Shown here: positions 1 through 64,000 of the stretch, piece after piece
Numbering within the stretch: position 1 is the stretch's first letter
How the letters are laid out: each line of letters opens with the position of its first letter
Assembly (NCBI RefSeq): GCF_024298825.1
Contig: NZ_CP101153.1
Span: forward strand, 744,001-808,000
Source: Haloglomus salinum
Lineage (GTDB): Archaea; Halobacteriota; Halobacteria; Halobacteriales; Haloarculaceae
Direction: 5' to 3'
Length of the DNA stretch: 64,000 nt
Made by a program: the position numbers and the translations under genes
The notes under the pieces: model-generated
What the model was told of the DNA's origin: nothing
The model's database searches: none
The model's input: only the letters and a program-made list of their open reading frames with translations

Positions 1-303
1 CCACTCGGCGACGTCCTCGGTGAACTCCCGCGCGACGGCCCCACGCGGGTGGACGCGGTCGGACTCGAAGCGCTCCTCCCGGACCCCGTAGTTCCCGATG
101 AGCGGGTAGGAGAACGTGAGAATCTGTTCCTCGTACGAGGGGTCGGTGAGGGACTCCTCGTAGCCGGTGTAGGCGGTCGTGAAGACGAGTTCGCCGCGGG
201 TACGCCCGGGCGCACGGCTCCGAGCCTCCACGACCCGCCCACCCTCGATGGCCACGTAGGCGGTCGGATGCTCGTCGCCGTCCTCGGTTGCGGCGTCGGT
301 CAT
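1..303 (-). CDS. carA: Carbamoyl-phosphate synthase small subunit, partial (N-terminus)
   Basis: The glutamine-hydrolysing subunit of carbamoyl-phosphate synthase supplies ammonia for pyrimidine and arginine synthesis in the cytoplasm. Only the first 101 codons are in the window; the frame runs off the left edge. After a short acidic N-terminus it shows the CarA signature region: [22 protein letters not shown], then [16 protein letters not shown] and LIGNYGV. The ATG at 303 lies about 30 bp downstream (minus strand) of a TTATT box near 331-337, which fits a leaderless message. A divergent Lrp-type regulator gene and a 17-bp palindrome share its promoter region. Assignment is firm from the N-terminal motifs; the glutaminase domain is outside the window. 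Confidence 0.93.
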
Positions 304-353
304 TACGATGCTCGTATCATCGCCCCCGGAATAACCGTTGCGTTCGAAGCCGA

Positions 354-370
354 ATTACGAATTTCGTAAT
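354..370. promoter_or_regulatory. 17-bp palindrome between carA and lrp (operator candidate)
   Basis: ATTACGA-ATT-TCGTAAT is a perfect inverted repeat with 7-bp arms and a 3-bp centre. It sits 16 bp upstream of the carA TATA-like box (331-337, minus strand) and 76 bp before the Lrp-type regulator start at 446. Lrp/AsnC proteins bind palindromes of about this size as dimers. By inference it is the binding site of the adjacent regulator for autoregulation, control of carA, or both. Confidence 0.6.
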
Positions 371-445
371 CCGTAAGTGTACCCCCCCGGTAACCTCGCA
401 CCTCAGTGGGGTCCTGCGGTCGACGACGCACCCCGCACCTACACC

Positions 446-859
446 ATGGACAGCCTGGATCGGGAGATACTCGCCATCCTCCGGCGGGACTCGCGCACAC
501 CGTACACGGAGATCGCCGACGAGGTCGGGACCAGCGAGGGGACCGTCCGGAACCGGGTGGACCGGATGCTGGAGGAGGGCGTCATCGAGCGGTTCACCGT
601 CGCCACCCGGACGGGGAACGTGAAGGCGATGGTCGAGATCGACGTGGCCGTCGACGTCGACACCACGGAGATGTCCGACGACATGGCCGACTGGTCGGAG
701 GTGGACTTCGTCTGGCAGGTCTCGGGCGAGGAGGACATCGTCGTGGTCGCGGACACGACCGACACGGACGCGCTGAACGCGCTCATCACGCGCGCTCGCG
801 AACTGGACGAGGTGGTATCGACGAAGACACGGCTGATACTGGACGAGAAACTCGGGTGA
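446..859 (+). CDS. Lrp/AsnC family transcription regulator
   Basis: A 137-residue feast/famine regulator. Residues 1-60 form the AsnC-type winged helix-turn-helix: it opens MDSLDREILAILRRDSRTPY, then EIADEVGTSEGTVRNRVDRMLEEGVIE. The remainder is the RAM ligand-binding beta-alpha sandwich (VEIDVAV, WQVSGEEDIVVVA). The ATG at 446 gives the standard family N-terminus; an in-frame GTG at 377 would add 23 residues unlike the family. It is divergent from carA and separated by 142 bp holding a perfect palindrome, so control of carbamoyl-phosphate synthesis in response to an amino acid or nucleotide is plausible but inferred. The effector cannot be read from the sequence. Confidence 0.92.
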   Translation: MDSLDREILAILRRDSRTPYTEIADEVGTSEGTVRNRVDRMLEEGVIERFTVATRTGNVKAMVEIDVAVDVDTTEMSDDMADWSEVDFVWQVSGEEDIVVVADTTDTDALNALITRARELDEVVSTKTRLILDEKLG

Positions 860-945
860 CCGGCCGGACGAACCCGTCACTCGACGAGGTGAAGAACAGC
901 AGGTCCGGACCGTGGGGTCCGGCAGTGGGGGTCGGCGGCCGGGAT

Positions 946-1632
946 TCAGGCGGACTCGCTGGCGGCGCCGGGGGCGGCGGCGTCGAGGGACTCCTCGTGG
1001 AGGTTCCACTCGCCACCCGGCGGCAGCCCGTCCTCGACGTAGCAGGTCGCATCCGCGAGGTCGAGGAGCCCGTCCAGCCACTCGTGGTCCGGGGCGACCG
1101 GCAGGTGGGCGTGCACGACCGCGTTCGTCTCGAGAGCAGCGACACGGAGTTCGAGCAGGAACCGCTCCAGTTCGAACCGGTCGTCGGTCAGCGAGGTCAC
1201 ATCGCGCAGGCAGACGACGGGGCGTCCCTCGTCGCGGGCGGCGGTGATCTCCATCGCGTCGGAGACGGCGGCGCCGAGCGCGCGGAGCGAGCCGTTGACC
1301 TGGTCGACGGCTGCCCGAGTTGGGATGCCGTCGAACCGGCCGTCGTGGTCCGGGCCACGCGAGGTCCGGATGACCCGGACAGACGCCCCCGGTGGGACGG
1401 CGTCGACGTGGTGTTTCACTGAAGGTAGAGTCCGCGCCGGACTCACGAACAGGTGATGGTCTTCCTCGGGGGCCCGTGCGTGGAGTCGGCTGCTCGCCGT
1501 CGCGTGCGCCGGCGACTCCTCGCCGACAAACAGCGACAGACAGCCCTGTGTACCGAGCCGCCGCAACTCGGTCTCCTCCGCACCGATGTCCCCGCGGCCC
1601 ACACCGCCGGTGTCCACAGCTTCGTGTAGCAT
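946..1632 (-). CDS. Haloarchaeal DUF7504-like protein (paralog of 13333-14007)
   Basis: A 228-residue protein of a haloarchaeal family usually labelled DUF7504; function unknown. It starts with a GCLSLFVGEES segment that resembles a RecA/KaiC-like beta strand and loop but has no intact P-loop. It then has VPPGASVRVIRTSRG, a DDRFELERFLLELRVAALETNAVVHAHLPV segment and a C-terminal WNLHEESLDAA. The HAHLPV motif followed by a LD-LVD/LAD stretch is shared with the protein at 13333-14007, so the two are paralogs. A TTTTATTC box at about 1657-1664 lies 28 bp upstream of the ATG at 1632. The gene stands alone between convergent and divergent neighbours. The family name is from memory and not searched. 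Confidence 0.72.
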   Translation of the reverse strand: MLHEAVDTGGVGRGDIGAEETELRRLGTQGCLSLFVGEESPAHATASSRLHARAPEEDHHLFVSPARTLPSVKHHVDAVPPGASVRVIRTSRGPDHDGRFDGIPTRAAVDQVNGSLRALGAAVSDAMEITAARDEGRPVVCLRDVTSLTDDRFELERFLLELRVAALETNAVVHAHLPVAPDHEWLDGLLDLADATCYVEDGLPPGGEWNLHEESLDAAAPGAASESA

Positions 1633-1969
1633 CCGTACACTCTACTACCGTCTACATGAATAAAATGCTGTGTACTAATCACCTAGAGCCACCTGGCGCT
1701 GGCGCCTGACACCATCCCCTGTCCCCACCAACCACGACATCGACACACATACACACACGGTCCTCTCGGGCGTCGAGGGGCCCGTCCTCGTGAACCGGCT
1801 ATCATAGTCGTGCCGGCATGCGCCGGCCGCACGGTCGGCAGCCACCCACCAGAACCGGAACCTGGCGCCGGAAGTGTTCGGCCATTTATATTCTCCGGCC
1901 ATTCGGGACCGCCCCGGAATCAGTCCGAGAAGCCGAAGCGGTCTTAAGGTGAACGGGCAAGCGACCACC
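1633..1969. other. Divergent intergenic region, 337 bp
   Basis: No gene is visible. It holds the minus-strand promoter of the DUF7504-like gene (TATA near 1657-1664) and the plus-strand promoter of the isomerase gene, with CTTAAG at 1943-1948 about 25 bp before its ATG. A second AT-rich stretch, TTTATATT near 1885-1892, may be another TATA box. A rare CTAG tetranucleotide is at 1683-1686 and a CA-rich run lies at about 1740-1760. Confidence 0.6.
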
Positions 1970-2563
1970 ATGAGCACCGACGAGATCGACCCCGGCGGCG
2001 CCGCGGCGGGCGACGACGCCGACCACGAGAACGCTCGCCAGGAGGTCATCGTCGTCGACGAGAACGACACCGAACAGGGGCTCGCCAACCGACTGGAGGC
2101 CCACACGGGCGACGGCATCCGACACCGCGCGTTCACCGTCCTCGTCTTCGACCGTGAGGACAACGTGCTGCTGGCTCAGCGGGCGGCCGACAAGCGGCTC
2201 TGGGACACCCACTGGGACGGCACCGTCGCCTCGCACCCGGAAGAGGGCCAGAGCCAGAAGGCCGCGACCCGCCAGCGCCTCGAGGAGGAACTCGGGGTCA
2301 CGCCCGACCAGTACGACGACCTCCGCATCACGGACAAGTTCGAGTACAAGCGCTACTACCTCGACCAGGGCCTCGAGTGGGAGGTCTGTGCGGTCCTGAA
2401 ATGTACGCTGGAGGACCGCACGCTCGACCCCGACCCCGAGGAGGTCGGCGGCCGGATGTGGGTCCCCTACGAACACCTCTACGAGCACCAGAAACAGTAC
2501 CGGCAGCTCCGGCTCTGCCCGTGGTTCGAGATCGCGATGCGGCGCGACTTCGAGGCGGAGTAG
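1970..2563 (+). CDS. idi: Isopentenyl-diphosphate delta-isomerase, type 1 (Nudix fold)
   Basis: A 197-residue enzyme that interconverts isopentenyl and dimethylallyl diphosphate, feeding archaeal lipid and carotenoid synthesis. Visible signatures are HRAFTVLVFDREDNVLLAQR, the metal/active-site stretch LWDTHWDGTVASHP, and the Nudix-like ATRQRLEEELG. The EYKRYY and GLEWEVCAVL segments and the C-terminal RLCPWFE also match type 1 IDI. The usual catalytic Cys in the (N/T)(C/S)SHP loop is replaced here by VASHP, as in some prokaryotic relatives; this deserves an alignment. The ATG at 1970 is 25 bp after a CTTAAG box, giving a leaderless start. Monocistronic. Confidence 0.92.
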   Translation: MSTDEIDPGGAAAGDDADHENARQEVIVVDENDTEQGLANRLEAHTGDGIRHRAFTVLVFDREDNVLLAQRAADKRLWDTHWDGTVASHPEEGQSQKAATRQRLEEELGVTPDQYDDLRITDKFEYKRYYLDQGLEWEVCAVLKCTLEDRTLDPDPEEVGGRMWVPYEHLYEHQKQYRQLRLCPWFEIAMRRDFEAE

Positions 2564-2641
2564 CCGTCTCCACCGGCGGACGGTCCGTACGTCGTCCCCC
2601 TGACGCAAGCCTTACCCTCGCGAACCGCCAACCCGGACGTA

Positions 2642-3640
2642 ATGAGCGACGACGACGAGACTGCGACGGCGCCGGAGGAGGCCAAACCGCCCGTCCCTCC
2701 GGGGCAGGCGGCCGAGGACGGGGACGACGAGCAGGAGACCCCGTCCGGCGGCAGCGACCACCAGTTCTCCAGCGGCCAGGGGTTCGGCGACCCGTACGAG
2801 GAAGGGTTCGACCTCGAACCGCCCGAACTCAAGGTCGACGCCGGGAAGGTCGACCCCGTCGACTCGCGGGTCGTGGCCGACACGCTCGACGACCGGCAGG
2901 TCGGCGCCGACCAGGTGGACGCCGACGACCTGCTCGACGTGGGGCTCTCCTACATGCGCATCAACCGCCACGAACAGGCCGCCGACGCGTTCGAGCGGGT
3001 CGCCCGGTTCACCGACGACGAGCGCTTAGAGCAGGAGGCCTGGGTCGACAAGGGCGTCGCCCACGCGGAACTGGAGGAGTGGGAGCCCGCCATCAGCTCC
3101 TATCAGGAAGCCCTTCGGATCGACGGTGACAGCGACCACGCCGCGAGCGCGCACACGAACCTCGCGTACGCCCTGTACGAGTCGGGCCGGAGCGAGCAGG
3201 CGCTCGAACACGCCGAGAAGGCGGTCGAACTCGACCCGCGCTTCGGACAGGCATGGTACAATCGTGGCTTCTTCCTGCTGGAACGGGGCCTCGCCGAGGA
3301 CGCCCTCAACGCGTTCGACAACGCGCTCCGGCTTGGCTTCCGGAACACGGAGATACTGGAGGAGAAGGCCCGCGCACTCGACGAGCTCGGCCACTACGAC
3401 CGGGCCGAGGAGGTCGCCTCCGAGGCCGAGGAGATCAGGAAGGAGGCCGAGCAGGAACTCGTCGACCAACACGGTCGAGGCGGCGCGGCCGGAGCGGCCG
3501 GTGGGCCCGGCGGAGCCGGCGGAGCCACCGGGGACGCACCGAGCGCCCCCGGCGGCGGGCTGGCCGAGGAGCTCGCCGAGGAGTTCGCGAGTGAGCCCCC
3601 CGCCGACGAGGAGCGCGACCGCGAGCGACTCGACGAATGA
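2642..3640 (+). CDS. Tetratricopeptide-repeat protein
   Basis: A 332-residue cytoplasmic protein. Residues 1-95 are acidic and low in complexity. Residues 100-270 contain about four to five TPR units (for example LLDVGLSYMRINRHEQAADAF, YQEALRIDGDSDHAASAHTN, AWYNRGFFLLERGLAEDALNAF). The last 60 residues are a Gly/Ala-rich linker (GGAAGAAGGPGGAGGA) with an acidic end. TPR arrays are protein-binding scaffolds; the partner is unknown. A CCTTACC box about 28 bp upstream suggests a leaderless ATG at 2642. Its stop overlaps the ATG of the DUF424 gene by four bases, so the two are translated together. Confidence 0.9.
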   Translation: MSDDDETATAPEEAKPPVPPGQAAEDGDDEQETPSGGSDHQFSSGQGFGDPYEEGFDLEPPELKVDAGKVDPVDSRVVADTLDDRQVGADQVDADDLLDVGLSYMRINRHEQAADAFERVARFTDDERLEQEAWVDKGVAHAELEEWEPAISSYQEALRIDGDSDHAASAHTNLAYALYESGRSEQALEHAEKAVELDPRFGQAWYNRGFFLLERGLAEDALNAFDNALRLGFRNTEILEEKARALDELGHYDRAEEVASEAEEIRKEAEQELVDQHGRGGAAGAAGGPGGAGGATGDAPSAPGGGLAEELAEEFASEPPADEERDRERLDE

Positions 3641-3933
3641 CGCTCCTGCTGAGCGAACGGGAGACACCGGAGGGGCTCATCGTCGCGGTCTGTGACGAGG
3701 CGACGCTGGGCGAGTCCTACGAGAACGGCCGTGTGTCGCTCACCGTCACCGAGGAGTTCTACGGCGGGGACCCCGCCGACGCGGAGACGGTGCTGGCGGC
3801 GCTTGCGCGGGCCGAGACCGCCAACATCGTCGGCGAGCAGGCCGTCGCGACCGCCGTCGACGGCGGCTTCGTCGACCCCGAGAACGTCCTCGACCTCGAC
3901 GGCACCGTCCACGCGCAGTACGTTCGGTTCTGA
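3637..3933 (+). CDS. DUF424 family protein
   Basis: A 98-residue archaeal protein of unknown function. The family is recognised by IVAVCDEATLGESYENG, EEFYGGDPAD, a central ALARAETANIVGEQAV and the ending FVDPENVLDLDGTVHAQYV. Length is normal for the family. The ATGA overlap with the upstream TPR gene places it in a two-gene operon, which hints at a shared function. No catalytic motif or membrane segment is visible. Confidence 0.87.
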   Translation: MTLLLSERETPEGLIVAVCDEATLGESYENGRVSLTVTEEFYGGDPADAETVLAALARAETANIVGEQAVATAVDGGFVDPENVLDLDGTVHAQYVRF

Positions 3934-4038
3934 GCCGGCGGCTGTCGAGTTCTCGGGCTCCCGGTTCCCGGTAACCGGATTTCGGTGGAGTCGTCATTAC
4001 AATTAAATTCGGTGGCCCGCAATGGCCGCTCGACGCAG

Positions 4039-5967
4039 ATGTCTTCGCAGTCGGGCGTGGAGCCGGTTCTGGCCGCTGTCGTGGTAGGGTACGCCCTCGC
4101 GGCCGCCATCCCGGCCGGGCTGGCGTGGTACACGACCCGGACCCGTCCAGCGTCGGCGACGGCCCGGGCGTTCGCGGCGACGATGGCCGGCATCACGGTC
4201 TGGGCCGGGGCGTACTTCGTCCGCCTGTTCGCTCCCGAGTGGGCGGGGTTCGGTCTGACGGTCCTCGCGTTCGTCGGCATCACGACGACACCGGTCGCGG
4301 TGCTGCTGTTCGCACTGCGGTACACCGACCGTGAGCAGTACGTCACCCCCGGCACGACCGCCCTGTTGCTGGTGGTGCCGCTGATGACGCTGGTGCTACT
4401 CGCGACGACACGGTCCCACGGGCTGTTCTACACCTCGTTCCGGGTCGTCCAGGTCGGCCCGCTGTCGACGACCAGTGCAACCAGTGGACCGTGGTTCTGG
4501 GTCCACACCGCGTACAGTTTCGGCACCCTCGCCGCCGCGTCGGTCCTGCTTGTCGGCTTCGGCGCGAGGCAGCGGCGCCTGTACCGCCGGCAGGCCGTCC
4601 TCATCGTGCTCGCCGTCGTGGTGGCCTGGGCGACCAACGTCGCCTATCTGACCGGGCACACCCCCGTCCCGATACTGGACCTGACACCGGTCGGACTGGC
4701 CCTGTCGGGGGCACTCCTGGCGCTGGCCGTGTTCCGGACCCGCCTCATCGACGTGACGCCGGTAGCCCGGGACGCGGTGCTGGAGGCGCTCGACGACGTG
4801 GTCATCGTTCTGGAAGGGGGGCGCACCGTGGACGTCAACGCGGCCGCCGAGACCCTGCTCGGCCCCGACACCCCCGTCGGGAAGCCGGCGGTAGCGGTCC
4901 TCCCGGAGGCGCTTACGGCGGCACTCGAGGCCACCGGGATGGAAGATGCAGGAGCATCCCCCCGTACGAACGGTTCGGGGAGTACCTCCCACGCGGCCAG
5001 CGGGGATGGTGGCGCCCCCAGTGCGAACGGCTCCGGGAACTGGCTGGAGGACCCGCTGGCGACGGCCGGCGAGGAGCGGTCCGAGTCCGGGCAGGTCATC
5101 GAGCTGTCCCGGGGGGACGAGACCCGCTACTACCGGGTGCGGACGCTCCCCCTCCAGACGCTCGGCGAGGGCCCCGCGACCGAGACCGACGACGGCGACC
5201 GGACCGATTCGGCACCGGCGTTGACACCCGGAGCCGCGAAAGCCCCTCGTGCGACGGTGCTCCTGCTGACCGACGTGACACCGCAGCGGGAACGTCTCCG
5301 GCAGCTCCGGAAGCAGAACGAGCGGCTGGAGGAGTTCGCGGCCGCCGCGGCACACGACCTGCGGAACCCGCTGAACGTCATCGATGGCTACCTCGAGCTG
5401 GCCCGCGAGGACCCCGACCCGGAGCATCTCGACCGCATCGACGAGGCGACCGGCCGGATGAGCCGACTCGTCGAGGACCTGCTGTCACTGGGACGGCGGG
5501 GCCGGCTCGTCGAGTCCGCCGTCCCGGTGTCGCTGGAGGCGGCCGCCGAACGCGCCTGGAGCGGCATCGAGACGGAGGGAGCAACCCTCCAGGTCGAATC
5601 GGGCGACCCCGTGCCGGCGGACACGGACCGGCTGGTCCAGCTCCTCGAGAACCTGCTCGTCAACGCCGTCCAGCAGGCCGGCGGCGGCGAGTCCGTCACC
5701 GTCACCGTCGGCCGGATGCCGGACGGGTTCTACGTCGCCGACGACGGCCCCGGCATCCCGGACGAGGACCGCGAGCGGGTCTTCGACTACGGCTTCACCA
5801 CCCGGGAGGCGGGCAGCGGCTTCGGACTGGCCATCGTCGAGACGGTGGCCGACGCGCACGGCTGGGACGTGCGGGTCGTCGAGAGCGAGGCGGGCGGTGC
5901 CCGCTTCGAGGTGACTGGCGTCGGTCGGTTCGACCGCGAGGGCGAGACGTGGCTGGCGGAGCCCTGA
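4039..5967 (+). CDS. Sensor histidine kinase with N-terminal 7TM domain
   Basis: A 642-residue membrane sensor kinase. Residues 1-230 hold about seven hydrophobic helices (for example VLAAVVVGYALAAAIPAGLAW, TALLLVVPLMTLVLLA), matching the N-terminal 7TM histidine-kinase module. A short PAS-like segment follows (LDDVVIVLEGGRTVDVNAAAETLLG), then a low-complexity linker. The H-box HDLRNPLN carries the phospho-accepting His at about residue 439. The ATPase domain has ENLLVNAVQQA, DDGPGIP and GFGLAIV. The ATG at 4039 is preferred over one at 3985 because an AATTAAATT box at about 4001-4009 lies between them. No response regulator is adjacent. Confidence 0.92.
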   Translation: MSSQSGVEPVLAAVVVGYALAAAIPAGLAWYTTRTRPASATARAFAATMAGITVWAGAYFVRLFAPEWAGFGLTVLAFVGITTTPVAVLLFALRYTDREQYVTPGTTALLLVVPLMTLVLLATTRSHGLFYTSFRVVQVGPLSTTSATSGPWFWVHTAYSFGTLAAASVLLVGFGARQRRLYRRQAVLIVLAVVVAWATNVAYLTGHTPVPILDLTPVGLALSGALLALAVFRTRLIDVTPVARDAVLEALDDVVIVLEGGRTVDVNAAAETLLGPDTPVGKPAVAVLPEALTAALEATGMEDAGASPRTNGSGSTSHAASGDGGAPSANGSGNWLEDPLATAGEERSESGQVIELSRGDETRYYRVRTLPLQTLGEGPATETDDGDRTDSAPALTPGAAKAPRATVLLLTDVTPQRERLRQLRKQNERLEEFAAAAAHDLRNPLNVIDGYLELAREDPDPEHLDRIDEATGRMSRLVEDLLSLGRRGRLVESAVPVSLEAAAERAWSGIETEGATLQVESGDPVPADTDRLVQLLENLLVNAVQQAGGGESVTVTVGRMPDGFYVADDGPGIPDEDRERVFDYGFTTREAGSGFGLAIVETVADAHGWDVRVVESEAGGARFEVTGVGRFDREGETWLAEP

Positions 5968-6033
5968 CATTCGTCCTCGGGGCCGTGCAAGACAGGCGCA
6001 AGCTATTCCTCGCCCCCCATCCCGTCCCCGTGC

Positions 6034-7146
6034 ATGCAAATCACCGGCATCGAGCAGACGCACCTCGACGGCGCCGTCGACGGGATGTTCTACCCGACGT
6101 GGATTCCGGGCTACCCGCAGAGCACGCACGAACTGGAACTGTTCGAGGTCCAGACCGACGAGGGCATCACGGGGTACGCGGCCAGTCCCTCGTTCGCGGG
6201 CGGGCTGGAGTACGGCGACCAACTCGGGCTCTTCCTCACCGGCGAGGACCCGCACAACATCGACGGTATCCTGCAGAAACTCGAAACCGTGAATCTGGTC
6301 GGCCCGCGCCCGTGGCACCTCGAGATGGCGCTGTGGGACATCATCGGCAAGGACGCCGGCAAGCCCGTCTACGAACTGCTCGGTGCCGAGGCCACCGACA
6401 TCCCCTGCTACGCCTCGACGGGCGAGTACAAGCCGGCCGACGAGCGCGTCGACTACATCCAGGACCGCATCGACGAGGGGTTCGAGGCCGTCAAGCTCCG
6501 CGTGACCGAGGTCGAGCACATCGAGATGGTGAAAGAGATCCGCGACCACTTCCCGGACCTCCCGCTGATGGTCGACGCCAACAAGGGCTGGGCCGTCCGC
6601 GTCATGGAGGAGGAGACGAAGTGGTCGCTCTCGGACGCGGTGGAGTTCGCCCGCGGGCTGGAGGAGGTCGGCAACGTCCGCTGGCTGGAGGAGCCGCTCC
6701 CCCGCCACGACTACCGGGCCTACGCCCGGCTCCGCGAGAAGACGGACGTGCCCATCGCCGGCGGCGAGTTCAACAACGGCACCCACCACTTCCGCGAGTT
6801 CGCGAAACACGAGTCGCTGGACGTGTTCCAGCCCGACGCCGCGCTCGCGACGGGTATCAAGCAGGGTGTCGAGGTCGCGGCGATGGCCCAGGAGTTCGGC
6901 GCGAAGTTCGTCCCGCACACCTGGACGAACGCGCTCGGCTTCGCGGCCAATCTGCACACGATGACCGCGGCGGGGTCGGACTGGTGCGAGTACCCGATGG
7001 AGCCACCGTGGACGCCCGACGTGTGGTCGTTCATGCTGGAGGAGGGCTTCGAGCACGACGAGGGGACGATTCGAGCGCCCGACGAGCCCGGGCTCGGAGT
7101 CAAGCTGGACGAGGACGTGCTGGCGGAAGCGAAGGCCGAGGACTGA
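6034..7146 (+). CDS. Mandelate racemase/muconate lactonizing enzyme family protein (acid-sugar dehydratase-like)
   Basis: A 370-residue enolase-superfamily enzyme. Such enzymes abstract the proton alpha to a carboxylate with Mg2+ held by three acidic residues. Visible are K154-L-R156, D181 in VDANKGW, E219/E220 in WLEEPLPRHD, E245 in GGEFNNG, and H295 in VPHTWTN. The Lys motif and the His on opposite sides fit the mandelate racemase or sugar-acid dehydratase branch. The substrate cannot be told: neighbours (a histidine kinase and an intergenic repeat region) give no pathway clue. A CTATTCC box about 25 bp upstream supports the ATG at 6034. Confidence 0.85.
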   Translation: MQITGIEQTHLDGAVDGMFYPTWIPGYPQSTHELELFEVQTDEGITGYAASPSFAGGLEYGDQLGLFLTGEDPHNIDGILQKLETVNLVGPRPWHLEMALWDIIGKDAGKPVYELLGAEATDIPCYASTGEYKPADERVDYIQDRIDEGFEAVKLRVTEVEHIEMVKEIRDHFPDLPLMVDANKGWAVRVMEEETKWSLSDAVEFARGLEEVGNVRWLEEPLPRHDYRAYARLREKTDVPIAGGEFNNGTHHFREFAKHESLDVFQPDAALATGIKQGVEVAAMAQEFGAKFVPHTWTNALGFAANLHTMTAAGSDWCEYPMEPPWTPDVWSFMLEEGFEHDEGTIRAPDEPGLGVKLDEDVLAEAKAED

Positions 7147-7485
7147 GGCACCGGTTGCTGGCCGTTCTCGCGGGTTCTGTACTCTCACGACTACCACCAC
7201 GATTACGGCGGGAGGGACGCCTCCGAAGCCCTCGCGCTCTCTCACAACGACGGCGACAACCGGACCACCTCCGAAGCCCTCGCGCTCTCGACCGGCCGGG
7301 AGTCGCTGCGCTCCTCGGTCACTCACTCCGTTCGCTCCCTGTGGTGCTTGCTTCCTCCGGGCCGGGCCGAGACCGCTCGCCCTTCGAGTCCGCCAGGGAC
7401 CGCAGATAGGCCAGTCAGCCAGCGTCAGCCTCACACCCCCCCAACCGCTTGCAGTGCTCGCTCCCTGCGGTCGCTGCGCGCTTCA
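7147..7485. repeat. Gene-free repeat-rich region after the enolase-family gene
   Basis: No gene is supported. A CCTCCGAAGCCCTCGCGCTCTC motif occurs twice, around 7223-7244 and 7266-7287. Downstream are Arg/Ser-codon-like strings such as TCGCTGCGCTCC and TCGCTGCGCGCTTC, and a GTGCTTGC end. Very similar strings recur in the intergenic element at 36064-36162 and before the repeat at 31634. This looks like a dispersed non-coding element family rather than decayed coding sequence. Confidence 0.55.
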
Positions 7486-7549
7486 GCCCTCGCACGGTGC
7501 CGGCGGCTGGCCACCGGCACAGCCGCCAGCGCGCGCCCACTGGATTGAC
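7486..7549 (+). repeat. 64-bp structured intergenic repeat, copy A
   Basis: This segment matches 31634-31697 at 59 of 64 positions with no gaps. Its core folds as a stem GGCGGCT / AGCCGCC enclosing a smaller GCC-ACC-GGC hairpin. Differences between the copies either fall in loops or keep pairing (stem C to T gives a G-U pair in RNA). It lies between two convergent genes, 3' of both. Function is unknown; a small RNA, a terminator or a mobile non-coding repeat are all possible. Confidence 0.7.
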
Positions 7550-7588
7550 GGCTAACGTGTGCGGAGAGAGCAATCAATCACACTATCC

Positions 7589-7610
7589 GCCATATACCAG
7601 ATAATATGGC
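7589..7610. terminator. AT-rich inverted repeat past the glutaredoxin-like gene
   Basis: GCCATAT (7589-7595) and ATATGGC (7604-7610) form a perfect 7-bp stem with an 8-nt loop, 31 bp beyond the minus-strand stop codon at 7641. The surrounding 80 bp is unusually AT-rich for this genome. It could end the cobalamin operon transcript; archaeal termination depends mainly on U-runs, so this is tentative. Confidence 0.35.
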
Positions 7611-7640
7611 ATATTATAGACATAGACCAGTGACAGCCAT

Positions 7641-8156
7641 TCAACAGTAGTGTTCGTCGAGATATTCGACGATATCGTTGCTCTCGTACAGCGACTCCCC
7701 GCGCTCCGTATCGACGAGCAGCGGTATCTGGTCCTGACCGTAGCCCTCCAGTTCGGCGTGGCGGTCGCGGTTCGTGACCGTGCCGCCGGTGAACATCGTC
7801 CCCTCGGTGCGGGGGTTGTGGCAGGTGTAGCTGATGCCGTTGCGGGTGCAGAACCGACGGACCTTCGCGCAGTGGGGACAGCCCTCGGCCTGGTAGAGGA
7901 GCAGGGAGTCGGCGGTCGCGGGGCGGCCGCCCTCGTCGGCGACGAGGCCGAACTCGCGCTGGACGGTCAGCCCGACCGTGACCACCAGGACGACGAGCGC
8001 GATGGCACCTATCGGGAGGAGGTTCCCCCGGGCGATGGTGTCGAGGCGACCGGCGAGCCCGGCCACCGTCGCGAACGCGCCGATGAACGCCAGCAGCCAG
8101 GTCGCGCCGTCGCGAACGCGCTCGGGCCCACCGAGTCGCTGGAGCGGTGTCGTCAT
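7641..8156 (-). CDS. Membrane-anchored glutaredoxin / GST N-terminal-like protein
   Basis: A 171-residue protein. Two hydrophobic helices lie near residues 18-36 and 44-64 (GATWLLAFIGAFATVAGLAG, LLPIGAIALVVLVVTVGL). A thioredoxin-fold domain follows with a CPHC redox motif (YQAEGCPHCAKVRRF) and an IPLLVDTERGESLYESNDIVEYL segment typical of GST/glutaredoxin N-domains. It likely faces the cytoplasm as a thiol oxidoreductase. I use the ATG at 8156; a GTG is one codon upstream. It lies 47 bp downstream of cbiZ on the same strand, so it may be the last gene of the cobalamin operon, though no functional link is known to me. Confidence 0.82.
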   Translation of the reverse strand: MTTPLQRLGGPERVRDGATWLLAFIGAFATVAGLAGRLDTIARGNLLPIGAIALVVLVVTVGLTVQREFGLVADEGGRPATADSLLLYQAEGCPHCAKVRRFCTRNGISYTCHNPRTEGTMFTGGTVTNRDRHAELEGYGQDQIPLLVDTERGESLYESNDIVEYLDEHYC

Positions 8157-8203
8157 CACGACGGGCGTCGACCGGCGGTGACTTGAACCCCCGCGCGTCG
8201 TGC

Positions 8204-8950
8204 CTACTCGTCCGCCGCGGGCGCGAACACCCGGGCCGCGCCGTCCGTGACGACCCCGTGCTCGGCCGCCGCGACCGAGTCCGGGAGTTCACCCTCGCGC
8301 CCATCGTAGCGCGCATCGAGGCTCGCGACCAGCGCGTCGCGAACGCAGGCACGGGTGGCGGCCCCGACGCGGGTGGCGCTGCCTGCGAACTCGGCCGGGT
8401 CGCCGTCCGGGTCGCAGCCGACGGCGACGGCATCGGACGTGGTGCCGGTGAACCCGGTGGCGCCGAGGAGGGTGGCCGTCTTCGCCTCGACCGCCGTCGC
8501 CAGCAGTTCGGCGCGCGTCCCCGCCGCGAGCGCCCGGTCGGTCGCGACGAGGAGGTTGACCGTGCCGACGGGCGGGCGGTCGTCGGTCGCGGTCGCCACC
8601 CCGTCACCGTCGAGCGGGAGCGTCGCGGGGTTCGACAGGCCACCCGTCGCGACGACGGTGACCGGACCCCGGACGGCGACGCGGGCGTGGCGCATCGCGA
8701 CGCCGGTCAGCAGCGCCGGGCCGTCAGTGTCGAAGCCGGCCTCGCGGCGGCGCTCGCGGGTGTAGGCGTCGAGGTCGGTCCGGTCGAACCCCTCCGGGAC
8801 GGTGACGTTGTAGGCCGCGGGCGCGCGCCGGATACCGCCACGGATACCCGTGACGAGCCAGCGCCACGCGGCCGGTGCGGCGACCCGGCAGACACCCTCG
8901 CGGACCGTCGCGGTCACGCCCGCGCCGGCATCGGCGCCGTCCTCAGACAT
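8204..8950 (-). CDS. cbiZ: Adenosylcobinamide amidohydrolase CbiZ
   Basis: A 248-residue enzyme that removes the aminopropanol side chain from adenosylcobinamide to give adenosylcobyric acid, letting archaea salvage imported incomplete corrinoids. Recognised by VTGIRGGIRRAPAAYNVTVPEGF, GVAMRHARVA, VVATGGLSNP, GTVNLLVATDRAL, EAKTATLLGATGF and a late GSATRVGAATRACVRDAL segment. The start ATG overlaps the end of cobD by eight bases, so it is translationally coupled. Its presence with cbiB and cobD is the expected archaeal salvage route: CbiZ product is re-joined to aminopropanol phosphate by CbiB. Confidence 0.93.
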   Translation of the reverse strand: MSEDGADAGAGVTATVREGVCRVAAPAAWRWLVTGIRGGIRRAPAAYNVTVPEGFDRTDLDAYTRERRREAGFDTDGPALLTGVAMRHARVAVRGPVTVVATGGLSNPATLPLDGDGVATATDDRPPVGTVNLLVATDRALAAGTRAELLATAVEAKTATLLGATGFTGTTSDAVAVGCDPDGDPAEFAGSATRVGAATRACVRDALVASLDARYDGREGELPDSVAAAEHGVVTDGAARVFAPAADE

Positions 8951-9962
8951 CGAGCGCCTCCAGGAGCCGGTCGTTCTCGTCGGGCAGGCGCACGGCGACG
9001 CGGACGTGACGGTCCAGCCCGTGGAAGGTGGTCGCGTCGCGGACGGCGATGCCCTCGCGGTCGAGGCGAGCGACGAGCGCGTCGACGCTCCCGTCGGGGT
9101 CGTCGTCGCGCAGGCGACAGCAGAGGAACGGCGCCTCGGAGTCGTGGACGTCGAACCGGTGGCCGAGGCGCGCTCGCATCCGGGCGCGCTCGCTCGCGAC
9201 CCGCTCGCGGGTCTCACTGACGAACTCGTCCGCGCGCATAGCGTGCGTGCCCACCGCGGCCGCGGGCATCCCGAGCGCCCACGCGGGCACGGCCGTCCGC
9301 AGGCGCTCCAGGGCCCGGCCGTGCGCGACCGCGAAGCCCGCGCGGAGCCCGGGCAGCCCGAACAGCTTCGTGAGCGAGCGCGCCACGACGACACCCTCGT
9401 GCCCCGCGAGCGAGTCGCGCCCGGTGAACCCGAGGAACGCTTCGTCGGCGAGGAGGAGCGTCCCGGCGTCGCGACAGCGGCGGGCGAACGCCCGGAGCGC
9501 GTCAGGGGCGGGGCCGTCGCCGGTCGGGTTGTTCGGGACGCAGACGATAGCCATCGCGTGCGGGGCGGGGTCGGCATCGACGAGTTCGTCGTGCGCGACG
9601 AACTCGGGCTCGCCACCCTGGAGCCGGACCTCGCGGGCGTACTCGTCGAAGCTCGGGAACGGCACGAGCACGCTATCGCCGGGGGTGACGTGCGTGGCCA
9701 CTGTGAGTCGGATGGCCTGCAAGCCGCCAGCGGTCGGGACCACGCGGTCGGGGTCGCAATCGGCGTAGTCGGCGGCCGCGGCGCGGTAGTCGGGGGAGCC
9801 GCGCGGCGGGTACGACCGCGCCGCGTCGAGGGCGTCCTCGTACACCGCACGCGTGCCGGGCGGGGTCCGCGGGTTGATGTTGGCGCTGAAATCCAGCACG
9901 TCGGGGTCGTCACTGGAGCCGTGCGGGACGCGCTCGGTCCGGTCGACGCCGTCGGGGTTCAT
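8943..9962 (-). CDS. cobD: Threonine-phosphate decarboxylase (PLP fold type I aminotransferase-like)
   Basis: A 339-residue PLP enzyme of the histidinol-phosphate aminotransferase family, here called threonine-phosphate decarboxylase from context. It would make (R)-1-amino-2-propanol phosphate for the cobamide linker. Visible are LDFSANINPRTPPG (typical of CobD/CobC), VPTAGGLQAIR, VCVPNNPTGDG, LLADEAFLGF, and the PLP-lysine motif RSLTKLFGLPGLRAGF. It overlaps cobY upstream by four bases and cbiZ downstream by eight. An alternative is a second HisC, but the NINP motif and six cobalamin neighbours argue for CobD. Confidence 0.9.
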   Translation of the reverse strand: MNPDGVDRTERVPHGSSDDPDVLDFSANINPRTPPGTRAVYEDALDAARSYPPRGSPDYRAAAADYADCDPDRVVPTAGGLQAIRLTVATHVTPGDSVLVPFPSFDEYAREVRLQGGEPEFVAHDELVDADPAPHAMAIVCVPNNPTGDGPAPDALRAFARRCRDAGTLLLADEAFLGFTGRDSLAGHEGVVVARSLTKLFGLPGLRAGFAVAHGRALERLRTAVPAWALGMPAAAVGTHAMRADEFVSETRERVASERARMRARLGHRFDVHDSEAPFLCCRLRDDDPDGSVDALVARLDREGIAVRDATTFHGLDRHVRVAVRLPDENDRLLEALDV

Positions 9963-10642
9963 CGCTCGCCCTCCGCGAGTCGCTCGGCGACCGCCGCATC
10001 CGCCAGTCGGTTGACGTTCACCGCCAGCCGGGCGTCGTATGTCACGTACAGCCGCTCGTCGTGCTCCGGGGACGTGTCGGTTCCGTTCGCGTCGGAGGCG
10101 CCGTCGGTCGGGGCATCCCCGCCGTCGCCGGCGACCCTGCCGACCACGTTCAGCCCCGTCGGCGCCAGCTCGCGGCCGCCGTGGGCGCGGGTGGTGTCCG
10201 CGGAGACCCCGAGCACCCCCTTCAGCGCGGTCGGCACACAGACGGTCAGCGACGGGGCGGCGGTCGGCTCCGGGGCGAGCGCGTCGTAGTGGGCACAGAC
10301 CGCGTCGACGGCAGCGGCGGCGAGCAGCGGGACATCGGCGACGACGGTGAGGACGGGCGTCGTGACCCGCTCGTCGTGGAGCGCCCGTCCGAGGTCGGCG
10401 ACGTACCCCTTGCCCGGCGCCTGGACGACGGTCTCGCGGGCGCCCGCGGTCTCGGCGACATGGCGCGCGGTCCGGGGCGCGTTCGGCGAGGTGACGACGT
10501 GGACCGCCCCGACCGAATCGGCGCGCCGGAGGGCACCGCGGACACGGTCGAGCATCGGCCGCCCGGCGACCTCGTACAGGGGCTTCTCCGCCTCGCTGTC
10601 GAGACGCGTCCCGCGACCGCCACACATGAGAAGCGCGTTCAT
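9959..10642 (-). CDS. cobY: GTP:adenosylcobinamide-phosphate guanylyltransferase (archaeal CobY)
   Basis: A 227-residue nucleotidyltransferase that activates adenosylcobinamide phosphate with GTP; archaea use CobY in place of bacterial CobU. The N-terminus MNALLMCGGRGTRL and EKPLYEVAGRPMLDRV are the nucleotide-binding signature. VVADVPLLAAAAVDAV holds the metal-binding Asp. The segment GRELAPTGLNVVG and the C-terminal LAVNVNRLADA match CobY. An insertion of about 25 acidic residues (DGGDAPTDGASDANGTDTSP) is haloarchaeal padding. A TATA-like AATATACC at about 10658-10665 supports a promoter here, so cobY-cobD-cbiZ may be its own transcription unit. The stop overlaps the cobD start. Confidence 0.93.
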   Translation of the reverse strand: MNALLMCGGRGTRLDSEAEKPLYEVAGRPMLDRVRGALRRADSVGAVHVVTSPNAPRTARHVAETAGARETVVQAPGKGYVADLGRALHDERVTTPVLTVVADVPLLAAAAVDAVCAHYDALAPEPTAAPSLTVCVPTALKGVLGVSADTTRAHGGRELAPTGLNVVGRVAGDGGDAPTDGASDANGTDTSPEHDERLYVTYDARLAVNVNRLADAAVAERLAEGER

Positions 10643-10740
10643 CGTACCAGTGTTCGGTATATTCGACAGGAAATCGGATTACGAGTGGAACTCCGCCCTC
10701 TTTCGTCCGAAACGCTGATTCGAATAGATACTCGCATCGT

Positions 10741-11562
10741 TCACCCCACCACCCACGCCACGGCTCCGGCGTTGAGCGCGACCAGTCGGGCCAGTTCGTT
10801 CGCCGCACCGAACACGTCGCCGTTCACACCGCCGAGCCGCGACCGGGCCCAGCGCAACACCACGAGCGCCGTCGCGAACGCCGAGAGCAACGCCACGGGG
10901 GCGGCGGCCGAGACGCCCGTCAGGAACGCGGCCGGAACCGACACCGCCACGGGACCCACGAGCAGCCCGGGTGTGGCGCGGCCGGTGAACGCGGCGCCGA
11001 AGCCGTCGGTGATGGCCTCGCCGTAGCACGCGACGGCGGCCATGCCGAGTTTCGCACCCACCTCGGCCGCGACGACGAGGCCCGCCGCGCGGAGCGGGGG
11101 CGCAGGACTCCCGTTCAGCACCAGCGGCCCGAACAGCGGCCCCCGACCAAGCTGCGCGACCGCCAGCAGGCCCAGCGTCGTCCCCACCAGTCCGATGCCG
11201 ACGGCCGCGAGCGCGCCGACGCCGGTGGTCGTGTCCTTCAGCACCTCGCGCCGGCGCGCGACCGTGTGGACGGCGGCCGCGTCGCCGCAGTCGGCCAGCC
11301 CGTCGAGGTGGTTGATGCCCGTGACCAGATACAGCGTCGCCAGCGTCGCCCCCGCAGCGACCGGCGCCGGCGCACCGACGGCCGAGAACGCGGCCAGCGG
11401 CACAGCCGCGATGAGGCCGACGACGTAGCCCGCGACCGGGAAGGCCAGCGGGGTCCCCTGGAACGCGACCCACGCGCGGCCCTCGTGGGACACCGGGAGC
11501 CGGGTCAGGAAGCCCAGTGCGCCACGAACCGCCTGCCGGAGCCGCACGCGGGTCGGGGGCAT
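10741..11562 (-). CDS. cobS: Adenosylcobinamide-GDP ribazoletransferase (cobalamin synthase)
   Basis: A 273-residue integral membrane enzyme that joins adenosylcobinamide-GDP to alpha-ribazole (phosphate), the last assembly step. Signature residues are FLTRLPV near residue 18, the metal-binding TGINHLDGLADCGDAA near residues 81-96, DTTTGVGALAAVG, and a C-terminal ARSRLGGVNGDVFGAANEL. Several hydrophobic helices are evident. Its ATG overlaps the cbiB stop by four bases (ATGA). The gene is 98 bp upstream of cobY, and that gap carries a probable promoter. Confidence 0.95.
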   Translation of the reverse strand: MPPTRVRLRQAVRGALGFLTRLPVSHEGRAWVAFQGTPLAFPVAGYVVGLIAAVPLAAFSAVGAPAPVAAGATLATLYLVTGINHLDGLADCGDAAAVHTVARRREVLKDTTTGVGALAAVGIGLVGTTLGLLAVAQLGRGPLFGPLVLNGSPAPPLRAAGLVVAAEVGAKLGMAAVACYGEAITDGFGAAFTGRATPGLLVGPVAVSVPAAFLTGVSAAAPVALLSAFATALVVLRWARSRLGGVNGDVFGAANELARLVALNAGAVAWVVG

Positions 11563-12584
11563 CAGGGGTCACCCCGGGCCACCGACCGACCGTCATCGGT
11601 CCGCCCGCTGTCGGTCCGTCCGCCGTCGTCCCGACCGACGAGCCACGCCAGCCCCGCCGCCCCGGCCCACGCCAGCCCCGCCGCCCCGGCCCACGCCAGC
11701 CCCGCCGCCCCGGCCCACGCCAGCCACCCGGCCCGCGCGACGAGTCGGACGCCACGCCGGGCGACCGCGCCGTCGGGGAGCGTCTCGCCGCCCGGCAACG
11801 CGTAGACGCCGGGCTTCTCGAGGCGCGTCCCGAGCGCGGCCGCGAGTGCCCCCATCGGCCAGCCGGAGTTGGGGGACGGAACGTCGTCGAGCCACGCGCG
11901 GGCCCGGGCGGGGGCGCTCGGGTCGCCGGCCGCGAGCGCCAGCAGGCCGGCGCTCGCGCGGGCGGGCAGCCACGCGACGGCGTCGTCCAGCCGGGCGCTC
12001 GCGGTGCCGTGGGCCTTCGCCGGGTAGCCCAGCATCGAGTCCAGCGTGTTGACCGCCTTCACCCACGCGGCACCCGCGGCGGCCGCAGGGAGCGAGACGA
12101 GCGCCCCGAGACAGAAGCCCGCGAGCGGCGCCACCAGCCCGTCCGCGAGGTTCTCGGCGGCGGACTCGACCGCCGCACTCCGGACTGCACCCGCCGACAG
12201 GTCGCTCGCGTCGCGCCCGGCGAGCGCGAGTAACGCGTCCCGGGCCGCATCGAGGTCGCGCTCGCTCGTCGCCACCACGTCGCCGGCCGTTGCGACGAGC
12301 AACCGGTGGCTCGTCGCGGTGAACAGCGCGACTGCGGCCGCGAGGATACCCAGCCCGCGACCCCGGCGCTCGGCGAGCGCGACCAGTCCGCCGACCATCG
12401 CGGCCGCCAGCGCGGGGAGCAGGCCGGCGATGGCTGCCCCGGCCGCTCGCGGGTACGGCCACGTGCGGTCGAGCGGTGCGACCAGCCGGCCGAACAGGGC
12501 CACGGGGTGGGGGTCCGGCGGCTCCGCGACGAGCCGGTCCAGCAGCGCCGCAATCAGGACCGCCCATGCCGCCCGCCGGCTCAC
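11562..12584 (-). CDS. cbiB: Adenosylcobinamide-phosphate synthase
   Basis: A 340-residue membrane protein that attaches aminopropanol (phosphate) to adenosylcobyric acid. Recognised by LDRLVAEPPDPHPVALFGRLV, the conserved ESAAENLADGLVAPLAG, AWVKAVNTLDSMLGYP, and ARLDDAVAWLPAR. The GTG at 12584 overlaps the stop of the upstream HAD gene (GTGA) and gives the usual N-terminus; an ATG at 12650 would add 22 unlike residues. The C-terminus is odd: an eight-residue unit, LAWAGAAG, repeats three and a third times because of a 24-bp DNA tandem repeat, followed by an Asp/Arg/Gly-rich tail. Confidence 0.93.
   Translation of the reverse strand: MSRRAAWAVLIAALLDRLVAEPPDPHPVALFGRLVAPLDRTWPYPRAAGAAIAGLLPALAAAMVGGLVALAERRGRGLGILAAAVALFTATSHRLLVATAGDVVATSERDLDAARDALLALAGRDASDLSAGAVRSAAVESAAENLADGLVAPLAGFCLGALVSLPAAAAGAAWVKAVNTLDSMLGYPAKAHGTASARLDDAVAWLPARASAGLLALAAGDPSAPARARAWLDDVPSPNSGWPMGALAAALGTRLEKPGVYALPGGETLPDGAVARRGVRLVARAGWLAWAGAAGLAWAGAAGLAWAGAAGLAWLVGRDDGGRTDSGRTDDGRSVARGDP
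11644..11724. repeat. 24-bp in-frame tandem repeat within cbiB (3.4 copies)
   Basis: Three identical 24-bp units (11644-11667, 11668-11691, 11692-11715) plus nine bases of a fourth. Each begins CACGCCAGCCCC on the plus strand. On the coding strand they encode a Leu/Ala/Trp/Gly-rich hydrophobic octapeptide. Perfect identity suggests recent expansion by slippage; copy number may vary among strains. Confidence 0.9.
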
Positions 12585-13249
12585 GACCCGGTCACCCCGT
12601 CGGCATCGTCCCCGGAGGGTCGCCGGCCCTCCTCGTCCGCTTCGAGCCACGCGGGGAACGAGGGGAGCGGCGTCTCCGCCACGTCGACGAACCGACCGCC
12701 AGCGGCCTCGATACCGCCGTCGGCTTCCGGGTCGTCGCCGACGTGGACGAGGGCGGCCGTCTCGACGCCGAGACGGTTGGCGATGGCCTCGAACGCCCGG
12801 GCGTCGGGCTTGCGCCAGCCACAGCCGGCGCTGGTCACGACGGCGTCGAAGGCGTCCGCGAGGTCCGCGCGGATGAGCGCCCGCCGGGCGAGTTCCGGGA
12901 CGCTCGTGTTGGACATGACGCCGATGGGGCCCCGTTCCCGCGCGGCCGCGATGGCGCGTTCGGCGCCATCCATGCGCTCCACGTCGGGGTCGAAGGCGGC
13001 GACGACGGCCCGCCGGGGGGCGTTCCCGGACGCCTCGACGCCGCGGCTCCGGAGAGCCGCGGCCACGTGCGCCGGGAGGGGCACCTCCGCGCCGGCCGGG
13101 GCGTCGATGTGATGCTCGCGGAAGGCCCGGTCCCAGTCGTCGGGGACCTGCACGCCCCGGGACGCGAGTTCGTCGGCGATCGCTCGGCCGGAGTCACCGG
13201 TGCGGTCCACGCGGACGAGCGTCCCGAACAGGTCGAACGAAACTGCCAC
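12581..13249 (-). CDS. HAD family hydrolase coupled to the cobalamin operon
   Basis: A 222-residue haloacid dehalogenase-superfamily phosphatase-like protein. Motif I is SFDLFGTLV (nucleophile Asp near residue 6), motif II is VMSNTS, the Lys motif is WRKPDARAFEAIA, and motif IV is VHVGDDPEADGGIEAA. The GTG at 13249 is chosen because it starts two residues before motif I. It is first in the minus-strand operon and overlaps cbiB by GTGA, so a B12-related substrate is plausible. Cobamide assembly needs a phosphatase (alpha-ribazole or adenosylcobalamin phosphate), and no CobC or CobZ is visible here; assigning that role is inference. Confidence 0.85.
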   Translation of the reverse strand: MAVSFDLFGTLVRVDRTGDSGRAIADELASRGVQVPDDWDRAFREHHIDAPAGAEVPLPAHVAAALRSRGVEASGNAPRRAVVAAFDPDVERMDGAERAIAAARERGPIGVMSNTSVPELARRALIRADLADAFDAVVTSAGCGWRKPDARAFEAIANRLGVETAALVHVGDDPEADGGIEAAGGRFVDVAETPLPSFPAWLEADEEGRRPSGDDADGVTGS

Positions 13250-13332
13250 GGCGAGAGAGGGACCCGGTGGAACTTGAATCCGACCCACGGATGACGGCGA
13301 GGAAGGGGGCGAGCGAGAAGCGGGCGCGGCGA

Positions 13333-14007
13333 CTACTCCTGTAGCGAGAGCCAGTCGGAGGTGACCGACCCGTGGACGAACCAGCGCTGCTGTGGCTCGT
13401 TGTCGGCCAGTCGGAGTACGACGGTCGCATCGACCAGTGCCTCGAAACGGTCGACGAGGTCGTCGTCGCGGTCGACCGGGAGGTGTGCGTGGCAGACGCC
13501 ACCGGCCGCGCGCACGTCGGCCGTGATGGCATGGTACCACTCGAAGGCGCGTTCCTCGCCGAGTTCCTCGACGAGCGGGAGGAGCGAGTCCACGCAGACC
13601 CGCGGGTCGTCGGCCTCGCTCGTCAGTTCCGCGACCGCCTCGGCGGCCCGCGCGCCGAACTCGGCGGGTGTCTCCGCCACGATTCGCGTGGCTCCCTCCC
13701 CCGCCGCGGGCCCGGCGACCGCGCCGCCGTGGTCGGTGCCGGCACTGGCGGTCGCGCTCCGCGCGTCCACGGCGAGGTCGATGAGTCGGTCGTTCGGCCG
13801 CGCGCCGGTCACGCCGGCCGAACAGCTCCCGTCGGTCCGACAGACCACCCGCGGCTGGTCACTGCTCCCCAGCATCCGGCCACACGCCCGCTCGTGGGTA
13901 TCGCCGGGTGTCGCCCCGACGACCAGCAGGGCGCCACCGTCTCGCTGTAGTCGGCCGAGGGCATCGGCGAATGCCCCGGCTCGCTCCGTTCGGCTCCCAG
14001 ACGTCAT
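13333..14007 (-). CDS. Haloarchaeal DUF7504-like protein (paralog of 946-1632)
   Basis: A 224-residue protein of unknown function. The N-terminus GGALLVVGATPGDTHERACGRML looks like a degenerate P-loop strand, lacking the GK(S/T). The middle has RVCVDSLLPLVEELGEERAFEWYHAITADVRAAGGVCHAHLPV, resembling the second half of RecA/KaiC-like domains. The end reads FVHGSVTSDWLSLQE. The HAHLPV segment and layout match the protein at 946-1632. It lies 65 bp downstream of a HalX pseudo-receiver gene on the same strand, which suggests a signalling role. The family name is from memory. Confidence 0.72.
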   Translation of the reverse strand: MTSGSRTERAGAFADALGRLQRDGGALLVVGATPGDTHERACGRMLGSSDQPRVVCRTDGSCSAGVTGARPNDRLIDLAVDARSATASAGTDHGGAVAGPAAGEGATRIVAETPAEFGARAAEAVAELTSEADDPRVCVDSLLPLVEELGEERAFEWYHAITADVRAAGGVCHAHLPVDRDDDLVDRFEALVDATVVLRLADNEPQQRWFVHGSVTSDWLSLQE

Positions 14008-14072
14008 TATTGTCACTCCTTCGTTGACGTTGAACAAAAGCGTTCGCCCCACCGGTCGGGAGGCCGGGCAAC

Positions 14073-14630
14073 CTACTGGCCCCCCTCGGAGAACGCGGCA
14101 GGACTGTTTGCCAGCAGCGCCTCGCGGTCGATGGTCTCGACCGCCGCGAGCGCGGCATCTGCCTCGGCCCGGGCCTCGTGGATCCGCTCGCGCACCGCCA
14201 GCGTGTCCGCCTCCGGTCCGGCGTGCTCGCTCGCGAGCTCGTAGAGGTCGCCGACAGCGCGGTCGTAGCGTCGACACGCGAGGAGTCCCTCCACCGTCCG
14301 GACCAGCAGGTCCGCCTCGACGGGCGTCTGGAGCCACGCGTCGAACCCCTGCGCGACCACGTCCCCCTCGGGGCGCTCGGGAGACAACAGCGCGGCACGG
14401 ACGGTGAACTCCCGGTCGCGGACCGTCGCGACCAGCTCCGACGCCGCCTGGTCGGCCAGGCCACGGTGAACGACGAGGACCTCGACCCCGTCGTCGATGC
14501 ACGCGAGTGCCTCCGTACCGTCGGCGACAGCGTCGGTGCTGACGAGGTCGACGAGAGCCATCTGCCAGCGTTCCCGCTCGCTCTCCGAGCCGCCGACCAC
14601 CAGCACCCCGCCGCGCGCCGACTCCGACAT
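14073..14630 (-). CDS. HalX-domain protein with degenerate receiver domain
   Basis: A 185-residue protein with a CheY-like receiver fold (residues 8-115) and a C-terminal HalX helical domain (YDRAVGDLYELASEHAGPEADTLAVRERIHE). Key phosphorylation residues are missing. The acidic pair after beta-1 is GGS (VLVVGGSESE), the phospho-acceptor position reads VLVVHRG with His55 where Asp is expected, and the Lys-Pro motif is TPVE. It is therefore a pseudo-receiver that probably cannot be phosphorylated in the usual way. The ATG at 14630 fits an ACTAAACG box 29 bp upstream; an ATG at 14648 is an alternative. A DUF7504-like gene follows. Confidence 0.82.
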   Translation of the reverse strand: MSESARGGVLVVGGSESERERWQMALVDLVSTDAVADGTEALACIDDGVEVLVVHRGLADQAASELVATVRDREFTVRAALLSPERPEGDVVAQGFDAWLQTPVEADLLVRTVEGLLACRRYDRAVGDLYELASEHAGPEADTLAVRERIHEARAEADAALAAVETIDREALLANSPAAFSEGGQ

Positions 14631-14848
14631 ACGTTCCACTACCGCCATGGTTCGTTTAGTCCTTGTGTCAATCACCATCCGGCAACCGCTTGCAACACGA
14701 CACCAGTTGGAGCCAGCCCCGGATGATGGATGTAGCCCCGGTCACGATGAGCCAGTCCCGGTCACAGACGCCATCCCGCACGCGGCTCCGGCCGCCCGCC
14801 CCCGCGAATCGAAACCCCTAACATCGCAACCGCCGGACCGGAGAGTGA

Positions 14849-14933
14849 GCCGAGGTAGCCTAGCCTGGCCAAGGCGGTTGCTTCGAGAGCAACTGTCCTC
14901 ACGGACTCGGGAGTTCAAATCTCCCCCTCGGCG
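14849..14933 (+). tRNA. tRNA-Ser (anticodon CGA)
   Basis: The acceptor stem GCCGAGG (14849-14855) pairs with CCTCGGC (14926-14932), with discriminator G at 14933. The anticodon arm GTTGC-TTCGAGA-GCAAC gives anticodon CGA, which reads UCG serine codons. A long variable arm (GTCCTCACGGAC) and the T-arm GGGAG-TTCAAAT-CTCCC confirm a class II tRNA. CCA is not encoded and no intron is seen. A CTAG tetranucleotide lies in the D-arm (14860-14863). Confidence 0.97.
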
Positions 14934-15050
14934 CTCACTTGTCACGGAGATACCGAGCATAGTGGAGATGCCACCCGGTTGTTCGGCGATATCGCCAGGT
15001 ATCGACCGTCACCGACGACGGCGAGCGCCGCCGGTATCGCAATCTGATTG

Positions 15051-15067
15051 CGTTCCCGTCGGGAACG
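15051..15067. promoter_or_regulatory. 17-bp perfect palindrome before the 15075 gene
   Basis: CGTTCCCG-T-CGGGAACG is a perfect inverted repeat with 8-bp arms, ending 7 bp before the ATG at 15075. In a leaderless gene this would overlap the transcription start, a good place for a repressor. It could also act as an RNA hairpin. No regulator is adjacent. Confidence 0.45.
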
Positions 15068-15074
15068 ACCGCCC

Positions 15075-15365
15075 ATGACGGACGACCTCATCGACACGCT
15101 GGCACACCGCCTCGAAACCGAACTCGACTGCCCGGACGAGGTGGCCGGCGAGAGCGCCGCGAAGGCCGACAGCCTCGTCACCGACCACGATGACGCCGGG
15201 CTCGACGTGCAGGCGTTCATCGACCGCATCCACGAGGCCCCCTACGACGAGTTCGACCGCAAGTGGAACTGGGCCGTCGGCGACATCTGTGGCGAGCTGG
15301 AGGACTGCACGGACTCGCGGCCGTACCGGCTGGAGGGCTTCGGCGACGTCGGCGCGACGAACTGA
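15075..15365 (+). CDS. Conserved haloarchaeal hypothetical protein
   Basis: A 96-residue acidic soluble protein I do not recognise. It begins MTDDLIDTLAHRLETELDCPDE and ends with a WNWAVGDICGELEDCTDSRPYRLEGFGD segment. There are three Cys, none in a zinc-binding pattern, and no membrane segment. Codon choice is like that of its neighbours, so it is probably real. It follows tRNA-Ser by 141 bp and has a 17-bp palindrome directly before its start. The ATG at 15075 is preferred over an in-frame GTG/ATG 27 bp upstream because the palindrome would otherwise be coding. Confidence 0.7.
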   Translation: MTDDLIDTLAHRLETELDCPDEVAGESAAKADSLVTDHDDAGLDVQAFIDRIHEAPYDEFDRKWNWAVGDICGELEDCTDSRPYRLEGFGDVGATN

Positions 15366-15393
15366 GCCGGGCGCCGCGGTTGCGCCTCCTGCG

Positions 15394-15654
15394 TCAGTAG
15401 CCGGGGTCGCGCTCGTCGGCCGGTCGCGTGCCGGACGCAGGTTCGTCCTCGACCCGGTCGCGAGCGAACCCACCGCGGATGGCGAGCCAGCCGAGGATGC
15501 TGATGGCGAGGATGGGCGGGAGAATCATGAACCCCCAGAGCGGGTCCAGCCCCCAGAACAGCAGCAAGAGCACGTCCGCGATTCCCAGCGCGAGGAAGGG
15601 AAGGATGTAGAGCGCGGCGGTCTTCCGGCCCACCTCGAACTTGCCGGTGTCCAT
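15394..15654 (-). CDS. Small membrane protein, two helices
   Basis: An 86-residue protein with two transmembrane helices (AALYILPFLALGIADVLLLLFWGL and WGFMILPPILAISILGWLAI) and a charged cytoplasmic tail (FARDRVEDEPASGTRPADERDPGY). Function is unknown. It follows the gene at 15714-16046 by 59 bp on the same strand and may form a two-gene membrane-protein operon with it. Confidence 0.72.
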   Translation of the reverse strand: MDTGKFEVGRKTAALYILPFLALGIADVLLLLFWGLDPLWGFMILPPILAISILGWLAIRGGFARDRVEDEPASGTRPADERDPGY

Positions 15655-15713
15655 AGCTGTCCGTGCGGGGTGGAGCGGCAAAAAGCGTCCGTCTCCAGTC
15701 GTCGGGGGGTGGC

Positions 15714-16046
15714 TCACTCGTCGTCGCTCGTCGCGTCGTCGCCCTCGACGCCGCCGCGGTCGGGAACCCCGCCCTGGAGTTCGAGTCGTCGCTCGTCGCC
15801 GGCGATGGCGCGGGCGGCGACGTAGCTCACCAGCGCGACCCCGAGGACGATGGCGGCGTGGAATGCCAGCAACGGCTCGCTCCCGGAGCCGTACAGCGGC
15901 AGCAGGCTGAACAGCCCCACGAACGCCGCGATGATGGCCACCGGAACGAGGTTCACGAACAGGTCCGACAGCGTCCGCCCGTCGAACACCTCGCGGTGGC
16001 TCACCTCGTACCACGAGCGGTCATCACTCGCGTCGTCGGTCGGCAT
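15714..16046 (-). CDS. Small haloarchaeal membrane protein
   Basis: A 110-residue protein. The soluble N-terminus SWYEVSHREVFDGRTLSDLFVNLVP leads to two helices (VAIIAAFVGLFSLLPLYG and LLAFHAAIVLGVALVSYVAA) and an acidic tail. The N-terminal layout resembles a family seen near haloarchaeal terminal-oxidase genes (DUF6684), but I hold that loosely. No oxidase genes are nearby. It precedes the 15394-15654 gene on the same strand. Confidence 0.72.
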   Translation of the reverse strand: MPTDDASDDRSWYEVSHREVFDGRTLSDLFVNLVPVAIIAAFVGLFSLLPLYGSGSEPLLAFHAAIVLGVALVSYVAARAIAGDERRLELQGGVPDRGGVEGDDATSDDE

Positions 16047-16121
16047 CCGGCGTGTAGTCGGACCGCCGGCATCATGGGTCCTGTGCCCCCGGCGAGGCCG
16101 GCCGCCGCTTCTCGCCCGTGG

Positions 16122-16916
16122 TCACTCCCCCTCGAACTCGGGGTCGCGGCCCTCCAGCCGCGCGTCGAACCCCTCCCGGTAGTCGGCCGTGTCGTCCAGT
16201 TCCCGGCCCAGCGCCCGCTCCAGCGCCAGTCCCTCGTCCAGCGGTGTCTCCAGCGCGGCCGCGAGCGCCTGTTTGGCGTTCCGCAGCCCGAGCGGCGCGT
16301 TCTCGCAGAGGTCGTCCGCGAGCGCGCGGGCCTGTGCGTCGACCTCGTCGTCCGGGCAGACCTCGTGGACCAGCCCGATGTCGTGGGCCTCCTCGGGGTC
16401 GATGAACTCGCCCGTGAGGACGATCTCCTTCGCCTTCGAGAGGCCGACGAGCCGGGGCAGGCGCTGGGTCGCGCCGCCGTGCGGGAACGTGCCCAGCTGC
16501 ACCTCGATGACGCCGTATCTTGCCTCCTCACCCAGCACCCGGAGGTCACAGGGGAGGGTGAGTTCGAACGCACCCGCGGGCCCGGCGCGCTTGATGCCCG
16601 CGACGACGGGCTGCTCGCAGGACTCGACGGCCTCGAGCAGTCTCGGGAAGGCGCCCCGGTCGAGGTCACTCCCTTCCTCGACGCGGTTCCGCATCATGTG
16701 CAGGTCCATGCCCGCACAGAAGACGGGCCCCTCGCCCAGCAGCGTCACGGCGCGGACGCCGTCGGCGCCGGAGACGCGCTCGAACGCCTCGGTGAGTTCC
16801 CCGATGACCTGCGGGTTCATCGCGTTGCGCTTGTCCGGCCGGTCGATGACCACGTCGGCGCGGTGTCCGTCGGTCTCGATGCGGACCAGTTCAAGGTCGT
16901 CGGCAGTGACAGCCAT
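16122..16916 (-). CDS. Enoyl-CoA hydratase/isomerase (crotonase) family protein
   Basis: A 264-residue crotonase-fold enzyme acting on an acyl-CoA. Visible are RPDKRNAMNPQVI, PVFCAGMDLHMM (first oxyanion-hole strand), GPAGAFELTLPCDLRV where most members have GGG near the oxyanion hole, and IEVQLGTFPHGGATQRLPRLVG carrying the conserved catalytic Glu position. The tail is NAKQALAAALETPLDEGLALER. The GPAGA variant is conservative. It stands alone, so the exact reaction (fatty-acid oxidation, or a hydratase/isomerase in another path) cannot be decided. Confidence 0.88.
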   Translation of the reverse strand: MAVTADDLELVRIETDGHRADVVIDRPDKRNAMNPQVIGELTEAFERVSGADGVRAVTLLGEGPVFCAGMDLHMMRNRVEEGSDLDRGAFPRLLEAVESCEQPVVAGIKRAGPAGAFELTLPCDLRVLGEEARYGVIEVQLGTFPHGGATQRLPRLVGLSKAKEIVLTGEFIDPEEAHDIGLVHEVCPDDEVDAQARALADDLCENAPLGLRNAKQALAAALETPLDEGLALERALGRELDDTADYREGFDARLEGRDPEFEGE

Positions 16917-17042
16917 ACCCCGGGCTGTTGCGGCGTGGACTTGAAACCGTGGGCGGCCGGCGGGGGTGACGGTGCGCCCGACCCGGGCCGAGGTGCTGCC
17001 GCGACCCCATCGGGCATACGTCGGCGGCACGTAGCCCCGACC

Positions 17043-17585
17043 ATGTTGCGGCCACCGTTCCCGCTCCCCCTCCCGCGGCTCGGCCGGCGCGGCCCACCGA
17101 CGGTGCCGGTCAACGACTCGCTCGACGAGTACGCCGACTGGCTCCGCGGGTCGCGACTCCGCCGCCTGACGGTCTCGAAGTCCGTCGTCGACGAGGTGCC
17201 CGACGAGTTCACACGCACTCGTCTCGCCGCCGTCCGCGAGGACGCCGTCGCGAGCTACCGCGACGGCCGCCGCCGCGACAGTGTCCACGTCGTCGAGTAC
17301 CCCGACCGCTGGGAGCTCCACATCGACCGGTTCAACCCCCGCTACGAGCCCGTCGGCCACGTCCTCGTCGACGCACCCGAACAGACCGCCGAGGCGGTCG
17401 GCGAGGCACTCGGCCTGGACCGGATGCTGGGCTTCGGCCGGCGCGTCGGTCGTGTCGCGGGCGTCGCGCGGAACGGCGTCGGGACCGCGAGCGGCGAAGA
17501 CGTCGGGGACCCCGGTGACAGCGACCCGGGAGAGGGGGACGGAACCGCCGATGAACAGGGACACGGAACCACTGAGGAAGCCTAG
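17043..17585 (+). CDS. Conserved haloarchaeal hypothetical protein
   Basis: A 180-residue protein I do not recognise. The first 22 residues are Pro/Arg-rich. Residues 25-120 look like a compact alpha/beta domain (SLDEYADWLRGSRLRRLTVSK, VHVVEYPDRWELHIDRFNPRYEP, PEQTAEAVGEALGLDRMLGF). The last 35 residues are an acidic Gly/Asp/Glu tail. No membrane segment or catalytic motif is evident. The ATG at 17043 is the first in frame. The stop codon TAG forms one of the few CTAG sites in the window. Confidence 0.7.
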   Translation: MLRPPFPLPLPRLGRRGPPTVPVNDSLDEYADWLRGSRLRRLTVSKSVVDEVPDEFTRTRLAAVREDAVASYRDGRRRDSVHVVEYPDRWELHIDRFNPRYEPVGHVLVDAPEQTAEAVGEALGLDRMLGFGRRVGRVAGVARNGVGTASGEDVGDPGDSDPGEGDGTADEQGHGTTEEA

Positions 17586-17718
17586 ACCGCGAACCGAAGC
17601 GCCACCGGGGTGTTAGGCGCCGGTGCTGTCACCGCTCCCGGTATTCTCGGCCGGATTCGGCATCTCGCACCAGGTACCACGCACGAGATGGATGGAACGA
17701 ACGAGAATCGCCGCGAGA

Positions 17719-17736
17719 CATCACGATTCCGTGATG
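17719..17736. terminator. Hairpin between convergent genes
   Basis: CATCACG-ATTC-CGTGATG is a perfect 7-bp inverted repeat with a 4-nt loop. It lies in the 177-bp gap where the plus gene (ends 17585) and the minus gene (ends 17763) converge. It may help end both transcripts or be a protein site; there is no clear U-run. Confidence 0.4.
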
Positions 17737-17762
17737 CGTGTGGGCCGGAAGCCGTACCGCTC

Positions 17763-18041
17763 TCATCCCCCGTCGGCGAGCGTGACCTGTTCACCGGGGG
17801 GCTCCTCATCCCGGGAGACCCAGAAGGCGACCCGGCGCGCGACGAGGTAGCCATCGACCGTATCGTCCGCCGGGTGGGCGTCCTGCACCCACACCGTCCG
17901 CTCCTCGCCGAGGTCGCTGGCCCACTCCCGGGCGGCCTGCTTCGAGTCGAAGTCACGGCGGGCCCCCCGGTCACGGACCCACTCGCCGGCCGTGACGCTG
18001 GCCTGCCGGGCCGAACGCTTCACCGCGACGACGTAGCTCAC
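17763..18041 (-). CDS. Small haloarchaeal hypothetical protein
   Basis: A 92-residue basic/acidic protein with no close family that I recognise. It reads VSYVVAVKRSARQASVTAGEW, then ARRDFDSKQAAREWASDLG, VWVQDAHPADDTVDGYLVARR. The DFDSKQAAREWA piece resembles small proteins with a single alpha/beta repeat used for RNA or protein binding, but that is only an impression. The GTG at 18041 is preferred because no ATG is near. It is divergent from the bifunctional-nuclease-family gene, 61 bp apart, so they share a promoter region. Confidence 0.65.
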   Translation of the reverse strand: MSYVVAVKRSARQASVTAGEWVRDRGARRDFDSKQAAREWASDLGEERTVWVQDAHPADDTVDGYLVARRVAFWVSRDEEPPGEQVTLADGG

Positions 18042-18102
18042 ATTCGTGGCTACACGGGGTGTGGCAAAAGCTTTCACGACCCTCCCGAAAGCGTGTGTAG
18101 GG

Positions 18103-18579
18103 ATGGCACACGAGGCCACGGTCAGGGGGCTCGGCGTCGGCATCGGCGAGGACGGCCCGGAGACGCCGGTGGTGTTGCTCGCCGCCGACGGGCGAGTCGT
18201 TCCGATATTCATCAGCGCGGACCAGGCACAGTCCATCGGCCACGCGCTCCGGGGCGAGCCGTTCAAACGACCGCTCACGCACGACCTGTTCGTCGAGATG
18301 GTCGCGGAGTTCGGGGGCGCCATCGACCGCGTCCGCATCGACGGGCTCGCCGAGGGAACCTTCCTCGCGAAGCTCGACGCCGAGCAGTACACGAACGGCG
18401 AGCGCCGGACGGCCACCTTCGACGCCCGGCCCTCCGACGCCATCGCCGTCGCGCTCCGGGTCGACTGCCCCATCCTGGTCGACGAGGACGTGCTCGACCG
18501 AGCGGGGCGCTCACCGGAGGGGTTCGACATCCGGCAAGAGCCCGGACAGGAGCCCGAACGGGACCGCGGGGAGGACTGA
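18103..18579 (+). CDS. Bifunctional nuclease (BFN/DUF151) family protein, copy 1
   Basis: A 158-residue member of the bifunctional nuclease family. Characteristic blocks are VVLLAADGRVVPIFISADQAQSIGHALRG, RPLTHDLFVEMVAEFGG, RIDGLAEGTFLAKL and the core FDARPSDAIAVALRVDCPILVDEDVL. In plants and bacteria the family has RNase/DNase activity or stress roles; the haloarchaeal role is not known to me. The ATG at 18103 gives the family N-terminus. A second copy is at 24498-25052, with a different C-terminal tail. Confidence 0.9.
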   Translation: MAHEATVRGLGVGIGEDGPETPVVLLAADGRVVPIFISADQAQSIGHALRGEPFKRPLTHDLFVEMVAEFGGAIDRVRIDGLAEGTFLAKLDAEQYTNGERRTATFDARPSDAIAVALRVDCPILVDEDVLDRAGRSPEGFDIRQEPGQEPERDRGED

Positions 18580-18595
18580 CCGGTTCCCGGCGCGG

Positions 18596-19258
18596 TTACT
18601 GGAACCGGACCCCCAGCGCGTGGAGGCCCTCGTTCTCGCTGGCGAGGTTCACCAGCAGCGGCGTGACCGCCTCCACCTCGCCGGCGTTGGCGATACCGCC
18701 GCCGTCGAGCGCGCGCAGGCCCGCGATACCTTCGGCGATATCCATCACGGTCCGCTTCGCGTCGTCGTCGTCCCCGACCACGACCGTGTCCCACTCGAAC
18801 GTGGCATCGAGGTCCGCGAGGCGGCCGGCCGGAAGGTTGTGGAAGGCACCGACGACGGGCACATCGTCGGGCGCGGCGTCGCGTGCGAGCGCCGTCACGC
18901 TGCCCACCCCAGGCGGGTTGTAGTGGAGACCGTCGTCGTCGCGTTTCATCCCGACCGCCGGTGTCACGAGGACGCCCGTCAGCTCGTCGGCGACCGCCTC
19001 GATGGTGTCCGTGAGGTGGTAGGCCGGCACCGCCAGCACCACCACGTCCGCGCCCGCGGCGGCCTCGGGGTTCGCGTGGCCCGTCACCTCGGCCTCGGTG
19101 CCACGACTGTCCAGTTCGTTCAGGTACTCCTCGGCCTTCGCCTCGGCCTTCGAGGCCTCACGCGAACCGATGCGGACCGCGTGGTTCGTGTCGTACGCCA
19201 GTCGGAGGGCGAGTCCCTCGCCGATGTCGCCGGTTCCGCCCAGCAGCGCGATGTCCAT
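18596..19258 (-). CDS. npdG: F420H2:NADP+ oxidoreductase (NADPH-dependent F420 reductase)
   Basis: A 220-residue Rossmann enzyme that moves hydride between coenzyme F420 and NADP. The N-terminus MDIALLGGTGDIGEGLALRLA is the dinucleotide-binding loop. It continues with VRIGSREASKAEAKAEEY for the 2'-phosphate, VVLAVPAYHLTDTIEAV, LVTPAVGMKRDDDG and VVGAFHNLPAGRLADLDA, all typical of Fno/NpdG. The end VEAVTPLLVNLASENE.. LGVRFQ is also typical. Length is normal. The next minus-strand gene upstream (19371-19589) is a small membrane protein with a 112-bp gap. Confidence 0.92.
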   Translation of the reverse strand: MDIALLGGTGDIGEGLALRLAYDTNHAVRIGSREASKAEAKAEEYLNELDSRGTEAEVTGHANPEAAAGADVVVLAVPAYHLTDTIEAVADELTGVLVTPAVGMKRDDDGLHYNPPGVGSVTALARDAAPDDVPVVGAFHNLPAGRLADLDATFEWDTVVVGDDDDAKRTVMDIAEGIAGLRALDGGGIANAGEVEAVTPLLVNLASENEGLHALGVRFQ

Positions 19259-19370
19259 ACCCGGGACGAGGGGGGCCCGCACGGTAGGGATTGTGCTCTC
19301 GGAACCCCTTGCCTCACGAGCGGTCGTGACATCCGGACGGGACGGCCACCCCGGACGGTTCGGCGGTTCG

Positions 19371-19589
19371 TCACTCCTGCCGCGGTGGCCCCGACCCGGT
19401 GACGGAACGGCGCTCGTCCGGCCCGTCACGGTAGACGTAGATGTAGGAAGCGACCCCGGCGACGACCACCACGATGGGCACGAACGGGGCACGAACCATC
19501 GGGTCCGCCGGGAGCAGGTACAGCACCGGCGTGCCAAGCAGCGCCATAAGCACCGCGGCGGCGAGCAGGGCACGAGCCAGGCGTGACAT
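19371..19589 (-). CDS. Small membrane protein
   Basis: A 72-residue protein with two hydrophobic helices (LARALLAAAVLMALLGTPVLYLL and APFVPIVVVVAGVASYIYVY) and a charged C-terminus (DGPDERRSVTGSGPPRQE). Function unknown. It lies between the HAD gene upstream and npdG downstream on the same strand, with gaps of about 108 and 112 bp, so its own promoter is likely. Confidence 0.68.
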   Translation of the reverse strand: MSRLARALLAAAVLMALLGTPVLYLLPADPMVRAPFVPIVVVVAGVASYIYVYRDGPDERRSVTGSGPPRQE

Positions 19590-19697
19590 ATCGGGGACGG
19601 TTCCCGCAGTCAGATAGTGCTCCTGCCGGCATGGAACGGGGGTTCAACCGTGGCTCCGGGCGACACCCGGGAGACGGCACGGCGAGCGACGGGCGGC

Positions 19698-20588
19698 CTA
19701 CTCGGCGCCGCCGAGTAGCGCTGGCAGGTCGTTGACGCTGTCGAGGACGGCGCTCGCCCCCGCCGTCTCGTACTTCCGGCGGCCAGAGGGGCCCGTGAGC
19801 CCGCCGGTCAGGACGCCGACACCGTGGTACTCGCGGTCGGGGTCGGACTCCCGGGCGTTGTGGGCCGTCTCGATGTCGTCGAGCGTGTCACCGACGAAGA
19901 CGACCGACTCGGCGCCGGCGTCCTCGGCGACGGCGACGAGCGTGTCGGGCGCGGGCTTCCCCGGCCCGTCCTCCATCGCGTACACCCGCTCGTCGGGGAG
20001 CGCATCGAGGCCGACGCGTTCGAGCGCGATGGTGGCCTCGTCGCGGGGGCGCCCGGTCACGACGCCGAGTTCGCGGTCCGCGAGCGCATCGAGCGTCGAC
20101 GGGTCGAGCAACACGGGTTCGTCCTCGATGAAGCCCCGTTCCTCGCTCGCGAGCGGCGGCTCCCCGCCCTCCAGCTCGCGGAACCGCTCGTCCCCGAGGT
20201 AGAGCTGCTGGAAGACGCGTCGGAGGTGGTCACGGTCCCACTCGGCGTACACCCGCTCGCGGGCGTCCGGGTCCAGCAGGTCCGCGACGACCGCCTCCAC
20301 CGCTTCGAGCCCACCACCGGAGGCCGCGACGGTGTCGGTGAACGTCGTCACGGAGCGGCCCAGCCCCTCGCGGTACGCGAGAACGTACAGCGCGACCGCG
20401 TAGGTGACCGTCCAGTCGTTGTTGAAGCCGCCGGCGTTCTTGAAGTGCTGCACGTCGTCACTGTGGACCGTCTCGCCGTGGACGCGCTCGACGGACTCGA
20501 CGACTGCACGCCGGTAGGAGTCGGCCACGTCGATGAGGACCCCGTCGACGTCGAAGACGACCGTATCCGCCCCGATGTCACCGCTCAC
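19698..20588 (-). CDS. HAD superfamily hydrolase (TIGR01548-like)
   Basis: A 296-residue HAD protein of the archaeal/actinobacterial subfamily with a large cap. Motif I is [24 protein letters not shown] (catalytic DxDG), then [12 protein letters not shown] in the cap, [11 protein letters not shown] (motif II), [14 protein letters not shown] (Lys motif) and [16 protein letters not shown] (motif IV). Substrate unknown. The GTG at 20588 overlaps the stop of the upstream UPF0146 gene (GTGA), so the two are co-translated. Confidence 0.87.
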
Positions 20589-21043
20589 GGCGACTCACCT
20601 CCGTTCCGGGACCGCACGTCGCGAGGCGTCCGCCCCCCGGCACCCGCAGCTTGCCCCCTGCCCGGCGTGTCGGTCGCCCGGAAGAGCGTCCCCTCGTCGA
20701 GTGTCGTCGGCGTCGCCGGGACGACAGCCGGGTCGGCGCCCAGCGTGGTGAAGTAGAACGCGGCGTCGGCCCGGCGTGCGGCCTCGTGGGCGGGCCGCTG
20801 GAGTTCCGGCGGGCACCGGAGCGCGTAGACGGCGTCCGCGTCCCCGTAGACAGCCGAATCGGGGTCGGTCACGTCGTCCCGGACGAACGCGACGCCGTCG
20901 GGGACCGGCCGTTCGTGGATGTCGGTCGCGGTCACGGCACAGCCGCGCTGTGCGAGGTCGCGGGCTACGTCCGGCCGATTGCCGATGCCGACCTCGACCA
21001 GTCGGTCGTGTGTCGCGAGTCGGGCGGCGAGTCCCCGGGTCAC
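20585..21043 (-). CDS. UPF0146 family protein
   Basis: A 152-residue archaeal protein of unknown function with a truncated Rossmann/SAM-like fold: [63 protein letters not shown]. These blocks define UPF0146. It lacks the full length of a methyltransferase. The start is GTG at 21043. It overlaps the HAD gene downstream by four bases. Confidence 0.87.
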
Positions 21044-21223
21044 GGCCAGGGATAGGCGCTGGTGCGAACTTCAGCGTTGCGACCCGACCGCGCCGAACCG
21101 GACGACCACCGCGGAACGGGCTCCGGCGACGCGAGATACCCCGGCCACGCCGCTCGGGTCGGCCGTTCTCAGGACGCGAACGGGGGCGGGATGTTTATAC
21201 TCCGCCCTACCTAATCGGCAGCT

Positions 21224-21745
21224 ATGCATGTCGACATCGTGCCGGTGGGCGATGTCCCTGCAGTCGTCAAGCGGGAGGCCTCCTCCGGACTCCGCTCCGT
21301 GTACGACTGCGAGGTGACCCTGCACGACGGGCAGGACGTGCCCGACGGCGCGTACGACCCCGGTCGCCAGCAGTACCGGGCCGAGGAGTTCATCGAGCTG
21401 GCCTCCCGCATCGGCAACGGGACCAAGAACATCGCCATCACTGGGCACGACCTGTACTACCGCCGCCGGAACTACGTCTTCGGCCTGGCGTACCTCTCGG
21501 GCAACGGCTCGGTCATCTCCACCTACCGGCTCCAGACCTCCACTGACGGGGGCTTCTCGAACAAGCCGGCCTCCGAGATATTCGCCGACCGCGTCCGCAA
21601 GGAGGTCATCCACGAGATCGGCCACACCCTCGGCCTGGAGCACTGCGACAACAAGCGCTGCGTGATGAACTTCTCACCCACCGTCCGCGAGGTCGATATC
21701 AAGGAACAGACCCTGTGCGGGAGCTGTCAGAAGCAAGTGTTGTAG
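21224..21745 (+). CDS. amzA: Archaemetzincin zinc metalloprotease
   Basis: A 173-residue metzincin peptidase. The active site HEIGHTLGLEHC begins at H130; H130, H134 and H140 bind zinc and E131 is the catalytic base. It is followed by C-x4-C-x-M (CDNKRCVM) and CGSC about 17 residues later, the four-cysteine second zinc site that defines archaemetzincins. Length fits archaeal members. No signal peptide, so cytoplasmic. A TTTATACT box 30 bp upstream gives a leaderless ATG. Physiological substrate unknown. Divergent from the UPF0146/HAD operon. Confidence 0.95.
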   Translation: MHVDIVPVGDVPAVVKREASSGLRSVYDCEVTLHDGQDVPDGAYDPGRQQYRAEEFIELASRIGNGTKNIAITGHDLYYRRRNYVFGLAYLSGNGSVISTYRLQTSTDGGFSNKPASEIFADRVRKEVIHEIGHTLGLEHCDNKRCVMNFSPTVREVDIKEQTLCGSCQKQVL

Positions 21746-21867
21746 CGCACCCTCCGAAATCTACGCAAAACTCCCTCATTTCGCCAGGAGACTCCGAACT
21801 AACCCAGTTATCTCCGTTTTATTCAGTCAAAATACCGTGCTGACCACGTAGCTTCGACGCGCGTCGG

Positions 21868-22392
21868 TCACCCGAGGCGGTCCTTCAGCACCGCCCCGAA
21901 CCCGGCCGCCCCGATGCCGAAGGCGACGAGGCCGCCGATGCCGGTGAGCGTGAGAGCACCGTTGAGCGCGGCGGCGACGAGCAGTGGTTTCCCCCACGCG
22001 TCGCCCTCGCGTCCGACGAGCCGTTCGGCGATGACGAGGTAGGCGATGGCCGCGCCGACCGCCCAGGCGATGCCGACCACGATGGCGAAGGGGATGGCGA
22101 TGAGGATACCGATGATGGTGATGAACAGGACGAGAACGACGAGGAGGGCGCCGACGAGGCAGACGAGACCGTAGACGAACGAGCCGACGGGCTCGTCGAC
22201 GACCGTGTCCATCATCCGCTCGACGTAGGCTGGTGCGACGGCGACGAGGATGGCGCCGACGACGAGCGTCGTGACGAACGCGCCGATGGCGCTCCCGACG
22301 ACGTTGCCGACGGGGTTGGCGCCGACGTTGACGTCGATGCCGCTCCCGCCCATCTGGAGGAGGGCCTCCGAGAGTCCAGAGTGGAGGTTCAT
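21868..22392 (-). CDS. Haloarchaeal integral membrane protein
   Basis: A 174-residue protein with about four hydrophobic helices (VGSAIGAFVTTLVVGAILVAV, GSFVYGLVCLVGALLVVLVLFITIIGILIAIPFAIVVGIAW, IAYLVIAERLV, PLLVAAALNGALTLTG). A cytoplasmic stretch PAYVERMMDTVVDEP separates helices one and two. The layout resembles the membrane part of bacterial polymer-forming/bactofilin-associated membrane proteins. No catalytic residues are visible. The gene ends 123 bp from the convergent archaemetzincin gene. Confidence 0.75.
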   Translation of the reverse strand: MNLHSGLSEALLQMGGSGIDVNVGANPVGNVVGSAIGAFVTTLVVGAILVAVAPAYVERMMDTVVDEPVGSFVYGLVCLVGALLVVLVLFITIIGILIAIPFAIVVGIAWAVGAAIAYLVIAERLVGREGDAWGKPLLVAAALNGALTLTGIGGLVAFGIGAAGFGAVLKDRLG

Positions 22393-22466
22393 ACCGGAGA
22401 GTCGTCCCTCGGCACGAAAGCCGTTTCCGGTAGCGTGCTGTCAGGAGGCGTACGCGGAACGGCGAG

Positions 22467-23246
22467 TCAGGCGATCTCGACCGGTTCGATACCGTACCGC
22501 TCGAACTGCTCGGCGATGGCCTCGACGCGGGGGCCGATGGCCTCCGGTTCGTGCGAGTCCGTGCCGACCGTGAACGCCACGTCGTGCTCCAGCAGGACCT
22601 CGACGAACCGGGGTGCGGGGTGGAACTCGCCGTAGTCGTCCAGCGCGCGGCCGGCGTTGAGTTCCGGGACCGTCCGCGAGGCCCGGAACGCCTCGGCAAC
22701 CTGGTGATAGTGGTCGTCGCTCGCGAGGCCGCGGAACTCCGCGGTCCGCTCGAACAGGTCCGGGTGGGCCGCGATGTCGAACAGCTCCGAGTCGACGAGC
22801 GCGACGAGCTTCTCGAAGTAGCGGTCCACCAGCTCCCGGCGCTCCTCGCGGGGCATGTCGGCGTAGTAGGAGCCGAAGTGGACGTTCACGCCGTCGAGGT
22901 AGTGGACGCTCCCGATGGCGTAGTCGAAGTCGGCCGCATCGAGGAACTCCCGGATGGCCGCCTCGTCCTCGGGCTCGTAGTCCATCTCCACCGCGTCGTA
23001 CACGTCGATGTCGAACCGGTCGCGGATGGCGTCGATCCCCTCGCGCCGGCGCTCGTAGGTGGCGTCGAGGTTGAACCCCATCACCTTCTTGCGCCGGGCA
23101 TCCTCGGACGCCTCCGAGACGTTGCAGTGGTCGGTGATGCCGATTCCCTCCAGCCCGGCGTCGGCGGCCGCGCCGACCATCGACCAGAGGAAGCTCCCGT
23201 CCGAGTACGTCGAATGGGTGTGGTAGTCGTGGGCGATTCGGGTCAC
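22467..23246 (-). CDS. PHP-domain phosphoesterase (histidinol-phosphatase-like)
   Basis: A 259-residue PHP hydrolase. Metal ligands are visible in HDYHTHSTYSDGS near residues 6-18, GIGITDHCNV, VEMDYEPED, GSVHYLDG, FDIAAHPDLF, and TVGTDSHEPE near the end. The family includes histidinol-phosphate phosphatase (HisK/HisJ), and PHP proteins of this length serve that role in several archaea. hisE lies 1.3 kb away, but not in the same operon, so the histidine role is plausible, not shown. The GTG at 23246 gives the standard start. The gene is divergent from the DUF5518 gene. Confidence 0.85.
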   Translation of the reverse strand: MTRIAHDYHTHSTYSDGSFLWSMVGAAADAGLEGIGITDHCNVSEASEDARRKKVMGFNLDATYERRREGIDAIRDRFDIDVYDAVEMDYEPEDEAAIREFLDAADFDYAIGSVHYLDGVNVHFGSYYADMPREERRELVDRYFEKLVALVDSELFDIAAHPDLFERTAEFRGLASDDHYHQVAEAFRASRTVPELNAGRALDDYGEFHPAPRFVEVLLEHDVAFTVGTDSHEPEAIGPRVEAIAEQFERYGIEPVEIA

Positions 23247-23360
23247 TGGCGTCGCGTAGGCGGGTGTGCCACGAGTACCTGTCGGGCCGACGGGACACAC
23301 CCACAAACGGCGGCCGGGGCAGGCCCGAAGGGATTTGCCGTCGACCGTCCCAGGGTCGAC

Positions 23361-23726
23361 ATGGTCGACTGGCAGGCGGTCGGGCTCGGGTTCCTCGCGC
23401 ACGTCGTACTGGGATTCTTCGCCTTCCTCGCGCCGGGTATCGGCCACGTCGCCGTCGGTCTCCTCGGCGGGTTCCTGACGGGCTACGTCGCGGGAGGCGA
23501 CCTCGTGAACGGCGCGTGGAACGGACTCGTCGCGGGGGCGCTCGGCGGCATCCTGCTCGCGGTGTTCGCCGCCGTCGCTCTCGGGTTCATCGCCGAGGTC
23601 CTGCTCGGCGGCGGCATCGGTTTCCTCGGCGGGGCCGGCGCGCTCGTCGTCGGTGTCGTCGTCGCGCTCGTTCTCGCCATCGACTCGGCCATCGGCGGCG
23701 CGGTCGGCGCGGCGGTGGCAGACTGA
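23361..23726 (+). CDS. DUF5518 family membrane protein
   Basis: A 121-residue, very hydrophobic Gly/Ala-rich protein: VGLGFLAHVVLGFFAFLAPGIGHVAVGLLGGFLTGYVAGGD then GAWNGLVAGALGGILLAVFAAVALGF and further helices. The GGFLTGYVAGG...GAWNGLVAGALGG pattern is typical of the haloarchaeal DUF5518 family. Function unknown. Start ATG at 23361. Confidence 0.85.
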   Translation: MVDWQAVGLGFLAHVVLGFFAFLAPGIGHVAVGLLGGFLTGYVAGGDLVNGAWNGLVAGALGGILLAVFAAVALGFIAEVLLGGGIGFLGGAGALVVGVVVALVLAIDSAIGGAVGAAVAD

Positions 23727-23809
23727 GACGGCCGTCCGCGGTGGCGCGACGCGGACGACGGACTGCCGCGGGCTCCGGGTTTTTCATGCAGCGGCCCGTA
23801 CACCGTCCC

Positions 23810-24151
23810 ATGAGCGAGTCGACCGAGGCCGACATCGACGCGGGCGACCTCCTGCCGAACGACCACGTCCAGCAGCTGGCGCTCCAGGGCGAGGTGACCC
23901 AGATACACCGCGGCGCGAGCAACCACTACGCCGACGAGGGCGACCGGTTCGTCATCGACGGCACCTCGTTCGAGGTGACGAGCGTCGACGACCGAACGCT
24001 CGGCGACATGACCGACGAGGACGCCCGGCGCGAGGGCTCGGACTCGCTGGAGGCGTACAAGCAGCGGATGGAGCGCGTTCACGGGGGCAACTTCGAGTGG
24101 GACGATTCGAGTACCGTGGTCCGGTACCAGTTCGAGCCGGTCGAGGGCTGA
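23810..24151 (+). CDS. ASCH-domain protein
   Basis: A 113-residue haloarchaeal ASCH protein, a small beta-barrel of the PUA-like superfamily thought to bind RNA. Visible are LLPNDHVQQLALQGEVTQIHRG, YADEGDRFVIDGTSFEVTSVDDRTLGDMTDEDARREG and the C-terminal FEWDDSSTVVRYQFEPVEG. The binding partner is unknown. It is convergent with hisE, 18 bp apart. The ATG at 23810 follows a TTTTTCATG stretch. Confidence 0.85.
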   Translation: MSESTEADIDAGDLLPNDHVQQLALQGEVTQIHRGASNHYADEGDRFVIDGTSFEVTSVDDRTLGDMTDEDARREGSDSLEAYKQRMERVHGGNFEWDDSSTVVRYQFEPVEG

Positions 24152-24169
24152 CCGGCCGACAACGACCGG

Positions 24170-24508
24170 CTACCGCCGCTCGGCCAGCTCCGCGCGCAGG
24201 TCGGCCACGTCCATGTCCTTCATCGCGAGCAGCACCAGCAGGTGGTAGACCAGGTCGGCGGCCTCGTGGGCCAGCTCCTCGTGGTCGTCGTCCTTCGCGG
24301 CGAGCAGGAGCTCGGTCGTCTCCTCCCCCAGCTTCTCCAGCACCGCGTTCTCGCCTTTCTCGTGGGTGAACAGCGAGGCCGTGTACGACCCTTCCGGGAG
24401 CTCCTCCTTCCGGGACTCGATGACGGCGAACAGCTCGTCCAGTATCTCGTCCGTCTCGGCCGCACCGCCGTCAGCCGCGAGCGGGTCTCCGGCGCCCTCA
24501 CTCGTCAT
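24170..24508 (-). CDS. hisE: Phosphoribosyl-ATP pyrophosphatase
   Basis: A 112-residue MazG-like enzyme that removes pyrophosphate from phosphoribosyl-ATP, step two of histidine synthesis. It contains LDELFAVIESRKEELPEGSYTASLF, the conserved EKLGEETTELLLAAK and the metal-binding HEAADLVYHLLVLLA. The first 20 residues are an acidic extension. Other his genes are not in this window. Its ATG at 24508 lies 11 bases inside the end of the upstream BFN-family gene, so they are co-transcribed. Confidence 0.95.
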   Translation of the reverse strand: MTSEGAGDPLAADGGAAETDEILDELFAVIESRKEELPEGSYTASLFTHEKGENAVLEKLGEETTELLLAAKDDDHEELAHEAADLVYHLLVLLAMKDMDVADLRAELAERR

Positions 24509-25052
24509 CCTCGAACACCTCGCGGATGTCGTCGAGTTCGGCGAAGCGGTCGGCGTCCTCGGCGGCGTCCTCCCAGACCGGGCGGGCCACCAGCAGCGGC
24601 GCGTTCGTCCGGGCGGCCAGCGCCAGCGAGTCGCTCGGGCGGGCATCGACGGTCACGTCGTCGCGGGGCGTGTTGAGCCACAGCGTCGCGAAGAAGGTGC
24701 CCTCCTCCAGTGCGGAGACGGCCACGCGGTCGACCCGGCCGCCCAGCTCCTCGACGATGTCCAGGGTGAGGTCGTGAGTCATCGGCCGGCCGATGTCCTC
24801 GGCCTCCATGCCGCGGACGATGCTGCGGGCCTCCTCGAAGCCGATGAAGATGGGGAGCACCTCGCCCTCGAGCGGGTCCTCCGGGCCGCCCGCGCTGTCG
24901 ACTCCATCCTCCTCGACCGCGATGAGGACGACCGGAACCGGGCCGTTGGGGGTGCCCGCGACCCGCACCGAGTCGATGCGTGCGGGGAGCCCCTCGGTCA
25001 CGTCGGCGTCGGCGTCCGCCTCGTCGCCGTCGCCGGAGACGTCCGTGTTCAT
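24498..25052 (-). CDS. Bifunctional nuclease (BFN/DUF151) family protein, copy 2
   Basis: A 184-residue family member. After a 20-residue acidic N-terminus it shows VPVVLIAVEEDG, LPIFIGFEEARSIVRGMEAEDIGRPMTHDLTLDIVEELGGRVDRV, LEEGTFFATLWL and the core VDARPSDSLALAARTNAPLLVARPVWEDA. It is a paralog of 18103-18579 with the same ARPSD core but different tail. Here it is linked to hisE by an 11-base overlap, a pairing that could reflect shared expression only. Confidence 0.9.
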   Translation of the reverse strand: MNTDVSGDGDEADADADVTEGLPARIDSVRVAGTPNGPVPVVLIAVEEDGVDSAGGPEDPLEGEVLPIFIGFEEARSIVRGMEAEDIGRPMTHDLTLDIVEELGGRVDRVAVSALEEGTFFATLWLNTPRDDVTVDARPSDSLALAARTNAPLLVARPVWEDAAEDADRFAELDDIREVFEDDE

Positions 25053-25136
25053 ACCGTGACGAGGCGGGCGTCGCGGAAAAGGCTATCTCGTCGTGGTCGC
25101 CGGCGGGCGGTGGCGTGGCGGCCAGCGCCGGGGCGC

Positions 25137-25757
25137 TCAGTCGTCGGCCGCGGCCGCGTCGCGCTCGGCGGGCGTCCCCTCGAAGAACGCGAGGTCGTGG
25201 ATGCGCGAGTCCTCGGTCAGTTCGGGGTGGAACGAGGTGCCGACGACGGGGCCGTCGCGCACGGCGACCGGACGGCCGTCCCACGAGGCGAGCACGTCGA
25301 CACCGTCACCCACGTCCGCGATGACGGGGGCACGGATGAAGACAGCCGGGAACGGTGCATCGAGGCCCGCCACGTCCAGCGGTGCCTGGAAGGAGTCGCG
25401 CTGGCGGCCGAAGGCGTTGCGCTCGACGGTCACGTCCAAGAGGTCGAGCGTGGGGACGCGCTCGTCGCCGGCGTCGCGGCTGGCGACGATGAGGCCCGCG
25501 CACGTCGCGAGAACTGGCTTGCCGGCCGCGACGTGGGCGATTATCTCCTCGTCGATGCCCTCCTCGGCGATGGTCTTCGAGATGGTCGTCGACTCCCCGC
25601 CGGGCATGAGGAGCACGTCGCACTCGGGAACCGTGCCGGCGTGCCGGATCTCGTGGACGACCGCGTCCTCGCCGTGGGCGGCCGCGGCCCGCTCGATGGC
25701 CTCGGCGTGTTCGGAGACGTCCCCCTGCACCGCGAGGACGCCGGCCGTGAGTGTCAT
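25137..25757 (-). CDS. pdxT: Pyridoxal 5'-phosphate synthase glutaminase subunit
   Basis: A 206-residue class I glutaminase that feeds ammonia to PdxS for vitamin B6 synthesis. The N-terminus LTAGVLAVQGDVSEHAEAI is a PdxT signature. The oxyanion region is LMPGGESTTISK, the nucleophile is C86 in ATCAGLIV, and the His-Glu dyad is in TSFHPELTED. IRAPVI is also conserved. pdxS is not in the window. ATG at 25757. Confidence 0.95.
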   Translation of the reverse strand: MTLTAGVLAVQGDVSEHAEAIERAAAAHGEDAVVHEIRHAGTVPECDVLLMPGGESTTISKTIAEEGIDEEIIAHVAAGKPVLATCAGLIVASRDAGDERVPTLDLLDVTVERNAFGRQRDSFQAPLDVAGLDAPFPAVFIRAPVIADVGDGVDVLASWDGRPVAVRDGPVVGTSFHPELTEDSRIHDLAFFEGTPAERDAAAADD

Positions 25758-26017
25758 GTCCGAGTGTAGCGGGTCGAACGACAAAACGACCGCGCTCTGG
25801 GAGACAGCCGTACTTCACGGGGCCAGACGAGAGCGCGACCGAGCCACTCACCGTGCAGATTCCGGATCACGAGCAGGAGAATCGCCGCAACTGCGGTTGG
25901 AATCTGCCAAGTTTCGGCGTGAAAGACAGCCGGAGTCCGTTCACCGCCGGTATCGTGCGCCGATGATTCTGCATATTGTATCCGAAATTTCATGTGTCGG
26001 GTGAGAAAAATTTGCGT

Positions 26018-26257
26018 ATGGATAACACGCTCGTTGAACAGCTCGTCCTGGCAATTGCCGATAGGGAGGATACAGCCCCGACGGAGCTGGATGTAGCGAT
26101 CGAAGACCACGTCTCGACGGAGGGGATACAGAGCCTCGTCGAGCACAAGAGCAATTCGTGGCAGCTGCAGTTCGAAACCCCGGGCCACGTCGTCGAAATC
26201 TCGGGCTCGAATACAATCACCGTTGATGGGGAAATCCAACGACAATTCAGCTGGTAG
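26018..26257 (+). CDS. Stand-alone HalOD1 output-domain protein
   Basis: A 79-residue protein that matches the HalOD1 domain, usually found as an output module of haloarchaeal signalling proteins. Visible: LVEQLVLAIADREDTAPTELDVAIEDHVSTEGIQSLVEHK, then a beta-rich part WQLQFETPGHVVEISGSNTITVDG. It lacks any sensor or receiver part. AT content rises in the flanks. TATA candidates are GCATATTG at about 25972 or AAAATTT nearer the ATG. Divergent from pdxT. Confidence 0.78.
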   Translation: MDNTLVEQLVLAIADREDTAPTELDVAIEDHVSTEGIQSLVEHKSNSWQLQFETPGHVVEISGSNTITVDGEIQRQFSW

Positions 26258-26277
26258 TTGTCACTATTTCAAAACCC

Positions 26278-26295
26278 ACAATATTTCTATATTGT
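26278..26295. terminator. AT-rich hairpin downstream of the HalOD1 gene
   Basis: ACAATAT-TTCT-ATATTGT is a perfect 7-bp stem with a 4-nt loop, 21 bp after the stop at 26257. In this GC-rich genome an AU stem is notable. It may mark the transcript 3' end. Confidence 0.4.
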
Positions 26296-26374
26296 CGGGC
26301 ACGGTGGCAAAGTTCCGAACATCTGATGGTCGCGCTGTAGGTCCACCCCGTGCCCGCGCTGTCCGTTCAGTACG

Positions 26375-26402
26375 CCCTGTCGAGCAGTCCCTGTCGAGCA
26401 GT
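26375..26402. repeat. 14-bp perfect tandem duplication
   Basis: CCCTGTCGAGCAGT occurs twice head-to-tail (26375-26388 and 26389-26402) in the 243-bp gap before the radical SAM gene. It may be a slippage product or a pair of protein sites. Confidence 0.75.
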
Positions 26403-26500
26403 GCATCGGCATACTGGAACCGCCCACAGCACGACGGGTCCCGTCAGGGCGACACTCCGGGTAGTCACGCTCTTGTCTCTCCGCACGATACGTCCCTCCA

Positions 26501-28228
26501 ATGAAGGACCCCGCCGACCTCGACGTGACGCTGGTGGACGGCTACGTCGACGAGCCGGCCCACTTCGGCGTGCCCCCCTACATCTCGACGTATCCGCGGT
26601 ACACTGCGGGCGCGCTGGTCGACGCCGGGGTCGACCGCGAGAACATCACCTACCACACCATCGACGCGCTCCGAGCGGAGCGCGAGCGCTGGCACGACGT
26701 GGTCGACGCCGACCTGATGATCTACATCGGTGGGATGACCGTCCCCGGCAAGTACGTGGGCGGCACGCCCGCCGAGCCGGACGAGGTGCGCGAACTCGCC
26801 TGGAACGCCGAGGGGACGAGTCTCATCGGCGGCCCCGTCCGCTTCGGTGTCGGCGAGGCCAACGAGGGCGCCACCGAGACCGCCCGCGACGACCTCGACT
26901 TCGACTTCCTCGCGATGGCCGACGTGGAGGCGGCCGCTTACGACCTCGCACACAACGGACTGGAGGGGTTCGAGAACCGCTACCGCTCGAACGAGGAGAT
27001 CGGCCGGTGGGCCCGGCAGGGCGCGTTCGTCGTCGAGCAACATCCCAACCACCCGGACTACATCATCGCCGAACTGGAGACCTCCCGCGGGTGCCCGTAC
27101 CGCTGTTCGTTCTGCACGGAGCCGATGTACGGCGACCCCTCGTTCCGAACCGTCGACACCGTGACCGGCGAGGTCGAGGCACTCTACGAGCACGGCATCA
27201 CGGACTTCCGACTGGGCCGGCAGGCCGACATCCTCGCGTACGGCGGCGACGGGGAGAAACCGAACCCGGAGGCGCTGCGGGAGCTGTACGGCGGCATCCG
27301 CGAGGTCGCGCCCGACCTCGACACGCTCCACCTCGACAACATGAACCCCATCACGGTCGTCGAGTGGCCCGACAAGGCCCGCGCGGGCATCGAGGTCATC
27401 GCCGAGCACAACACGCCCGGCGACACGGCCGCGTTCGGCCTCGAATCGGCCGACCCGCTCGTCCAGGAGGAGAACAACCTGAACGTGACCGCCGAGGAGT
27501 GTTTCGAGGCGGTCCGCATCGTCAACGAGGCGGCGGGCTGGCGACCGGGCGGCGACCGCGACTCCGCGCCGAATCACGGCCCCGACGCCGCGCGTCGGCT
27601 CCCCAAACTCCTGCCGGGTATCAACCTGCTCCACGGGCTGAAGGGCGAGCGGATGGAGACGTACGAGCACAACAAACGGTTCCTCCAGCGCGTGATGGAC
27701 GCGGGCCTGATGCTCCGGCGGGTGAACATCCGGCAGGTGATGGCGTTCGAGGGCACCGAGATGGCCGAGACGGGCGCGTCGGTCGCGCACGCACACAAGG
27801 AGCAGTTCCAGGAGTACAAGTCGGAGATCCGCGAGACGGTCGACAACCCGATGCTCCAGCGCGTCGCGCCGCCGGGGACGGTCCTGCCGGACGTTCACCT
27901 CGAGTACCATCAGGACGGGCGGACGTTCGGCCGGCAGCTGGGGACGTACCCGCTGCTGGTGGCGATTCCGGGCGAGCGCGAACTCGGGCGGACGCTGGAC
28001 GTGGCCATCACGGACCACGGTTACCGGTCTGTGACGGGCGTGCCGCACCCGCTGGACGTGAACAGCGCGTCGATGGACGAACTGACCGCGATTCCGGGCA
28101 TCGGGACGCAGCGCGCGGGGGACATCGTCGTCAACCGGCCGTACGCGGCGACGAACGAGGTGTCGAGTTCGGAGGAGGTCGACCTGACGCGGTTCCTCGA
28201 CGCCACCGAGCCGGAGTCGGCCGACTGA
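26501..28228 (+). CDS. Radical SAM protein with C-terminal helix-hairpin-helix (COG1031 type)
   Basis: A 575-residue archaeal enzyme of unknown reaction. Residues 1-150 resemble a B12-binding-like alpha/beta domain. The [4Fe-4S] motif is SRGCPYRCSFCTEP near residues 193-206 (Cys-x3-Cys-x2-Cys), followed by the SAM barrel (HGITDFRLGRQADILAYGG, DTLHLDNMNPITVVEWP, AAFGLESADP, RVNIRQVMAFEGTE). After a beta-rich part the C-terminus has a ComEA-like HhH: HPLDVNSASMDELTAIPGIGTQRAGDIVVNRPY. HhH modules bind DNA or RNA, so nucleic-acid modification is inferred. Monocistronic; start ATG at 26501. Confidence 0.9.
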   Translation: MKDPADLDVTLVDGYVDEPAHFGVPPYISTYPRYTAGALVDAGVDRENITYHTIDALRAERERWHDVVDADLMIYIGGMTVPGKYVGGTPAEPDEVRELAWNAEGTSLIGGPVRFGVGEANEGATETARDDLDFDFLAMADVEAAAYDLAHNGLEGFENRYRSNEEIGRWARQGAFVVEQHPNHPDYIIAELETSRGCPYRCSFCTEPMYGDPSFRTVDTVTGEVEALYEHGITDFRLGRQADILAYGGDGEKPNPEALRELYGGIREVAPDLDTLHLDNMNPITVVEWPDKARAGIEVIAEHNTPGDTAAFGLESADPLVQEENNLNVTAEECFEAVRIVNEAAGWRPGGDRDSAPNHGPDAARRLPKLLPGINLLHGLKGERMETYEHNKRFLQRVMDAGLMLRRVNIRQVMAFEGTEMAETGASVAHAHKEQFQEYKSEIRETVDNPMLQRVAPPGTVLPDVHLEYHQDGRTFGRQLGTYPLLVAIPGERELGRTLDVAITDHGYRSVTGVPHPLDVNSASMDELTAIPGIGTQRAGDIVVNRPYAATNEVSSSEEVDLTRFLDATEPESAD

Positions 28229-28365
28229 CCCGTTCAGCTGGGGCGTTGGGCAGGAGTCGGCGGAAGCGCGGAACGGCCCGAAACGGCCGCCCGGAACTGT
28301 TAGGACCGAGCTAAGGGATGCCACGGAGAGGAAAGCTCTTACGGCGCCACACAAACCCACGAGCA

Positions 28366-30186
28366 ATGAGTGTCGAGGTGAGCGTCGTCCTCCCCGCGTA
28401 CAACGAGGAGGATACGATCGAGCACACCGTCGAGACGACCCTGGAGACGCTCGCCTCGTTCCTCCCGGCGAACACGTTCGAGGTCATCGTGGCCGAGGAC
28501 GGCTGCGAGGACCGTACGCCCGACATCGCCTCGCGGATGGCCGAGTCGGACAGCCGCGTCCGACACTTCCACAGCGACGAGCGGCTGGGTCGTGGCGGGG
28601 CGCTCGAGCGAGCCTTCCGCGCCGCGGACGGCGAGACGCTGGTCTACTTCGATACGGACCTGGCGACGGACATGCGCCACCTCGAAGAGCTGGTCGAGAG
28701 CATCCGCTCCGAGGGGTACGACGTGGCCACGGGCTCGCGGCGGATGCCCGGCGAGAAGCAGGACCGCGAGCCCGAGCGCGGGGTCGCCTCCACCGGGTTC
28801 AACTCCCTCGTCCGCCTCTTCCTCCGGTCGGACCTCTACGACCACCAGTGCGGGTTCAAGGCGTTCGACCGCGCGGCGCTGTTCGACCTGCTGGACGACG
28901 TAGAGGACGACCACTGGTTCTGGGACACGGAGGTGCTGGTGCGGGCCCAGCGGGGCGGCTACCGCGTCAAGGAGTTCCCGGTGGACTGGACGCCGAAGGG
29001 TGACACCAAGGTCGACCTCGTGCGCGACGTGTTCGGAATGGGGAGTCAGATTCTCCGGGTCTGGTGGGAGTTCGCGGTCGCGCCGCGGGTGACTCGGCGG
29101 GTCACGGTGGCCGTCGGGACGCTGCTGGTGCTGGTGGCGATTGCGCTGATGACCGTCTACCTCGACCCGTCGACGGTCCTGCAGCGGATCTCCGAGGCCG
29201 ACCCGCAACTGGTGGGGGTCGCGGCCGTCGTCTACGCGCTGTCGTGGCCGCTCCGGGGGGCGCGCTATCGCGATATCCTGGACGAACTCGGCTATCGCGA
29301 GAGCGTCGGCTTCCTCACCGGCGCGGTGTTCATCTCGCAGACCGGGAACCTCGTGTTCCCCGCGCGGGCGGGCGATGCCGTACGGGCGTACGTGGTGAAG
29401 ACACGCCGGTCGGTGCCGTACCCGACGGGGTTCGCCTCGCTGGCGGTCGAGCGGGTGTTCGACCTGCTGACCATCGCGGGACTGGCCGGGACGGTCCTCG
29501 TCGCGTTCGCACTGGCGGGGCTGGACCCGACGAGCGCGACGGCCGGCGATGTCTCCCAGAGCGGCCGGACCGCGCTGCTCGTCGCGGCGGGGGTCGGCGC
29601 CGCGGCCATCCTCGCCGTACTCGCCATCGTCCTCTCCGCGCGGTCCGACCGGAACCTCGTCCGGCAGGCGGTCCGCGCGGTGAGCACGGACTCGTACGCC
29701 GACTGGGTGGCGAGCGTCATCGAGCAGTTCGTCGGCGACGTACAGCAGGTCGCCGGAGACCGGGCGGCGTTCGCCCGGGTGGGCGCGAGCAGCGTCGTCA
29801 TCTGGTCGCTGGACGTGGTGACGGCGCTGGCGGTGTTCGCGGCGTTCGAGCCCGGGCTCGTGGCCAGCCAGCCGGCGCTGGTCGTGGCGGTCGGCTTCTT
29901 CGCCGTCAGCGTCGGGAACCTCGCGAAGGTGCTCCCGCTGTCGCCGGGCGGTGTCGGCCTGTACGAGGGGGCGTTCACGCTGCTCGTCGTCGGGCTTACG
30001 CCGGTCGGCGCCGGTGCCGCGCTCGGCATCGCCATCGTCGACCACGCCGTGAAGAACGTCGTCACGCTGGTCGGCGGCATCGGCTCGACCCTCCTCCTCA
30101 ACGTTTCGCTCACCACGGCCGTCGAGGAGTCCGCGGAGGTCAAGGCCGACGGCGGGGACGAAACCGATACCGACGGGCCGAACTGA
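28366..30186 (+). CDS. aglD: AglD-like GT2 glycosyltransferase with flippase-like membrane domain
   Basis: A 606-residue protein. Residues 1-235 are a family 2 glycosyltransferase: VSVVLPAYNEEDTIEHTVE, EVIVAEDGCEDRTPDIA, YFDTDLATDM (metal-binding DxD-like), DHQCGFKAFDR and DHWFWDTEVLVRAQRGG. From about 240 on there are eight or so helices of the lysylphosphatidylglycerol synthase/flippase type (VVYALSWPLRGARYRDIL, FPARAGDAVRAYVVK, KVLPLSPGGVGLYEGAFTLL). This two-part layout is that of haloarchaeal AglD, which puts mannose on dolichol phosphate for S-layer N-glycosylation. Haloarchaea often hold several homologs, so orthology is probable only. Confidence 0.85.
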   Translation: MSVEVSVVLPAYNEEDTIEHTVETTLETLASFLPANTFEVIVAEDGCEDRTPDIASRMAESDSRVRHFHSDERLGRGGALERAFRAADGETLVYFDTDLATDMRHLEELVESIRSEGYDVATGSRRMPGEKQDREPERGVASTGFNSLVRLFLRSDLYDHQCGFKAFDRAALFDLLDDVEDDHWFWDTEVLVRAQRGGYRVKEFPVDWTPKGDTKVDLVRDVFGMGSQILRVWWEFAVAPRVTRRVTVAVGTLLVLVAIALMTVYLDPSTVLQRISEADPQLVGVAAVVYALSWPLRGARYRDILDELGYRESVGFLTGAVFISQTGNLVFPARAGDAVRAYVVKTRRSVPYPTGFASLAVERVFDLLTIAGLAGTVLVAFALAGLDPTSATAGDVSQSGRTALLVAAGVGAAAILAVLAIVLSARSDRNLVRQAVRAVSTDSYADWVASVIEQFVGDVQQVAGDRAAFARVGASSVVIWSLDVVTALAVFAAFEPGLVASQPALVVAVGFFAVSVGNLAKVLPLSPGGVGLYEGAFTLLVVGLTPVGAGAALGIAIVDHAVKNVVTLVGGIGSTLLLNVSLTTAVEESAEVKADGGDETDTDGPN

Positions 30187-30517
30187 CGGAACGGACCGAC
30201 AGAACTGACCGTCCGTCGGAATACTGTCCCCTCAGTCAGGCGTACGGAACGTGTAATTCTGATTGACACCGGCGCGTGACGATTCGACGACGGTGGTGCT
30301 CGCTACCATCGAATGGTTCCAGTCTGCGTACTATGTCGTTTTTTGCGGTTCTATATACCATCCTGTGGAATCAGTCGGTAATCACGTTCCGGACGAGACA
30401 AGACAGCGTCATGACAGATTCCGAACTAACTCGACACTACTAAATACGAGTTTTTTGTAGTAACTGGGGACAACAGGGCGGCCGGGCGTCTGCTCGACCG
30501 TCGCAACGTATCAACCA
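30187..30517. other. 331-bp gap upstream of tfb
   Basis: No convincing gene. The stretch 30330-30465 is AT-rich. It contains CTAAATAC at 30440-30447, the best TATA box for tfb, inside an imperfect inverted repeat with ACTAC at 30436-30440 and GTAGT at 30457-30461. A TTTTTT run lies at 30451-30456. If this TATA is used, the tfb message has a leader of some 45-50 nt, unlike most genes here. A TTCTATATACC box at about 30350 is another candidate. Confidence 0.55.
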
Positions 30518-31483
30518 ATGAGCGAACGAATCAGCACCCGCGAGTGGGACCCGACCGAGACGGAAGCCGAGGAGAGCGACGAGAAACACGGCTGTCCTGA
30601 GTGTGGCGGCGATATCGCGAACGACACGGAGCACGGGGAGGTCGTCTGCCAGGACTGCGGCCTCGTGGTCGACGAGGACAACATCGACCGCGGCCCCGAG
30701 TGGCGCGCGTTCGACGCCCAGGAGAAAGACGAGAAGAGCCGCGTCGGTGCCCCGACGACCAACATGATGCACGACAAGGGGCTCTCGACCAACATCGACT
30801 GGCGCGACAAGGACGCCTACGGCAACAGCCTGTCCAGCAAGCAGCGCCAGAAGATGCAGCGCCTGCGCAAGTGGAACGAGCGGTTCCGCACCCGCGACTC
30901 CAAGGAGCGCAACCTCAAGCAGGCCCTCGGGGAAATCGACCGGATGGCTAGCGCCTTGGGCCTCCCGGACAACGTCCGCGAGACCGCCTCGGTCATCTAC
31001 CGCCGCGCGCTCGACGAGAACCTGCTCCCCGGCCGCTCCATCGAGGGCGTCTCGACGAGTGCCCTCTACGCCGCGGCGCGACAGGCCGGCGTCCCGCGGA
31101 GCCTCGACGAGGTCGCCAGCGTCTGCCGCGTCGAGAAGGACGAGATCGCCCGGACCTACCGCTACGTCGCACGCGAACTCGGCCTCGAGATCGCCCCCGC
31201 GGACCCGGAGAGCTACGTGCCCCGGTTCGCCTCCGACCTCGAACTGAGCGAGGAGGCCGCCGCTCGCGCCCGCGAACTCCTCTCGAACGCGAAGGAGGCC
31301 GGCATCCACTCCGGGAAGTCACCGGTCGGGCTGGCCGCGGCCGCCGTCTACGCCGCCTCGCTCCTGACCAACGAGAAGGTGACCCAGAGCGAAGTCGGCG
31401 AGGTCGCGGACATCTCCGAGGTCACCATCCGCAACCGGTACCACGAACTGCTCGAAGCCGAGCAGGGACTGGCGATGGCATAA
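30518..31483 (+). CDS. tfb: Transcription initiation factor IIB
   Basis: A 321-residue general transcription factor that bridges TBP and RNA polymerase. The zinc ribbon uses C26, C29, C44 and C47 (CPECGG.. VVCQDCGLV). The B-reader/linker is GPEWRAFDAQEKDEKSRVGAPTT. Two cyclin folds follow; the first has RNLKQALGEIDRMASALGLP and SVIYRRALDENLLPGRSIEGVSTSALYAAARQ, and the second ends with KSPVGLAAAAVYAASLL, VTQSEVGEVADISEVTIRNRYHELL. Haloarchaea carry many TFBs; which paralog this is cannot be told. AT-rich leader and tail regions surround it. Confidence 0.96.
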   Translation: MSERISTREWDPTETEAEESDEKHGCPECGGDIANDTEHGEVVCQDCGLVVDEDNIDRGPEWRAFDAQEKDEKSRVGAPTTNMMHDKGLSTNIDWRDKDAYGNSLSSKQRQKMQRLRKWNERFRTRDSKERNLKQALGEIDRMASALGLPDNVRETASVIYRRALDENLLPGRSIEGVSTSALYAAARQAGVPRSLDEVASVCRVEKDEIARTYRYVARELGLEIAPADPESYVPRFASDLELSEEAAARARELLSNAKEAGIHSGKSPVGLAAAAVYAASLLTNEKVTQSEVGEVADISEVTIRNRYHELLEAEQGLAMA

Positions 31484-31510
31484 GCCAACAGACCCCAACA
31501 TAACCCATCT

Positions 31511-31571
31511 AATCTAGAACTATATAGATTATATCAGTCATTTTCCATCTAACCTACAGTTCTATCAGTCA
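31511..31571. terminator. AT-rich inverted and direct repeats after tfb
   Basis: AATCTA (31511-31516) and TAGATT (31525-31530) form a 6-bp stem 28 bp past the tfb stop. A degenerate direct repeat follows, with CCATCTAA..CTA..TATCAGTCA occurring in both halves (about 31505-31540 and 31545-31571). T-rich runs here would suit archaeal termination. A CTAG site is at 31514-31517. Confidence 0.4.
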
Positions 31572-31594
31572 CCGGTAGCATCCCCGAGCCCCTC

Positions 31595-31609
31595 GTGCTC
31601 TCAGAGCAC
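31595..31609. other. 15-bp palindrome GTGCTCT-C-AGAGCAC
   Basis: A perfect inverted repeat with 7-bp arms, 25 bp before repeat copy B. It could be part of that repeat family or a protein site. No further support. Confidence 0.4.
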
Positions 31610-31633
31610 CACGGCAGCCGAGACAGCTACGAA

Positions 31634-31697
31634 GCCCTCGCACGGCGCCGGCGGTTGGCCTTCGGCACAGCCGCCAGCGCGCGCCCACTGGACTGAC
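31634..31697 (+). repeat. 64-bp structured intergenic repeat, copy B
   Basis: It matches copy A (7486-7549) at 59 of 64 positions, ungapped. The stem here is GGCGGTT / AGCCGCC with an inner GCC-TTC-GGC hairpin; the T makes a G-U pair so the stem is kept. It lies between tfb and the probable CTAG methyltransferase gene, 57 bp before the latter's start. Confidence 0.7.
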
Positions 31698-31753
31698 AGG
31701 AGGGTGCGGCCCGGTTGGGAAAGCGTCTAGTCCCCCGCCACCGACGCCCGCAT

Positions 31754-32800
31754 GTGCAGACCGAGCACGTCGTCCACGTCGCCGACGCGCGCGAGGCCGT
31801 GGCGGACCTCGGTGACGACGCGGTCGACCTCGTCGTCACCTCGCCCCCCTACCCGATGGTGGAGATGTGGGACGAGTCGTTCACTGCGCAGGACCCGCGC
31901 ATCGGGGAGGCGCTCGACGCGAACGACGGCGACCACGCGTTCGAACTGATGCACGACCTGCTCGACGAGGTGTGGACAGAGCTCCCGCGCGTCGTCAGCG
32001 AGGGCGGCATCGTCGTGGTGAACGTCGGACCCGCCACGCGCACCCTCGACCGGTTCCGGCAGTACCCCAACCACGAGGCCATCAGCCGGCGACTGCGGGG
32101 CCACGGCTTCCAGTCGCTCCCGGGCGTACTGTGGCGCAAGCCGACGAACAGCGCCGCGAAGTTCATGGGCAGCGGGATGCGCCCGCCGAACGCCTACGTC
32201 ACGCTCGAACACGAGCACCTCCTCGTGTTCCGGAACGGTGGGCTCCGCCAGCCCGACCCCGGGCAGCGCGACGCGGCGGCCTACTTCTGGGAGGAGCGCA
32301 ACGCGTGGTTCTCGGACCTCTGGGAGTTCACCGGCGAGCGCCAGGCGCTGTCGGGCGAGGCTGCCGAGGCGCGCGACCGCTCGGGCGCGTTCCCGCTGGA
32401 CCTCCCGCTGCGGCTCGTCCGGATGTTCTCCGTCTACGGCGACACCGTCCTCGACCCGTTCTGGGGCACCGGGACGACGAGCCTCGCGGCGCTCGTCGCG
32501 GGCCGCTCCTCGGTGGGCATCGAGCGCGACCCCGACCTCGTCGGTGCGTTCGACGCGCGCGTGGCCGACGCCCCCGACCTGTCGGCGGACCTCGTCCGCG
32601 AGCGACTCGACCGGCACCGCGAGTTCGTCGCCGAGCGCCGCGCCGACGGGAAGACGCTGCAGTACGATGCCGAACACTACGACTTCCCGGTCGTCACGAA
32701 GCAGGAGCGGAACCTCCGGCTGTACGAGACGGCCGAGGTCACCTGCGAGGACACGGCTGGCGGGAACCGGCGCTACGTGGCCCACCACGAGGCCGTGTGA
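31754..32800 (+). CDS. DNA methyltransferase, probable CTAG-specific N4-cytosine type (Zim-like)
   Basis: A 348-residue beta-class DNA methyltransferase. The catalytic motif IV, VVTSPPYPMVEMWDESF, comes at residues 28-44, before the SAM motif I DPFWGTGTTSLAAL near residue 234; this order and the SPPY sequence mark N4-cytosine enzymes. GVLWRKPTNSAAKFMGSGMRPPNAYVTLEHEHLLVF and YFWEERNAWFSDLWEF match my memory of the conserved haloarchaeal CTAG enzyme (HVO_0794 type). The start is taken as GTG at 31754, since upstream sequence in frame is not family-like. No restriction partner is adjacent, so it is likely a solitary methylase. Confidence 0.85.
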   Translation: MQTEHVVHVADAREAVADLGDDAVDLVVTSPPYPMVEMWDESFTAQDPRIGEALDANDGDHAFELMHDLLDEVWTELPRVVSEGGIVVVNVGPATRTLDRFRQYPNHEAISRRLRGHGFQSLPGVLWRKPTNSAAKFMGSGMRPPNAYVTLEHEHLLVFRNGGLRQPDPGQRDAAAYFWEERNAWFSDLWEFTGERQALSGEAAEARDRSGAFPLDLPLRLVRMFSVYGDTVLDPFWGTGTTSLAALVAGRSSVGIERDPDLVGAFDARVADAPDLSADLVRERLDRHREFVAERRADGKTLQYDAEHYDFPVVTKQERNLRLYETAEVTCEDTAGGNRRYVAHHEAV

Positions 32801-32858
32801 AGGTCGACGCGAGCGCGCGACCGCAGGCTATACGCCCGCCCCCGTGCCAGGAGTCCGC

Positions 32859-33563
32859 ATGGACCTCTCGTTCGACGAGTTCGTGCTGGCGGCCGCCACC
32901 GCGGACCTCGGTGAGGAACCGGCTGCCCGCGAGCACGCCGACGCCGTCGAGTTCCGGATGGACATGGCCGACGACCCGCTGGAGGCGCTGGACCGGTACG
33001 ACGGCGACCTGCCGCTCGTCGCCACCAACCGCCCCACCTGGGAGGGTGGCGAGGCCGCCGAGGAGGGACGGCTGGCGGCGCTCCGGGCGGCCGCCGAGTA
33101 CGACGCCGTCGCGGCCATCGACGTGGAGCTGGCCGCCATCACCGGCGAGGGCGCGCCCGCCGACGCCGTGGACCCGGAGGACGGCCCCGCAGCCGTCAGG
33201 CACGCCCACTCATGCGACGCGCGCGTCGTCGTCTCCACGCACGATTTCGAGGGGACGCCGCCGCGCGACGAGCTGGCGCGCCTGCTCCACGACGCCAGCG
33301 AGCACGGCGACGTGGCGAAGCTCGCAGTCACCGCGACCGACCTCGACGACGCGCTCCGGGTGCTGGGCGCGACGCGCGCGGCCGCCAGCGACGGCCTGAC
33401 GGTCGCGACGATGGCGATGGGCGCGGCCGGGAGCCACACCCGCGCGGTCGCGCCGGTGTACGGCTCGCGCATCGGCTACGCGCCGGTCGACCCCGCCCGC
33501 GCCACCGCGCCGGGGCAGTACGACCTCGCGACACTCCGGGGGGTGGTCGACGCGTTACACTAG
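32859..33563 (+). CDS. aroD: 3-dehydroquinate dehydratase, type I
   Basis: A 234-residue TIM-barrel enzyme that dehydrates 3-dehydroquinate in the shikimate pathway through a Schiff base. Visible are AVEFRMDMADDP (substrate-binding Glu-Arg), LPLVATNRPTWEGG, VVVSTHDFEGTPP (catalytic His), AKLAVTATDLDD (Schiff-base Lys), and the C-terminal VYGSRIGYAPVD. The ATG at 32859 follows the methyltransferase stop by 58 bp on the same strand. Dehydroquinate synthase II (aroB') lies about 1.2 kb on, on the opposite strand. Confidence 0.94.
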   Translation: MDLSFDEFVLAAATADLGEEPAAREHADAVEFRMDMADDPLEALDRYDGDLPLVATNRPTWEGGEAAEEGRLAALRAAAEYDAVAAIDVELAAITGEGAPADAVDPEDGPAAVRHAHSCDARVVVSTHDFEGTPPRDELARLLHDASEHGDVAKLAVTATDLDDALRVLGATRAAASDGLTVATMAMGAAGSHTRAVAPVYGSRIGYAPVDPARATAPGQYDLATLRGVVDALH

Positions 33564-33664
33564 CGGTTCGGGCGACAGGGGACCGCTCGTGACCGTGTAG
33601 CGGCGTCGCGCCGTCAGACGCCCTGCACGGGGTTTATTACCTCGGAGTGGTTACGGCGACGGAA

Positions 33665-34123
33665 GTGGCACCGAACGACCGGAAGCGACCGTGGCTGGCG
33701 GCCATGCTCGCGCTCCAGCCGGGGCTGGGGCACGCCTACCTGCGGTCGTGGATCCGTGCCGTCCTCTGGTTCGGGCTCTGGGCCGCGACCGTGATGGTCG
33801 TCGTCCCCGCCCCGGGCGTCCCAGCGACGGAACCCGTCGCGTTCCTCCAGGGCCTGGCCACCGGGGTGCAGGGCCTGGAGTTCGAGGCGACGCTGGCGCT
33901 GGTCTCCGTCACCGCGTTCAGCGTACTCGATGCGTACTGGCTGGGCGCGCGCAACGCCGCCCGCTCCGACCAGTTCGCCGACGCGTTCCAGTGTCCCGCG
34001 TGCGGCCGCGAGACCGACCCCGACCTCGATTTCTGTCACTGGTGTACGACGGAGTTCGAGAGCCCCGAGGACGATGTCAGTGGCCCGCGCGCGAGCGGAG
34101 CGGGCGCCGGCGAGGCGCCGTGA
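33665..34123 (+). CDS. Membrane protein with C-terminal zinc ribbon
   Basis: A 152-residue protein. Hydrophobic segments are AMLALQPGLGHAYLRSWIRAVLWFGLWAATVMVVV and a second near ATLALVSVTAFSVLDAYWLGA. The C-terminal zinc ribbon is FQCPACGRETDPDLDFCHWCTTEF, with CPxC and CxWC pairs. Haloarchaea have many such DUF7575-like membrane/zinc-ribbon proteins of unknown role. A GGTTTATTACC box at 33630-33640 sits 28 bp before GTG 33665, so that start is chosen over GTG 33647. Monocistronic. Confidence 0.78.
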   Translation: MAPNDRKRPWLAAMLALQPGLGHAYLRSWIRAVLWFGLWAATVMVVVPAPGVPATEPVAFLQGLATGVQGLEFEATLALVSVTAFSVLDAYWLGARNAARSDQFADAFQCPACGRETDPDLDFCHWCTTEFESPEDDVSGPRASGAGAGEAP

Positions 34124-34249
34124 GGCCAGGGCCACGGAACAGCCGGCGAGCGAACGGCCGGGAATCGGACGCCACCGCCGTTCGGTACGGTCGCCCATAG
34201 CAGCGACTATTGAGTAGGGATTTATTCCGGGTCGGCGTCGACTACTCGT

Positions 34250-34675
34250 ATGGCAGTTCTCGTGGCCTACGACGGGTCCGACCCGGCACAGAAAGCGGTC
34301 CAGCGTGCGGTCAGAGCCGCGAACGAGATTGGAGAGGACGAAGTCGTCCTCTTGCGAGTTATCGAGGCAGCTGACGGGATGCTCGAGGCGGGATTCGACA
34401 TCGTCCAGGACCGACTGAAGGAGTTCCGAGAGCAGGAGCCGAAGGAGTTGTCCGCGGATATCAGGTCCCTGTTGGAGTCGGAAGCGGTCGAGTTCCGCAT
34501 CGAGGCCGTGGCCGGCAAGCCGGCCAGGGAGATCGTCTCGTACGCAGAGGAGCACGACGTCTCGGAGATCGTCATCGGGAGCCACGGTCGGGAGGGCGTC
34601 TCCCGGGTGTTACTGGGGAACGTCGCCGAGAACGTGGTTCGACGGGCCCCGACCACGGTCATCGTCGTTCGCTGA
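34250..34675 (+). CDS. Universal stress protein UspA family
   Basis: A 141-residue ATP-binding USP. The N-terminus AVLVAYDGSDPAQKAVQRAV and the motif IGSHGREGVSRVLLGNVAENVVRRAPTTVIVV give the fold. The nucleotide motif G-x2-G-x9-G-(S/T) ends in Asn rather than Ser/Thr, a mild deviation that may affect ATP binding. A GATTTATTCC box about 30 bp upstream gives a leaderless ATG. Monocistronic, convergent with aroB'. Confidence 0.9.
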   Translation: MAVLVAYDGSDPAQKAVQRAVRAANEIGEDEVVLLRVIEAADGMLEAGFDIVQDRLKEFREQEPKELSADIRSLLESEAVEFRIEAVAGKPAREIVSYAEEHDVSEIVIGSHGREGVSRVLLGNVAENVVRRAPTTVIVVR

Positions 34676-34748
34676 TTGGGTCCGAGCCGAGCGAGCCCGT
34701 GCTACCGTCCCGGGGGGCGGACGGAGTCGCGGAGCTGGTCTGGATGCG

Positions 34749-35927
34749 CTACTGCTCGATGATCGACTCCTCGACCGCCTCACCGAAGTGCCGCGCGACG
34801 GGTTCGTAGTAGACCAGCACCTCGTCGCCCACCTCCAGGTCCGTCACCGCCTTGCGGCCCTCGCTGGTGGCGACCTTGATGGTCTCGGCGTTCTGGAGCA
34901 GCGTCTCGATGACGTCCGTCTCGCCGTCGTGCTCGACCTCCGCCTGCACCCGGAACATGGGGCGACGCTCGATCTTCGAGCGGCCGACGATGGTCTCGCG
35001 GGTGGACCCGTCCGTGTCGACGACCTGGACCTCGTCGCCGCTGCGGAGTTCACTCAGGTACTTCGTCTCGCCGCCGGGCATGCGGACGTAGGCGTGGACG
35101 GCGCCCGCGTTGACCCGGAACGGCCGCGAGGCGACGTAGGGTGAGTCGGCGGTCTCGGCGTGGACGAAGAACAGCCCCCGGCTCATCGAACCGACCAGCA
35201 TCCCCTCGTCGTGCTCCATCAGGGAGCCGGTGTCGACGCAGACGCGGTCGGCGCTGCCGACCTCGTCGACGGCCGTGACGGTTGCCGTCGTCAGGTCGAG
35301 CGACTCGCGGTCGGTGGCGTCCCGTGCGTCGACGGTCGCGCGGATCTCGTCCGGGTCGTCCGTATCGAGGAGGACGGCGTCGGCGCCGATCTCCAGGGTC
35401 TCGAACGCGGTCCGGGCCTCCTCGGCCGTCTGGACGCCGGCGACGAGGTCGGTCTCCTCGCCGATGCGGGCGATGAGGTTCTCCAGCGGGATGATGGACC
35501 AGTCCTCGCCGACGACGATGGTGTAGTCGGCGTCGCGGGCGGCCTCCTCGGCGAGTTCCTCGTAGCCCGGGCCCAGGACGCGGATGTAGGCGCCGCTGGT
35601 TCCCTCGGTGCGCCGGAGCGTCGTCAGGTCGGCGCTGCCCGAGAAGTCCGACGGGAGGTCGACCGTCCCGTCACCCTCGCCGTCCTTCCCGACGACGACG
35701 GCGTCGGGTTCGGCCTCCTCGCCGGGTTCGGCGTCGTCGATGACGTGGACGTCGTCGCCGGAGAAGGCCGCGACGTTGACCCGGCCGAGCTCGCGGACCT
35801 TCGCCACGTCCTTCCGGTCGACGAGCACCCAGTCGACGCCGGCCTCGAGGCCGGCCGTGATACGACGTTTTCGCTCCTCCCAGTCGCCGACCGTGTCGTC
35901 GGCCTTCAGCCAGACGGCGCGTGACAT
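34749..35927 (-). CDS. aroB': 3-dehydroquinate synthase II (archaeal AroB')
   Basis: A 392-residue enzyme of the archaeal route that turns 2-amino-3,7-dideoxy-D-threo-hept-6-ulosonate into 3-dehydroquinate with NAD. Typical blocks are MSRAVWLKADDTVGDWEERKRRI, DYTIVVGEDWSIIPLENLIA, VCVDTGSLMEHDEGMLVGSMSRGLFFVHAET, RPFRVNAGAVHAYVRMPGGETKYLSEL and the C-terminal YYEPVARHFG. A GGTTAAACC box at 35954-35962 (minus) is about 31 bp before the ATG, and a palindrome lies just upstream. It works with aroD, which is nearby but not co-transcribed. Confidence 0.95.
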   Translation of the reverse strand: MSRAVWLKADDTVGDWEERKRRITAGLEAGVDWVLVDRKDVAKVRELGRVNVAAFSGDDVHVIDDAEPGEEAEPDAVVVGKDGEGDGTVDLPSDFSGSADLTTLRRTEGTSGAYIRVLGPGYEELAEEAARDADYTIVVGEDWSIIPLENLIARIGEETDLVAGVQTAEEARTAFETLEIGADAVLLDTDDPDEIRATVDARDATDRESLDLTTATVTAVDEVGSADRVCVDTGSLMEHDEGMLVGSMSRGLFFVHAETADSPYVASRPFRVNAGAVHAYVRMPGGETKYLSELRSGDEVQVVDTDGSTRETIVGRSKIERRPMFRVQAEVEHDGETDVIETLLQNAETIKVATSEGRKAVTDLEVGDEVLVYYEPVARHFGEAVEESIIEQ

Positions 35928-35975
35928 ACGTGTTCACGGGGTCGACTGGCGCGGGTTTAACCGTGGCGGAAGGTG

Positions 35976-35993
35976 CAGTACAGCCGTGTACTG
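35976..35993. promoter_or_regulatory. 18-bp inverted repeat upstream of the aroB' TATA box
   Basis: CAGTACA-GCCG-TGTACTG has perfect 7-bp arms and a 4-bp spacer. It is 14 bp upstream of the minus-strand TATA (35954-35962), a position suited to an activator or a repressor next to the BRE. The regulator is unknown. Confidence 0.5.
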
Positions 35994-36063
35994 TCAGACG
36001 GACGGAGGACAGTAGCCGCTGAATCCGGCGAGAGGAGCGGTCGGAATCTGTCGGAAGCCCCCC

Positions 36064-36162
36064 CGGCCGGTTCGACTCGCGCGCCTCGCTGCGCGCTTCC
36101 CTCCGCTCGCTGCGCTCGCTCCGGTCCAGTGCTTGCGTCGTCGTGCTTCGTCGAACCGGCCG
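36064..36162. repeat. 99-bp intergenic element bounded by 13-bp inverted repeats
   Basis: CGGCCGGTTCGAC (36064-36076) and GTCGAACCGGCCG (36150-36162) are perfect inverted repeats enclosing 73 bp rich in CGCTGCGC and CGCTCGCT strings and a GTGCTTGC near the right end. Similar internal strings occur in 7147-7485. This could be a MITE-like or RNA-forming element. No target-site duplication is obvious. It occupies much of the 377-bp gap 35928-36304, which holds no gene. Confidence 0.6.
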
Positions 36163-36304
36163 CCCCTTCCATTCCCACCCGAACGGTGGCTGGTCACCGG
36201 AGCGACGACCCGAGCCAGCCCGGTGTGTCCGTCACTCGGTCGATTCGGCGGCCGTGACTGCCGGTTCCCGCTTCCCTTTCGCGTGCAGGCCCGAAGCCGG
36301 CGCC

Positions 36305-37426
36305 ATGACCGACGATACGACGGACCTGTTCACGCCGCTCGAGTTGCGCAACACCACCGCCCGGAACCGCGTGATGGTGTCGCCGATGTGCCAGTACTCC
36401 TGCGACGACGACGGCCTCGCGACCGACTGGCATCACGTCCACCTCGGCTCCCGTGCCGTCGGTGGCGCGGGTATCGTGATGGCCGAGGCGACGGCGGTGT
36501 CGCCGGAGGGCCGCATCACGCCACACGACCTCGGCATCTGGACCGACGCCCACGGAGAGGCGCTGGCCGACACCGCGGCGTTCGTCCGCGACCACGGCGC
36601 GCTCGCGGGCATCCAGCTCGCCCACGCCGGGCGGAAGGCCTCGACCGAGCGCCCGGCCGACGGCGGCGGCCCCATCCACGACGACCAGGGCTGGACCACC
36701 GTCGCACCGAGCGCGGAGCCCTGGCCCCACGACGCCGAGGAGGGCGGGCCCGTTCCGACCGAGCGACTGGACGCTGAGGGCATCCAGGGCGTCATCGATG
36801 ACTTCCGCGCCGCCGCCGAGCGGGCGCTGGAGGCAGGGTTCCAGGTCGCCGAGGTCCACGGCGCCCACGGCTACCTGCTCCACGAGTTCTGCTCGCCGGT
36901 CACGAACCACCGCGACGACGACTACGGGGGCGATTTCGCGGGACGGACGCGCCTCGTCCGCGAGGTCACTCGCGCCGTGCGCGAGGTATGGCCCGACGAC
37001 AGGCCCGTCTTCGTCCGGCTGTCGGCGACCGACTGGCTCGGCGAGGACGCGTGGACCGTCGCGGACACGGCGCGCCTGGCTCCCCTCCTCGCCGAGGACG
37101 GCGCCGACCTCGTCGACGTGAGCGCGGGCGCCGTCGACCCCTCGCAGGACGTGCCGGGCCTCGGCCCGCACTACCAGGTACCGTACGCCGAGCAGGTTCG
37201 CGAGTCGCTCCGCGAGGCCGACGCCGACTGCACGGTCGGCGCCGTCGGCGGTATCACCACGCCGGAGGGAGCCGACGAACTCGTCCGCAACGACCGCGCC
37301 GACCTCGCCATCATGGCCCGCGAGCATATCCGCGACCCGTACTTCACGCTCACCGCCGCGCAGGAACTCGACGCACTCGACCGCGTGGACGTGCCCCGAC
37401 AGTACTATCGGGGCTTCCCCCACTGA
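36305..37426 (+). CDS. NADH:flavin oxidoreductase, old yellow enzyme family (YqjM-like)
   Basis: A 373-residue FMN enzyme of the thermophilic-like OYE class that reduces activated alkenes with NAD(P)H. LFTPLELRNTTARNRVMVSPMCQYS carries the modulating Cys29. Flavin and substrate residues are visible in GIQLAHAGRKAS and HGAHGYLLHEFCSPVTNHRDDDYGG (His-x2-His pair). GAVGGITTPEGADELV and ADLAIMAREHIRDPYF bind FMN phosphate. The ATG at 36305 follows a gene-free, repeat-bearing region. The natural substrate is unknown. Monocistronic; a flavin oxidoreductase gene lies 80 bp downstream. Confidence 0.92.
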   Translation: MTDDTTDLFTPLELRNTTARNRVMVSPMCQYSCDDDGLATDWHHVHLGSRAVGGAGIVMAEATAVSPEGRITPHDLGIWTDAHGEALADTAAFVRDHGALAGIQLAHAGRKASTERPADGGGPIHDDQGWTTVAPSAEPWPHDAEEGGPVPTERLDAEGIQGVIDDFRAAAERALEAGFQVAEVHGAHGYLLHEFCSPVTNHRDDDYGGDFAGRTRLVREVTRAVREVWPDDRPVFVRLSATDWLGEDAWTVADTARLAPLLAEDGADLVDVSAGAVDPSQDVPGLGPHYQVPYAEQVRESLREADADCTVGAVGGITTPEGADELVRNDRADLAIMAREHIRDPYFTLTAAQELDALDRVDVPRQYYRGFPH

Positions 37427-37506
37427 CGCCACACACCGCGGAGTGCGTATAAAGGACCATAATATTCGCCGGTAGGGAGAGGATGGTAGGGAGTCTCCGT
37501 TCTCTC

Positions 37507-38535
37507 ATGACGACGCTCATCATCGGTGACGGACCTGCGGGGGCGGCCGCAGCACACGTCTGTCTGGACGCGGTCGTGCTGCCGGCCGACGGGCGGGGTG
37601 GGGGCGGAGGACGGATGGAGACCCGCAGCCGCGACGGTGTGACGTACGACATCGGCACGACCTGTCTCCGCGACCGGGGCGACGAGCGCTCGACGCTCGT
37701 GCGGGAGCTGCTGGACGCCGACTGCGTCGCGTTCGAGGGCCACGTCGAGACGTTCGACGACGATAGCGAGCGCTCCCACCCGGGGACCACCCACGCGCGA
37801 CTGACGGGCCGTCACGGAATCGAGCAGGTGCCCGAGCAACTGCTCGGGGCGCGGCACTGCAACCGCCGGCCCGAGGCGACCGTCGAGCGACTCGAACGGA
37901 CCGGTGAGGGGTGGCAGGCCCACACGGACGAGGGGCCCATCGAGGCCCAGCGTGTGGTCACGGCGACGGATGCCGAGCGGACGGCCGCGCTCCTCGCCGA
38001 GGACCCCCTGGCCTCGGACCTCGAGCTGGCGGCCCAGCGCGTCGACCACCGGAGCGTCGACAGCGTCGTCCTCGGATACGACCACGCCGTCGACCGGGAC
38101 TGGTACGCGCTCGCCGCGGACGACGACTCCCACGACGTCCGCTGGCTCTCGCGGGAGTCGGCCAAGCCGGGCCACGTCCCGCCGGGACAGGAGGCGCTCG
38201 TGGTCAGGCTCGGTGACGGCTGGGCGTCGGCCCACGACCCGGGAGCGGCCGTCGACCGGGCCCGCAAGGCGGCCGCCGCGCTGCTGGACGACGACCGACT
38301 CGCCGACCCCTCGTGGACGGACCACGAGCGGTACCGCTACGCCGACCCCTACAACCGGCCCGACCCCACGCTCGTCCAGGACGCGGCGGCCGCGGGCTGC
38401 TACCTCGCCGGGGGCTGGGTGGCCGGCACGGACCGGACGTTCGCGCCGCTTGAGACCGGGCTCGACGCCGGCCGGCGCGCGATGGACTTCGCCCGGCAGG
38501 CCCGCCTCCAGCGGGACGGCCCGCTCGAGGGGTAG
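37507..38535 (+). CDS. FAD-dependent oxidoreductase, renalase/amine-oxidase-like
   Basis: A 342-residue flavoprotein. The N-terminus MTTLIIGDGPAGAAAAHV is the FAD-binding Rossmann loop. RMETRSRDGVTYDIGTTCLRDR resembles the renalase/COG3380 pattern (G.r..Trr....fD.Ga.yf). A C-terminal second FAD segment is CYLAGGWVAGTDRTFAPLETGLDAGRRAM. It probably oxidises a nicotinamide or amine substrate. Start is uncertain: ATG 37507 gives the family start, but a TATAAAGG box at 37447-37453 would suit ATG 37483, which adds eight residues (MVGSLRSL). Confidence 0.82.
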   Translation: MTTLIIGDGPAGAAAAHVCLDAVVLPADGRGGGGGRMETRSRDGVTYDIGTTCLRDRGDERSTLVRELLDADCVAFEGHVETFDDDSERSHPGTTHARLTGRHGIEQVPEQLLGARHCNRRPEATVERLERTGEGWQAHTDEGPIEAQRVVTATDAERTAALLAEDPLASDLELAAQRVDHRSVDSVVLGYDHAVDRDWYALAADDDSHDVRWLSRESAKPGHVPPGQEALVVRLGDGWASAHDPGAAVDRARKAAAALLDDDRLADPSWTDHERYRYADPYNRPDPTLVQDAAAAGCYLAGGWVAGTDRTFAPLETGLDAGRRAMDFARQARLQRDGPLEG

Positions 38536-38589
38536 CACGCCGGGGACGAACATCCATCCCGGACCGCTACCACCTCGAGAGCGAGTGGT

Positions 38590-38928
38590 CTAGAAGAGCG
38601 AGAGGTCGCCGGTCACCTTGTCGACGATGTTCTCCGGGCCGGGGCCGACGGCGAGCGCGGTGACGGTGCCGGGCTCCAACTGGGTGTGCCCGGCGTCCCG
38701 GACCAGCGCGTACGGGAGCCCCTCCCGACGGGCGATGTCGGCGAGTTCCTGTAGCTGGGACTCGGATTCGCCCTTCAGGACGATCTTCTTCTGTCCGCCC
38801 CCCTTCCACTCGCGCTGGCGCTTCGTGTCGGCGCCCTCGTACGCCTGGAGCGAGGCGTGCGCGACCTGTGCGGCGAGTTTCCCCTGTCCCATCCCGATAT
38901 CCGTCCGGGCGACGATGGCCTGTTTCAT
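38590..38928 (-). CDS. pth2: Peptidyl-tRNA hydrolase Pth2
   Basis: A 112-residue archaeal/eukaryal type enzyme that frees tRNA from prematurely released peptidyl-tRNA. Signatures are [82 protein letters not shown] and [10 protein letters not shown]. Length is exact for the family. Its TAG stop gives a CTAG site. It follows the pilC gene's end region but is 54 bp from it on the same strand, upstream being pilC's 3' end at 38983; so it may be read through from the pil operon. Confidence 0.96.
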
Positions 38929-38982
38929 ACCCGGGCTGGGAGGGCGACCGGCTTAGGCGCGACGGCTCCGGCCGTCAGCGGC

Positions 38983-41073
38983 TCACAGGAACAGGAAGAC
39001 CCCGAAGGCGACGAGCACGAGCGCGATGCTGTACTTCAGGCCCGTGAGAACCGCATTATCGGAGAGCTTTCCGGTGATGAGCCCCGTCCCGACGGCCTGG
39101 ATGATGGCGGAGTGGAAGAACAGGGTCCGGTAGGCGTCGACCGCGCCCTGCGAGATGGTGACGGGACCGCTGTCGCCGGTCGTGAGGCCGCTCCCCGTGA
39201 TGGGGCCGAGGAAGCTCTCGTTGATGATGACGATGACCGCGAGGTAGACGAGGAACCCGATGATGACGACCGCCGTGTACGAGGAGAGGGTCTGCTGGCG
39301 GTCGCGGGCCAGCCGGTAGCGGTGCCGGGTGTCCTCGGCGGCGATGTCGAGCACCCGGTGGAGGTCACCCGTCGAGCGCGAGCCCTCGGCGAGGATCTTG
39401 CAGGTCCGGGTGAGCTGGGAGACCTGGAGCCGGTCGGCGAGTCCCAGCAGCGCCCGGCGGATGTCGTTGTTCCAGCGGATGTCGTTGCTGACGCGCCGGA
39501 GTTCGACCGCGAGCCGGCCGCTGAGATTCCGCGCCACGAGGTCGAGCCCCTCGACGAGGCCGACCCCCATCTGGTTCGCGCTGGCGAGGATGTCGAGCGC
39601 GTCGGGGAGCCGCCGGGAGATGGACTCCGAGCGACGCCGTGCGAGCTCGTGGAAGAGCGACAGCGGCACCGAGACGAGGAGGAACGGGGCGACGACGAGC
39701 AGCGCCGTCGTCGAGACCGGAGCATCGATGAACGCGGCGGGCGTCGGATCGGCCAGTCCCGTCGTCACGATGCCGCCGAGCAGGACCACCGCGAGCGGTA
39801 CCGTTGCGAGGAGCGTCGCGGGCGGATACTCCCGGAACACCGCGGTGGGGTCGGCCAGTCGGTCGCTCAGCCAGGCACGCTCTCGGAGTCGCCGGAAGGT
39901 ACCGAAGTGGGGGTGGGACTGGACGGCCTCACTGGGGTCGCCGGGCTCCCGGTCGTCCAGCTGGAGCTGGTGGTCCGGCTGTTTGTACGGCTCGGAGAGC
40001 ACGGCGATGATGACGAGGAACGCCGCCATCCCGAGCGGGATGACGAGGTAGACGATGACGGCGAGCGGAATCGTCCCGACGTTGCCCAACAGGCTCAGCA
40101 TCATCATCGTCACCACGACGAACAGGGGCGCGGCGACGAACGCGACGACGAAGATCTCCGAGAGGGTGGCGAGCGCGTCCAGGAACGACTGCTGCTCGTC
40201 ACGGGCCCGTTGCATGTACTTCTCGCTCTCGTCCTCGAGGAACACCGTCAGCTCCCCGCCCGAGTCCAGCACCGACAGCAGGTCGTCGAGGAACTGTTCG
40301 AGGTTGTCGCTGGGCGTGAGGTTCCGGGCGTTCCGGACCGCAGTGAACAGGTCGTTGCCGAACACGTCGACGTCCCGGACGATCATGTCGAACTCGTGGG
40401 CGACCTCGCCGTAGGTGTCGTCCGCGGCCGCCATCTGCCGCAACACGGCGGTCATCTCCATCCCGCCGAACGACAGCGCGTACATGTAGACGATGGCGTG
40501 TGGGAGCGTGACGTCGACGCTCCGGCGTCTGACCTCGACGACCGTCGAGGGGTAGTAGTACGCGCCGAGCCAGACGCTGCCGCCGGCCAGCAGGCCGACC
40601 GTCGTCACGGAGGTGACGGTCGTGATGACCAGCCGGTTGGCAGCGGCGACCTCGGCGAGCCAGGTGGGGACGAACGACGGGGCCGAGATGCCCGCCAGCA
40701 CGCCCGATTGCGCCAGTGCGACCACCAGCGCGAACCCCAGCAGCGCGCCGAGGATGCCGGCCGCCGCGGCGTAGGTCGCAGCCCGCGTGAGGTAGATGTC
40801 GTAGGTGACGCCGAAGCGGCCCTGGTTGAGCCACTTCTGGAGCTTCCAGTGCCGTTCCGGGCGGGTCTTGAAGTAGGCCCTGACGGGCCCGAACTTCTCG
40901 CTCAGCACTCGCTCGCGGAACTCCTTCTCGACGGTCGGCTCCGTTCCCGGGACGTACTGCTCGGCCTCGTACTCCGGGACAGGCGGGTGTTCGGCCGTAC
41001 CGCCATCGGACGCGACATCGCCCGTCGTGGCATCGGAGTCACCACCGTCGGGCCCTTCGGCCCGGTCGGTCAC
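38983..41073 (-). CDS. pilC: Type IV pilus membrane platform protein (TadC/PilC family)
   Basis: A 696-residue polytopic protein, the inner-membrane platform on which the pilus motor acts. The acidic N-terminus (about 70 residues) is cytoplasmic. Two T2SSF domains are visible: one around residues 110-260 with ATYAAAAGILGALLGFALVVALAQSG and FGGMEMTAVLRQMAAADDTYG, and a second with ALDILASANQMGVGLVEGLDLVARNLSGRLAVELRRVSNDI. Helices near the C-terminus end VLVAFGVFLFL. The GTG at 41073 overlaps the pilB stop (GTGA). No pilin or prepilin peptidase gene is close. Confidence 0.92.
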   Translation of the reverse strand: MTDRAEGPDGGDSDATTGDVASDGGTAEHPPVPEYEAEQYVPGTEPTVEKEFRERVLSEKFGPVRAYFKTRPERHWKLQKWLNQGRFGVTYDIYLTRAATYAAAAGILGALLGFALVVALAQSGVLAGISAPSFVPTWLAEVAAANRLVITTVTSVTTVGLLAGGSVWLGAYYYPSTVVEVRRRSVDVTLPHAIVYMYALSFGGMEMTAVLRQMAAADDTYGEVAHEFDMIVRDVDVFGNDLFTAVRNARNLTPSDNLEQFLDDLLSVLDSGGELTVFLEDESEKYMQRARDEQQSFLDALATLSEIFVVAFVAAPLFVVVTMMMLSLLGNVGTIPLAVIVYLVIPLGMAAFLVIIAVLSEPYKQPDHQLQLDDREPGDPSEAVQSHPHFGTFRRLRERAWLSDRLADPTAVFREYPPATLLATVPLAVVLLGGIVTTGLADPTPAAFIDAPVSTTALLVVAPFLLVSVPLSLFHELARRRSESISRRLPDALDILASANQMGVGLVEGLDLVARNLSGRLAVELRRVSNDIRWNNDIRRALLGLADRLQVSQLTRTCKILAEGSRSTGDLHRVLDIAAEDTRHRYRLARDRQQTLSSYTAVVIIGFLVYLAVIVIINESFLGPITGSGLTTGDSGPVTISQGAVDAYRTLFFHSAIIQAVGTGLITGKLSDNAVLTGLKYSIALVLVAFGVFLFL

Positions 41074-43208
41074 GACCCGTCACCCCGGTCGGCGGTGCCG
41101 CCGTCGCCGTCGCCGTCGCCGTCGGGGTCCACCGGCGAATCGGGGGAAGCGGCTGTGTCCTCCGGGTCCGTCGCGGACGACCCCTCGACCCGGCCGCCGT
41201 TGGCCCGGGGCGACTGGTCGGCATCGGTTCCGGCGAGTTCGTCGTCGGCATCGGAGTCGACTCGCTCCCACGGGTTCGGCGCGCCCGCGGGGCGCGAGTC
41301 GGCCGCCCCCTCGGCGACGGCGCTGCTGGCCGCGCTCGCGCCCACATCGATACCCCGGCTCTGGCCCGACATCCGGGAGTCCAGTTCCGCCAGCCCCTCC
41401 TCGCCCGACCGGATGGCCTCCAGCACCCGCTCCTGGTCCTGCATGAAGGTGTGGATGACCCGAGCCACGTCCTCGTACCAGGTGATGTCGTTGTCGACGA
41501 GGTAGTTCAGCACCTCGACGCGCCGGTCGAGTTCCTGGTTGAGCTGTTTGTGGTCCCAGCCCCGGTCGTCGGCGATGTCGTCCAGCACCCGGGAGTCGAA
41601 CATCTCGTTGTACGAGTCCTCGGCGGCGTCCCACTCGAACACGTCGTGCACCGAGATGTCGTCGACCTCGCCGCGCGAGAGGAGTTCCGTGACGCGGGCG
41701 TTCCGGCGGACCCGCTCGCCGTTCAGCATCACCTGCCGCTGGATGGAGACGATGTCGAGCTCCTTCACCATCTGTGTCGGTACCCCCAGCGGGTCGTTCT
41801 CGAGGCGGTTGATGACGCCCGTGACCGACTCGGAGTGGATGGTGGTGTAGGCGGTGTGACCGGTCGCCATCGCCTGGAAGAAGGTCAGCGCGACGTTGGC
41901 CTCGGTCCGGATCTCGCCCACGAGGATGTACTCGGGGCGCTGGCGGAGTGCGGTCTGGAGCTGCTCGTACATCGTCACCTCGCCACGACCCTCCTCGGTG
42001 ACGGACTCGCGGGTGAGCGACTGGACCCAGTTCTCGTGCGGGAGCGATATCTCGCGGGTGTCCTCGATGGAGACGATCTTCGATTTCTTCGGGATGAAGA
42101 AGGAGACGGCGTTCAGCGAGGTCGTCTTCCCCGAGCCCGTGCCGCCGGCGAAGACGAGCGAGCGGTTGTTCTCGATGGCGAGCCAGAAGTAGGCCATCTG
42201 CTCGACGCTGAAGGTGCCCCAGTTGACGAGGTCGACCGGCGTGTCCGGGACCGAGGAGAACTGCCGGATGGTGAAGTTCGGCCCGCGCGTCGCCACGTCG
42301 CCGCCGAACGTGAGCTGGACACGGCTTCCGTCGGGGAGCGAGGCGTCGACCAGCGGGTTCGACACGGAGAGGTGCTTGCCCGCGCGCTGGGCCATCCGCG
42401 TGACGAACGACAGGAGGCCGTCGCGGTCGAACTGGACGTTCGTATCGAGGTCGCGGTGCTCGCGGTGGTAGACGAAGACGGGCACGTCCGCGCCGTCACA
42501 CGAGATGTCCTCGACCGCCTCGTCGCGCATGATCGGGTCGATGCGCTCGTACTCCACGAAGTCGCGTTTGAGATAGTAGAGGATTTTGTGCAACGAGATG
42601 GGGTCCAGCGCCGCGGTATGCTGGTCCATCAGCTCGCGGGCCCGCCGGGCGAACGTGTCCGCCAGGTTCGTGCCCTCCGCGATGTCCTGGTACATCAGGC
42701 TGTCCCGCAGCACCTTCGACAGCTCGTCGAGGACGAACGCCTCGTACTCGTCGAGCATCGGTTCCGTGACACGGTACCGGAGCTCGTTGGTCCCCTGCTC
42801 CTCGATGATGGAGACGTACGCGAAGGGCTCGTTCACCCAGTACCGCTCTATCTCGTCGTTGTGCTCCAGATACGAGAAGTCGAACAGCCGACGGTTGATG
42901 GCCTCGTCGTCGGGGGCCGGAAACTGCCCGTCCCCGTCGATATCCCGGAAGTAGTCGAAGACGTCGGCCAGGACCGACGAGCGGGTCGGGTGGTCACGAA
43001 CCGCCTCCGGAACCGGAGGCATCTCCTGCAGCGACCGGGCCGCCTCCGAAGCGGTCCCCGACTTCGAGTCAGCCCCGAACCCACTGGACAGACTCGCGCG
43101 GATTCCGACGACAGCCCCGGCAACTGTATCGGCGACCGTCCGGAACGGGCCGCCCCCCGGGTCTCGGTTACTATCGCCCCCACGAGAGTTGTTATCATCG
43201 CCCCCCAT
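41070..43208 (-). CDS. pilB: Type IV pilus assembly ATPase (PilB/TadA, type II/IV secretion family)
   Basis: A 712-residue hexameric motor ATPase that drives pilus extension. It has a haloarchaeal N-terminal domain (residues 1-250), then GRNFTIRQF-type N-domain end, Walker A AGGTGSGKTTSLNAV around residues 352-366, SIEDTREISLPHENWVQSLTRES (Asp box), LRQRPEYILVGEIRTEANVALTFFQAMATGHTAYTTIHSES (Walker B and His box). The last 100 residues are a low-complexity Ser/Ala/Asp-rich tail ending GDGDGDGGTADRGDGS. A TTTATG box about 32 bp upstream supports ATG 43208. Co-translated with pilC; typical of adhesion pili rather than archaella, since no fla genes are seen. Confidence 0.94.
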   Translation of the reverse strand: MGGDDNNSRGGDSNRDPGGGPFRTVADTVAGAVVGIRASLSSGFGADSKSGTASEAARSLQEMPPVPEAVRDHPTRSSVLADVFDYFRDIDGDGQFPAPDDEAINRRLFDFSYLEHNDEIERYWVNEPFAYVSIIEEQGTNELRYRVTEPMLDEYEAFVLDELSKVLRDSLMYQDIAEGTNLADTFARRARELMDQHTAALDPISLHKILYYLKRDFVEYERIDPIMRDEAVEDISCDGADVPVFVYHREHRDLDTNVQFDRDGLLSFVTRMAQRAGKHLSVSNPLVDASLPDGSRVQLTFGGDVATRGPNFTIRQFSSVPDTPVDLVNWGTFSVEQMAYFWLAIENNRSLVFAGGTGSGKTTSLNAVSFFIPKKSKIVSIEDTREISLPHENWVQSLTRESVTEEGRGEVTMYEQLQTALRQRPEYILVGEIRTEANVALTFFQAMATGHTAYTTIHSESVTGVINRLENDPLGVPTQMVKELDIVSIQRQVMLNGERVRRNARVTELLSRGEVDDISVHDVFEWDAAEDSYNEMFDSRVLDDIADDRGWDHKQLNQELDRRVEVLNYLVDNDITWYEDVARVIHTFMQDQERVLEAIRSGEEGLAELDSRMSGQSRGIDVGASAASSAVAEGAADSRPAGAPNPWERVDSDADDELAGTDADQSPRANGGRVEGSSATDPEDTAASPDSPVDPDGDGDGDGGTADRGDGS

Positions 43209-43514
43209 TGCTAGGTGGGACTGACTGGAACACGAGTCATAAATGTTGTTGCCCACCAGGATTATTCCAAAGTTCTACCCCACAAACCAATGCGAATCAC
43301 CACTAGAGGATGACATCTGCGGTGCCGTTTCTGTGGTTGTTGGCGGCCCGCGACGGAGCGGGGCCTCGGCGTGGGCAGGCGAGCAGGGCTCGCGACAGGG
43401 GCCGCGGCGTGGTCGGCCGAGCAGGGAGAGCATGCTCGCCGGGAACTGGCCAGGGGCGCCGCCCCGTGACCCCCGACCGGAATCCTTTCCTCGCCGTCGC
43501 TCCCGCCAACGGCC
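43209..43514. other. Divergent intergenic region pilB-dcd, 306 bp
   Basis: No gene is supported. It carries the pilB promoter on the minus strand (TTTATG near 43238-43243) and the dcd promoter region near 43485. CTAG sites lie at 43211-43214 and 43303-43306. A GCGAGCAGGGCTCGC hairpin is near 43379-43393, followed by GC-rich CGAGCAGGGAGAGCATGCTCG. These are modest structures with no clear function. Confidence 0.5.
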
Positions 43515-44102
43515 ATGATACTCTCGGACGCGGACATCCTCCGCCGGCTGGAGGAGGGCGACCTCGTCGTCGAGCCGCTGGACGACATCGACCTGCAGGT
43601 CCAGCCCGCCAGCGTCGACCTCCGGCTGGGGCGGGAGTTCCTGGAGTTCCAGCGGACGAACATCCCCTGCATCCATCCGGGTAGCGAGGCCGAGACCGAC
43701 GAGTACGTCGACGAGACCGTCGTGCCCGAGGACGGCGAGTTCATCCTCCACCCGGGTGACTTCGTCCTCGGGACGACGAAAGAGCGCGTGGAGGTACCGC
43801 CCGACCTCATCGCCCACGTTCAGGGCCGGTCCTCGCTGGGGCGACTCGCCGTCGTCATCCACGCGACGGCCGGGATTATCGACCCCGGGTACCGTGGGCA
43901 GATCACTCTCGAGCTGTCGAACCTCGGGACCGCACCGGTCGCACTGACGCCGGGAATGCGCATCTCGCAGGTGCTGTTCACGGAACTCTCCTCGCCAGCC
44001 GACCGGCCCTACGGGAGCGAGCGCGGATCGAAGTACCAGGACCAGGCCGGGCCGCAGGCGTCTCGCGTCGGCTCGGACACCGAGTTCGGTGGTGACCAAT
44101 GA
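43515..44102 (+). CDS. dcd: dCTP deaminase (possibly bifunctional dUTP-forming)
   Basis: A 195-residue trimeric enzyme of the dUTPase fold that deaminates dCTP to dUTP; some archaeal members also hydrolyse dUTP. Visible are [96 protein letters not shown], with the RSSLGR nucleotide loop and catalytic Glu in TLELSN. The C-terminal [10 protein letters not shown] is the mobile nucleotide-covering segment. The gene's last 15 bases before the stop are copied 62 bp downstream, ahead of the ThiR gene. Confidence 0.95.
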
Positions 44103-44160
44103 GACCCGACCGTGCCGTGGCCGCGTCTCGGCACCGAACGACATCGTTCGGTGGTGACCA
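44084..44160 (+). repeat. 15-bp direct repeat spanning the dcd end and the thiR leader
   Basis: GTTCGGTGGTGACCA occurs at 44084-44098 (last codons of dcd) and again at 44146-44160 (upstream of thiR). The second copy overlaps the right arm of the palindrome described next. It suggests local duplication that carried the dcd 3' end into the thiR control region, or a shared protein site. Confidence 0.8.
44133..44152. promoter_or_regulatory. 20-bp perfect inverted repeat before thiR
   Basis: ACCGAACGACATCGTTCGGT has perfect 9-bp arms and a 2-bp centre. It ends 15 bp before the ATG of the ThiR-like gene at 44168. A helix-turn-helix dimer site for autoregulation is a natural reading, but the regulator is inferred. 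Confidence 0.65.
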
Positions 44161-44167
44161 GTAACCG

Positions 44168-45112
44168 ATGAAGTTCGTCGAGGAGGTCGTGGTCGAGGAG
44201 TTCCTGCCGACGTACCGGTCGCTGCTGGCGGCGGACCTTCGGGACCGTGGCCTCACACAGAGCGAGGTCGCGGACCTGCTGGGTATCAGTCAGAGCGCCG
44301 TCTCGAAGTACGCCACCGGCGCGGTCGAGGTGAACGACCGCGTGGCGGACGACGACCGCGTTCGCGACCTCGTCGGGCGGGTCGGGTCCGGCCTCGCGAG
44401 TGGGGAGCTGTCGCCGGTCGGCGCGCTGGCCGAGGCGGAGGTGCTGGTCCGCCAGCTCGAACAGGGCGACCTGCTGGCGAAGCTCCACGAGGAGGCGTTC
44501 CCGCCGCTCGCGGAGTACGAGGGGAGTTTCGACGTGCACGACCCCGAGTCCGGGCTCCGGGCGAGCGAGCGCGTCCTGTCGTCGGTCCGGAGCGGCCTGC
44601 GGACGCTGGAGGAATCGCCTGCCTTCACGACGCTCGTCCCGGCCGTCGGCTCGAACCTGGTCGAGGCGCTCCCCGAGGCCACCCGTGTCGAGGACGTGGC
44701 CGCCGTCCCGGGGCGCATCCTCGACGTGAAGGGGCGCGCGACGGTCCCGGCGGAGCCGGAGTTCGGCGTCTCCGTCTACGTCGCGAGCGTCCTGCTCGCG
44801 GCGCGACGGGCCGGGCACGCCGCGCGGGCGGCGTGCAACGTCCGCTACACGCCGGCCATCGTCGAGACGCTCGAAGCCCTCGGCTACGAGACGGCCGAGT
44901 TCGACGCCGTCGGGGAGGCCGAGCGGACGGGCACCGCGGACGAGGCGGACGATGCCCTCGACGCGGCCATCGCCGAGGCGCTCGCCGACACCCCTGACGC
45001 GGACGCGCTCTACCAGGCCGGCGGGTTCGGCGTCGAGCCCATCGTCTACGTTCTCGGGCCGGACGCCACGACGGTCGCCGACCGCGTCCGGGACCTGGCC
45101 GAGGCCCGATGA
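44168..45112 (+). CDS. thiR: HTH-ThiN transcription regulator (ThiR type) of thiamine genes
   Basis: A 314-residue protein. Residues 20-60 are a helix-turn-helix (DLRDRGLTQSEVADLLGISQSAVSKYATGAVEV). The C-terminal half is a ThiN (thiamine-phosphate synthase-like) domain: VPAVGSNLVEALPEATRVEDVAAVPGRILDVKGRATVPAEPEFG and HAARAACNVRYTPAIVETLEALGYETAEFD. HTH-ThiN fusions are the archaeal repressor ThiR, where ThiN binds thiamine phosphate as a signal. It lies 0.7 kb from thi4, a natural target, and has a 20-bp palindrome before its own start. It overlaps the methyltransferase gene by ATGA. Confidence 0.88.
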   Translation: MKFVEEVVVEEFLPTYRSLLAADLRDRGLTQSEVADLLGISQSAVSKYATGAVEVNDRVADDDRVRDLVGRVGSGLASGELSPVGALAEAEVLVRQLEQGDLLAKLHEEAFPPLAEYEGSFDVHDPESGLRASERVLSSVRSGLRTLEESPAFTTLVPAVGSNLVEALPEATRVEDVAAVPGRILDVKGRATVPAEPEFGVSVYVASVLLAARRAGHAARAACNVRYTPAIVETLEALGYETAEFDAVGEAERTGTADEADDALDAAIAEALADTPDADALYQAGGFGVEPIVYVLGPDATTVADRVRDLAEAR

Positions 45113-45807
45113 GCGGGCGCGCCGTCGCCGAGTTCTACGGCGACAACGCCGCGCTGTACGACCGCATCGCGACGCTCCCGCCCGTCGGCCGGTGGCGCGC
45201 CCGGGCGGTCGCAGCACTCGACCTCGCCCCGGGCGACACGGTCGTCGAGATGGGCTGTGGGACGGGCGCGAACCTGCCGTACCTCCGGCGCGCGGTCGGC
45301 CCCGGCGGCCGCGTGGTCGGCGTCGACCTGACCGGGCCGCTGCTCGCGCGGGCCCGGGACCGGGTCGCCCACGAGGGATGGGCGAACGTCCACGTCGTGC
45401 AGGGCGACGCGACGACGGCGCCCGTCGAGGCAGCCGACGCGCTGCTGGCGACGTTCGTCGTCGGGCTGCTCGACGACCCCGCGACCGCCGTCGAGGACTG
45501 GTGTGCCCTCGTGGCGGGTGCCCCCGACGACGGCGCGGGCGGTCGGGTCGCGCTGGTCGACGCCACCGCGAGCGAGCATCCCGCCGGCCGACTCCTGAAC
45601 CCCGCGTTCCGGGCGTTCGTGGCCGCCGGGGCCCCCTCGTCGTCGGCGAGAGACGTGGCCCGTGCGCTCGTGCCGGGCAGCGACCTCGACGCGCCGCTTT
45701 CCGAGCGGGTACGCGCGTCACGGCGGACGCTCACGGCACGGTCACGGGCGCGGCGCTACGAGACGATGGGGCTGGGGTTCGTGGGCGTGCTGTCCGGGCA
45801 GGTCTGA
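45109..45807 (+). CDS. Class I SAM-dependent methyltransferase
   Basis: A 232-residue methyltransferase of unknown target. The SAM motif is VVEMGCGTGANLPYLRRAVGPGGRVVGVDLTGPLLARARDRV, followed by VHVVQGDATTAPVEAADALLATFVVGLLDDP. The pattern resembles UbiE/MenG or phospholipid methyltransferases. It overlaps the thiR stop by ATGA, so is co-transcribed; a role tied to thiamine is not evident. Convergent with thi4, 20 bp apart. Confidence 0.85.
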   Translation: MSGRAVAEFYGDNAALYDRIATLPPVGRWRARAVAALDLAPGDTVVEMGCGTGANLPYLRRAVGPGGRVVGVDLTGPLLARARDRVAHEGWANVHVVQGDATTAPVEAADALLATFVVGLLDDPATAVEDWCALVAGAPDDGAGGRVALVDATASEHPAGRLLNPAFRAFVAAGAPSSSARDVARALVPGSDLDAPLSERVRASRRTLTARSRARRYETMGLGFVGVLSGQV

Positions 45808-45827
45808 GTCCCCCCACGCTGGACAGC

Positions 45828-46790
45828 TCAGTCGTCGGCCGGCGCCGGCGCCGTCGACACGTCGGGCGCATCGACGCCGAGCTCGTCGAGCGCGGCCTGC
45901 GCGGCGCGCTTCCCCGAGAGGAGCATCGCGCCGAACGTCGGGCCCATCCGCGGGAGGCCGTGCGCGGTCGCGACCGCCATCCCGCTCGCGACGAGCCCCG
46001 GATGGACGACGCCGGTGTGCTCGACGACGGCGTCCTCGGACTCGGCGACGTGCATCGAGTCGTGGCCCGGCGAGTCGTGGCCGGGGGCACCGTACGAGTC
46101 CGCGTCGGTGTTGTCCATCCCGGTCGCGCGTTCCTCGGCCTCGGCGATGCCCGCCACGTCGAGGACGCCGCGCTCGTGGAGTTTCGAGAGCGCGACGGCC
46201 TCGTGGCCCGTGGCGTCGATGACGAGGTCGGACTCCACGGCGACGGGGTCGACGCACGTTATCTCGCGCGGGAGCGCGTGGACCGGCGTCCAGTTCATCA
46301 CGACGCCGCCGACGCGGTGGCCCTCGCGACCGTCGGCCGCCGCGGTGCCGTCCTCCCGGACGACGAGATCAGTGAACTCCGTCATGTTCTGGACGTTGAC
46401 GCCGGCGTCGCACGCGGCCTTGATGAGGCCCGAGCACGCTTCGGGGCCACCCGCGACGTGGAGCCCCTCAGCCTCGTCGGTCGGGGAGTGGTCCACGTCG
46501 AGGTTGTCGAGCACGCGGTCGGCCGGTTCGCGGACGGTGACCTTGTTCATCAGGAAGCCGCCGAGCCAGAAGCCCCCGCCGAGGTAGTTGTTCTTCTCCA
46601 GCAGCAGCACGTCGACGCCGCGCTCGGCGAGTTCCTTCGCCGCCATCAGGCCGGAGGGACCGCCACCGACGACGATGACGTCGCTCTCGGTGAACTCCAT
46701 GAACTCCTCGTGCCACTCGCCCGCGATGGCCCGGGTCACCTGCGCCTCGCTCGCGTCGCTGAAGCCGTCGAACTGCTCCGTGTTCTGCAT
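45828..46790 (-). CDS. thi4: Thiazole synthase Thi4 (cysteine-type)
   Basis: A 320-residue NAD-dependent enzyme that makes the thiazole half of thiamine. The dinucleotide site is [40 protein letters not shown] and [23 protein letters not shown] are typical. The active-site segment [23 protein letters not shown] carries C179, aligning with the sulfur-donor Cys of yeast Thi4; thus it is the Cys type, not the His type of some methanogens. The C-terminus [19 protein letters not shown] is standard. A 24-bp imperfect palindrome lies just before its ATG. Expected to be under ThiR control. Confidence 0.94.
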
Positions 46791-46791
46791 A

Positions 46792-46815
46792 CCACTCCAG
46801 AATATTATCCAGTGG
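46792..46815. promoter_or_regulatory. 24-bp imperfect palindrome at the thi4 start
   Basis: CCACT (46792-46796) and AGTGG (46811-46815) flank an AT-rich core; about 18 of 24 positions match the reverse complement. It lies between a likely box A (CTTTCAA near 46822-46829, minus) and the thi4 ATG at 46790, where a bound repressor would block transcription. Its sequence differs from the palindrome before thiR. Confidence 0.45.
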
Positions 46816-46940
46816 TTGAAAGCTCTTGGGGACGACGAGACGGGGCGGACCAGTGGTGCACGTGCTCGACATCAGCTATGGCAGGGAACGTACAGCTTGA
46901 GAAAGGGGTGTTCAGGAGGTCTGCCCGTCTGCGCGAGTGT

Positions 46941-47216
46941 TCAGGCCATCCGGCCGGGTTCCGTCTCGGCGTCTTCGGTCTCGACCTCCGTCCGGTAGGT
47001 GTCCAGGCCGAGCACGCGGTTGAGCGGGCACTTCTGGGCGAGTCCGGTCACGACGAGCACCAGGCCGACCAGCAGGGCGATGGCCGCGAGCGCCAGTCCG
47101 AGTGTGCCAGCCGCGAGCGTCACGAACCCGAACAGGGCCGCGGTTCCGAGGATGGCGAGGACCGGGCCGAGCACCAGTCGAGCAATGCGGTCGTATCCGC
47201 CGACGTTCTTGTCCAT
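46941..47216 (-). CDS. DUF2892 (YgaP-like) small membrane protein
   Basis: A 91-residue protein with the family layout: MDKNVGGYDRIARLVLGPVLAI, two helices (LGPVLAILGTAALFGFVTLA and LGLALAAIALLVGLVLVVTGL), and AQKCPLNRVLGLDT, where the CPLN turn is characteristic. Function unknown; in bacteria the module accompanies rhodanese domains. ATG 47216 gives the standard start; an upstream ATG adds nine unlike residues. Confidence 0.85.
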   Translation of the reverse strand: MDKNVGGYDRIARLVLGPVLAILGTAALFGFVTLAAGTLGLALAAIALLVGLVLVVTGLAQKCPLNRVLGLDTYRTEVETEDAETEPGRMA

Positions 47217-47274
47217 GGACGGTAGTACGCGCTCTCCGGACATGTCTGCGTCGCTGAGCCCCAGAAACCGGGAA

Positions 47275-48024
47275 TCAGTCCAGGTCGCCGCTCCGGATAG
47301 CGTCCTCGGCGGCCGCCAGCGCCGCCGCTCGGTCGAACGCGGCGACGATGTCGCGCAGTTCCTGTTCCGAGGCGTCCTCGAGCGCGCGGGCGTGTTCGGT
47401 GATGTTCGGGACCGCCCGGATGACGTTGTCCACGATGGGGACGCTCGCGGACTGGGCCGACCGCGACAGCGGGTTCAGGTCGATGACGAGTTCGGTCTTC
47501 CCCATCGCGGCCAGCGCCTCGGCCCGGTCGCCGTCCTCCAGCGGGACGAGTACCACGTCGGCGCTCCCGATGCCGTCGGCGTCGACCTTCGCGCGCTCGT
47601 GGTCGAGCCCGGGGATACGCCCGTCCGCCTCCAGCCCGAGGACCTCCTCGGCGCCGTGTTCGCGGAGGTGCTCGACGATGCGTTCCATCCGCCCGCGGGT
47701 GCGGTTGAACAGGTTCACCTCGATGTCCGCGCCGGTGGCCGCGGCCAGTTCGACGACCTCGCCCGGGCAGAGCGCCGCCACGTTCCCGTTGACGGAGATG
47801 ACAGCCTGCTCCGCGAGGAGGAACTGCGCGGCGGCGGCGTGCTCGGCCTCGTCGGCCGACGGGATGGTGCGCTCGCCGAGGAGGTAGTCGTACGCCTCGC
47901 CCCGCCCCTGTGCGATGAGCCCCTGCCGGGATGTGATACCTTTCTCGACGCCTTCCTCGATGCGGTGGCGGGTCAGCAGCGATTCGTACCGGGGGTGGCT
48001 CTCCGGCACGTCGACCTCGGTCAT
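47275..48024 (-). CDS. 4-phosphopantoate--beta-alanine ligase
   Basis: A 249-residue archaeal enzyme (DUF137 family) that makes 4'-phosphopantothenate for coenzyme A. Signatures: RYESLLTRHRIEEGVEKGITSRQGLIAQGRGEAYDYLLGERTIPSA, AAAAQFLLAEQAVISVNGNVAALCPGEVVELA, VNLFNRTRGRMERI, VVLVPLEDGDRAEALAAMGKTELVIDLNPLSRSAQSASVPIVDNVIRAVPNI. Length is normal. Pantoate kinase is not in the window. It is divergent from the smc operon, 307 bp apart. Confidence 0.94.
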   Translation of the reverse strand: MTEVDVPESHPRYESLLTRHRIEEGVEKGITSRQGLIAQGRGEAYDYLLGERTIPSADEAEHAAAAQFLLAEQAVISVNGNVAALCPGEVVELAAATGADIEVNLFNRTRGRMERIVEHLREHGAEEVLGLEADGRIPGLDHERAKVDADGIGSADVVLVPLEDGDRAEALAAMGKTELVIDLNPLSRSAQSASVPIVDNVIRAVPNITEHARALEDASEQELRDIVAAFDRAAALAAAEDAIRSGDLD

Positions 48025-48331
48025 ACCCGGACTACCGTCACCGTGGGTCAAAAGGGGTGCGCCGCAGTTGTGCGCCCCATCCCACTCGGGACCTCTACGA
48101 TCAACTCGTGGATAGTCACGCACTCCTGGTCGTCGAAGAGTGGCGGAGCGGCGAGCGAACGGCCGAAAGCCGTTCCACCGCCGAGGAGAACGACCGCAGC
48201 CGCCGTGCGAACGGCCAGGGTCCGGGAGCGACCGGCGTCCTATCGCCGACTCCTCCCGGCGGATGACGCCCGTCAGACACAGTGTGGGTGTCTGACGCAG
48301 GTTTAAGGGCCGGCAGGGACCGTGTGGGTGT
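48025..48331. other. 307-bp divergent gap, 4-phosphopantoate ligase to smc operon
   Basis: No gene is visible. The right end has a strong inverted repeat (48271-48297) followed directly by the smc-operon TATA box. A second GTGTGGGTGT string at about 48321-48330 repeats part of the loop. The central part is Ser/Arg-like but has no start and stop pattern worth a call. Confidence 0.5.
48271..48297. promoter_or_regulatory. 27-bp inverted repeat abutting the smc-operon TATA box
   Basis: CGTCAGACAC (48271-48280) and GTGTCTGACG (48288-48297) are perfect 10-bp arms with a 7-nt loop. The TATA box (GTTTAAGG in 48300-48307) follows within three bases, and the ATG at 48332 is about 28 bp beyond it. Position suits a regulator that covers the BRE. 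Confidence 0.65.
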
Positions 48332-48643
48332 ATGACCGGCAACCGGGTCGAGGAGTTAGAGGCGAAAGTGCGCTCGCTGGAAGCGACTGTCGACGGCCTG
48401 ACGGACGAACTCGTCGAGTGCAAGGAGCGCATCCAGCATCTGGAGGCCGAGGTCGAACCGGACCCCGCGACCAGCGACATCATGGCCCCGGAGCCGACCG
48501 GCACCCAGCCCAGCGCGGAGAACGGCCGCGAGGCGCCACAGGAGGAGGTCGACGAGGCGGTCGAATCGGCCGACGAGGCTAAAAGCGAGGCGGGCGAGGA
48601 GGCTGACGAGGACTCCGCGTCGGACGACATCATCGTCGCCTGA
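48332..48643 (+). CDS. Short coiled-coil protein, first gene of the smc operon
   Basis: A 103-residue acidic protein. The first 45 residues form a heptad coiled coil (VEELEAKVRSLEATVDGLTDELVECKERIQHLEAEV); the rest is disordered and acidic, ending SASDDIIVA. A similar small protein precedes smc in other haloarchaea (DUF7518-like, from memory). Leaderless start 28 bp after a GTTTAAGG box. It is 23 bp upstream of smc, so probably co-transcribed; a structural role with SMC is inferred. Confidence 0.8.
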   Translation: MTGNRVEELEAKVRSLEATVDGLTDELVECKERIQHLEAEVEPDPATSDIMAPEPTGTQPSAENGREAPQEEVDEAVESADEAKSEAGEEADEDSASDDIIVA

Positions 48644-48666
48644 ACGCGGGGCAACGAGCGCCCCAC

Positions 48667-51600
48667 ATGCACATCAAAGAGCTCGTACTGGACGACTTCA
48701 AGAGCTTCGGCCGGAAGACACGCATCCCGTTCTATCAGGACTTCACCACCATCAGCGGCCCGAACGGCTCTGGCAAGTCGAACATCATCGACGCCGTCCT
48801 GTTCGCGCTCGGGCTCGCCCGGACCTCGGGCATCCGCGCCGACAAGCTCACGGACCTGATATACAACCCCGGCCACGACGACGAGGCGAACGACTTCTCC
48901 GGCGAGCGCGAGGCCAGCGTGGAGGTCATCCTCGCCAACGAGGACCGCACGCTGGAGCGCTCGCAGGTCGTCAGCGCCGCCGGCACGGAGGACGTCGGCG
49001 ACGTGGACGAGATCTCCATCCGTCGACGCGTCAAGCAGACCGACGAGGACACCTACTACTCGTACTACTACCTCAACGGTCGCTCGGTGAACCTCGCCGA
49101 CATCCGCGACCTGCTCGCCCAGGCCGGCGTCACGCCCGAGGGGTACAACGTCGTGATGCAGGGCGACGTGACCGAGATCATCACGATGACCGCGGGCCGG
49201 CGCCGCGAGATTATCGACGAGATCGCGGGCGTCGCCGAGTTCGACGCGAAGAAGGCCGACGCGTTCGAGGAACTGGAGACGGTCCAGGAACGTATCGAGG
49301 AGGCCGACCTCCGTATCGAGGAGAAGGAGAAACGCCTCGAGGAACTCGAGGACGAACGCGAGACCGCACTGGAGTACCGCGACCTGAAAGAGGAGAAAGC
49401 CGAATACGAGGGCTACCTCAAGGCCGCGGAGCTGGAGACGAAGCGGGGCGAGCTGACGGAGACCCGCGAGACCATCGAGGAGACCGAGGCGGAACTCGCG
49501 ACCCTCCGCGAGGAGCTCGACAGCCGCCAGGGACGGGTCACCCGCCTGGAGGACGAACTCGCCGAGCTCAACCGCGAGATCGAGCGCAAGGGCGAGGACG
49601 AGCAGCTCGCCATCAAGCGCGAGATGGAGGAGATCAAGGGCGAGATATCCCGGCTCGAGGACAAGATATCGAACGCCGAGGAGCGCATCGAGGCCGCCGA
49701 GAACGAGCGCCGGCAGGCGTTCGTCAAGATCGACCGGAAGAACGAGGAGGTCGACGAGCTGGAGGGGGAGATCCGCCAGCTGAAGGTCCAGAAGTCCTCG
49801 CTGAAGGCCGACGCCGTCGAGAAGCAGGAGGCGCTCGACGAGGTCGAGGCCGACATCGAGGCCATCGACACGGAGTACGACGAGCTCCGGGAGAACCTCG
49901 CCGCGAAGCGCGAGGAACTGGACGACCTGAAGGACGAGAAGAACGAGCTCCAGCGCGAGCAGGACCGCCTCACCGACGAGGCACGCCGGCGCTCCAACGA
50001 GGAGCGCGAGAAGCGCGAGGCCATCGAGGAAGCGGAGGCCGACCTGCCCGAACTGCGCGCCGAGCTGTCCGACCTCGAGACCGAGCGCGAGAAGGCCCAG
50101 AAGAACCGCGAGACCATCACGGAGGTCGTCGAGGACCTCAAGACCGAGAAGCGCTCGCTGACCGACGACCTCGACGACGTCGAGGACGAGATCAAGGCCA
50201 AGCAGTCCGAGTACGCCGAGCTCGAAGCGAACGCCGGGCAGAGCGGCGATCAGTCCTACGGCCGCGCGGTGACGACCATCCTCAACGCCGGCATGGACGG
50301 CGTCCACGGCACCGTCGGGCAACTCGGCGGCGTCCCCGGCGAGTACGCCACCGCGTGTGAGACGGCCGCTGGCGGGCGGCTCGCGCACGTCGTGGTCGAC
50401 GACGACGGCGTCGGGCAGCGCGGCATCGAGCACCTGAAATCCCGAGGGGCGGGCCGGGCGACCTTCCTTCCCATCACCCAGATGGACGACCGCTCGCTCC
50501 CGAGCGCCCCGAGCCAGCCCGGCGTGGTCGACTTCGCGTACAACCTCGTCGACTTCGATTCGCACTACTCGGGTATCTTCTCGTACGTGCTGGGCGACAC
50601 GCTCGTCGTCGAGGACATCGAGACGGCACGGGACCTGATGGGCCAGTACCGCCTGGTGACGCTCGACGGCGAACTCGTCGAGAAGAGCGGCGCGATGACC
50701 GGCGGCTCCTCGTCGGGCTCGCGCTACTCGTTCACCAAGAGCGGCAAGGGCCGCATCGAGCGCGTCGCCGAGCGCATCAACGAGCTGGAGGACCAGCGCC
50801 GCGACCTCCGCGAGGAGATCCGCGACGTGGAGGACCGGCTCGAGGACGCCCGGGACCGCCAGTCGAACGCCGCCGAGCAGGTCCGGGACGTGGAGAACGA
50901 GATCGACCGCGTGGAGGGCGAGATAGCGGACACCGAATCGCGCGTCGAGCGGCTCGAATCGGAACTCGCGGACATCGAAGAGCAGCGCGAGGCGGTCTCG
51001 GAGGAGATGGACGAACTCGAGGAGACCATCGCCGCGAAGACCGCCGAAATCGAGTCCGTTCAGGCCGGAATCGCCGAACTCGAGACGGAGCTCGAGGAGT
51101 CCGAAATCGCCGAGCTGAACGCCGAGGCCGACGAACTCCGCGGGGAGATATCGGACCTCGAGGACCGGATGGACGACATCGACGGCGACCTGAACCAGCT
51201 CCAGCTGGAGAAGCAGTACGCCGAGAACGAGATCGACGACCTCCACGACACCATCGAGGACGCCCAGAACCGGAAGGCCGAGGCCGAGGACGCCGTCGAG
51301 GAGCTGGAGGAGAACATCGACGAGCAGGAGGAACTGCTCGCGGAGAAGGAGGCGGCCGTCGCCGAACTCGAGGAAGAGCTCGCGGACCTGAAGGAGGAGC
51401 GCGAGGACCTCAAGGACGAGTTGCGGGCGGCCCGGCAAGAACGCGACGCACAGAAGGACGCCGTCTCGTCGGTCGAGTCCGACCTCTCGGAGCTGGAGGG
51501 CGAGGCCGAGCGCCTCGAGTGGGAGGTCGACGAACTCGAGGACGAGGTCGGCGACTACGACGCCGAGGAGATTCCCGACCACGGCTTCGTCAAGGGGCAG

Positions 51601-52263
51601 ATAACGAAGCTGGAGAACCAGATGGCCGAGCTGGAGCCGGTCAACATGCGCGCCATCGACCAGTACGACACGGTCCAGGACGCCCTCGAGGACCTGCAGG
51701 AGAAACGCGAGGTGCTGCAGGAGGAGGCCGACGGCATCCGCGAGCGCATCGAGGGCTACGAGGAGCGCAAACGCGAGGTGTTCATGGAGGCCTACGAGGG
51801 CATCAACGACCACTTCCAGCGCATCTTCGCGAAGCTGTCGGACGGCTCGGGTGAGCTCCACCTCGAGAACCGCGAGGACCCGTTCGACGGCGGCCTGACG
51901 ATGAAGGCCCAGCCACGGGACAAGCCGGTCCAGCGGCTCGCGGCCATGTCCGGCGGCGAGAAGTCGCTGACTGCGCTGGCGTTCATCTTTGCCATCCAGC
52001 GGTTCAACCCGGCGCCGTTCTACGCGCTGGACGAGGTCGACGCCTTCCTCGACGCCGCGAACGCCGAGATGGTCGGGGAGATGGTCGACGAACTCGCCGG
52101 CGACGCGCAGTTCATCGTCGTCTCGCACCGCGCCGCGCTGCTGGAGCGCTCCGAGCGCGCCATCGGCGTGATGATGCAGGACGACAACGTCTCGGCCGTC
52201 ACCGGCATCGATCTCTCCGAGGAGGGACCGGACAGCGACGAGGAGGTGGTCGCGGATGACTGA
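48667..52263 (+). CDS. smc: Chromosome segregation protein SMC
   Basis: A 1198-residue SMC ATPase that forms a ring-like dimer to organise and separate chromosomes. Walker A is GPNGSGKSN at residues 31-39. Two long coiled coils flank the hinge (about residues 525-700; GQSGDQSYGRAVTTILNAG to SGAMTGGSSSG). The C-terminal head has the ABC signature MSGGEKSLTALAF near residue 1094, and Walker B FYALDEVDAFLD. Arms are very acidic. Full length for the family. scpA follows by 12 bp, so kleisin and SMC are made together. No scpB is adjacent. Confidence 0.97.
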   Translation: MHIKELVLDDFKSFGRKTRIPFYQDFTTISGPNGSGKSNIIDAVLFALGLARTSGIRADKLTDLIYNPGHDDEANDFSGEREASVEVILANEDRTLERSQVVSAAGTEDVGDVDEISIRRRVKQTDEDTYYSYYYLNGRSVNLADIRDLLAQAGVTPEGYNVVMQGDVTEIITMTAGRRREIIDEIAGVAEFDAKKADAFEELETVQERIEEADLRIEEKEKRLEELEDERETALEYRDLKEEKAEYEGYLKAAELETKRGELTETRETIEETEAELATLREELDSRQGRVTRLEDELAELNREIERKGEDEQLAIKREMEEIKGEISRLEDKISNAEERIEAAENERRQAFVKIDRKNEEVDELEGEIRQLKVQKSSLKADAVEKQEALDEVEADIEAIDTEYDELRENLAAKREELDDLKDEKNELQREQDRLTDEARRRSNEEREKREAIEEAEADLPELRAELSDLETEREKAQKNRETITEVVEDLKTEKRSLTDDLDDVEDEIKAKQSEYAELEANAGQSGDQSYGRAVTTILNAGMDGVHGTVGQLGGVPGEYATACETAAGGRLAHVVVDDDGVGQRGIEHLKSRGAGRATFLPITQMDDRSLPSAPSQPGVVDFAYNLVDFDSHYSGIFSYVLGDTLVVEDIETARDLMGQYRLVTLDGELVEKSGAMTGGSSSGSRYSFTKSGKGRIERVAERINELEDQRRDLREEIRDVEDRLEDARDRQSNAAEQVRDVENEIDRVEGEIADTESRVERLESELADIEEQREAVSEEMDELEETIAAKTAEIESVQAGIAELETELEESEIAELNAEADELRGEISDLEDRMDDIDGDLNQLQLEKQYAENEIDDLHDTIEDAQNRKAEAEDAVEELEENIDEQEELLAEKEAAVAELEEELADLKEEREDLKDELRAARQERDAQKDAVSSVESDLSELEGEAERLEWEVDELEDEVGDYDAEEIPDHGFVKGQITKLENQMAELEPVNMRAIDQYDTVQDALEDLQEKREVLQEEADGIRERIEGYEERKREVFMEAYEGINDHFQRIFAKLSDGSGELHLENREDPFDGGLTMKAQPRDKPVQRLAAMSGGEKSLTALAFIFAIQRFNPAPFYALDEVDAFLDAANAEMVGEMVDELAGDAQFIVVSHRAALLERSERAIGVMMQDDNVSAVTGIDLSEEGPDSDEEVVADD

Positions 52264-52275
52264 CGGGTGGTCGAT

Positions 52276-53331
52276 ATGAGCGACGACGACATCCCGCTGA
52301 ACATCGCGGGCCACGAGGACCGGACGCCACCGGGCGAGGCCGACGACGGGGACGAGGCGAGCGACGCGTCCGGCGACCCCGAACCGGGCGAGCCGTCGGT
52401 CGACGTGCCCGGCCTCGGCCCCGACGAGTCGGACGACGAGGCCGACACCGACACCGGCTTCGGCGGCTTCTCCGTCGCCGAGGAGGTCGAGGCGGTCGAC
52501 GAGAGCGACATCGGGGACGACGAGGGCGTCGAGCCGGTCGAGATGCTCGTCCAGCTCGCGGACGAGAACCGCATCGACCCCTGGGACATCGACATCGTCA
52601 CCGTCACCGACGCGTTCCTCGACCGGCTGGACGGCGCCGACATCCGCACGGGCGGGCGGGCGCTGTTCTACGCGAGCGTCCTCTTGCGGATGAAGAGCGA
52701 CGCGATGCTCGCCGACGATGACGACGACGCCTGGGAGGCGGACCAGCGCGAGCCCTGGGAGGTCGCGTGGGAGGACGGCCCGGCCGACGCCGAGGGCGCG
52801 GCGGGCGACCCGTCGGTCGACCCCATCGCCGGCCTCGAACAGGAGATGGAGCGCCGGCTCGACCGGAAGAACGCCCGCGGGATGCCCCAGACGCTGGACG
52901 AACTCGTCCGGGAGCTCCGCGAACGGGAGCGCGAGTCCCGGTGGAAGGAGTCCCGGACCTACGACACCAGCGGCTCACCCAGCGGCTACAGCCGCGGGAC
53001 CCAGACCCTGGACTACCGCTCGGGCGACGATTTCCGGATGGAGGAGGAGCCGACGGTCGACGACGTGACCGGCACCGCACACGACGAGCACATGGAGGAC
53101 ATCATCACGGAGGTCTACACGGCGCTCCGTGAGCAGTACGACCAGGGCCGTGCCGAGGTGCTGTTCGCCGAGGTGGAGGCGGCCGGCGGCAGCAAGGTCC
53201 AGACGTTCCTCGGGCTGCTCTTTCTCGCACACCGTGGCCAGGTACGCCTCGAACAGGACGAGACGTTCGGCGACCTCTGGGTGCAGGACCCCGCCGCCGT
53301 GGAAGGGACCGAGGAAGCGGTCGCGGACTGA
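52276..53331 (+). CDS. scpA: Segregation and condensation protein A (kleisin)
   Basis: A 351-residue kleisin that bridges the SMC heads. An acidic, disordered N-terminal region (about 75 residues) precedes the ScpA N-domain: EPVEMLVQLADENRIDPWDIDIVTVTDAFLDRLDGADIRTGGRALFYASVLLRMKSDAML. A variable linker and a C-terminal winged helix (RAEVLFAEVEAAGGSKVQTFLGLLFLAHRGQVRLEQDETFGDLWV) follow. ATG 52276 is used rather than GTG 52267. It is larger than bacterial ScpA because of the acidic insert. Confidence 0.94.
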   Translation: MSDDDIPLNIAGHEDRTPPGEADDGDEASDASGDPEPGEPSVDVPGLGPDESDDEADTDTGFGGFSVAEEVEAVDESDIGDDEGVEPVEMLVQLADENRIDPWDIDIVTVTDAFLDRLDGADIRTGGRALFYASVLLRMKSDAMLADDDDDAWEADQREPWEVAWEDGPADAEGAAGDPSVDPIAGLEQEMERRLDRKNARGMPQTLDELVRELRERERESRWKESRTYDTSGSPSGYSRGTQTLDYRSGDDFRMEEEPTVDDVTGTAHDEHMEDIITEVYTALREQYDQGRAEVLFAEVEAAGGSKVQTFLGLLFLAHRGQVRLEQDETFGDLWVQDPAAVEGTEEAVAD

Positions 53332-53400
53332 CTGTCACTGGTTCTCACGAAAACTGCTCTTTGTATCTCCGGCTGGTTCTTGTGAGTTCCACCAGTATCG

Positions 53401-53673
53401 ATGAACATGTCACGCGTCGCAGCCCTCTCGACATCGCTTCGTGCGGAACTAGCGACCCTCTCCCCGGCGGCCCGCGGGCTCCTCCTGGGGGTCGCGCTGC
53501 TCGTCCTCGAGACGTTCCTCGAACCGTTCGATACGGCGACATCAGGCGTGATCATCCTCGTCGGGGGCGTCGCGCTCGCCGCCGAAGGTCGCGACTGGTG
53601 GCCGGACGCCGGCCGATTGCTGGCAGCCGCCGGTGGGGTTCTCGTCCTTGGCAGCCTGCTCGTCCCGTTCTGA
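53401..53673 (+). CDS. Small membrane protein
   Basis: A 90-residue protein with three hydrophobic segments (ARGLLLGVALLVLETFL, SGVIILVGGVALAAEG, LLAAAGGVLVLGSLLVPF) and a basic-poor N-terminus. Function unknown. ATG 53401 or ATG 53407 are both possible. It is convergent with the DehI-like gene, five bases apart. Confidence 0.68.
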   Translation: MNMSRVAALSTSLRAELATLSPAARGLLLGVALLVLETFLEPFDTATSGVIILVGGVALAAEGRDWWPDAGRLLAAAGGVLVLGSLLVPF

Positions 53674-53678
53674 ACGGC

Positions 53679-54596
53679 TTAGTCCCCCACCCGCCAGCCC
53701 CGCTCCCCGGTCGCGTCGACCGTCGCCCCGTACGCGTGGAGGAACGGGAGTACGCCGCTCGCGCCCGCGGCGAACGCCGCGAAGGTGTTCCGCAGGTCCG
53801 CAAGCGCGTCCTCGGGGTCGTCGACACCCGCCACCGCGAGCCCCTCGGTCGTCACGGTGAACGGGGCCGGTGGGGCCTCGATGAACGCCGCCACGGTCTC
53901 GTCGGCGGCCTCACGGGCGGCATCGAAGCCGACCTCGTCGGCCTCACGGAGCGGTGCGGTGTCCGTCCAGACGGTCTCCAGATACGACGGCCACTGCGCG
54001 AGACACCGATAGATCGAGGGCAGGAACGCCGTTCCGTGGTAGTCCTCGATCGCTCCGACCGCGTCGGGTGCGGCCTCGCGGGCCGCGTCGCTGCCCAGCA
54101 CGGTCACGCGCGTGCCGCGGTCGGCGTCGAGCCAGCCGGTCGCGGGAGCGGTCGCGGCGTGGTCCTCGCGGGCGCCGTCGAAGCCCTCGGAGAGCGCGTG
54201 GTCACAGACCGCGAACAGGGCGGCCAGACGGGGTGCGACGATGTCGAAGGTGGCCAGTTGCCCCCGGAGCGCCGCGAAGTCGGCCGGCGACAGGTCGACA
54301 TCATCGGGGTCGTACGCGGGGAGGCCGGCGTCGTCGCTGCTGCCGTCAGCCTCCCCCGATTCCAGCGCCCCCAGCACGCGGTCGCGGTACCGGACGGAGA
54401 AGTCGGTGAACGCCCGGGTCTGGAACAGTGGCTTCACGCTCGTCCAGAGGCGGCGGGCCGCATGCGGGCGATTGGCGACGAGCGTCCGCCAGATGCTGTT
54501 GACGATGGGTGCCCGGAACGTGGACATCACGTCCTCGTAGAGGCCGCGTCGCCAGCCGGTCGCGTCGGCGAGGTGGAGCTGTCGGGTCGGGTCCAT
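53679..54596 (-). CDS. DehI family protein (haloacid dehalogenase-like)
   Basis: A 305-residue all-helical protein resembling DehI, the 2-haloacid dehalogenase family that acts on both D and L isomers. Matching stretches are GLYEDVMSTFRAPIVNSIWRTLVANRPHAARRLWTSVKPLFQTRAF, DDVDLSPADFAALRGQLATFDIVAPRLAALFAVCDHAL, and YHGTAFLPSIYRCLAQWPSYLETVWTDTAPLREADE. Two DehI-like halves can be seen. Dehalogenase activity in this lineage is not proved; the Asp that acts in known enzymes was not aligned here. The gene stands alone, 63 bp upstream of nothing on its strand but mtnP. Confidence 0.78.
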   Translation of the reverse strand: MDPTRQLHLADATGWRRGLYEDVMSTFRAPIVNSIWRTLVANRPHAARRLWTSVKPLFQTRAFTDFSVRYRDRVLGALESGEADGSSDDAGLPAYDPDDVDLSPADFAALRGQLATFDIVAPRLAALFAVCDHALSEGFDGAREDHAATAPATGWLDADRGTRVTVLGSDAAREAAPDAVGAIEDYHGTAFLPSIYRCLAQWPSYLETVWTDTAPLREADEVGFDAAREAADETVAAFIEAPPAPFTVTTEGLAVAGVDDPEDALADLRNTFAAFAAGASGVLPFLHAYGATVDATGERGWRVGD

Positions 54597-54659
54597 ACCC
54601 GTCCCGCGGGCGCTGGGGGGTAGTGATTATCCCCGGTGCGCGCAGCCGGTGCAGGCCCG

Positions 54660-55523
54660 TCAGAAGCCCTCGGGGTCGTTGAGGTAGTCGTCGACGAGCA
54701 GCTCCAGGGGCTCGCGCGTCTCGACCGGGATGGCCTCGGGCGGCGTGGTAATGGCGCCGGCGAGCGCCGAACCGCAGTCACAGTCCCGCTCGTCGGGGAG
54801 GGTCCGGATGGCGCGTTCGAGGACCGCGTTGATGGCGGCCTCGTTGGCCGCGGCGTTCTCCTGGACCTCCGCCAGCGTGACGCCCTCGTCACGCCAGACG
54901 TCGTAGTCGGTGACGCCGGTCAGCGTGGCGTAGCAGAGTTCGGCCTCCCGAGCGAGGTTCGCCTCGGGAACGGTGGTCATGCCGATGACGTCCCAGTCGT
55001 TCGCCCGGTAGAACTCGCTCTCGGCGCGGGTGGAGAACTGTGGCCCCTCGATGCAGACGTAGGTCCCTCCGTCGGCGAGGTCGGCGTCGGTCGCGTCGGC
55101 CGAATCGACGAGATGCTCGCGGGTGTGCGGGCAGTACGGGTCCGCCATGGAGAGGTGCGCGACCACGCCGTCGCCGAAGAAGCTCATCGGACGCTGCTTC
55201 GTCCGGTCGAAGTACTGGTCCGGCACCACGAGGGTCCGGGGCGAGAGGTCCTCGCGGAGGCTGCCGACGGCGTTCGTCGAGAGGACGCGCTCGACGCCGA
55301 CCTGCTTCAGCGCGTGGATGTTCGCCCGATACGGCACCTCCGTCGGGGAGAGCGAGTGGTTGCGGCCGTGCCGCGGGAGGAAGACGACCTCCTCGCCGGC
55401 CAGCTCGCCCACCGTGAGCCGACCGCTCGGCTCGCCGAACGGTGTCTCGACGTACTGGGTCGCCTCCTGCTCCAGGTCCAGCGCCTCGTACACCCCGCTG
55501 CCACCGATGATTCCGACTGCCAT
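54660..55523 (-). CDS. mtnP: S-methyl-5'-thioadenosine phosphorylase
   Basis: A 287-residue enzyme that cleaves methylthioadenosine with phosphate for methionine salvage. Signatures: VGIIGGSGVYE, FLPRHGRNHSLSPTEVPYRANIHALKQVGVERVLSTNAVGSL, LVVPDQYFDRTKQRPMSFFGDG, YVCIEGPQFSTRAESEFYRANDWDVIGMTTVPEANLAREAELCYATLTGVTDYDVW. A C-terminal CDCGSAL pair of cysteines is seen, as in archaeal enzymes where it may form a disulfide. The gene lies upstream of DehI-like on the same strand, 63 bp apart. Confidence 0.95.
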   Translation of the reverse strand: MAVGIIGGSGVYEALDLEQEATQYVETPFGEPSGRLTVGELAGEEVVFLPRHGRNHSLSPTEVPYRANIHALKQVGVERVLSTNAVGSLREDLSPRTLVVPDQYFDRTKQRPMSFFGDGVVAHLSMADPYCPHTREHLVDSADATDADLADGGTYVCIEGPQFSTRAESEFYRANDWDVIGMTTVPEANLAREAELCYATLTGVTDYDVWRDEGVTLAEVQENAAANEAAINAVLERAIRTLPDERDCDCGSALAGAITTPPEAIPVETREPLELLVDDYLNDPEGF

Positions 55524-55676
55524 ACGTCGGGCTGGGGAGCGGGACGTACTTGATTGTGGGTGGCGGGGAACGGGGAGCACCCTGCGAACAGCCGTCGTGC
55601 CGCAGGAATTACCGACCAGTTCGGGAGATTACGGGTATATCGCCCGGATTCGGGAGGAATCCGGGACTGCAGTCGC

Positions 55677-56690
55677 CTACTCCCACCAGTCGCTCCGGCG
55701 CTCGGAGTAGGACGCGCTCTCGCGGAGTGGCTCGGGGTACTCCCCGCCCTCCAGTCCGAAACCGACGCCGAGCCAGCGGCCGACGTGCCAGCCGACGGCC
55801 TCGGTGTCGAGGTCGGTGACGGTGATCTCCAGCCGGGTGTACCACTCGCGGGCGCCATCGCCGTCGGGGTCCGTCCCGAGGAGGTAGCCACACGACCCCG
55901 ACGAGGTCGAGCAGGGCGACTCGTCGGTCGCGCGGATGGTGATATCGGCGGCGCTCCGGTTGTCCGTCAGGACGAACGAGACGTTCTCCGGGACGGTGCC
56001 GTCGGCACCGTCGGCGAAGTAACCCAGCGCCCCGTCGACCTGCCGGCGGGCCTCGTCGCGCTCGCTCGGCGGGAGCGTCGACACGTCGACGTACACCGAG
56101 AGCGTCTCCGACCGCCAGGGGAGCGCCCGCTCGCTCGCATCCGTCTGTGGCGGCGTGGTCAGCGTCGAGGACGCCTGCATCACGGATTCAGGGGCGTCGC
56201 CGTGGTTCAGCCCGAGCGAGTGGCCGAGCTCGTGTTTCAGCACCTGGACCGTCGATTCGTCGGAGAAGCCGGTCCTGACCTCGACGCTGACGGGTGGGTC
56301 GAACTGGCCGGGCTTCGTGATGACCGGCGCACAGCCCGCGGCGTGCTCCTCGGTCCCGCACGCGGCGACCGACTCGACGAACGTGACCCGCACGTCCGGG
56401 TCGGACTCGTTCGCGACGAGCCGGTACTCGATGGGGTAGCCCGCGTACTGCTCGCTGTTGGCCTCCCAGTAGTCGAGCGCCTGACGGACGAGCGGCGTGA
56501 AATCGCGCGACTCGTTGGCCGACCCGACCACCGCGACGGTCAGGGTCTCCTGCCGGTAGGGGTTGTCCTCGTCGCCGGTCCAGACCGGGTCGCCGCCACC
56601 GTCGTCGAGGCTCGGCCCACCGGGCCCGAGTGTACAGCCCGAGAGGACGAGGAGCGCTGCCACCAGGAACGGTACCGCCCGTTTCCTCAT
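55677..56690 (-). CDS. Secreted metzincin (matrixin-like) lipoprotein
   Basis: A 337-residue exported protease. A Sec-type signal with a lipobox LSGC (Cys19) would anchor it outside the cell by a lipid. The zinc site HELGHSLGLNH holds H153, H157 and H163, with E154 as catalyst, and VM171 is a possible Met-turn. It resembles haloarchaeal matrixin-type proteases. After this domain a second beta-rich part (residues 190-337) repeats some of the same pattern (SVYVDVSTLPP, GWHVGRWLGVGFGLEGG) and may be a decayed copy. No operon. Confidence 0.85.
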   Translation of the reverse strand: MRKRAVPFLVAALLVLSGCTLGPGGPSLDDGGGDPVWTGDEDNPYRQETLTVAVVGSANESRDFTPLVRQALDYWEANSEQYAGYPIEYRLVANESDPDVRVTFVESVAACGTEEHAAGCAPVITKPGQFDPPVSVEVRTGFSDESTVQVLKHELGHSLGLNHGDAPESVMQASSTLTTPPQTDASERALPWRSETLSVYVDVSTLPPSERDEARRQVDGALGYFADGADGTVPENVSFVLTDNRSAADITIRATDESPCSTSSGSCGYLLGTDPDGDGAREWYTRLEITVTDLDTEAVGWHVGRWLGVGFGLEGGEYPEPLRESASYSERRSDWWE

Positions 56691-56819
56691 TGCTCGCGGC
56701 TACGCGATGGGCGCGTATGGGGCTTGCGGCCACCGACACCCGAGCAGCCATAGAGCCGCGTGAGCCGCGCGAACACGGCTGTTCGGGCGTTCAGACAGGA
56801 CGACCCACGAGGGACCGGG

Positions 56820-57911
56820 TCACTCGAACGTGGCGTCGAACGCGTCGGCACCCAGCGGCTCGTGGCGGCCGGCGCCGACGTTCTCGTCGACGTGCTCCGG
56901 GCTGCCCGTCCCGACGAGCGCGGCGGTCACGCCCGGCGCCGAGCGGGCGAAGTTGATGGCCCGCTGGGCGGGTGTCTCACCGGCCAGCTTCGACGCCACG
57001 TCGTCGGGGATGGCCCCCTCGCTCGCGAGGGCACCCTGCTTCAGTGGCGCGCTGGTGAAGACGTCCAGTCCGGCCTCGTGGGCGAACGCGAGCGCGCTCT
57101 GTGGCCCCTCGGGCCCGTCGTGGGCCGCACGGGTGAACGCGTCGGCCATGTGGACGTTGAACGGCAGCTGTACCGCCCGGAAGCCGGTCGCGTTCGTGTC
57201 CACGCGGTCGCTCGCGGCGCGTGCCCGGCGCACGACCTCGGGCAGGGAGAGATAGTGCGGGTGGTCCTGGGGCACCCGGAAGCACTCCCAGGTCGCGACG
57301 CCGTAGTAGCGCAGGTCGCCGGCCTCGCGGCGCTCCTCCAGCCGGACGAACGCGGCCTCCAGCAGGTCGTACACCGCCTCGCGGTCGCGCTCCTCCAGCT
57401 GCGTCTCGGGGTTGTGGACGTAGTACAGGTCGACCGTGTCCAGCCCGAGGTTCTCCAGCGACAGGTCCAGCGACCGGTCCAGGAAGCGCGGGGCGAGGCA
57501 GTTCCCCCGGACCATCTCCTCGGGGCTCGCGTAATCGGGTTCGAACCACTCATCGCGGACGTACGCCGCCGGGTCGTCCGGCTGGGTGCCGTCGAACGGG
57601 ACGAACCCGCCTTTCGTCGCGACGAGCAGGGCCTCGCGGTCCACGTCGGCGGCCTCGATGGCCCGACCCACCGCGCGCTCCGAGCGCTGGGCGCGGTAGT
57701 TGACGGCCGTGTCGACGACGCTCACGCCGGACTCGACGGCCTGCCGCACCGCCGTCTCGTAGCGCTCGTCCTGCTCGTCCGTGGGGTTGCCGAGGTAGGT
57801 GCCGACGCCGACCGAGGAGACGACGCCCGGTCCGAACCGGCGGAAGTAGGTCCGCGCGAACTCCTCGTCGACGCCGTCGCGGTACGCCCACGACGCCTCC
57901 TTGGTGACCAT
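56820..57911 (-). CDS. Aldo/keto reductase family protein
   Basis: A 363-residue NAD(P)H-dependent TIM-barrel oxidoreductase. Visible are VSSVGVGTYLGNPTDEQDE, SVVDTAVNYRAQRSERAVGRAI (catalytic Tyr/Asp region), LLVATKGGFVPFDG (Lys), LDTVDLYYVHNPETQ (His-like position), and SAPLKQGALASEG near the end, then TAALVGTGSPEHVDEN. Substrate unknown. It contains an insertion around residues 105-125 not common in AKRs. Neighbour endonuclease V is on the same strand, 50 bp away. Confidence 0.9.
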   Translation of the reverse strand: MVTKEASWAYRDGVDEEFARTYFRRFGPGVVSSVGVGTYLGNPTDEQDERYETAVRQAVESGVSVVDTAVNYRAQRSERAVGRAIEAADVDREALLVATKGGFVPFDGTQPDDPAAYVRDEWFEPDYASPEEMVRGNCLAPRFLDRSLDLSLENLGLDTVDLYYVHNPETQLEERDREAVYDLLEAAFVRLEERREAGDLRYYGVATWECFRVPQDHPHYLSLPEVVRRARAASDRVDTNATGFRAVQLPFNVHMADAFTRAAHDGPEGPQSALAFAHEAGLDVFTSAPLKQGALASEGAIPDDVASKLAGETPAQRAINFARSAPGVTAALVGTGSPEHVDENVGAGRHEPLGADAFDATFE

Positions 57912-57960
57912 CGTTGCTCCGAGTTGGCGTGGTGGCGGGGTAGGTCTGACGTTCGGGCGG

Positions 57961-58734
57961 CTACCCGTCGCGGCCCCCGCGCTTGCACTCGTCGGCGTAC
58001 GCGTCGGCCAGCCGTGTCGGCTCGGGGAGCTTGTAGTCGCCGCCGCAGCGCTCGACGAGGTCGACGGCCGTTCCGGCGCTCACGTGGTGGCCGGGCGAGA
58101 CGTACAGCGGGTTGATGCGCTTCGAGTCGGGAAACTGGCGGCTCTGGAAGGCGTAGCCGATGACGGTCCCGACAGGAGCGTCCACGTCGTCACCCTCACG
58201 GACCTCGATGGGGACACGCGCACCCTCGGAGAGCGCGTCCACGGATTCGCGTGGAGTCCCGCAGAGCAGCGACTTGGCGATGCCGACGCTGGGCAGGTCC
58301 AGCGCCGCGCCGACGTGGGTCGCGAGACCCGCCTGCCGGAAGTGGATGCGCCCGCTCCCGTCGAACAGCGCGAGGTCGGGTTCGCGCTCGAGCTCCCGGA
58401 AGGCGGCGAGGATGGAGGGTGCCTCCCGGAACGAGAGCAGCCCCGGGATGTACGGCAGCTCGCAGTCGGCGACGGCGTGGGTCCGCTCGACGACCTCGCC
58501 ACCGCGCCACAGGACGACGGCACTGACGGCCTGCTCGGGGTCACGGTCCGTCCGGAACGCCTGGTCGACGCCGGCGACGAGCGGCGCCTCGGTGCCGGCC
58601 TCGCCCGCTCGGTCCGGGTCGAACGACAGGTCGTCGGTGAAGCTGGCCGCGTCGGCGATGCCGCGCTGGAGCGACTCCATCTCGGCACGGGAGAGCGTCG
58701 GGTCCGGGTCGAAGCGGGCTGGCGGCTCGCGCAT
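57961..58734 (-). CDS. nfi: Endonuclease V
   Basis: A 257-residue repair nuclease that cuts near deaminated adenine (inosine) in DNA or RNA. The metal-binding Asp57 is in VAGVDQAF, Glu104 in CELPYIPGLLSFREAPS, and Asp125 in LALFDGSGRIHFRQAGLATHVG. SVGIAKSLLCG and NPLYVSPGHHVSAGTAVDLVE are conserved. The wedge motif PYIPG is intact. ATG 58734. It lies downstream of the aldo/keto reductase on the same strand; no functional link. Confidence 0.93.
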   Translation of the reverse strand: MREPPARFDPDPTLSRAEMESLQRGIADAASFTDDLSFDPDRAGEAGTEAPLVAGVDQAFRTDRDPEQAVSAVVLWRGGEVVERTHAVADCELPYIPGLLSFREAPSILAAFRELEREPDLALFDGSGRIHFRQAGLATHVGAALDLPSVGIAKSLLCGTPRESVDALSEGARVPIEVREGDDVDAPVGTVIGYAFQSRQFPDSKRINPLYVSPGHHVSAGTAVDLVERCGGDYKLPEPTRLADAYADECKRGGRDG

Positions 58735-58844
58735 GTGCGGTGGCGTTCGACCGGCACCCAGAGGAACCTGTCGGGAGGCGAGTACGGTACAGATACTTAT
58801 TGGCGGACGCCCAAAACGGGGAGTATCGGGGGGAAAATCAAGTG

Positions 58845-60782
58845 GTGAGTGCACAGGTGTCACACCGACGGTCGCAGGGGGGCGACCGACCGTCACCGTT
58901 CGAGCTCTGCGTCTACGTCGTCGCTGGGCTCCACGTCCTCGCGGGGGCCTACATCGCCGCGACCGGGCGGCTCCCAGTCGGCCCTGGAATCGACGGGCCG
59001 AGAGTGCGGCTGCTCCTCGCGGCCGGGGTGAGTTCCGGGCCGTCGGTGCTGGTGCTGCTGGGCGCGCTCGGCCTGCGACGGACGGCGTACCCGGACCCCG
59101 ACTGGCGTCACGTCGGTGGCTGGTACCTGGCAGGCGTCGGGTTCGGGGTCGCCACGCTGGCCTGGCTCGTCGTCGGCACCGGCCCGGCCGTCCCGGTGCC
59201 GGTTCCGGGGGAACTCCAGGCCACCTGGCTGGTGGTCGCCGGCGGCCTTGGTGGGGCATCCGGGTTCGTCATGGGAGTGTGGCGCGGCGAGGCTGCCCGC
59301 AGCCGTCATGCGTCGGCGCGCCTGCTCGCGACCGGCGACCAGGCAGCGTGGCTGTTCGACCCGAGGCGCTCGGCGACCCTCTACGTCAACCCGGCGTACG
59401 AGCGCCTGTTCGGACAGGACACCGAGGAGCTGGTCGACGACCCGCGGGCCGTCGTCGAGGTGGTTCACCCCGACGACCGCGAGGCGCTCCGCGACGGGTT
59501 CGACCGACTCGCCGACGGCGACCCCGTCGAGTTCGAACTCCGGGCGAACCCCGACGACGGGTTCGGGCGCTGGGTGTGGCTGAGCGGGTGGCCCGTCGGT
59601 GACGGCGGCGACCGTGACACCGTCGCCTGCGTCGCCCGCGATGTCACCAGCCGGCGGACGCACCGCGAGCGGCTGGTGCGACTCCACGACGCCACGCGGG
59701 AACTGTTCACGGCGGAGACGGAGGAGGCAGCCGCGCGGAAGGCGACGGACGCGGCCGAGGAGGTGCTCGGGCTCCGGCTCAACACCATCTGGCTCCACGA
59801 CGACGAGCGCGACGAGCTGCTCTCGGCGGCGGCGAGCGCGGCCGCCGAAGCCGCCTCCCGACCGCTTCCGCGGTTCAAGACCGGGACGAGACTCGCACGG
59901 GAGGTCTACGAGTCCGGCGAATCCCAGGTGTACAACGAGGTCCGGGTCGCACCCGGCGGCCCCAACGCCCCGACGCGAAGCGAGATGGTGCTTCCGCTGG
60001 GCGAGTACGGCGTGTTCATGGCCGGGTCGACGACGACCGGCCCGCTCGAGGACTGGCAGGTGTCGCTGGGGAAGGTGCTGGCCGCGAACGTGGAGGTGGC
60101 GCTGGCGCGCATCGAGGGGACCCGGGAACTGGAGGAGAGTCGCCGCGCGCTCGAGCGGCGCAACGAGCGGCTCGACGAGTTCACGAGCGTCGTGAGCCAC
60201 GACCTCCGTAACCCACTGGCGGTCGCACGAGGTCACCTGGAGCTCGTCGACGAGGAGTGCGACCACGAGAGCGTCGAGACAATCGACTCGGCGCTCGACC
60301 GCATGGGAACACTCATCGACGACCTGCTCACGCTCGCCCGCGAGGGGGAGGCCATCGACGAACCACAGTCGTTCGACCTCGGAGACCACGTCCGGGACTG
60401 CTGGGCCGGCGTCGAGACCGACGAGGCCCGGCTGGAAGTCGAGACGGACACGACGATAGAGGCCGACCCGAGCCGGCTCACACAGCTGTTCGAGAACCTC
60501 TTCCGGAACGCCGTGGAGCATGGCTCCACAGCTGACGACCCCGTGACCGTCACCGTCGGGTCGCTGCCGCGGGGGTTCTACGTCGAGGACGACGGCCCGG
60601 GCATCCCGCCGGACGACCGCGAATCCGTGTTCGAGGCCGGCTACACGACCGAGCGCGAGGGGACCGGGTTCGGGCTCAGCATCGTCCAGACCATCGCCGA
60701 GGCCCACGGGTGGGATATCATGGTCACAGAGGGAAGCGAGGGAGGCGCCCGCTTCGAGGTGACGGGTGTGACGGTCTACTGA
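58845..60782 (+). CDS. Sensor histidine kinase with membrane, PAS and GAF domains
   Basis: A 645-residue kinase. Residues 15-140 hold about four hydrophobic helices. A PAS domain follows (DQAAWLFDPRRSATLYVNPAYERLFGQDTEELV to GDRDTVACVARDVTSRR), then a GAF domain (DATRELFTAETEEAAARKATDAAEEVLGLRLNTIWLHDDERDEL). The H-box SHDLRNPLAVARGHLELV has His452; the ATPase has ENLFRNAVEHG, DDGPGIPP and GTGFGLSIV. No ATG lies in a good place; GTG 58845 is used (GTG 58842 is equally possible). Sensed signal is unknown and no response regulator is nearby. Confidence 0.88.
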   Translation: MSAQVSHRRSQGGDRPSPFELCVYVVAGLHVLAGAYIAATGRLPVGPGIDGPRVRLLLAAGVSSGPSVLVLLGALGLRRTAYPDPDWRHVGGWYLAGVGFGVATLAWLVVGTGPAVPVPVPGELQATWLVVAGGLGGASGFVMGVWRGEAARSRHASARLLATGDQAAWLFDPRRSATLYVNPAYERLFGQDTEELVDDPRAVVEVVHPDDREALRDGFDRLADGDPVEFELRANPDDGFGRWVWLSGWPVGDGGDRDTVACVARDVTSRRTHRERLVRLHDATRELFTAETEEAAARKATDAAEEVLGLRLNTIWLHDDERDELLSAAASAAAEAASRPLPRFKTGTRLAREVYESGESQVYNEVRVAPGGPNAPTRSEMVLPLGEYGVFMAGSTTTGPLEDWQVSLGKVLAANVEVALARIEGTRELEESRRALERRNERLDEFTSVVSHDLRNPLAVARGHLELVDEECDHESVETIDSALDRMGTLIDDLLTLAREGEAIDEPQSFDLGDHVRDCWAGVETDEARLEVETDTTIEADPSRLTQLFENLFRNAVEHGSTADDPVTVTVGSLPRGFYVEDDGPGIPPDDRESVFEAGYTTEREGTGFGLSIVQTIAEAHGWDIMVTEGSEGGARFEVTGVTVY

Positions 60783-60806
60783 CCGGCAGTCGCACGGCGA
60801 TTCGCT

Positions 60807-61715
60807 TCAGAACGGTCCCCGGCCGCCGCCCCGGCGACCGCCGCCACGCCCCCCGAGCGAGACCTCGCTTGGGCTCCGGACATCGCCCTTGACGTACTGC
60901 CCGTAGAGCAGGCCAAGGACGAGGCCGGAGAGGTGGGCCATGTGCGCGACGTTGCCCAGTGCGGTGGTGCCCCCCACGCTCGTCGGGAGGACGCCGACCA
61001 CGGAGAGCGCGGCGTAGCCCAGGGTCAGCAACCAGATGGGGACGGGAAGGATGAAGTAGAGGTAGACCTTCAGCCCCGGATTCAGGACCGTCAGGACGCC
61101 GAGAATCGCCATGATGGCACCGCTGGCGCCCAGGACGCCCGTGATGGGGCTCCCGATGACGAAGCCGAAGGCGATCTGCGCGAGGCCGGCGATGATGCCC
61201 GTCGCGAGGAACAGCGCGGCGAAGCGCTTCGAACCGATACGTCGCTCGACGACCGGCCCGAAGAAGTACAGCACGATACCGTTCCCGATGATGTGGAAGA
61301 ACGTGTTCGGCGAGTGCGAGAACACCGACGTGACCCACGTCCAGACGTAGAACGGGTTCTCGGACGTCAGCACGAAGATGTCCCGGAACAGACCCGGAAC
61401 CAGGAAGATGACGAGGAACTCCAGGATGAAGACGACGAACATGATGGCGAGGAACAGGTACGAGACGTTCCCCCGGAAGTAGCTCAGCGGGCCGCCGGTG
61501 CTGGTGAGCCCCGAGAGGAACCCGCCGGAGCCGCCGCGCTCGTTCACGCCGTCGTCGAAGCCCGAGTCGAACACGCCGTCGGGGTCGTTCCAGTCGTTCA
61601 GGCCCGCACAGGAGTGGTTCTCGGGGAGTCGATGCTCCGAGCAGTAGTTCTCACCGCACCGGTTGCAGCGGTACGGCATATCCACGTGTTTGCCACACAC
61701 GGCACAGTTCGCCAT
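60807..61715 (-). CDS. Rhomboid-family intramembrane protease with N-terminal zinc finger
   Basis: A 302-residue membrane protease. Residues 1-36 are an AN1-like zinc finger (CAVCGKHVDMPYRCNRCGENYCSEHRLPENHSC). Six or so helices follow. The catalytic Ser198 is in LGASGAIMAIL, and His261 in VAHMAHLSGLVLG gives the dyad. The C-terminus is Gly/Arg-rich. The FHIIGNGIVLYFFGPVVERRIG segment is the conserved helix-2 His-Asn motif. Convergent with the second histidine kinase; divergent from the bactofilin-like gene (177 bp). Confidence 0.93.
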   Translation of the reverse strand: MANCAVCGKHVDMPYRCNRCGENYCSEHRLPENHSCAGLNDWNDPDGVFDSGFDDGVNERGGSGGFLSGLTSTGGPLSYFRGNVSYLFLAIMFVVFILEFLVIFLVPGLFRDIFVLTSENPFYVWTWVTSVFSHSPNTFFHIIGNGIVLYFFGPVVERRIGSKRFAALFLATGIIAGLAQIAFGFVIGSPITGVLGASGAIMAILGVLTVLNPGLKVYLYFILPVPIWLLTLGYAALSVVGVLPTSVGGTTALGNVAHMAHLSGLVLGLLYGQYVKGDVRSPSEVSLGGRGGGRRGGGRGPF

Positions 61716-61891
61716 TACGTCGGGAGTGGCGTGGACCACGCAAATGGGTTGGGGTCCCCGGCGATGGCACTGCATGGCCGCGTACTGCCGGCCTCCGGCC
61801 CGGTGGAGCCCATCAGGACTGTCACGCGGGCGTCAGACGCTCGTCGTGCGCGCCGTCAGGGTTTATGCTGTGGGTGTGCCAATCCGTCGGC

Positions 61892-63064
61892 GTGTCCATC
61901 CGCTCGGACCCACTGGACCGGTTGCAGATTCCCGACGGCACGACCGTCGAGGAGCACGACCTCGTCGCGAACGGGGACGTGGTCGTGGGCGGCCAGTCGA
62001 CCGTCGAGTTCGGGGTCCGCGGGCGGAACGTCTACGCCGGCGAGCGGGTCCGCTTCGGCGGCGACATCGAGGCCGACGGGGAGTGTCGGCTGGACGTCTG
62101 GTGTGATGTCGGCGGCAACGTCCTCGTCGGCGGCGACGCCTACCTCGGCGAGCGTGTCCACGTCGCCGGCCAGCTCATCGTCTCGGGCGACCTCGACATC
62201 GGCGACGACGTCGACATCGAGGACGGCTTCGAGGCGAACGGCTGGATTGTCATCCGGAACCCGATGCCGACTATCGTCTTCCTGTTTGTCTACCTCTCGC
62301 AGCTCCTGCGGCTGGGGCGTGACGAGGACGCCGAGGAGGTCGTCGACGAGTTCCTGACCGACGACCGCGAGCACGAGCCCGTGCTCGTCCCACGGGGCGC
62401 ACGCGTCTCCGACGACGCCTGGCAGGTCTCGACGCCCGCGACGGTCGGCGCTGACTGCCGACTCCACGGGAACCTCCGGGCCGAGTCCATCGACGTGGGC
62501 GCGGGGACCGAGCTGTTCGGCTCGCTCCGCGCGAAGGGTGACATCACCGTGGCTGCCGACGCGGTCATCCACGGCGACGTGACCACGCGCGGCGGCGACG
62601 TGACCATCGCGAAGGCCGCCCACATCCGCGGCGACGTGGCCGGGGAGAACGTCGACCTCCACGACGACGCCGAGGTCGACGGCGCCATCCGGGCTCGCGG
62701 CGCGATGACCATCACCCGCGACGAGAGCGAGGACGAGATGGAGGACGAGCGCGAGGTGTCGACGACCGACGCCGAGGCGGCGGCCGACGCCATCGAGCGC
62801 GTCGAGCCGTCGGTCACACCCCGCGACGTGGCCGACGACGCGACGCCGGCCGTGCGCCCCGTGACCAGTCCGGACGAGTCGACGGGCAGCGACGACCTCA
62901 CACCGGCAATCCGCCGGGTCGACGGGGCGGACGACGAGTCCACGGCCGACGACGGTGACGGTGACGGAGAACCCCGCGACCCGGACTACAGTACCTCCGC
63001 CCCCGAGCCCGCGACGAACGGCCACGGCCTCTCCAGCGCCATCGCCGAGGCAGAGAAGCGCTGA
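61892..63064 (+). CDS. Bactofilin/halofilin-like polymer-forming cytoskeletal protein
   Basis: A 390-residue protein with two right-handed beta-solenoid segments of the polymer-forming (bactofilin) type. The first is residues 15-110 (DLVANGDVVVGGQSTVEFGVRGRNVYAG to LIVSGDLDIGDDVDIEDGFEANGWIVIR). A hydrophobic segment near 115-130 (MPTIVFLFVYLSQLL) and a second beta part (STPATVGADCRLHGNLRAESIDVGAGTELFGSLRAKGDITVAADAVIHGD) follow, then a long acidic disordered tail. Halofilins shape Haloferax cells; homology to HalA is likely but unproven. GTG 61892 is 28 bp after a GTTTATG box. Confidence 0.82.
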   Translation: MSIRSDPLDRLQIPDGTTVEEHDLVANGDVVVGGQSTVEFGVRGRNVYAGERVRFGGDIEADGECRLDVWCDVGGNVLVGGDAYLGERVHVAGQLIVSGDLDIGDDVDIEDGFEANGWIVIRNPMPTIVFLFVYLSQLLRLGRDEDAEEVVDEFLTDDREHEPVLVPRGARVSDDAWQVSTPATVGADCRLHGNLRAESIDVGAGTELFGSLRAKGDITVAADAVIHGDVTTRGGDVTIAKAAHIRGDVAGENVDLHDDAEVDGAIRARGAMTITRDESEDEMEDEREVSTTDAEAAADAIERVEPSVTPRDVADDATPAVRPVTSPDESTGSDDLTPAIRRVDGADDESTADDGDGDGEPRDPDYSTSAPEPATNGHGLSSAIAEAEKR

Positions 63065-63100
63065 GACCCGGACCTCCGAGGGCGGTACGGTCCCGCCCAC

Positions 63101-63514
63101 TCAGTCCTCGATGGGCGTGCCGTCCTCCGTCCGTGGCGCGACGTGGTCGATGTACGCCTCGGCGGAGGGCTCGTGGACGGTCACGCGGACGTGGATGTCG
63201 CCCAGCTCTGCCGGGTCGCCGACAGCGAAGTTGACCACGCCCTGGAACGCGGCCTGCTTCTTCAGGTCGAACGAGAAGGTGTCACCCTGTCGATGGGCGA
63301 GGAACTGCCCGCGGGCCGTGTCGAGGATGGCCTCCTCGTGGAGGAGTTCCGAGAAGGTCTCCATGCTGTGGGCCTCGGCGAGCAACTCGCCGTGGCCCTC
63401 TTCGATATCGGCCTCGGGGAACAGGTTCTCGACGGCGTCGCGGACGCGGTCGGTCACCTCCGTCGGCATGACGGGCGCCGTCATCTGGACGTCGACGCTG
63501 TAGACGTCGGTCAC
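63101..63514 (-). CDS. UPF0201 RNA-binding-like protein
   Basis: A 137-residue archaeal protein of the UPF0201 family (COG1931). Visible blocks: VTDRVRDAVENLFPEADIEEG, ELLHEEAILDTARGQFLAHRQGDTFSFDLKKQAAFQGVVNFAVGDPAELGDIHVRV. The fold is ferredoxin-like and RNA binding is proposed for the family. Its start overlaps the stop of the UPF0200 gene by four bases. In some archaea the two are a single fused protein, so they likely act together. Confidence 0.9.
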   Translation of the reverse strand: MTDVYSVDVQMTAPVMPTEVTDRVRDAVENLFPEADIEEGHGELLAEAHSMETFSELLHEEAILDTARGQFLAHRQGDTFSFDLKKQAAFQGVVNFAVGDPAELGDIHVRVTVHEPSAEAYIDHVAPRTEDGTPIED

Positions 63515-64000
63515 GACTCCCCCACCTCCTCCAGTTCCTCGGCGCCGGGGCTCTCGCGCCAGTCGAAGCCGTCGTCGGGCTCGACGGCGTCGATGCCCTC
63601 CTCGACGACGGTGTGGGCGCGCTCGCGGAGCCGCTCCAGTGAGTCGACGTTCTCGACGACGAGGTCCGCGCGGTCCATCGCCCGGCCCATCCCGAAGCCG
63701 AGTTCGCGGGCGTCACGCTCGGCCAGCGTCTCGTGCTCGGTGTTGTCCCGTCCCCGGTCGGTGATGCGCTCCTCGCGGACCGCGTAGGGCGCCTCGACAC
63801 TCACCAGCGAGAAGGCGTCGCCGAAGGCGTCCTCGAAGGCGTCGACCTCCACGTCAGAGCGGAGCCCGTCCACGAGGACCACGTCGCTCTCCTCGAGGGC
63901 CTCACGGATGAGCGGGAGCGAGCGCTCCGCGATGGCGCCGGGCCCGTTCTCCTCGCGGAGGGCCCGCGCGACCTCGCCGTGGTGGTCGGCGGGGTCCAGC
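63511..64000 (-). CDS. UPF0200 P-loop kinase-like protein, partial (C-terminus)
   Basis: The C-terminal 162 codons of an AAA/adenylate-kinase-like protein whose start is beyond the right edge. The window begins inside LDPADHHGEVARALREENGPGAIAERSLPLIREAL, then VVLVDGLRSDVEVDAFEDAFGDAFSLVSVEAPYAVREERI (Walker B-like and lid), and RDARELGFGMGRAMDRADLVVENVDSLE. These match UPF0200; the P-loop is outside. Function is not known. It is co-translated with the UPF0201 gene. Confidence 0.9.
   Translation of the reverse strand, partial: LDPADHHGEVARALREENGPGAIAERSLPLIREALEESDVVLVDGLRSDVEVDAFEDAFGDAFSLVSVEAPYAVREERITDRGRDNTEHETLAERDARELGFGMGRAMDRADLVVENVDSLERLRERAHTVVEEGIDAVEPDDGFDWRESPGAEELEEVGES

Follow-up and report, generated by a model that had tools for sequence, protein, structure and literature searches.

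The window analysed here is a stretch of 64,000 nucleotides from Haloglomus salinum (C1:744001-808000), whose genome is a single contig of 4,190,378 bases. Two intergenic copies of a 64-bp repeat lie in it, at 7486-7549 and 31634-31697. The initial annotation had described them as a pair sharing 59 of 64 bases, and both were recovered at those coordinates: the copies align without gaps, with mismatches at positions 13, 22, 28, 29 and 60, and the match is far above chance. The window contains two occurrences of the 28-base heart of the repeat, against none in 100 dinucleotide shuffles. Both copies pair in the hairpin stem described with the repeat; at position 22, the substitution turns a C-G pair into T.G. 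Copy 1 is placed between convergent genes. Copy 2 lies between a gene for a TFIIB-type transcription factor and one for an N6/N4 DNA methylase (window 30518-31483 and 31751-32800); in genome G001, the matches to these two flanking genes are about 60 kb apart.

Taken as a unit, the 64 bp did not hold up, being only the 3' part of a larger mosaic palindromic element (Table 1). The similarity of copy 1 to other copies extends upstream (covariance-model match 7429-7537), with 5' arms from about 7195, and this copy is a half element of approximately 7195-7549 that comprises 5' arms and module A, without a 3' arm. A recombination joint seems to mark the 5' edge of the 64 bp, where copy 2 has CTACGAAGCCCTCGCACGG.

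Table 1. Parts of the two element copies in the window (positions are those of the window).
Feature	Position	Strand	Basis
Outer 5' arm, two tandem copies of about 47 bases each	7195..7289	+	Direct repeat D1, exact motif matches
CGAAGCCCTCGC in the outer 5' arms of copy 1	7224-7235, 7272-7283	+	Exact match; most own-genome copies have the same arm
5'-arm hairpin, arms 7292-7302 and 7355-7365	7292..7365	+	Inverted repeat I4, 91% complementary
Second arm, CTTCGAGTCCGCCAGG	7382..7397	+	Exact family-motif match
Module A core: CCTCCCC-like strand, hp1, CCCTCGCACG, hp2, AGCGCGCGCC	7429..7537	+	Covariance model R1, 62.3 bits, E 7.3e-11
hp1 stem: X = AGTGC (7453-7457) opposite Y = GCGCT (7478-7482), central T.G	7453..7482	+	Sequence reading
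64-bp copy 1: hp2 (7502-7527), framing end GATTGAC (7543-7549)	7486..7549	+	Sequence comparison
CCGAGCCCCTCGTGCTCTCA, a degenerate stretch resembling the arm, upstream of copy 2	31584..31603	+	Comparison with the arm
Outer-arm motif CGAAGCCCTCGC at the joint of truncated copy 2	31630..31641	+	Exact match
64-bp copy 2: hp2 (31650-31675), framing end GACTGAC (31691-31697), without hp1	31634..31697	+	Weak model match, 18.4 bits

Mosaic architecture and spread across Halobacteria

Blastn searches of the own genome returned 44 pieces with an 81-base query (E ≤ 10) and 52 pieces with a 185-base query (E ≤ 1), so a repeat without further copies is ruled out. The own-genome copies form a mosaic. Their outermost arm resembles CTACGAAGCCCTCGCGCTCTCG, with a counterpart like CGAGAGCGCGAGGGCTTCGTAG, and the second arm inward resembles CGCTCGCCCTTCGATTCCACCAGG, with a counterpart like CCTGGTGGAATCGAAGGGCGAGCG. 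Inside the arms lies module A, which in Haloglomus has GTCAGTC and GACTGAC as its frame. A module B or C frequently follows it in inverted order. The module A core spans about 100 bases and consists of CCTCCCCARCCG, hp1, CCCTCGCRCG, hp2 and AGCGCGCGCC. Both outer arm motifs were found within 420 bases in 12 of the 31 tabulated own copies, and three whole elements of 526-679 bases, folded as either strand, gave energies of -327.5 to -431.6 kcal/mol. Exact inverted repeats of at least 11 bases enclosed 43 of 82 units, compared with 17 of 82 in the control; the outer palindrome was therefore rejected as a universal feature, and the outer arms look lineage-specific.

Small perfect palindromes, for example CAGAGCAAGCTCTG, CGAAAATC...GATTTTCG and GAGAGC...GCTCTC, are nested in the elements: 23 lie no more than 450 bases from an element centre, and none in the remaining 128,545 bases of those 50 loci. 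At seven loci they sit in the hairpin loops of the element (L004, L013, L015, L025, L064, L070 and L073). In some loci (L104, L123 and L147), a pair of oppositely oriented module A units lies within a short distance.

In copy 2, the outer arm is joined straight to hp2 at GCCCTCGC, a joint shared by 4 of the 31 tabulated own copies (copy 2 and three others). At the orthologous site in the congener G002, a fuller element lies between the same two genes, those for the TFIIB-type factor and the DNA methylase. As GCCCTCGC is present twice in the element design, in the arm and before hp2, we infer that copy 2 arose by deletion between two GCCCTCGC direct repeats.

With a covariance model of module A, an approach that had been suggested for related genomes together with the original observation, matches were detected in 47 of 116 genomes of Halobacteria, spread over 16 of 46 genera, with at most 35 candidates scored per genome. 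A broader pattern was found in 35 of 194 genomes of the class, representing 22 of 66 genera, and the reversed control pattern in none. Scanning a genome collection by pattern gave at least 120 matches, and the 80 loci examined all belong to Halobacteria or their relatives; the genera among the matches listed are Halosimplex, Halorussus, Natrinema, Halococcus, Haladaptatus, Haloarcula, Haloarchaeobius, Natronomonas, Halobium and others. Seven plasmid records, from Halorussus, Halobaculum and Haloarcula, contain the element. A virus origin was rejected, as there was no phage record among the matches and no viral contig matched. In the Halorussus loci (L087-L164), an ACCGC-rich run and a motif with GCTAGC precede module A and replace the Haloglomus arms, so that what accompanies module A on its 5' side varies from lineage to lineage.

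Covariation and the level at which the shape acts

The hp1 stem is formed by two 5-mers, X and Y, that oppose each other with a mismatch at the centre. Among 107 distinct pattern-fetched cores, taken from among the matches listed after identical and some near-identical rows had been dropped by eye (none for pairing), the free hp1 pairs were Watson-Crick in 213 of 214 cells; partner shuffles, which overstate significance because related copies are not independent, gave a mean of 66 and a maximum of 88. Because the patterns prescribe a central T and a C as the last base of each 5-mer, T.T in these sets follows from the patterns themselves. For 50 distinct cores that were retrieved by similarity instead, the two free pairs were Watson-Crick in 47 and 45 cases (92 of 100 in total), compared with shuffle means of 14.7 and 26.1 (total 41) and maxima of 26 and 34. 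Their central mismatch was T.T in 40, T.G in 8, T.A in 1 and G.T in 1; window copy 1 has T.G, and its X/Y type occurs six times among the 50. In the f4/g25 lineage (L041 and L054), hp1 appears as a perfect hairpin that lacks the mismatched X/Y stem, and the flanking conserved strands are kept.

Covariation was also scored in an alignment (A1) of 43 of the 66 units with a recognisable 3' end; by regular expression, 16 more units had none. The score was 0.232 compared with 0.061 after shuffling, was equalled in none of 500 shuffles, and did not exceed 0.033 for slid partners. Further pair types were not raised in this alignment (9 versus 11.2), since the stem has few non-Watson-Crick types. The sequence of hp2 differs in almost every copy and its pairing is near-perfect, with 1031 Watson-Crick, 2 G.T and 4 A.C pairs in 120 units. 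The covariation of hp1 and the near-perfect hp2 hairpins rule out stems that are broken freely among copies, and these comparisons strongly support family-wide selection on the shape of the element. The initial annotation had proposed selection on RNA shape; the shape part of this proposal stands, and for the RNA part polarity, wobble and promoters give no support outside stem 3, which points the other way.

An RNA stem tolerates G.U pairs and does not tolerate A.C. An RNA gene should consequently show an excess on one strand, as seen in ten 16S rRNA gene sequences, for which a Watson-Crick-only helix finder gave 54 G.T versus 9 A.C. Counted in the same manner, whole elements (n = 51) gave 41 G.T versus 36 A.C, or 90 versus 65 with long-range helices included; these counts take in chance helices, flanking sequence having a similar helix density, and their polarity is diluted accordingly. 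For hp1 in the similarity-fetched cores the ratio was 3 to 3. Wobble in hp2 amounted to 2 G.T in 1033 compared with 54 in 1936 for 16S rRNA genes, a difference to which the higher G+C content of hp2 itself contributes. Stem 3 has 42 A.C versus 0 G.T on the strand shown, which the opposite strand would read as 42 G.U. The folding free energy was lower on the opposite strand in 45 of 45 units and z-scores were lower there in 12 of 45; a choice of strand via folding energy was rejected, because energy and z-scores favour different strands. No promoter-like signal or AT peak at a fixed distance was found in 74 left and 65 right flanks, and a promoter belonging to the element was rejected for this reason.

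The rare wobble, the lack of polarity in whole elements and hp1, and the lack of a fixed promoter favour DNA rather than RNA as the level of action, and we consider the DNA-level reading the more likely, by about two to one. The polarity of stem 3 (42 to 0) keeps a rival in consideration, namely a family of structured non-coding RNAs, most likely produced from the strand opposite to that shown, in which stem 3 would have a conserved G.U pair and hp1 purine-purine mismatches. This is unlikely on balance but deserves to be taken seriously, as the consistently lower folding energy of the opposite strand and the covariation of hp1 are in line with it. The available text of a halite metatranscriptome study reports 22 unassigned intergenic RNAs in several Halobacteria (PMC7002113), a possible point in favour of this rival. 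Against an RNA family, polarity is confined to stem 3, the orientation of the flanking genes is unconstrained, and Rfam offered no match beyond chance: the window matches only a tRNA there, and five loci gave nothing of note at E ≤ 5, chance matches aside.

Genomic placement and mobility

By both flanks, 13 of 19 copies in G002 sit at element sites of the own genome. The comparison was made with 32 own loci only, so that the six misses are not all true absences; in the case of L230, an element made of different modules occupies the own site. At another G002 locus (L229), which bears on the strain-specific insertion without target duplication of PATEs, the own site is without an element, and its flanks have diverged too far for a clean empty site to be recognised. 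The bodies at shared sites range from near-identical (L011/L232, 185/200) to largely different, and in G001 the gap that corresponds to the site of window copy 1 is occupied by other modules. Within genomes, 4 of 210 matching pairs reach 88% identity over 100 bases. Shared sites, divergent bodies and few near-identical pairs fit an old family, whose copies largely stay where they are and are rearranged by recombination, better than an active transposon.

A non-autonomous transposable element of the PATE/MITE kind, old and mostly inactive, with a transposase that is absent or unrecognised, would account for a dispersed, transposase-free and hairpin-rich family, and for the G002 copy without a counterpart at the own site. 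Truncation mediated by repeats and nested palindromes are also known from Haloquadratum PATEs, according to the available part of their description (PMC3119063). We nevertheless regard this explanation as improbable, in view of the many places common to two species and the scarcity of near-identical pairs. Furthermore, the element ends showed no consistent match at 24 TnpB loci in 4 genomes, by which IS605/PATE-type ends were rejected, and a Y1 transposase (Y1_Tnp) is absent from 5 of 11 element-rich genomes, these five having 20 to 30 model matches each. A linked partner gene was likewise rejected: no gene recurs beside the element among 518 predicted ORFs at 80 loci, the largest cluster comprising 6 loci with only three members near the element.

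Under a home-made gene-calling rule, 66 of 82 units were classed, 63 as intergenic and 3 as inside predicted ORFs. The flanking orientations of gaps with an element were 22 --, 17 +-, 12 ++ and 12 -+, compared with 102, 67, 78 and 52, respectively, for gaps without one. Transcription terminators or stabilisers of mRNA 3' ends between genes, which the convergent neighbours of copy 1 and the strong hairpins might suggest, are most improbable and were rejected, since these orientations resemble those of other gaps, divergent ones included, and a terminator would need no conserved core.

Comparison with known systems and proposed role

The family shares with MITEs its short, non-coding and dispersed nature and, in Haloglomus, the GTCAGTC/GACTGAC frame around module A, but the 7-base frame was seen in Haloglomus only, not in the other genera examined, and no parent transposon is known. 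Covarying stems with conserved strands between them are a likeness to the structured RNA families of Rfam 15, for none of which the element scored above a curated cut-off, in the window or at five loci. Integron attC sites work through a folded strand whose stem is mismatched and whose terminal hairpin is free in sequence. The element resembles attC sites in these respects, as a likeness of working only, and differs from them in that no recurring linked gene and no cassette array were seen.

Haloquadratum PATEs are haloarchaeal, transposase-free and palindromic, undergo core deletion via direct repeats, and have palindromes that are targeted by small mobile repeats (SMRs), as far as their accessible description goes (PMC3119063). 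The elements described here, of at most 526-679 bases without a transposase gene inside, are similar in their truncation by direct repeats and in the small palindromes nested in them, which recall the PATE-targeting SMRs and may be analogous to them. They differ from PATEs, whose near-terminal palindromes are like those of IS605-type transposons, in that their own ends found no consistent match at the TnpB loci, and in having sites that are mostly common to species.

In overall organisation the family resembles bacterial REP/BIME, with many intergenic copies, a mosaic of palindromes, alternating orientation and GC-rich hairpins. T-T mismatches have been discussed for REP-related DNA (PMC7709200, in the part available). 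REP units measure 20-40 bases and bear a tag such as GTAG, according to the accessible text of PMC3733652, whereas the family here measures about 100 to 700 bases and has a core shared class-wide, with the strands CCTCCCCARCCG, CCCTCGCRCG and AGCGCGCGCC rather than a GTAG-type tag. It also needs no REP-associated Y1 transposase (RAYT), as the rich genomes without Y1 indicate. In the literature covered, with subscription papers mostly and preprints wholly outside its scope, we found the family undescribed, the nearest counterparts being the Haloquadratum PATEs and SMRs as far as their description could be consulted (PMC3119063), and no described function for the element; owing to this scope, the absence of a description is weak evidence. 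Neither this literature nor Rfam yielded an extragenic repeat with an archaeal class-wide core and covariation this strict, in agreement with the initial annotation, which knew of no named element like it. Halobacteria go unmentioned in the available text of a survey that covered perfect inverted repeats across 118,019 genomes (PMC13155455).

The best reading of these results is an old, DNA-level, REP/BIME-like family that requires no resident Y1 transposase and has neither a linked gene nor an Rfam match. We estimate a probability of about 0.5 that it is a class-wide haloarchaeal family of intergenic, non-coding, mosaic nested-palindrome elements that act as DNA and are shuffled by recombination. 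The fold would act mainly when a DNA strand folds, as a cruciform or as a single strand, and the folded strand would be a putative site for protein binding, comparable to bacterial REP/BIME. Copies may swap modules by homologous recombination, and deletions between GCCCTCGC repeats would produce short forms such as window copy 2. By analogy, our best guess for the function is a folded DNA site for a putative protein; perfect hairpins could also arise by template switching, with no function needed, which counts against such a site. More specifically, and tentatively, module A may be the folded recognition site of a putative, widely shared haloarchaeal DNA-processing or chromosome-organising system, which would require a near-exact Watson-Crick stem around a preferred mismatch and accept almost any hairpin beyond it, with sites kept across species and modules exchanged.

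If the fold is a protein site, the family points to a new player in the chromosome biology of haloarchaea. If it is an RNA, these organisms have a structured RNA in dozens of copies per genome. Either reading provides a testable account of much of the GC-rich sequence between genes in these genomes.

Follow-up and report, generated by a model that had tools for sequence, protein, structure and literature searches.

The window that we analyzed is a stretch of 64,000 nucleotides from the genome of Haloglomus salinum, and it contains a DNA methyltransferase gene lying between genes for a transcription initiation factor and a type I 3-dehydroquinase. The features to which we refer below are as follows.

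30518–31483, + strand: transcription initiation factor TFB, the upstream neighbor (PF00382, 5.8e-46; NF001658, 3.6e-127)
31514–31517, no strand: the farther of the two upstream CTAGs, within an AT-rich stretch just past the TFB gene; not conserved
31717–31724, + strand: BRE-like A-rich block GGGAAAGC, directly 5' of the promoter CTAG; invariant in the window and in three close relatives (L001, L002, and L003)
31727–31730, no strand: CTAG in the TATA-box slot of the putative core promoter (TCTAGT, 31726–31731)
31754–32800, + strand: orphan CTAG m4C DNA methyltransferase gene (Zim/HVO_0794/cHG U family, by homology), GTG start, 348 aa
32859–33563, + strand: type I 3-dehydroquinase, the downstream neighbor (PF01487, 1.3e-42)

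The product of the methyltransferase gene matches Pfam N6_N4_Mtase (E = 5.1e-29), the PADLOC type II methyltransferase PDLC03283 (3.8e-149), and PDB entry 2zie (5e-37). In its translation, an SPPY motif (TSPPYPM) near the N terminus is followed later by DPFWGTGT (DPFWGTGTT), which is the motif order of the beta class. The start is GTG 31754, and homologues share both this start codon and the short N terminus. Among the best 80 haloarchaeal loci fetched, the orthologues are 57–92% identical to the H. salinum protein (92% in Haloglomus halophilum, falling to about 57%), and a match to the methyltransferase is present in 354 of the 391 genomes of the class. The H. salinum genome (4.19 Mb in a single contig) carries a single full-length copy. 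No restriction endonuclease was found among the neighbors tested (TFB, type I 3-dehydroquinase, Usp, DHQ synthase II, and a glycosyltransferase), and the locus thus lacks the adjacent endonuclease gene by which a restriction-modification system is recognized.

By similarity and by its place in the protein tree, the enzyme belongs to the same family as HVO_0794 (zim) of Haloferax volcanii, which is homology group U of Fullmer et al. (2019). It shares with HVO_0794 the features of a beta-class m4C enzyme, the SPPY and DPFxGxGT motifs, a single gene copy, the absence of a restriction partner, and a CTAG-poor host. It is 62%–63% identical to the Haloarcula proteins and about 60% identical to the likely Haloferax-type orthologues, and all of these fall in one continuous tree. 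The HVO_0794 member makes C(m4)TAG, as established by gene deletion and SMRT sequencing (PMC5867850), and M.Hsi33800I of Haloarcula sinaiiensis, whose genus carries the promoter site described below, acts at CTAG (PMC8388548). We conclude that 31754–32800 encodes the haloarchaeal orphan m4C CTAG methyltransferase, with its specificity assigned by homology. The assignment made in the original prediction, that of a CTAG methylase, is thus upheld by the N6_N4_Mtase match, the range of orthologues, the single copy, and the orthology with the HVO_0794 group.

The window contains 11 CTAG sites (at 1683, 14860, 17582, 30948, 31514, 31727, 33560, 38590, 43211, 43303, and 53449), whereas dinucleotide-preserving shuffles give 78 ± 8 and independent bases would give 184; the original prediction had counted about ten against 150–200, which is close to these values. 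It had also described the window as CTAG poor, but the scarcity belongs to the genome. In 864 kb of H. salinum DNA (the window together with loci L264–L303) there are 209 sites, or 0.24/kb (0.17/kb in the window), where a second-order Markov model predicts 667 (observed/expected 0.31) and independent bases would give 2.9/kb. CTAG under-representation in all haloarchaea has already been published (PMC6471742). GATC is as depleted as CTAG in the same 864 kb (observed/expected 0.29), and a search of the H. salinum genome for the MethyltransfD12 (Dam-type) family gave no matches, so under-representation does not track a methylase that is present. We therefore do not regard CTAG poverty as peculiar to the window, and the link that had been drawn between this poverty and self-regulation of the gene is weak.

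CTAG density is about 8-fold higher in non-coding DNA (0.84/kb) than in predicted coding DNA (0.10/kb). The two sites that had been predicted upstream of the methyltransferase gene, at 31514 and 31727, both exist, although the nearer leaves 23 bp before the start codon and not 24. The presence of two sites in this 270-bp gap, where 0.23 are expected, is mildly unusual, and it is only mild because of the density of CTAG in non-coding DNA; at least two sites are found in 3 of 105 comparable gaps (200–400 bp). As there are also nine such clusters in the 864 kb, clustering around the gene was rejected as a signal. It is the position of the 31727 site, rather than the number of CTAGs, that chance does not give. 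Elsewhere in the genome, three groups of three CTAGs lie within 6 kb at 90395–96007 of the contig (in the 0–100 kb block), and five lie within 300 bp at about 1516068–1516371. These local clusters are possibly linked to origins, by analogy with those published for orc1/cdc6 regions.

The C of the 31727 site is at −27 relative to the start codon, and the site is part of the arrangement GGGAAAGCG-T-CTAG-T, in which an A-rich, BRE-like block is followed by CTAG. Haloarchaeal genes are mostly leaderless and have a BRE (CGAAA) and a TATA element upstream (PMC4983044), and in our own gene calls for the window and L001–L080, TATA-like words peak at −31 to −27. The CTAG and the A-rich block therefore occupy the positions expected of the TATA box and the BRE, respectively. 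In the three relatives from the Haloglomus clade (L001–L003, of which L001 is 92% identical), CTAG is found at −27 or −28; it lies in GGGAAAGCG.CTAGT, the one long block that is invariant in the upstream region, the remainder having diverged. A search of Rfam with the region upstream of the gene gave no matches to structured RNA. These observations place the enzyme's own target site inside the probable core promoter of its gene, with a presumed transcription start. The original prediction was to be abandoned if the promoter CTAG proved not to be conserved: the 31727 site is kept in the Haloglomus clade and recurs elsewhere, but the 31514 site has no counterpart in L001, L002, or L003, and we rejected it as part of the element. 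The stretch that contains the 31514 site (31505–31571, AT-rich and just past the TFB gene) includes two direct repeats, both imperfect: CCATCTAAYCTA..., of 21 nt at a distance of 40 bp, and TTMTATCAGTCA, at a distance of 31 bp. This CTAG lies in one of them, and the stretch is absent from close relatives.

We collected 225 distinct upstream regions of methyltransferase homologues and counted the 201 that have a clear ATG or GTG start. CTAG starts at −31 to −26 in 33 of the 201 and at −22 in one more, and in 30 of the 33 an AA step ends 2–6 nt before the CTAG. The rest of the 110 bp upstream contains only scattered single CTAGs at background level. At the non-coding density of the H. salinum genome, about one CTAG would be expected in the 201 × 6 positions of this slot. 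Among 928 other genes of the same loci with at least 60 bp upstream, whose starts were taken from a simple ORF caller, none has CTAG at −31 to −26, and in the H. salinum genome CTAG is found at −30 to −27 in only 2 of 586 genes, one of which is the methyltransferase gene itself. When all 256 tetramers are compared for enrichment in the slot, CTAG ranks first (26/136 versus 0/928), although the p value of this enrichment ignores kinship, which was handled by parsimony alone, and the raw Fisher p overstates the case because the homologues are not independent. The carriers belong to three families: Haloglomus, Halomarina, Haloarcula, and four further genera (g5, g7, g11, and g15) in the first (f1), two genera (g83 and g90) in a second (f4), and one (g68) in a third (f7). 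Traced on a tree of 147 homologous proteins, the state of the slot takes a minimum of 9 changes with IQ-TREE (quick) and 10 with FastTree, compared with 0–2 for other 6-bp windows on the same tree. The counts and the number of changes together indicate that the slot position is maintained, or recurs, beyond what chance would be expected to give. Gain and loss are indistinguishable by parsimony; if CTAG was gained repeatedly, selection would be implied, and if it was retained in the slot since deep time although the genome avoids it, constraint would be.

The slot contains no CTAG in about five of every six homologues, and the gene can therefore function without this feature. None of the Natrialbaceae, Haladaptatus, or Halobacterium homologues sampled has it (the slot reads GCTAAGG in Natrialbaceae and CCTACGTG in Halobacterium), and it is missing from the four likely Haloferax-type promoters in our sample (L176, L179, L200, and L204). 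The slot of the methyltransferase gene shows enrichment of CTAA and CTAC as well. The TATA slot of this gene is generally weak, so that CTAG could be one tolerated variant, and the pattern could reflect chance and shared descent, with a TATA slot that drifts around a TA step and a neutral CTAG that has been kept in a few clades. Such an origin would suit the close kinship of many carriers (at least 11 are Haloarcula) and the similar flanking contexts seen between some clades (AAGACACTAG). It is harder to reconcile with the avoidance of CTAG throughout the genome and with the background genes, in which CTAA, CTAC, and CTAT occur in the slot but the fourth base is never G. The excess of changes on the tree over other windows also argues against it, and deep retention would imply constraint instead of neutrality. 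We consider neutral drift an improbable explanation, but one that deserves some weight. In Natrialbaceae (L043, L048, L058, L070, and others), the region from −45 to −1 is a strongly conserved block, GACGAAGRAGCTAAGGG..GACGCCGACAGTGTG, in which CTAA replaces the slot CTAG; the block runs to the start codon and so exceeds a plain core promoter.

The interpretation that we put forward, and to which we give an even chance, is that the methyltransferase adjusts the transcription of its own gene by methylating the TATA element in the promoter. The core promoter would consist of a weak TATA element around the CTAG, with GGGAAAGC as BRE, TCTAGT as the TATA-like sequence, and a leaderless start about 27 bp downstream. 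The methyltransferase would methylate both strands of the promoter CTAG, and the methyl state would alter the recruitment of polymerase by TBP and TFB, most likely lowering transcription. Negative feedback of this kind would hold the enzyme at a level sufficient to keep the few genomic CTAGs methylated, and replication, by leaving the promoter hemimethylated, would re-open it for a short time. From the sequence and its comparison among relatives, we infer the identity of the promoter, the methylation of the 31727 site, and the existence and sign of the effect on transcription. The idea of self-regulation in the original prediction thus gains from the conservation of the 31727 site and from its recurrence at this position in other genera, while the regulation itself keeps the status of a proposal. 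We are somewhat less confident, giving it slightly less than an even chance, of the broader statement that an orphan archaeal methyltransferase sets its own level by m4C in a TATA element, as an epigenetic feedback switch that is read by TBP and TFB without a dedicated regulator and that has been repeatedly selected, or kept over deep time, in haloarchaea.

The same positional data would fit steric blocking of TBP and TFB, in which the methyltransferase or another CTAG-binding protein represses the gene by occupying the promoter CTAG and methylation is not the signal. Methyltransferases that act as repressors through an N-terminal DNA-binding region are known, as described for M.SsoII (PMC3978073; PMC12707154). 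The H. salinum protein, however, begins with the catalytic fold and lacks an N-terminal regulatory extension of the M.SsoII type, and a lone 4-bp site would make a poor operator; repression by occupancy alone therefore seems to us distinctly unlikely. The promoter CTAG might instead serve a general coupling to replication or the cell cycle, with the methyltransferase gene as one of many targets and no tuning of its own level. CTAG clusters upstream of orc1/cdc6 genes (Blow et al., 2016; PMC4752239), the reported enrichment of CTAG upstream of genes (PMC11001535), and the 8-fold higher density outside coding DNA in the H. salinum genome are consistent with such a role. Upstream enrichment does not predict, however, that the TATA-slot position should be specific to the methyltransferase gene, as it is in comparison with the 928 and 586 genes described above, and we give general coupling a very low probability.

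CfrBI, LlaDII, and AhdI are known cases in which a methyltransferase gene is controlled through methylation of the enzyme's target site in its promoter (PMC12707154). These systems and the H. salinum gene have in common the presence of the enzyme's target word in its own promoter. They differ in that CfrBI, LlaDII, and AhdI are restriction-modification systems of bacteria, in which the promoters are of the sigma-factor type and the methyltransferase has a partner endonuclease, whereas the H. salinum gene encodes an orphan archaeal enzyme, has a TATA/BRE promoter, and is subject to a presumed effect on transcription. Methylation control of the H. salinum promoter would, by analogy, represent the CfrBI/LlaDII principle in an archaeal orphan enzyme. 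CcrM of alphaproteobacteria is likewise an orphan methyltransferase that is thought to regulate genes through sites in their promoters, and ccrM has GANTC sites of its own near its promoter. CcrM differs in being a bacterial m6A enzyme that is controlled by CtrA and tied to the cell cycle, and its regulation is not homologous. The CTAG clusters at orc1/cdc6 genes, for which regulation by CTAG methylation has been proposed, involve the same enzyme family and sites in regulatory DNA, but they concern replication origins rather than the promoter of the methyltransferase gene itself (Blow et al., 2016; PMC4752239). In Hfx. lucertense, regulation by CTAG methylation in upstream regions was proposed, but no correlation with expression was found (PMC11001535). 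In the freely accessible literature that we searched, we found no earlier description of CTAG in the promoter of the enzyme's own gene. The likely Haloferax-type promoters differ from that of H. salinum in lacking the slot CTAG, and the specificity of the H. salinum enzyme is assigned by homology to HVO_0794.

The enzyme family was known; the striking observation is the gene-specific, recurrent position of one CTAG site in the TATA slot. Deletion of the methyltransferase gene in Hfx. volcanii caused no growth defect, and the roles guessed for this widely conserved enzyme are replication, repair, and regulation. A gene-specific site in the TATA slot provides a defined and simple place at which to test the effect of m4C on archaeal transcription, and in Haloarcula, where the site is present and CTAG methylomes are published, the model can be tested at once. 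The position does not extend to orphan enzymes in general. We rejected the idea that such enzymes regularly have their target word in the promoter, as we saw no GATC in the TATA slot of haloarchaeal Dam-type genes with a readable start, and these genes have normal TATA boxes. A different arrangement of sites was seen in genus g60, where two loci (L208 and L223) have a consensus-like TATA box upstream of the methyltransferase gene, followed by a pair of CTAGs at −15 and −8. The pair is identically phased in the two loci, with positions counted from the likely ATG, and L223 has three further CTAGs farther upstream.
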